Below are positions 1 to 17,517 of a stretch of DNA of 17,517 bases, in pieces (within the stretch, counting starts at the first letter, position 1; the number at the start of each line of letters is the position of its first letter). The stretch is taken from contig CAKZJI010000003.1 in the NCBI GenBank assembly GCA_936941515.1, positions 1-17,517 on the forward strand. The letters are read 5' to 3'. This DNA is from an uncultured Propionibacteriaceae bacterium (GTDB taxonomy: Bacteria > Actinomycetota > Actinomycetes > Propionibacteriales > Propionibacteriaceae). The translations under genes and the position numbers were made by a program. The notes below the pieces were generated by a model. That model saw only the letters and a list, made by a program, of their open reading frames with translations. It was not told where the DNA came from and did not search any database.

Positions 1-89
1 GCACGGTCCTGGCGGTGCAGGTGCACCGCCAGCTCCAGGTGCTCGTCCTTGCGGGAGGCGTGCGTCGGCACGACGGGATCGGTGCTCAC
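1..89 (-). CDS. fni: Type 2 isopentenyl-diphosphate delta-isomerase, N-terminal fragment (runs off left edge)
   Basis: The minus strand from 89 reads GTG then S-T-D-P-V-V-P-T-H-A-S-R-K-D-E-H-L-E-L-A-V before leaving the window. The R-K-D-E-H-L-x-L-A motif near the N-terminus is a hallmark of the FMN-dependent type 2 IDI (Fni), which interconverts IPP and DMAPP. Only about 29 codons are visible. The GTG start at 89-87 overlaps the TGA stop of the phosphomevalonate kinase gene at 88-86, the same 4-base GTGA overlap seen at the other operon junctions. Position as the last gene of a mevalonate operon fits the call. The family assignment rests on this one motif plus context. Confidence 0.85.
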   Translation of the reverse strand, partial: MSTDPVVPTHASRKDEHLELAVHLHRQDR

Positions 90-1168
90 GACGTGGCCTC
101 GGGACGCGAGTAGACCGACAGGTCCAGGGGCTGGATGCCCGCCGCCCTCCACGCCGCGCACATGCCCTCCTCGTCGGTCTCGGGCAGGCACAGCGCGATG
201 CCGCAGTCCCCACCTCCGGCGCCCGAGCTCTTGGCCATCGCCCCATGCTCCTCGGCGATCTCCACGAGCCGCCGCAGCTGGGGGGTCTCGATGGCGATGC
301 CGCTCGTGCTGCTGAGATCCGACAGAAGGCGACGGTTTTCCTCAATCTGCCGTCGGACCCCCTGGGCGTCGTCCTCCTCGAAGGCCCGCATCAGGGCGCT
401 CAGGCAGGTCTCGCTGGCGCGGAGGAACGCCGCATAGTCGGCGTCACGGACGCCTCGGGTGTGTGCCTGGACGCCCGCGACCAGCCGTGGCGTGGATGCG
501 GGGGCCCCCGTCCATCCCACACGCAGGCTCAGGTGCGGCGGCGACAGCCGACGGATCCGCAGGTGCGGCCAGTCCATGCGCACGAGCTCCCCCACGCTGA
601 TGCGGCTGCGCAGCTGATGCAGCCACCAGCGGTCGGGGGAGGTGTAGCTGACCCATCCGGTGAAGGCGCTGGCCGCGATGTCACCTCCGGATCCGATGGG
701 CTGAACCGCCTCGCTGGCCAGCAGCGCCAGCTTGTACACGGCGAGGTCGTCCAGAGTCAGGTTGTAGAACCTGGCCAGGGCCCGCACGGTCGCGACGGTC
801 ACTGCGGAGGAGGAGCCCAGGCCGAGTTTGCGTCCACTGCCGTCATCCAGCTCGCTGGAGACATCCAGGTCGAAGAACCGCAGCGGACCGCCCGCCTCAC
901 GCACCATCTGCTCGACAAGTCGGATCGCCGAGACCACGTAGTCGTCGAACTGCTCCTCAACCTCCACCATGCCGTCCTCGGCACGCCGATACCAGGTCAG
1001 GGAGCGGGTCTCGTACAGGGCGGAGCTGATGCGACCGGCATGCTCGGCGGCGGTGATCCTGACGGTGATGAAACGGTCAACCGCCACCAGCACCGCCTGG
1101 TGTCCGGGTTCGACGACGGCGTACTCGCCCGCGATGTACAGCTTCCCTGGGGCGCTCTGCGAGATCAC
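86..1168 (-). CDS. mvaK2: Phosphomevalonate kinase
   Basis: A 360-residue GHMP-superfamily kinase that would phosphorylate 5-phosphomevalonate to 5-diphosphomevalonate with ATP in the cytoplasm. Visible motifs are the N-terminal APGKLYIAGEYAVV (residues 6-19), the ATP-binding loop KLGLGSSSAV (114-123) and the C-terminal glycine-rich motif KSSGAGGGDCGIAL (313-326). These are typical of bacterial phosphomevalonate kinases, and the length is normal. The start is GTG at 1168-1166, which overlaps the TGA of mvaD at 1167-1165, so translation is probably coupled. It is followed by another GTGA overlap into fni. I see no defect. Confidence 0.95.
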   Translation of the reverse strand: MISQSAPGKLYIAGEYAVVEPGHQAVLVAVDRFITVRITAAEHAGRISSALYETRSLTWYRRAEDGMVEVEEQFDDYVVSAIRLVEQMVREAGGPLRFFDLDVSSELDDGSGRKLGLGSSSAVTVATVRALARFYNLTLDDLAVYKLALLASEAVQPIGSGGDIAASAFTGWVSYTSPDRWWLHQLRSRISVGELVRMDWPHLRIRRLSPPHLSLRVGWTGAPASTPRLVAGVQAHTRGVRDADYAAFLRASETCLSALMRAFEEDDAQGVRRQIEENRRLLSDLSSTSGIAIETPQLRRLVEIAEEHGAMAKSSGAGGGDCGIALCLPETDEEGMCAAWRAAGIQPLDLSVYSRPEATS

Positions 1169-2148
1169 GCCACAACCTCCTCGACGCGCACACCTGCCCC
1201 GGAACGCCTGATTGACACCGCCGCGCCGGGCAGGCGCTCACGCAGAGCGTCGGCGACCTGCTCGGCGCTGCCTGCCTGGGTGAGGGCCTTCACGTTCGGT
1301 CCGGCATCAATCGTCGCCCAGACGGGGAGTCCCTCACCACGCATGTCGCGGATCGCATGCAGTGCCTCGACTGTCTGCGGCATCCAGTACATGATGCCGG
1401 GACGGGAGGCGATCATCGTGGCGTGCATCCCCAGCGCATTCGCCTCCACGACCTCCCCCAGGGCCGGCAGGTCACCGGAGCGCACCGCCACCAGCGCCGT
1501 TCGGAGATCCCCCCGGCTGGCCTCAACCCAGGCGGGGTACAGCGGCGAGGCGCTCATCGTCTCCCGCATGGCCTTCCTGCTGCTGATCGTCTTGCGCCGG
1601 TCGGAGACCACGGCCACGACCATGGCCAGGTCCAGGGCGGACTCGACGGGCTCCGCGTAGGAGGTGTCGTCGTCAACGCCGGCGTTCCACAGCACCAGGT
1701 CGCCGAAGATCGACCGCGTCGCCGAGCCGGAGCCGCGACGGGCCAGGCGGGAGAGGGCCCGGTCGTCGAGATGCAGACCGGCTGCGCGTGACGCGGCTGC
1801 GGCGAGCGCGGCGAAGCCCGCGGCGGAGCTCGCCAGGCCTGCGGCGAGCGGCACCGTGCTGGAGGAGGTGACGCTCGCCCTCGCAGTCTGCCCGGATAGC
1901 TCGCGCACTAGGTCGAGGAAGCGAGTCACCCTGGACAGCTGCGTCCCACCAGGTGACGAGCCGTTGATGGTCACCGCGTCCTCGCCGTCGCTGCCGCCGT
2001 CGAAGGAGACGGTGGTGGTCGTCCAGGTGTCATCGAGGGTCAGGGACAGGCTTGAGGTTGCGGGGATCGTCAGTGACTCATCCACCTTGCCCCAGTACTT
2101 GATCAGGGCGATATTGGTGTTTGCGCTTGCTGTTGCGGTGGGTGTCAC
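1165..2148 (-). CDS. mvaD: Diphosphomevalonate decarboxylase
   Basis: A 327-residue GHMP-family enzyme that uses ATP to decarboxylate 5-diphosphomevalonate to isopentenyl diphosphate. The N-terminal NIALIKYWGK (12-21), the nucleotide loop around PLAAGLASSAAGFAAL (100-115), ARRGSGSATRSIFG (136-149) and TIDAGPNVK (279-287, with the expected catalytic Asp281) are all intact. The start is GTG at 2148-2146, overlapping the TGA of the mevalonate kinase gene by four bases (GTGA). The gene ends in another GTGA overlap with mvaK2. Length is normal for the bacterial family. Confidence 0.96.
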   Translation of the reverse strand: MTPTATASANTNIALIKYWGKVDESLTIPATSSLSLTLDDTWTTTTVSFDGGSDGEDAVTINGSSPGGTQLSRVTRFLDLVRELSGQTARASVTSSSTVPLAAGLASSAAGFAALAAAASRAAGLHLDDRALSRLARRGSGSATRSIFGDLVLWNAGVDDDTSYAEPVESALDLAMVVAVVSDRRKTISSRKAMRETMSASPLYPAWVEASRGDLRTALVAVRSGDLPALGEVVEANALGMHATMIASRPGIMYWMPQTVEALHAIRDMRGEGLPVWATIDAGPNVKALTQAGSAEQVADALRERLPGAAVSIRRSGAGVRVEEVVA

Positions 2149-3107
2149 TCACTTACCTCGCTGATACGCATCCGATAGGTCCATGTGGCGGGCGCCCCCG
2201 CGTGCCGCAGGGCGGAGCTGACCTGCTCCGCCGAGTTGACGCTGTCCGCGAGCGCGATCATGCATCCGCCGAGCCCTCCCCCGGTGAGTTTCGCGCCCAG
2301 CGCCCCGGCCTGGCGAGCGGCGTCGGTGAGCTGGTCGAGGATCGGGAGGCTCAGGCCGAGTTCCCTCAGCGTCGTGTGCCCCTGGTTCATGGCTGCTCCC
2401 AGGGTCGGTGCGTCGCCGTCGCGCAGCGCCGTGATCGCGGTCTGCGTGAGTGTCCCGAGGCTGTCGATGAGCGGGCCGACGGCAGCGGTGTCCGCCTCGT
2501 AGCGGCGACGCAGTCCCCCGACGGCCTCCCGGGTGCTGCCGTGGACTCCCGAGTCGGCGATGACGAGGTGGGCGTCGTCGATGTGTTGGCTGATGGGGCG
2601 CATCTCGCCGCCTTGGAAGCGTATGGGTGAGGGGGAGCTGGTGGCTGCCGCGTCGAGTCCGGATGGTCTTCCGTGCGCGACCTGCTCGGCCAGCTGCGTG
2701 AGGTCGAACAGCTCAGCCGGGGTGGCCTCGCGCTGGCGGGCGTCCAGGATGGCGCGGATGACCGCGCCGGCTGCGGCCGCGGAGGATCCCAGTCCGCGTT
2801 CGTGGGGGAAGTCGCTGTGGGTGGTGATTTCGAAGGACTGCTCACGGCAGTCCGCGAACTCCCGGGCCGCTTCGAAGGCGCGCACGACGCAGGCGAAGCG
2901 GGGGCCGCTGTCGTCCATGGGGCCGTGGTAGCCGAGGCTGCTCAGCGTCGAGGGGCCTGTGGTGGGCTTCGCGGATGCCCGCATGTGAAGGTCGTGCAGC
3001 GGGACTGCCACTGCGGGGTGCCCGTACACGACGGAATGCTCGCCCAGGAGGATGGCCTTCGCCCAGGTGCGGCCCTGTCCCTCTCGGACGGAGGAGTACC
3101 TTGCCAT
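2145..3107 (-). CDS. mvk: Mevalonate kinase
   Basis: A 320-residue GHMP kinase and first gene of the operon. It phosphorylates mevalonate to 5-phosphomevalonate. Motif 1 KAILLGEHSVVYG is at 17-29, the ATP loop GLGSSAAAAG at 105-114, the HGRPSGLDAAAT segment at 145-156 holds the expected catalytic Asp152, and motif 3 KLTGGGLGGC is at 273-282. The ATG at 3107-3105 is preceded by an AAGGAAAG ribosome binding site. It is transcribed away from the amino-acid permease gene. The upstream acetyl-CoA/HMG-CoA part of the pathway is not in the window. Confidence 0.95.
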   Translation of the reverse strand: MARYSSVREGQGRTWAKAILLGEHSVVYGHPAVAVPLHDLHMRASAKPTTGPSTLSSLGYHGPMDDSGPRFACVVRAFEAAREFADCREQSFEITTHSDFPHERGLGSSAAAAGAVIRAILDARQREATPAELFDLTQLAEQVAHGRPSGLDAAATSSPSPIRFQGGEMRPISQHIDDAHLVIADSGVHGSTREAVGGLRRRYEADTAAVGPLIDSLGTLTQTAITALRDGDAPTLGAAMNQGHTTLRELGLSLPILDQLTDAARQAGALGAKLTGGGLGGCMIALADSVNSAEQVSSALRHAGAPATWTYRMRISEVSE

Positions 3108-3196
3108 TTCTTTCCTTGCCTGTGGCCCAGGAACGTGGCTGCGGTGATCTGGGCTGGGTTAAAAAGATGTCTGGTGCGCCGTGCAGCATGTCAGCG

Positions 3197-3231
3197 CGTG
3201 GTGGCGCTGTAGGCCTCCACCACGTTAACGT
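3197..3231. repeat. Inverted repeat plus adjoining palindrome in the mvk/permease divergent region
   Basis: CGTGGTGG (3197-3204) and CCACCACG (3217-3224) form a perfect 8-bp inverted repeat around 12 bases. The 10-bp palindrome ACGTTAACGT (3222-3231) directly follows and overlaps it. The pair lies about 90-125 bp upstream of mvk and about 200 bp upstream of the permease gene. It could be an operator or a leader hairpin for the mevalonate operon. I found no clear -35/-10 pair for mvk in the 329-bp gap 3108-3436. Apart from this repeat and the permease promoter, I see nothing else there. Confidence 0.4.
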
Positions 3232-3398
3232 CTGCTCATATGCGAATAGTTCCCCAAAGCTGCTGATAATCCTCAAATTCTCGTTATTGGTTTTGGCTGT
3301 GGGCTTTGCCGAGCGTATCGGCCCCATCTGGCCAGCCGCAAGTTCACCCAGGCCCCCTCAGCTGGCCTCCAACCGGCTTCCTGTGGGCGTGACGACCA

Positions 3399-3429
3399 TG
3401 GACAGAGGCATCCACCAAGACCGTATAGT
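3399..3429 (+). promoter_or_regulatory. Predicted promoter of the amino-acid permease gene (leaderless)
   Basis: TGGACA (3399-3404) matches the -35 consensus at five of six bases. TATAGT (3424-3429) is a good -10, with a slightly long 19-base spacer. The -10 ends seven bases before the ATG at 3437, so transcription should begin at or next to the start codon. This gives a leaderless mRNA, which explains why no Shine-Dalgarno sequence is seen. The promoter is read from sequence only. Confidence 0.5.
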
Positions 3430-3436
3430 GACGCCC

Positions 3437-4795
3437 ATGCCTGCCACATCAACCGGCTTGAAGGCCTCCATGCGACCCCGTCACCTGGTGATGATGAGCC
3501 TGGGATCAGCCATCGGGGCCGGGTTGTTCGTGGGTTCCGGTGTCGGCATAGCAGCTGCGGGGCCGTCGGTGCTGCTGGCCTATCTGATCGCGGGTCTCAT
3601 CATCCTGGCGGTGATGAGGATGCTGGCGGAGATGGTGGCAGCCGACCCGAACCCGGGTGCGTTCTCGTATTACGCGGGCAAGGCCATGGGGCGACCCGCC
3701 GCATTCGCATTGGGCTGGCTGTGGTGGATCGAGTTCTGCCTGGTGGTGGCCGCGGAGGCAACAGCCGCGGCGCAGTACCTGAACGGGATCTTCCCGGCGA
3801 CGCCGCCATGGGTCTTCGCGTTGATCGCCATGGTCGCGTTCACCGCAAGCAATCTCGTGCATGTGGGCAGCTTCGGTGAGCTGGAGTTCTGGTTCGCGCT
3901 CATCAAGGTGGGCTTCGTCGTCGGGTTCCTCATCCTGGGGGTCGCCTTCCTGCTGGGGCTCACCTCCGGCGCCTCCCCCGGACTGCACAACGTCGTGGAT
4001 GCGCCGTTCATGCCGAAGGGGATCAGCGGGGTCGCGGGTGCGCTGCTGGTGGTGATCTTCGCATTCGGGGGCATTGAGCTGATGGCTGTCGCGGCCGCCG
4101 AGACCGCGGATCCGCGACGCAGCGTCGCCAAAGCCGTTCGCACCATCTTGTGGCGGATCCTGCTGTTCTACATGGGTGCGGTGACGGTGATGCTGCTGGC
4201 ACTGCCCTGGGACAGTCCCGAGATTGAGAAGGCCCCGTTCGTCGCCGTGCTGAACACGGCGGGCTTCCCCGCTCTGGCAGCGGCGATCGCGGTGGTGATC
4301 ATTCTGGCCCTGCTCTCGTCGCTCAACGCGAATCTCTACGGGGCGTCACGGATGATCTTCTCCCTGGCGGAGCGGGGCATGGCCCCCGCCGCGCTGCATC
4401 GCACCACCTCTCGCGGGGTTCCAGTCAGCAGCGTTCTGGCGACATCGGTGTTCGGGTTCGTCGCCGTGGCACTCAACTACTTCTGGGGCGAGGCGGTGCT
4501 GAAGGCCCTGCTGAACATCGTCGGCTCAACCCTGATTGTCACCTGGATCGCGATCATCGTCTCCCATCTGGTGCTGCGTCGCCGGGCGGAACGCGACGGA
4601 GCCGACCTGCCCCTGAGGATGTGGTGCTTCCCGTACCTGTCATGGGTGACGTTGGCGGCGCTGCTGGGCGTCGTCGTCCTCGGCTACACCGTCCCAGAGG
4701 TCGCGGCACAGCTGAGCACCACCTTCCTGCTGACTGCGGCACTGTACGTCGTCGGCTGGCTACTGGAGCGTCGCCGCGCATCCTCCACGACATGA
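3437..4795 (+). CDS. Amino-acid permease, APC superfamily (AAT-like)
   Basis: A 452-residue integral membrane protein with about twelve hydrophobic segments. The N-terminus MRPRHLVMMSLGSAIGAGLF carries the G-S-A-I-G-A-G-L-F motif of TM1 in amino acid/proton symporters such as GabP, AnsP, ProY and CycA. Next come a PSVLLAYLIAG segment and the ML-A-E-M region with N-P-G-A-F-S-Y-Y-A of TM2-3. The substrate cannot be told from sequence. The open frame continues far upstream to 2975, but that part is antisense to mvk and lacks family similarity. ATG 3437 fits the family N-terminus and the promoter placement; ATG 3398 is an alternative with 13 extra residues. The gene stands alone and is divergent from the mevalonate operon. 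Confidence 0.88.
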   Translation: MPATSTGLKASMRPRHLVMMSLGSAIGAGLFVGSGVGIAAAGPSVLLAYLIAGLIILAVMRMLAEMVAADPNPGAFSYYAGKAMGRPAAFALGWLWWIEFCLVVAAEATAAAQYLNGIFPATPPWVFALIAMVAFTASNLVHVGSFGELEFWFALIKVGFVVGFLILGVAFLLGLTSGASPGLHNVVDAPFMPKGISGVAGALLVVIFAFGGIELMAVAAAETADPRRSVAKAVRTILWRILLFYMGAVTVMLLALPWDSPEIEKAPFVAVLNTAGFPALAAAIAVVIILALLSSLNANLYGASRMIFSLAERGMAPAALHRTTSRGVPVSSVLATSVFGFVAVALNYFWGEAVLKALLNIVGSTLIVTWIAIIVSHLVLRRRAERDGADLPLRMWCFPYLSWVTLAALLGVVVLGYTVPEVAAQLSTTFLLTAALYVVGWLLERRRASSTT

Positions 4796-4934
4796 CCCCA
4801 TGGCCCGGGCATCTGCGACAAAAGAACTGGCAGTCCATGCGAGCTGCCGGAAGCCCCCCGACAGACACAATGCCATCGCCATGACACCACGCCTCAACAC
4901 GCTCCGCTCTAAGAGCGCTCCTCAAACGTGAATC

Positions 4935-4979
4935 TTGACATACCCCACCCCCTGAGCACAGTGGTTCATTACACTGAAC
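4935..4979 (+). promoter_or_regulatory. Promoter-like and dyad sequences before the hchA remnant
   Basis: A perfect -35 hexamer TTGACA lies at 4935-4940, and TACACT at 4970-4975 resembles a -10, but the 29-base gap between them is too long for one promoter. The dyad GTTCA-N6-TGAAC (4964-4979) surrounds the -10-like box and could be a regulator site. A short dyad CGCTCT-A-AGAGCG lies just upstream at 4905-4917. The rest of 4796-5061 shows nothing I can name. Confidence 0.25.
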
Positions 4980-5061
4980 ACGTCAGTCATTGATTCCATC
5001 ATCAACAGCGCATGCAATGCCCTCGCCGGAGGGTCATTGATGCGCAGTGAGGAGAAAAGTC

Positions 5062-5304
5062 ATGCCTGTCGCGCAGTGGATGCACGTCTCCAAGCGTTAT
5101 CCCGACGCCAAGAACCTGCCCGGCCAGCTGGAGTGGCTGCTGGGCAAGAAGCTCACCGAGCAGGGCCTGACGGTGGTCAACGACGGCATGAGCGGCCAAG
5201 TCCACAGGGACCGCAAGCTCATCACCGGCGACAGCCCCCTGGCTGCCAACGCCCTGGGACGCCTGGCGGTGGAGACCCTGACGGGCAAGCCCTACAGCGC
5301 CTGA
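5062..5304 (+). pseudogene. hchA: C-terminal remnant of HchA/Hsp31-type glyoxalase III / protein deglycase
   Basis: The 80-residue frame starting [18 protein letters not shown] contains, from about residue 19 on, the C-terminal end of HchA (Hsp31, DJ-1/PfpI superfamily). The [26 protein letters not shown] and [14 protein letters not shown] segments line up closely with the end of E. coli HchA. The family protein is about 280 residues. This piece lacks the region holding the Glu86/Cys185/His186 active-site residues of the E. coli enzyme, so it cannot be an active glyoxalase. The ATG has a strong GAGGAG Shine-Dalgarno at 5049-5054. A deletion may have joined an original start region to the C-terminus, or the short product may still be made. 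The frame has no internal stop. Confidence 0.75.
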
Positions 5305-5340
5305 GCATCGCCAGATAATCACCAGCTCTGCCGTCGCCCT

Positions 5341-5417
5341 GTGCACGAAACGCCGCTCCGCGTCCCAGTGCCGTCGCCACTGTTCGGCCCCTGCGCCGCA
5401 GGCGGCGTTTCATGCAC
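5341..5417. repeat. 77-bp inverted-repeat element with internal hairpins
   Basis: GTGCACGAAACGCCGC (5341-5356) pairs with GCGGCGTTTCATGCAC (5402-5417) at 15 of 16 positions. In minus-strand RNA the odd pair is a G-U wobble, so the stem would be complete. Inside lie two smaller dyads, CAGTG-N7-CACTG (5366-5382) and CTGC-GCC-GCAG (5391-5401), giving a three-way-junction shape. It begins 36 bp after the hchA remnant. It could be a terminator-like structure, a small palindromic mobile element or a structured RNA. No U-run follows on either strand. Confidence 0.5.
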
Positions 5418-5452
5418 GCTGTTTACCCGCTGCTCACCCTGCTGCAATGCAA

Positions 5453-5488
5453 CCGACGCCAAAGCTCATGCAGCCGACGCCAAAGCTC
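5453..5488. repeat. Short tandem direct repeat, 21-bp period
   Basis: CCGACGCCAAAGCTC occurs at 5453-5467 and again at 5474-5488, with six different bases between. It lies in the non-coding stretch between the hchA remnant and the tRNA gene. No function is evident. Confidence 0.6.
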
Positions 5489-5513
5489 CGGAACGGGGCC
5501 GAGCAATCGCCCT

Positions 5514-5548
5514 AAAACGGGGAGAGCCCCCGGATCTCCGGGGGCTCT
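5514..5548 (-). terminator. Rho-independent-like terminator of the tRNA-Ser gene
   Basis: AGAGCCCCCGG (5523-5533) and CCGGGGGCTCT (5538-5548) form a perfect 11-bp stem with the four-base loop ATCT. On the minus strand it is followed after five bases by TTTT (5517-5514). The stem begins one base after the encoded CCA of the tRNA, so it should end transcription right behind it. Confidence 0.75.
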
Positions 5549-5549
5549 G

Positions 5550-5637
5550 TGGCGGTGACGGTGGGATTTGAACCCACGGTGGCTTGCACCACACTCGCTT
5601 TCGAGGCGAGCTCTTTCGGCCGCTCAGACACGTCACC
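5550..5637 (-). tRNA. tRNA-Ser (anticodon CGA), CCA encoded
   Basis: On the minus strand the 7-bp acceptor arms are GGTGACG (5637-5631) and CGTCACC (5560-5554), then discriminator G (5553) and encoded CCA (5552-5550). The anticodon arm CTCGC-CTCGAAA-GCGAG gives anticodon CGA, reading codon UCG. A long variable arm (around GTGGTGCAAGCCAC) is typical of serine tRNAs. The T arm is GTGGG-TTCAAAT-CCCAC. The D arm has the short TCT/AGA stem and a GCGGCC loop. All elements look intact. Confidence 0.96.
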
Positions 5638-5644
5638 GCCGACG

Positions 5645-5672
5645 ATCTTAGCCCCGAACACCACGAGCACAA
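5645..5672 (-). promoter_or_regulatory. Predicted promoter of tRNA-Ser
   Basis: On the minus strand TTGTGC (5672-5667) and TAAGAT (5650-5645) are separated by 16 bases. The -10 ends seven bases before the mature tRNA 5' end at 5637, so the primary transcript would have almost no 5' leader. Confidence 0.5.
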
Positions 5673-5875
5673 AATGAAGGAGACCCACACGCAGCCCGTG
5701 CGGGCAGGGGTCCGTACGTACCCGGCTTCCTGGGAGCACACGACACGGACGTGACGGGTAGCGGCTTGATGCTCTGAAACAGGAGAGGTCTCGTGGCCAG
5801 GCGAGGGAGTCGAGGAGCCCTGTGATGCACACACCCCTGCCTGCTTGGGGATTTCACATGATTCTCGTCGCGGGG

Positions 5876-5904
5876 TTGACACCCGAATCAAGAACAGTTA
5901 CTAT
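5876..5904 (+). promoter_or_regulatory. Consensus sigma-A promoter upstream of the small lipoprotein gene
   Basis: A perfect TTGACA (5876-5881) is followed after exactly 17 bases by TACTAT (5899-5904). The predicted transcription start is near 5911, giving a leader of about 140 nt before the ATG at 6051. Nothing else was seen between the tRNA promoter and here (5673-5875). Confidence 0.7.
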
Positions 5905-5923
5905 TTGAAATAATTTATTTCAA
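5905..5923. promoter_or_regulatory. Perfect 19-bp palindrome at the transcription start, probable operator
   Basis: TTGAAATA-ATT-TATTTCAA is a perfect 8-bp inverted repeat with a three-base centre. It abuts the TACTAT -10 box and covers the predicted start site. That is where a repressor would block initiation. It is strikingly AT-rich against the surrounding DNA. No regulator gene is in the window. Confidence 0.55.
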
Positions 5924-5931
5924 CATATCAT

Positions 5932-5980
5932 CTCCCAGATAAAATGCATGAGCATCTCGCGCAGCTCATGGAGATGGGAG
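5932..5980 (+). other. Nested stem-loop in the 5' leader of the small lipoprotein mRNA
   Basis: CTCCCA (5932-5937) pairs with TGGGAG (5975-5980). Inside it CATGAGC (5947-5953) pairs with GCTCATG (5964-5970) around a ten-base loop. The same stretch can encode a 20-codon frame from ATG 5944 to TGA 6004-6006, without a visible Shine-Dalgarno. Whether the structure controls translation is unknown. Confidence 0.35.
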
Positions 5981-6050
5981 TGCATCGGACCTGCGGCAGA
6001 GCATGAGGTTTGCGACTCTTGCCACATCCCCACGTCTGAGGAGGCTATAA

Positions 6051-6476
6051 ATGAACGATTTTCGACGGATGGCTGTATTCGCTGCCTTTCTGGGCGTGGC
6101 CACACTGGGAGCATCGTGTTCTGGGAGCATACCCGCCGACCCCAGCCCGTCAGGCGAGAACAGCACGACAGCGAGCGCATCTCCATTCAGCAATACCGAC
6201 ACCCCCCAACCCTCACCTCAGGGGTCACACCTGTTGGGGCGGGTGTTGAACGAGAGTGGCGACCCGGTGGAAGGCTGCCTCATCCACATCGAAGGGGATT
6301 CGAATGAGTATGCGATCGTCAGCAGCACTGATGGAAAATTCGATATGGATATCCCATCGGGGCAGCAGACCTTGATCCTCACCTGCGATTCGGAGCGGTA
6401 CACAGAGACCAGCGTCACCATCGAGGCACCAAAAAACGAAGAGTTCTCACAGGACTTCACAGTCCAGGCGCGATAA
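6051..6476 (+). CDS. Small secreted lipoprotein with carboxypeptidase-regulatory-like domain
   Basis: A 141-residue protein with a lipoprotein signal peptide: MNDFRR, a hydrophobic core, then the lipobox LGASC with Cys23. Residues 24-60 are a Ser/Thr/Pro-rich linker, as expected for a surface tether. From about residue 61, HLLGRVLNESGDPVEGCLIH, a TDGKFDMDIPSG turn and a final FTVQAR strand match the beta-sandwich pattern of carboxypeptidase-regulatory-like (CarboxypepD_reg/Cna-B-like) domains. Such domains usually mediate binding, not catalysis. The ATG has a strong GAGGAGG site at 6038-6044. It lies behind a consensus promoter with a palindromic operator. The protease gene follows after 177 bp and may share the transcript. 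The exact role is unknown. Confidence 0.8.
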   Translation: MNDFRRMAVFAAFLGVATLGASCSGSIPADPSPSGENSTTASASPFSNTDTPQPSPQGSHLLGRVLNESGDPVEGCLIHIEGDSNEYAIVSSTDGKFDMDIPSGQQTLILTCDSERYTETSVTIEAPKNEEFSQDFTVQAR

Positions 6477-6653
6477 TCAGCGTATCTCCTCACGCAGGAC
6501 ACACCGATGCGACACAAACAACACTGCCGCCAACAATAGATTCAGCAGCAAAAGAACCAGCAAGGCCTAGAGTTTGATTCCTTGCTCACGACTCGGCACG
6601 CATCCACGCGACCGGGTTGACCACAACAAAAACAAAAAAGAAAGGAAAAGGAA

Positions 6654-7544
6654 GTGTCGAGACACTCCACTTTACGCAAAGCGGGTCCCCTATTGGGAGC
6701 TTTTCTGCTCTGCCTGTCGGGAATCGGCCTGGTAGGTCCAGCCTCCCAGGCCAGGGCTGACGAGGCACCACAGGATCAAGCGTCGCCGGTCGGCGTGGAT
6801 GCCCAGGGCAATCCACTGGACATCCCCCAGGACCTCCTCGAAGCCACTAACCGCGAGTCCGGAGCCATGGAAGAATCCACAGATGGATACTCCCCGGATG
6901 GCGGATCAGATGAGAAGGTCATCGGAGAAGACGGCCGCAGACACATCACCAACACCACTGATTACCCAAATAGCGCCATCGTCTATCTGCACAAACACAA
7001 TGGAAATCAATACTGCACGGGGTGGCTCGTTTCTCCCGATACCCTAGTGACCGCAGGCCACTGCATCTATAACAACAATGGCTGGAACTTCGATCTCGAA
7101 TACAGCCCGGGCGCGAATGGAGCCGAGCGCCCCTATGGAACAGCCAAGGCAGCACGAATCTGGACAGATACTTCTTGGATCAGCAACCGCAATAACAAGC
7201 AGGACTGGGGTATCGTGAAGCTCGACAAGTCCTTCCCGCAGGTGGGGTACTTCGGCTATCGCTGGCAGGAGGCAAGCCTCAACGGCACTGAGGTCGAGTT
7301 GCGAGGCTATCCAGGCGACAAGCCAGCAGGACAGCTGTGGGGCATGGCAGGTCCCATCACAGACAGCAGCTCAAACAATCTCTCCTACCAGATCGACACC
7401 GCCGGCGGCCAGAGTGGCTCACCCGTGTTCCTGGGGGATGTGCATCAGTCCGTCGCCATCCACACCACCGGAGCGAATCGGTCAAACAGCTCCACAAGGA
7501 TCACCGAGAGCCTGTTCAACATCATCAGCAAACTGAGGTCCTGA
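6654..7544 (+). CDS. Secreted V8-like (S1B) serine endopeptidase
   Basis: A 296-residue exported trypsin-fold protease. The signal peptide ends near ASQARA (about residue 35). An acidic propeptide of roughly 65 residues follows. The catalytic domain has the triad His136 (VTAGHC), Asp184 (KQDWGIVKL) and Ser254 (GGQSGSPVF), with ITDSSSNNLSY and AIHTTG elements as in staphylococcal V8 and other glutamyl endopeptidases. Glu specificity is likely but not proved. The start is GTG 6654 after a purine-rich run (6636-6653) holding AAAGGA; the 6477-6653 gap has no clear promoter. Lower-GC codon use and its neighbours suggest an accessory gene. A long hairpin follows at 7556. Confidence 0.9.
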   Translation: MSRHSTLRKAGPLLGAFLLCLSGIGLVGPASQARADEAPQDQASPVGVDAQGNPLDIPQDLLEATNRESGAMEESTDGYSPDGGSDEKVIGEDGRRHITNTTDYPNSAIVYLHKHNGNQYCTGWLVSPDTLVTAGHCIYNNNGWNFDLEYSPGANGAERPYGTAKAARIWTDTSWISNRNNKQDWGIVKLDKSFPQVGYFGYRWQEASLNGTEVELRGYPGDKPAGQLWGMAGPITDSSSNNLSYQIDTAGGQSGSPVFLGDVHQSVAIHTTGANRSNSSTRITESLFNIISKLRS

Positions 7545-7555
7545 CCTCATAACCA

Positions 7556-7586
7556 GCGTGGGGGAGGCGGCGCGCCTCCCCCACGC
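7556..7586 (+). terminator. Strong hairpin after the protease gene
   Basis: GCGTGGGGGAGGC (7556-7568) and GCCTCCCCCACGC (7574-7586) form a perfect 13-bp GC-rich stem with the five-base loop GGCGC, 11 bases after the protease stop codon. There is no U-run, so it is either a U-less terminator or an mRNA-stabilising structure. It separates the protease gene from the permease remnant. Confidence 0.7.
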
Positions 7587-7630
7587 TCCATTCACGGACA
7601 TCTCTGTCAGGTCCCCTCGATGGCTCAACG

Positions 7631-7813
7631 CCACCGAGGGGTCCGGAATGACTGCAGAGAAGTTGAACCAGATCGCACAACTGCCGGGGGTCAGCGGCGT
7701 AGTGATCGATCTCAAAGCCTCCATCTACGGCGACGGGAAGGACACCTGGGATGCCAATGTCCAGGTGATACGCCCCTGGCTACTGCCACCAGGCGTGACC
7801 ACTCAACAGCTTG
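7631..7813 (+). repeat. Direct repeat, left copy (183 bp)
   Basis: Left copy of a 183-bp repeat whose right copy is 10875-11057, in the same orientation at a spacing of 3,244 bp. The two differ at only two positions (GGCGTG here, GGTGCG there, near 7793-7796). Confidence 0.95.
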
Positions 7814-7877
7814 GCAACAGAGCTTCGCGCACAGGGACTCGACGTAACAGCCGAACGCGACCACCCAGGCTCCCTGC
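7631..7877 (+). pseudogene. Broken, internally deleted copy of the ABC permease gene at 10661-11869
   Basis: Bases 7631-7813 match 10875-11057 at 181 of 183 positions (permease codons 72-133). Bases 7806-7877 then match 11367-11438 with a handful of changes (codons 236-260). The two parts meet at the shared 8-mer ACAGCTTG, which also sits at both ends of the missing 317 bp in the intact gene. This is the mark of a deletion between short direct repeats. As 317 is not a multiple of three, the frame is broken after QQL. A further 9-bp deletion may explain the CCCTGCTCG at 7873-7881. It has no start and none of the membrane segments, so the longer open frame across it is not a gene. Confidence 0.9.
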
Positions 7878-7972
7878 TCGGTTCATAGCCATCATCATCC
7901 GCCGCACCTCAGACACACTCGTTACTCCTCCATCGTTAGCACAACAGGATCACACATCAATAAAAATCATCC

Positions 7973-8001
7973 TTGACACAGACGATAGCTTTTGATAGAA
8001 T
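7973..8001 (+). promoter_or_regulatory. Consensus promoter of the four-gene secreted-protein/ABC operon
   Basis: A perfect TTGACA (7973-7978) and TAGAAT (7996-8001) are separated by 17 bases. An A/T-rich stretch (7956-7970) upstream could act as an UP element. The predicted start near 8008 gives a leader of about 50 nt. The hexamer ATAGCT occurs at 7985-7990 and 8000-8005, a 15-bp period overlapping the -10, and may be a regulator site. The promoter should be strong. Confidence 0.75.
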
Positions 8002-8057
8002 AGCTCTACCAAAGGCGCGATCAGCGCATTCGCGTAACCACTCGAAAGGCTGATATC

Positions 8058-8537
8058 ATGAAGCGTAAATCTTGGATCGCGGGGGGGGCCGCTGTCGTCT
8101 TAGCTGCAGCAAGCACTCCACTTTTCGTTTTACCCGCCGCAGCGTTTAGCGGCCACGATGAGGTGTACCTCCCCAACACCAACATCCAGTTGCAGGCCAA
8201 CGCCTGGAGCCCCACGGTGATCTCCGGTGGCCGCTTCGACTGGTCCACATCCGCTAAGGCAACCGAAGGGGGAGCACGCAAGCCTATTCAGAGCATCAAG
8301 AACACCGCTACCTTGCGGGCTGAGGGCCTGAACGTGACGGTGTCAAACAACGGAATAAGCGGGGGTACTGGTTTGAGTTCATCGACAAGCCTCTCCTGGA
8401 CCAACAGCAACAGCTGGATCTCAGACCTCTCTGGACGGGGAGGATACTCAGGTCTCGTGTACAAAGTCACTGTCAACAGCGCCGCGTTCGGTGTCCATCA
8501 AGGAGTCAAGCGCTCTGTGGACGTTTGGTCGTGGTGA
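8058..8537 (+). CDS. Sec-exported 159-residue protein of unknown family, possible effector or bacteriocin
   Basis: The protein has a classic signal peptide: MKRK, a hydrophobic stretch, and a likely AAA cleavage site after Ala29. The mature part is about 130 residues and has no cysteine. It is rich in Ser, Thr, Asn, Gly and Trp with alternating polar strands, which suggests a beta-rich fold, and it ends in VWSW. I do not recognise the family, and lactococcin 972 motifs are not evident. ATG 8058 has a GAAAGG site at 8044-8049. It is first in an operon with a lipoprotein and an ABC transporter and sits behind a consensus promoter, so it may be the product the other genes serve or protect against. 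Codons 8-11 contain a run of eight G. Confidence 0.75.
   Translation: MKRKSWIAGGAAVVLAAASTPLFVLPAAAFSGHDEVYLPNTNIQLQANAWSPTVISGGRFDWSTSAKATEGGARKPIQSIKNTATLRAEGLNVTVSNNGISGGTGLSSSTSLSWTNSNSWISDLSGRGGYSGLVYKVTVNSAAFGVHQGVKRSVDVWSW
8081..8088. repeat. Homopolymer of eight G within a signal-peptide coding region
   Basis: Eight consecutive G lie in codons 8-11 (Ala-Gly-Gly-Ala) of the exported protein. A one-base slip would shift the frame and abolish the product. It is a possible phase-variation tract, and equally a place where assembly errors occur. Confidence 0.6.
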
Positions 8538-10060
8538 GGAAAACTCACGGTGCTGCCTCCCTGAAACGGGTGGCAGCACTCTTGTTGGCAACTATCGCCC
8601 TCTCCTTGGCTGGTTGCTCTGGCTCAGAGACGCCCAGTCTGGAGGTGCAGCCGGACTACCTCGATTTCCTTCGCGGGGCGAATTCTCTGGCGCACGGCAC
8701 AGCCGAGCAGCCCCCCAAAGCAGCATTGGCCGCTTCCGCACACGCTGCAGCACTTCTCTTGGCCCGGGGAGAAAAGGTTGACATCAACCCGTCATTCTGG
8801 AGAAGTCTAGTCACCCCGAGCGGAGAGGACGCCGGATGGGTTGTCTACTACATGTGTCTCATCGGCGCTGATCAGGACACGATGAACCAGATTGTGGACG
8901 AGCCGGTGGCGAAGGTCGTGTCCGAGATGCCCGGGGGAGTTGAGGTGCATGAGGCAGTTTCAGGGAATGCAGCGCTTGAACAGCTGACAGGCCGTCGAGT
9001 ACGGACCTGCGTTGGGCAAACGGCGGCATCTGGGTCGATAGAAGTCTCTGAGACAAACGCAGTCATCATCAAGGCGCGTCTCAGCCGAGCAGGATTTGGC
9101 GACAGCTCTCCTACCTCAGACGCAGAGATTGAACATGTGGTTTCTCTCATCGCCGAGCAGGGATGCACCGACTGGAACCAGGCCTCCTCATGGGCTGTGT
9201 TCATTCTGCGCCCTGAAGCGCAGAATCCGGTGCTCAAGGACTGCCGGGAAGCAACGGACCTTCCATTGACTGATCCAGTCGGCCTGCACGTCAGTCTTGA
9301 GCTGGGAATGCCAGCTGATCAGGCGGAGAAGCGTGCACCCAGCGAAGAGCTGAGAAGATGGCTCACCTCTGATTGGACCTCCCGCAACCCGTCCCAGGAG
9401 TCAGTGGGAAACGGCACAGTGGCCAACACGGTCTCGCTGGTGGAGCTGACCCGTCTCAAGGGCTGGGCAACTCCCACCTGGGTGTCCGACGGCGTCGCGG
9501 AAGCCTCTCGCACACATCAGGGACAAGACGCAGCCCTGACCTTCCTGTGCCAAGCCACCCAGGCTGCATGTGATCCAGCCACCCAAGTCAGCGTGCCCAG
9601 TCAGCGTGAGATCGCACCGAAGGTCCTCGATGGCTCCTTGGCAGACGGCGATGGACGTCTCATGGCTCTGGCGAGCCTGGAGAATGTTGAAGTTCAAGAA
9701 GGGCTATGCGATGGAATGGCGGCAGAACTCTACCGCGTCGCCCCGCAGACCTACTCTGCATTGGCGTCTGTTGACAAGACCTGCTGGGAGCCACTCACGC
9801 CGAGCACAGACGAACTAACAGAGCGCATTGTCTCCGCCATCCGCCAGGGCAACTTGGACGACGCCAGAGCGTTGATGCTCCTGACTGAGGCTGTACACGG
9901 CAAGGTCGCCATCAAGGATGAGATGGTGCCCAAAGTGGAGCAGGCTTGGGCTTCTGCCCTAGCCACTGTTGAGGAGGAGAAGGGCAAAGATTTCCTGCCG
10001 AGAGCTCGTCCTCTCAGTTTCGTGCTTTTCTCGACAGCTTTGAAAGAGTGGTCTTCATGA
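8534..10060 (+). CDS. Large lipoprotein of unknown family
   Basis: A 508-residue protein with MRKTHGAASLKRVA, a hydrophobic core and the lipobox LAGC with Cys28, so it should be anchored outside the membrane. No known domain is recognised. The rest is mostly helical and rich in Ala, Leu and Glu. Eight further cysteines are spread along it, in YYMC, RTC, QGC, KDC, FLC, AAC, GLC and KTC contexts; in an exported protein these could make up to four disulfides. I start it at GTG 8534, which overlaps the upstream TGA as GTGA; a TTG at 8525 would only add three residues. It ends in an ATGA overlap with the ATPase gene. A role as immunity, receptor or chaperone protein for the exported product is inference from position only. 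Confidence 0.8.
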   Translation: MRKTHGAASLKRVAALLLATIALSLAGCSGSETPSLEVQPDYLDFLRGANSLAHGTAEQPPKAALAASAHAAALLLARGEKVDINPSFWRSLVTPSGEDAGWVVYYMCLIGADQDTMNQIVDEPVAKVVSEMPGGVEVHEAVSGNAALEQLTGRRVRTCVGQTAASGSIEVSETNAVIIKARLSRAGFGDSSPTSDAEIEHVVSLIAEQGCTDWNQASSWAVFILRPEAQNPVLKDCREATDLPLTDPVGLHVSLELGMPADQAEKRAPSEELRRWLTSDWTSRNPSQESVGNGTVANTVSLVELTRLKGWATPTWVSDGVAEASRTHQGQDAALTFLCQATQAACDPATQVSVPSQREIAPKVLDGSLADGDGRLMALASLENVEVQEGLCDGMAAELYRVAPQTYSALASVDKTCWEPLTPSTDELTERIVSAIRQGNLDDARALMLLTEAVHGKVAIKDEMVPKVEQAWASALATVEEEKGKDFLPRARPLSFVLFSTALKEWSS

Positions 10061-10668
10061 CTTTGCAGGTATCGGGACTGACCTATCGTTTTGCCGACAC
10101 AGGACGCGGTTGCGCCAATGTCTCCTTCACCGCCCGTTCGGGGCAGCTCACGGCTCTGACGGCTCCCTCGGGAGCTGGCAAGTCCACTGCTCTGGCGGCT
10201 ACCGCCGGTGTGCTGACCCCACAGGCCGGTGACGTCCTGCTGGATGACAGGCCCCTCATCCCCGGCGACGCGGCGCTCGTGCTGCAGACAGCGCAGGTGT
10301 TCGACAGGCTCACCGCGTGGGAGAACGTCGCTTGTTCGTGGGGAATCCCCACCGCACGGCTTCGCGACAGGGCTGTGGCCGAACTTGCGCGCTACGGCCT
10401 GGAAGAGGTTGCCGACTCGCGTCCGAATCAACTGTCAGGTGGGCAACGACAGCGCGTCGCTCTGGTGGCTGCGTTGGCGCAGAACAAGCAGCTGTTGCTG
10501 GCCGATGAGGTCACGTCACACCTGGATGAGGCCAATGCCAAGCTGGTCATAGCAACCCTCCGGGAGGCCGCCAAGAATCGAGTGGTTGTGGTTGCGAGCC
10601 ACGATGCCCGCCTTTCCGCTGCTGCTGACCATGTCGTGAACCTGAGAGAGGAGACGCACAGTGGCTGA
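10057..10668 (+). CDS. ABC transporter ATP-binding protein (LolD/MacB-type)
   Basis: A 203-residue nucleotide-binding protein with all core motifs: Walker A APSGAGKST (36-44), Q-loop Gln77, signature LSGGQ (126-130), Walker B LLLADE (146-151) and the switch His182 in ASHD. The D-loop region reads DEVTSHLD instead of the usual DEPTSALD. Short length and pairing with an FtsX-like permease place it near the LolD/MacB and bacteriocin-export groups. I start it at ATG 10057, whose ATGA overlaps the lipoprotein stop; a GTG three codons earlier is possible. Eight bases overlap the permease gene, so the pair is translationally coupled and probably works as a dimeric ATPase on that permease. Confidence 0.93.
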   Translation: MTLQVSGLTYRFADTGRGCANVSFTARSGQLTALTAPSGAGKSTALAATAGVLTPQAGDVLLDDRPLIPGDAALVLQTAQVFDRLTAWENVACSWGIPTARLRDRAVAELARYGLEEVADSRPNQLSGGQRQRVALVAALAQNKQLLLADEVTSHLDEANAKLVIATLREAAKNRVVVVASHDARLSAAADHVVNLREETHSG

Positions 10669-11869
10669 AGGATTTCCCACAGTGGCCGGCTGGTGGTGGC
10701 TGTCGCTGCGCCGCGGATTCTCCTCGACGCGGCAGCTCCTGTCAACCGCGTTGGTCGCAGGACTTCTGATTGCCGCACTCGGTGTTCCCATCACGCTGGT
10801 CTCGGGGGCGGTGTCCGCACAGCAGGCCGGAGCAGGCTCACAGCTGAACACACTCCGGGTGGAGATGCCGGCAACCACCGAGGGGTCCGGAATGACTGCA
10901 GAGAAGTTGAACCAGATCGCACAACTGCCGGGGGTCAGCGGCGTAGTGATCGATCTCAAAGCCTCCATCTACGGCGACGGGAAGGACACCTGGGATGCCA
11001 ATGTCCAGGTGATACGCCCCTGGCTACTGCCACCAGGTGCGACCACTCAACAGCTTGCCGCCGACCAGGTCATCGTGCCTGACCGTATCGACGGCGTCGC
11101 CATGGATTCCCACGTGGGCAAGACCCTGCCCATCAGCTACACCCGCGCCACCGGCGAGTCCACCGGCGAGCAGGCAACAGCCACGGTGGAAGTGGTCGGC
11201 ACCTATCCCGCGGGGTGGAGCGGATACGGCCAGGAGGCAGTCCTGGGAAGCCAAGAGCTGGTGATCAAGCTCTACGCAGCCCGCTACGGGCAGCAGCCCT
11301 CCGACGTTCTAGAGCGCTCAGGAGCCGGGGGCGCATGGGTTCAAGCCGATGACGCAAAGAACATCGACAGCTTGGCGGCAGAGCTCCGCTCACAGGGACT
11401 CGACGTAACAGCCGAACGCGACCGCCTAGGCTCCCTGCCAGGACTGCTCGCAGCATTCCCCACGCTCATCACCGTGGTGGGCGTTGGCATGTCCCTGCTC
11501 CTGGGTGGGCAGATCCTGCAGTCGGTGAAGACGAGCCTCAAGCAGCGGGCCCGCGAGTTCGGCCTGCTGCGGATGCGCGGGTACGGCGTGCCAGACATCC
11601 GACGACTCGTCACCCTGGAGATCCTCTCCGGTGTGACGCTGGGCGCGCTCATCGGGGTAATCGCCGGCACGGGCGTGGGGTTCTGGCTGACGGCCACGCT
11701 CACCCCCAGGGAGCTCATGCCCTCCCTGGGCTGGGGTTCCGCCATGACGGCGCTTCCGCTGCTGGCTCTGATCGTGGCGGGCATCGCCGCCCTGGCCTTG
11801 GCGGTCGGGGTGTTCGCCGTGCAGCGAATCATGCGTCAAGACCCCTTCCTGCTCGTCATGCGCGGCTGA
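10661..11869 (+). CDS. FtsX/MacB-like ABC transporter permease
   Basis: A 402-residue membrane protein with the MacB-type plan: one N-terminal transmembrane helix (about 27-50), a large outside domain (about 51-261) and three C-terminal helices (about 262-286, 319-344, 362-386). The REFGLLRMRG segment (298-307) after TM2 is the conserved FtsX-domain motif thought to contact the ATPase. Such transporters usually use ATP for mechanical work outside the membrane, in export, lipoprotein handling or peptide resistance, not for solute import. GTG 10661 has GAGAGGAG upstream and lies inside the ATPase gene end. Codons 72-133 are duplicated at 7631-7813. No clear terminator was seen in 11870-11953. 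Confidence 0.9.
   Translation: MAEGFPTVAGWWWLSLRRGFSSTRQLLSTALVAGLLIAALGVPITLVSGAVSAQQAGAGSQLNTLRVEMPATTEGSGMTAEKLNQIAQLPGVSGVVIDLKASIYGDGKDTWDANVQVIRPWLLPPGATTQQLAADQVIVPDRIDGVAMDSHVGKTLPISYTRATGESTGEQATATVEVVGTYPAGWSGYGQEAVLGSQELVIKLYAARYGQQPSDVLERSGAGGAWVQADDAKNIDSLAAELRSQGLDVTAERDRLGSLPGLLAAFPTLITVVGVGMSLLLGGQILQSVKTSLKQRAREFGLLRMRGYGVPDIRRLVTLEILSGVTLGALIGVIAGTGVGFWLTATLTPRELMPSLGWGSAMTALPLLALIVAGIAALALAVGVFAVQRIMRQDPFLLVMRG
10875..11057 (+). repeat. Direct repeat, right copy (183 bp)
   Basis: Right copy of the repeat described at 7631-7813. It lies inside the permease gene and encodes part of its extracellular domain. Confidence 0.95.
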
Positions 11870-11953
11870 GCTCCGAGGCCGCTGCGCAGTACGGGCCGGA
11901 TCAGGGGCTGGCCGACTCGTCGCGGTCGGGAGCGGCTGGGGTCCGCGTCAGCC

Positions 11954-12904
11954 TCACGCAGTCCCCAGCTCCCCGAAACCGCCGACCCCATCCACGATCC
12001 GGTCCGCCAGGTCCATGATCATGTCCGCCTCGTGAAGCTGCCGACGCCAGCTGCGGGGAATGTCGATATCCCGATAGTAGGCTCCCGCCAGCTGCCCGTA
12101 GACCGCCCCGACGGTGTCCGCATCGTCACCGAGGTTGACCGCCAGCAGCACCCCGTCCTCAAAGTCATCCGACGACGCGAAAGCCCACAGCGCCGCCTCC
12201 AGCGTGTGCAGCACATACCCCGACGACGAGATTTCCGCGCGTTCCTTCACCCGGTACGATCCCCGCAGAATCTCAGCCAGCCCCTCCGAGGTGACTGTCT
12301 GCGCCAGCTCCTCCGCCAGCGTGAACAGCTCCGTCCGATACGCCCCCTGGATCGCGGCCGCGATCAGCCGACCATAGGCCCCACACGCCTCAACGCACTC
12401 AGCCGCCGGATGCGTGGTCCGGGAGCTGTCCGCCGACACCCGCTGCGCACGGTCCAGATCGTCGCTGTAGGCCATCGCGATCGGGGCCAGCCGCATCAGC
12501 GACCCGTTGCCCGCGCTTCGCCCGCCATCATCATCGCGATACGGCCTCCCCGTCGCCTCAAAGTCCTCCAACGCCCACGCAGTCTGGTTCCCGATGTCGA
12601 AGCAGCGTCCCGTGCTGCTCAGATACCCGTCGCGCCGCCACCGCACGAACCGCCGCAGCTGATCGACGGGGTCATAGCCACCGGTCTCCACCAGAGACGT
12701 CGCAATACATAACGCCATCGACGTGTCATCCGTCCACTGCCCGGGCTCCAGCCTGAACACTCCCCCACCGGTCATGTCATACACCGGCGGGTAGCTGTCC
12801 CGCGACTGAAACTCAACGGTGGTGCCGAGGGCATCCCCCACCGCCAGCCCGAGCAGACTCCCCCGGATCCGTTCCCGCTCCTCGCTGCTCACCATGATCA
12901 TCAT
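11954..12904 (-). CDS. ADP-ribosylglycohydrolase family protein
   Basis: A 316-residue all-helical hydrolase of the DraG/ARH family. From the chosen start, TDDT lies at 58-61, GNGSLMR at 132-138, a THP motif at 164-166 and GDDADT at 259-264. The two Asp clusters are the paired Mg-binding sites that release ADP-ribose from modified targets. The start is unclear: ATG 12904, 12901 and 12895 are adjacent, none with a Shine-Dalgarno. The open frame runs up to a GTG at 12991, but those residues do not look like the family and overlap the GH32 gene. TATCTA (12914-12909) may be a -10 box, which would allow a leaderless message. It is last in the sugar operon direction, 43 bp after GH32. Its substrate is unknown. 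Confidence 0.88.
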   Translation of the reverse strand: MMIMVSSEERERIRGSLLGLAVGDALGTTVEFQSRDSYPPVYDMTGGGVFRLEPGQWTDDTSMALCIATSLVETGGYDPVDQLRRFVRWRRDGYLSSTGRCFDIGNQTAWALEDFEATGRPYRDDDGGRSAGNGSLMRLAPIAMAYSDDLDRAQRVSADSSRTTHPAAECVEACGAYGRLIAAAIQGAYRTELFTLAEELAQTVTSEGLAEILRGSYRVKERAEISSSGYVLHTLEAALWAFASSDDFEDGVLLAVNLGDDADTVGAVYGQLAGAYYRDIDIPRSWRRQLHEADMIMDLADRIVDGVGGFGELGTA

Positions 12905-12947
12905 GCTAGATACTGATGCGTCCAGAATGTCGACGCGACCCACGCAG

Positions 12948-14174
12948 TCAGGGAACCGACGGCCCCACCTCACCGACCTCAGCCACCGCATCCCCCGGCA
13001 CCGTCAGCGTCCACGGCTCGTCCGAGCGCCACGTCGAAGGCACCCCGTCGTGGGGGTAGAACTCGACGACGTCGCCGTCCACCCAGATCTCAGCACCCAC
13101 CCCCGCGGCGAACTCACCGAACGCGGGATGCGTCAGGCGCACCTCACCGGCATCGACGCGCACGCACCAGCGCCGTCCAGCCAGCGACACCTTGCCCGCG
13201 GGCAGGCTCTGCCAGCCTGCGACCAGCGCCGCCGCGGCCACCGGGTCAACCTGACTGACGACCACCCCGTCACGCAGGGACAGGCGACGAGGCAGGCTCA
13301 GGCAGCCAGCGTGGTCACGAACCCCGGGTTCCTGGTTGAGCTGCCGCACCCAGCCGAGCAGCAGCGGCGCCCCGTCGACGACCGTGGCCTGGGGCGCGTA
13401 GAAGTCCGATCCGCAGTCCAGGAACGCGGCCTGCTCCGCCACGAACCGCAGCCCCTCCTCACCGGACTGCTCCAGCTGGCCGACGACCCCCAGGACCTCG
13501 CTCAGCAGTCCGCGGTTGTGGACGGAGAGCACCAGAACCCATTTGTCTGCGACCTGCACGAGCTGCGGGCACTCCCAGATGTCGGCGGTGGCGATTCTGG
13601 TCAGCAGCGGCTCATCACTCAGGAACAGCCCCAGGTAACGCCACGCCAGTTCGTCGGTGCGGTCGTAGAGGAGGACGACGGGGCTGCCATCGACGCGACC
13701 CGCCCCCACGATCGCGAGGCGACGGCCCGCCAGCTCGAAGAGAAACGGATCACGCATGACGGCGATGTCGTCGGTCTGCGGGGTGGTGGCGACGACGATG
13801 GGGTCACCCCACGTCACCAGGTCAGGGCTGCCCCAACGCAGGCACACCGTCGACTGCGCAGTGGCGTCGGTCACCCCGGAGTACACCACCCCGGGTCGTT
13901 CATGACCCGGCAGGTACACCCCGGACCAGCAGCCGAAGGAGTCCGGTCCGCCGGGCGTGGGGCCGAAGGCGATGGGAAGCAGCTCCCAGTTCGCCAAGTC
14001 GCTGCTGACAGCATGCCCCCAGACGATGTGGTCGTGGACGGGGGCATCGGGATTGTGCTGGAAGAACACATGCCAGCGACCATCCAGGTGGGTCATGCCG
14101 TTGGGGTCGTTGATCCAGCCGGCCTGCGGACGCAGGTGGTAGCTCGTGGTCGGTGCGGACATCTCTCTCTTCAT
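12948..14174 (-). CDS. GH32 beta-fructofuranosidase (sucrose/fructan hydrolase)
   Basis: A 408-residue glycoside hydrolase. The WINDPNG motif (20-26) carries the nucleophile Asp23, MRDP (140-143) the transition-state stabiliser, and WECPQL (200-205) the acid/base Glu201. FGCWSG (80-85) is also typical. There is no signal peptide, so it acts in the cytoplasm on imported sucrose or short fructo-oligosaccharides; which one, and whether the sugar is phosphorylated, cannot be told. With an ABC importer upstream and no PTS, unphosphorylated sugar is more likely. The start is ATG 14174, four bases after the permease stop; ATG 14162, preceded by AAGAGAGAG, is an equally good choice. Confidence 0.93.
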   Translation of the reverse strand: MKREMSAPTTSYHLRPQAGWINDPNGMTHLDGRWHVFFQHNPDAPVHDHIVWGHAVSSDLANWELLPIAFGPTPGGPDSFGCWSGVYLPGHERPGVVYSGVTDATAQSTVCLRWGSPDLVTWGDPIVVATTPQTDDIAVMRDPFLFELAGRRLAIVGAGRVDGSPVVLLYDRTDELAWRYLGLFLSDEPLLTRIATADIWECPQLVQVADKWVLVLSVHNRGLLSEVLGVVGQLEQSGEEGLRFVAEQAAFLDCGSDFYAPQATVVDGAPLLLGWVRQLNQEPGVRDHAGCLSLPRRLSLRDGVVVSQVDPVAAAALVAGWQSLPAGKVSLAGRRWCVRVDAGEVRLTHPAFGEFAAGVGAEIWVDGDVVEFYPHDGVPSTWRSDEPWTLTVPGDAVAEVGEVGPSVP

Positions 14175-14178
14175 CTCG

Positions 14179-14988
14179 TCAACGGTGGGAACCGGCGGTG
14201 AGGCCCTCGCGCAGCGTGCGCTGCCCGAAGACGAACACCGCGAACGCCGGGATCATGGAGATCACAACCCCAGCCAGCACCGTGGCGACGGATCCGGTCC
14301 CCATGTTCCCCTGCAACGACACCAGGCCCAGCGGAAGCGTGAAGTTCTGCTCGCTGATGGTCAGGATCAGCGGCCTGAAGAACTCGTTCCAGTGGAAGTT
14401 GAATGCCAGGATACCCACGATGGCCATGCCCGGTGCCGCCAGAGGTGCGTAGATGGACCTGAATGTCCGCCACGGGGTGGCTCCGTCGATCTCGGCGGCC
14501 TCCCCCAGCTCGGCGGGCAGCCCCAGGAAGTACTGGCGCATCAGGAACGTCCCGAACGCCGTCGGGATGGCGGGCAGGATCAGCGCCAGGAGCGTGTCGG
14601 CCAGCCCCATGCCGCGGATCAGCATGAACACCGGGACAATGGTCACCTGCATGGGCACCATCATCGTCGCCAGGATCAGGGCAAACAGACCGTTCCTGCC
14701 CCGGAACTCGTAGCGGGCGAACACATATCCGGCGAGAGCCGCAGAGATCATCTGCCCGGCGGCGATGAGCACCGTGACCAGCGCGGAGTTCAGCACCAGC
14801 AGCCACAGATCCACTCTCTGGAACACCTCGGCGTAGGAGGAGAGGCTCGGTCGGGCGGGAAGGATGGAGCCGTCGGATGACAGCGACTCGCTCGGCGGGC
14901 GAAGCGACGACAGCACCGTCCAGATCACCGGGGTGAGGGTGACCAGGGTGGCGAGGATCAAGATGACGTAGGTGGCGGCTCGTTTCAT
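14179..14988 (-). CDS. Sugar ABC transporter permease (MalG-type)
   Basis: A 269-residue inner-membrane protein with six predicted helices. The conserved EAA loop EAAEIDGATPWRTF that docks on the ATPase precedes the last helices. The N-terminus MKRAATYVILILATLVTLTP is the usual short first helix of CUT1-family second permeases. ATG 14988 has a GAGGTGAGGAG site right before it. It is separated from the first permease by nine bases and pairs with it to form the membrane channel. Confidence 0.93.
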   Translation of the reverse strand: MKRAATYVILILATLVTLTPVIWTVLSSLRPPSESLSSDGSILPARPSLSSYAEVFQRVDLWLLVLNSALVTVLIAAGQMISAALAGYVFARYEFRGRNGLFALILATMMVPMQVTIVPVFMLIRGMGLADTLLALILPAIPTAFGTFLMRQYFLGLPAELGEAAEIDGATPWRTFRSIYAPLAAPGMAIVGILAFNFHWNEFFRPLILTISEQNFTLPLGLVSLQGNMGTGSVATVLAGVVISMIPAFAVFVFGQRTLREGLTAGSHR

Positions 14989-14997
14989 CTCCTCACC

Positions 14998-15867
14998 TCA
15001 CCCGTAGAACACGAAACGACGGGAAAGCCGGAACTGGAGCGCAGTGACCAGCATGATGATGATGGTCAGCACAATGCCGACGGCTGAGGCCCGGCCGAAC
15101 TCAAGCTGCTTGAAGGCCGACTCGTAGATCACCATCACAGCGGTCCGGGTGGAGTCGCCGGGACCACCCCTGGTCAGCACATAGGGCTGGTCGAAGATCT
15201 GCAGGGCAGCGATGATCGCCATCACGGAGGCCACCAGCGTCGTGGGGCTGAGCAGGGGGAATGTGATCCTCCAGAACTGCTGCCAGCTGGTCGCCCCGTC
15301 GACCTGCCCGGCCTCATGGACCTCCTTGGGGATGGAAGCCAAGCCCCCCAGGAACAGCAGGAACGAGAACCCGAAGTTCTGCCACACGTAGACCAGCACG
15401 ACGACGACCCTCGCGCCACCGCCGGAGGTCAGCCACGGCACGTTCCCGATCCCCAGCAGGTTCAGCAGATGGTTGACCTGCCCGAAGTTCTCATTGAACA
15501 GGTAGCTCATGATGATCGACACCGACGCAGCGGACAGAATCAGCGGGAAGAACAGCACAGACCGGAAGAAGGACCTCACCAGCCGTGGGAGCCTGCCGCC
15601 CACCAGCACCGCCAGCCCGAGGGCGACGGCCAGCTGCAACGCCACAGCCACCACCACAAACAGCAGGGTGTTGCCGAAGGAGACGCGGATGACGGGGTCG
15701 GTGGCGATGTCGACGAAGTTGTCGAAGCCCACGAACTTCGGGGCCGTGATGATGTCCCACCTGAAGAACGCCAGCAGCAGGGAGGCGACGATGGGCAGAA
15801 ACGTGAACAGGCCAAGCCCGATGAGCGTCGGGGCCAGGAAAAGCCAGGTCAAGGTGGTGCGCTTCAT
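14998..15867 (-). CDS. Sugar ABC transporter permease (MalF-type)
   Basis: A 289-residue membrane protein of the CUT1 carbohydrate-uptake family. The N-terminus WLFLAPTLIGLGLFTFLPIV and the KFVGFDNFVDI segment are typical of first permeases. The EAA loop reads HEAGQVDGATSWQQF. It starts three bases after the stop of the binding-protein gene. No ATPase gene lies in this operon. Confidence 0.93.
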   Translation of the reverse strand: MKRTTLTWLFLAPTLIGLGLFTFLPIVASLLLAFFRWDIITAPKFVGFDNFVDIATDPVIRVSFGNTLLFVVVAVALQLAVALGLAVLVGGRLPRLVRSFFRSVLFFPLILSAASVSIIMSYLFNENFGQVNHLLNLLGIGNVPWLTSGGGARVVVVLVYVWQNFGFSFLLFLGGLASIPKEVHEAGQVDGATSWQQFWRITFPLLSPTTLVASVMAIIAALQIFDQPYVLTRGGPGDSTRTAVMVIYESAFKQLEFGRASAVGIVLTIIIMLVTALQFRLSRRFVFYG

Positions 15868-15870
15868 CGT

Positions 15871-17262
15871 CTACCTTCTCTTCCTCAGGGCCCGGGTCAG
15901 GTCCTCGTCGAGGCGGGCGAGGGCACCGGGCAGTGCGGACGCTGATCCGGTGACGGCCCCGAGGACGTTCTTGATGAGTGCGGTCTCGACAGCGGCCTGC
16001 TGCGGAGGCGCGGGAATGGGTGCGCTGGGCAGCTGGTCGAGGGTGTCATAGAAGACCTTCCAGTGCGCGGGACCCTTGCCGCTGTAGAAGGCCTCATTGC
16101 ACATGGAGCGGCGGGTCGGGGTGGTGTTCGGGGTGGGGAAGGCCAGCTCCATGCCGGGCCGGGAGATGCAGAACTTCACCCACTCCCAGGCTTCGTCCTT
16201 GCGGTGGGAGGTGCGGAGGATGGCGTATCCGGCGGCCCCGAACTGGTGGCGCTGACTGCGCCACCTGGGGAAGGGGGCGACGTCGTAGTCCTGCGGGGTG
16301 ACTCCCGCCTCGACGAGTCCCTGCACCCAGAACCCACCCGCAGGGGTCATGCCGATGCTGCCGCCCGCGAACTGGCCGACGAGCTCATTGCCGCCTCCCT
16401 GGCTGGGGCTGGTGCCGAGCCCCTCCTCGACGAGGGCGCGCACGAACTCGAAGGCCTCGGCGACCTTGGGGTCGAGGGCATTCGAGGCACGCCACCGGTA
16501 GCCGCCGGACAGGTCGGCCTTGTTGGCCGGGTAGAAGCGGTCCCACAGCCAGTCCCCGCCCAGCACCTTCTCCTCGGTGAGGAAACTGGTGTCGTTGATG
16601 TAGAGCCAGGGGACGATGCCACCCCACAGCCGGTTGGTCCAGTAGAAGGGAACGAACCGCGCATCACCGCCCTGCCGCAGCTGCCGGGCCATGGCCAGGA
16701 AATCCTGGTGGGTCCAGTCGGCGGCGGGGTATGCGACGCCCGCGCTTTCCATGGCCTGGGTGTTGAGGTAGAGGTTGGCGGCGTTGAAGTCGATGGGCAG
16801 CTGGAACAGCGACCCCTGGTACATGAACGCCTCGACGAGGCTGGGGTGGACGTCGGCGAAGTAGTCGGCGACGTCACCGGCGTCGCGGGCGACGAACTGG
16901 TCCAAGGGCTCGGCCAGACGCTCCGCGAACAGCTGGGCGCCCTCCGTCGCGACGACACACACATCCGGCGGGGTCCCGGCCGCCACCATGGTGAGGATCT
17001 TGGCGAAGAAATCGGCCCAGTCGGCACCCTGCACCGCCTGGAGACGCACCCTGATCTCCGGATGCTGGGCGGTGAACGCCTCCACCAGCCCCCTCCTGGC
17101 CTCGGCGTCCTGGTTCGTGCCGAGGATCGCGACGGTCAGCGCATCGTCGCCGCGGCCGGGGATGTCTGCCGCAGTCAGCCGCGGCCACTGGGAGCCCAGC
17201 AGCGCCAGCGCCCCGACGCCGACCACCCCGGCCAGCGCCCCACGTCTGGAAAGCTGAGTCAT
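15871..17262 (-). CDS. Sugar ABC transporter substrate-binding protein with Tat-type signal
   Basis: A 463-residue extracellular solute-binding protein (family 1). The signal region contains twin arginines in LSRRGALAG, followed by a hydrophobic stretch, which suggests Tat export. No lipobox cysteine is visible, unusual for a Gram-positive binding protein, so retention may depend on an uncleaved signal helix. The mature part has the usual LTVAILG strand, the EAFTAQHPEIRVRLQ segment, and a TPPDVCVV segment. ATG 17262 has a perfect AGGAGG at 17274-17269. It is first in the operon and sets its specificity; downstream GH32 points to sucrose or fructans. Confidence 0.9.
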   Translation of the reverse strand: MTQLSRRGALAGVVGVGALALLGSQWPRLTAADIPGRGDDALTVAILGTNQDAEARRGLVEAFTAQHPEIRVRLQAVQGADWADFFAKILTMVAAGTPPDVCVVATEGAQLFAERLAEPLDQFVARDAGDVADYFADVHPSLVEAFMYQGSLFQLPIDFNAANLYLNTQAMESAGVAYPAADWTHQDFLAMARQLRQGGDARFVPFYWTNRLWGGIVPWLYINDTSFLTEEKVLGGDWLWDRFYPANKADLSGGYRWRASNALDPKVAEAFEFVRALVEEGLGTSPSQGGGNELVGQFAGGSIGMTPAGGFWVQGLVEAGVTPQDYDVAPFPRWRSQRHQFGAAGYAILRTSHRKDEAWEWVKFCISRPGMELAFPTPNTTPTRRSMCNEAFYSGKGPAHWKVFYDTLDQLPSAPIPAPPQQAAVETALIKNVLGAVTGSASALPGALARLDEDLTRALRKRR

Positions 17263-17292
17263 CTTCGACCTCCTGACCTCATGCTATGTCCA

Positions 17293-17300
17293 TGTATACA
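17293..17300. promoter_or_regulatory. TGTATACA palindrome upstream of the sugar operon
   Basis: In the 53-bp gap between the tadA stop and the binding-protein start lies the 8-bp palindrome TGTATACA. On the minus strand it supplies a TATACA that could serve as a -10, but no good -35 accompanies it. Confidence 0.25.
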
Positions 17301-17315
17301 GCGGCCCGGCCCCCA

Positions 17316-17517
17316 TCACCTGAGGTCTTCGAAGAATCCCTCCAGCAGGGCCTCGCACTCCGACCGCAGCACCCCTGGGGTGACGCGCGGCCGGTGGTTG
17401 AGACGCGGGTCGCGCACCACGTCAAACAGCGACGACACCGCCCCGGCCTTCGGGTCGAAGGCCCCGAACACCAGGTGCGCGATCCGGGAGGAGACGATGG
17501 CCCCCGCACACATCGCG
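17316..17517 (-). CDS. tadA: tRNA-specific adenosine deaminase (TadA-type), C-terminal part
   Basis: The visible 66 residues read A-M-C-A-G-A-I-V-S-S-R-I, then VFGAFDPKAGAVSSLFDVV, LNHRPRVTPGVL and SECEALLEGFFEDLR. This is the C-terminal half of bacterial TadA, which converts A34 to inosine in tRNA-Arg(ACG). The MCAGA includes the second zinc cysteine of the PCxxC motif; the first and the HAE motif lie beyond the right edge. Related cytidine/nucleoside deaminases lack the FDPKAGAVxSL and NHRPxV features, so TadA is the best reading. It ends 53 bp before the sugar operon on the same strand. Confidence 0.92.
   Translation of the reverse strand, partial: AMCAGAIVSSRIAHLVFGAFDPKAGAVSSLFDVVRDPRLNHRPRVTPGVLRSECEALLEGFFEDLR

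Follow-up and report, generated by a model that had tools for sequence, protein, structure and literature searches.

A rare four-gene operon of actinobacteria with a small exported protein, a lipoprotein and an FtsX-type ABC transporter: a putative bacteriocin-like module

Lactococcin 972 (Lcn972)-type proteins are thought to be exported by the Sec route, to fold as a beta-sandwich and to act on lipid II, and excerpts of PMC11796350 describe the roles of the B and C proteins as unproven. Brevibacterium Lcn972 operons encode two membrane proteins and an ATPase and form an island at a tRNA gene, as reported in an excerpt of PMC5719810. In another group of systems, the lipoprotein NisI and the ABC transporter NisFEG form a self-protection pair, described in part of PMC8538875. 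The window analyzed here, a stretch of 17,517 nucleotides from an uncultured Propionibacteriaceae bacterium, encodes a four-gene module (Table 1) that resembles Lcn972 clusters in layout; its exported protein, its lipoprotein and its permease showed no relationship to theirs in our comparisons. As far as our searches of literature and families show, the system is undescribed; the four-gene set was not recognised among the matches listed from the PubMed Central literature.

Table 1. Features of the module and its upstream flank, with positions in the window.
Feature	Position	Strand	Description
First gene (protein 1)	8058-8537	+	159-aa exported, cysteine-free, cationic protein, predicted all-beta
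Second gene (lipoprotein)	8534-10060	+	508-aa lipoprotein, predicted all-alpha; 8 conserved cysteines besides the lipobox
Third gene (ATPase)	10057-10668	+	ABC-transporter ATPase, 203 aa; PF00005, E 5.4e-26
Fourth gene (permease)	10661-11869	+	FtsX/MacB-type permease, 402 aa, four predicted membrane segments; PF02687, E 8.1e-10
Promoter-like site, sigma-70-type, TTGACA-N17-TAGAAT	7973-8001	+	TG before the -10 element; 11 of 12 consensus bases
Remnant of a second permease copy	7631-7877	+	Matches codons ~73-132 and 235-255 of the intact gene

The genes of the module overlap at every junction, by 4 bp (GTGA), 4 bp (ATGA) and 8 bp. The lipoprotein start was taken as GTG 8534, with TTG 8525 and GTG 8531 also possible. 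Re-reading the open reading frames bore out the original prediction, made from the DNA alone, on the four genes, their overlaps, the lipobox and the cysteine counts. The promoter that it called perfect is present, one base short of the consensus. Between 7500 and 12100 there are two promoter-like sites, compared with 0.7 ± 0.8 in shuffled sequences; the second is on the opposite strand, within the permease gene. The permease remnant is 99% (over 183 bp) and 91% identical in DNA to the intact gene and carries an internal deletion. A recent duplication with subsequent loss probably gave rise to it.

The genes from about 5640 to 10060, which include the first two module genes and those just upstream, have a G+C content of 57-60%, compared with 65% for the window. 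A tRNA-Ser(CGA) gene on the minus strand (5550-5637) borders this stretch and is a possible island boundary. The same low G+C is found in a gene upstream of the module (6051-6476) that encodes a small lipoprotein with a weak match to a carboxypeptidase-regulatory-like domain, and in the gene directly upstream (6654-7544), which encodes an exported trypsin-like serine protease. A 33 bp palindrome (7555-7587, 91% self-complementary) just past the protease gene is possibly a terminator.

Protein 1 bears a signal peptide, recognised by eye, and we infer cleavage before F30. The mature part of 130 aa has a pI of 9.5 and contains 16% Ser, 8% Asn and six Trp; with no cysteine in the protein, it agrees with the original description of a Sec-exported, cysteine-free protein rich in Trp, Ser and Asn. 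It has no Pfam match at E 1, and no NCBIfam or PADLOC family scored above its cut-off. A search of 5.8 billion proteins returned 22 relatives at E 0.01 or better, all of them without a name or called "hypothetical". Alignment A1 has 23 rows, counting the window protein, and 21 of them show a mature part of exactly 130 aa (P0022 has 129 aa and P0020 has 120); the mature-part pI is 9.4-10.9 in all, and 21 rows lack cysteine. In P0020 the first gene appears to be fused to the end of the lipoprotein gene, which would make it another damaged locus. Distant versions at loci L113, L114, L118 and L119 are 133-138 aa long with 3-4 cysteines and have pI values of 9.6, 8.4, 9.6 and 7.6, respectively. Across 13 sequences, L113 and L114 among them, sixteen columns do not vary; with L118 and L119 added (15 sequences), twelve stay invariant. 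The AlphaFold (AF2) model is all-beta from residue 34 (mean pLDDT 78), and the solved structure that this predicted fold matches best is the rim domain of the porin MspA.

The lipoprotein possesses the lipobox cysteine Cys28 and eight more cysteines, and its AlphaFold fold is all-alpha. Its description as a 508-residue lipoprotein with eight spare cysteines and no recognised domain stands, as there is no Pfam match at E 1 and no NCBIfam or PADLOC family above cut-off. At least six relatives were found among 7999 candidates scored, and a profile search returned the same six. In alignment A3 (9 rows), all eight non-lipobox cysteines fall in shared columns in eight rows, and the remaining row, the fragment P0028, contains the first six of them. 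Judged by eye, six of the seven partner proteins found next to a first gene have a lipobox; the L113 partner seems to have a membrane anchor in its place. The L114 partner has a series of six cysteines that align with the first six of the window lipoprotein, and its sequence supports with fair confidence that it is akin to this family (best BLAST E 4.5e-7 with composition correction off). The partners at L113, L118 and L119 are probably akin as well, as judged from their place and size, from a lipobox in two of the three and from weak profile scores; the hhalign scores behind this were 2-59% depending on the grouping, highest with L114 in the set.

The last two genes encode the FtsX-type ATPase/permease pair that the original prediction had named, with the domain matches given in Table 1. 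The pair has the features of FtsX/MacB-type ABC transporters: a separate ATPase and a permease with an FtsX domain and four hydrophobic segments, the first followed by a large outer loop of ~200 residues. Transporters of this class typically perform mechanical work at the outer face instead of moving proteins across the membrane. Five of the six module permeases have four segments, and that of L002 has three by the same threshold. No meaningful NCBIfam match was found for the window permease. The ATPase is below the cut-off of all the best 25 of the 197 NCBIfam families that it matched. These include TIGR03608, the type that the original prediction had mentioned and for which it scores 93.6 bits against a cut-off of 254.85; membership of this group is not supported. 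Genuine Lcn972-cluster ATPases also miss this cut-off (101.4 bits at L077 and 208.6 at L075).

The linkage of the four genes is real and old. We compared seven loci that carry the first gene or its remnant (the window, L001, L002, L113, L114, L118 and L119). An extracytoplasmic partner of 508-575 aa lies next to the first gene in all seven, and in six an ATPase and then a permease follow in the same order. Because this order recurs in distant genomes, the operon is more than chance. The co-occurrence across genera that had been proposed as a check is thus seen, and neither of the outcomes named beforehand as speaking against the original prediction, a housekeeping match of protein 1 and a lack of conserved linkage, was encountered.

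The module is rare, with at most 2% of sampled genomes carrying it, and each sample includes the genome on which it was centred, itself a match. Strict peptide patterns from the first-gene profile, run on a collection of 84,980 species, recovered two loci, L001 (Homoserinibacter sp. GY 40078) and L002 (an Actinomycetales metagenome-assembled genome), where lipoprotein, ATPase and permease adjoin in the window's order. A class-wide profile sample contained the first gene in 3 of 394 genomes (G001 itself counted) and added G1172 and G1070. A sample of the family of G1172 contained it in 3 of 154 (G1172 counted) and added G1398 and G1337; a further sample gave 2 of 398. The lipoprotein was found in 2 of 396 genomes in one sample and in 2 of 213 in the family of G588, namely G588 itself and one marginal case. 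By mevalonate decarboxylase (80-81%), the closest relatives of the window belong to this family too, which suggests an Actinomyces-like organism. L113 (G1172), L118 (G1398) and L119 (G1337) encode protein 1, a 562-575-aa partner, an ATPase and an FtsX-type permease. At L114 (G1070), the protein 1 relative (7914-8840, reverse strand) is fused behind a long Pro/Ser/Thr-rich linker and its gene overlaps that of a 539-aa lipoprotein, and no ABC pair lies beside the two. The protein pairs P0001/P0023 and P0002/P0028 share the same longest-contig sizes (3271 and 4213), which suggests that they are linked too.

Compared with their counterparts in the window, the other versions of protein 1 share 58-23% identity, the partners 28-12%, the ATPases 49-35% and the permeases 37-24%. 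In 15 of 15 locus pairs, protein 1 shows higher conservation than the lipoprotein partner, the reverse of the variable first gene with conserved partners that had been expected; it surpasses the permease in 7 of 10 pairs and the ATPase in only 2 of 10. Two loci, one of them a short metagenome-assembled contig, show gene loss. At L002 the first gene is short of ~70 codons and has lost its frame, and its three partners are open. At L008 (G588) no first gene could be detected, the middle part of the lipoprotein is missing and an in-frame stop interrupts the ATPase.

We consider that the module is best read as a putative bacteriocin-like protein with a lipoprotein-plus-ABC self-protection device, a reading with about an even chance of being correct. 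What chiefly makes it the best supported is the layout, the rarity, the charge of the close relatives and the pattern of loss. Starting from the observed gene content and linkage, the export and lipid-attachment signals seen by eye, the predicted folds and the transporter class, we infer that protein 1 is toxic, that it has a target and binds the lipoprotein, and that the last three genes act in immunity. On this view, the product of the first gene would be a small all-beta protein, mostly cationic, which is exported through Sec and targets the envelope of other Gram-positive bacteria. Attached to the outer face of the membrane, the lipoprotein may bind protein 1 or shield its target, and the ATPase-permease pair could pull protein 1 or the complex off the membrane.

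The constant partner and gene order, the nearly fixed 130-aa length and the low G+C of the first two genes and those upstream support the bacteriocin-like reading. So do the broken first gene beside open partners at L002, the lost first gene beside decaying partners at L008, and the same logic in NisI and NisFEG (PMC8538875, in part). That protein 1 is more conserved than the lipoprotein counts against rapid evolution of a toxin and favours either a target that does not vary or a structural role; its fixed size and its conserved motifs would also suit a protein with structural or signalling functions. Also on the opposing side, the charge is not universal, with a pI of 8.4 at L114 and 7.6 at L119, and the distant versions contain cysteines; L114 keeps protein 1 and the lipoprotein without an adjacent ABC pair; the searches detected no relationship in sequence to any known bacteriocin; and the loss pattern comes from two loci. 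The antibacterial or self-protection reading of the original prediction keeps its layout, its linkage and its lack of family matches, and loses the variable first gene and the TIGR03608 type.

A bolder version of the bacteriocin-like reading is a new actinobacterial class in which a 13-14 kDa MspA-rim-like beta protein assembles in or disturbs the target envelope, an alpha-helical, disulfide-rich lipoprotein captures it and an FtsX-type ABC transporter strips it off, a protection device without precedent. This version is unlikely. If the bacteriocin-like reading as a whole is true, it would reveal a recurring family of antagonistic proteins missed so far, because neither protein 1 nor the lipoprotein partner matches any library model scanned. 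It would also provide a compact toxin-protection set in which the defence by a lipoprotein and a mechanical ABC transporter is directed at a folded protein and not at a small peptide.

The conservation and near-fixed length of the first gene, together with the tight gene overlaps, would also suit envelope maintenance or surface assembly, where the lipoprotein and ABC transporter place, release or recycle a protein 1 that serves the wall or membrane of the producer itself. FtsX-class pairs commonly power processes of the cell wall or of lipoproteins. A steadier presence than the rarity seen here would be expected of such a function, and one broken and one missing first gene in addition to low-G+C surroundings speak against it; we regard it as possible but doubtful. 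A sensing or detoxification system with BceAB-like logic, in which the lipoprotein and ABC transporter bind an outside antimicrobial, or protein 1 as a signal, would make use of the FtsX-type permease with its large outer loop and of the lipoprotein as a binding protein. It leaves a dedicated exported protein without a role. By eye, no two-component system adjoins the module in the window, L001 or L008, and the one at L114 lies ~2 kb downstream on the other strand, at a locus without the ABC pair. We judge this explanation very improbable.

Protein 1 could instead be an MspA-like oligomeric pore former with the lipoprotein as its safety catch, which we consider quite improbable. Its mature part has 130 aa and the chain of the MspA rim domain, the best fold match of its predicted model, has 132 residues, a length that would leave little room for a membrane-spanning stem. 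Neither protein 1 nor its A1 relatives match PF09203, the family of MspA porins, and protein 1 has no Pfam match or profile similarity to them (hhalign probability 0.1%).

For comparison with Lcn972 clusters we used genomes of the family of L001's genome, where PF09683 occurs in 9 of 100, and opened seven loci. L077, L078 and L079 encode, in order, the Lcn972 protein, a lipoprotein of ~200-230 aa (5-6 cysteines), a 353-359-aa anchored protein, an ATPase and a 350-362-aa permease that has three or four hydrophobic segments. The L077 cluster lies at 3496-6825, with the same layout at L078 and L079, and its lipoprotein, anchored protein and permease are above no Pfam or NCBIfam cut-off. Among the others, L074 has part of this layout and L075 the classical three genes; neither arrangement is present among the ORFs listed for L073 and L076. 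None of the 23 A1 members matches PF09683 (eight other families appear weakly, best E 0.017), and hhalign of protein 1 against 13 PF09683 sequences gave a probability of 0.1-0.2%. Profile comparison with the cluster counterparts, on 3-row alignments only, gave probabilities of 5% (lipoprotein) and 0.6% (permease). TIGR01654 matches neither the window permease nor the lipoprotein, and the classical cluster at L075 scores 49.8 bits. PADLOC anti-phage models matched neither protein 1, lipoprotein and permease of the window nor the first two L118 proteins.

The pair of ABC genes is like the MacB/LolCDE/FtsEX-type (type VII) transporters in its PF02687 permease and separate ATPase, and differs from them in that the ATPase stays below the cut-off of the best 25 of the 197 NCBIfam families and the permease has no meaningful NCBIfam match. 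As in LanI and LanFEG (PMC8538875, in part), a lipoprotein and an ABC transporter would guard the producer from an exported product, a putative role here. The window lipoprotein differs in its size, predicted all-alpha fold and lack of a family match, the permease is FtsX-type, and no modification enzyme is seen in the operon. Compared with the Lcn972 clusters, the module lacks a PF09683 protein and the anchored third protein, and its lipoprotein is more than twice as long as those of L077-L079; the classical cluster at L075 has a TIGR01654-type membrane protein instead. The Lcn972 parallel drawn in the original prediction is retained in the layout shared with these actinobacterial clusters: a small exported protein comes first, followed by an extracytoplasmic lipoprotein, an ATPase and a permease built of one segment, an outer loop and further segments.
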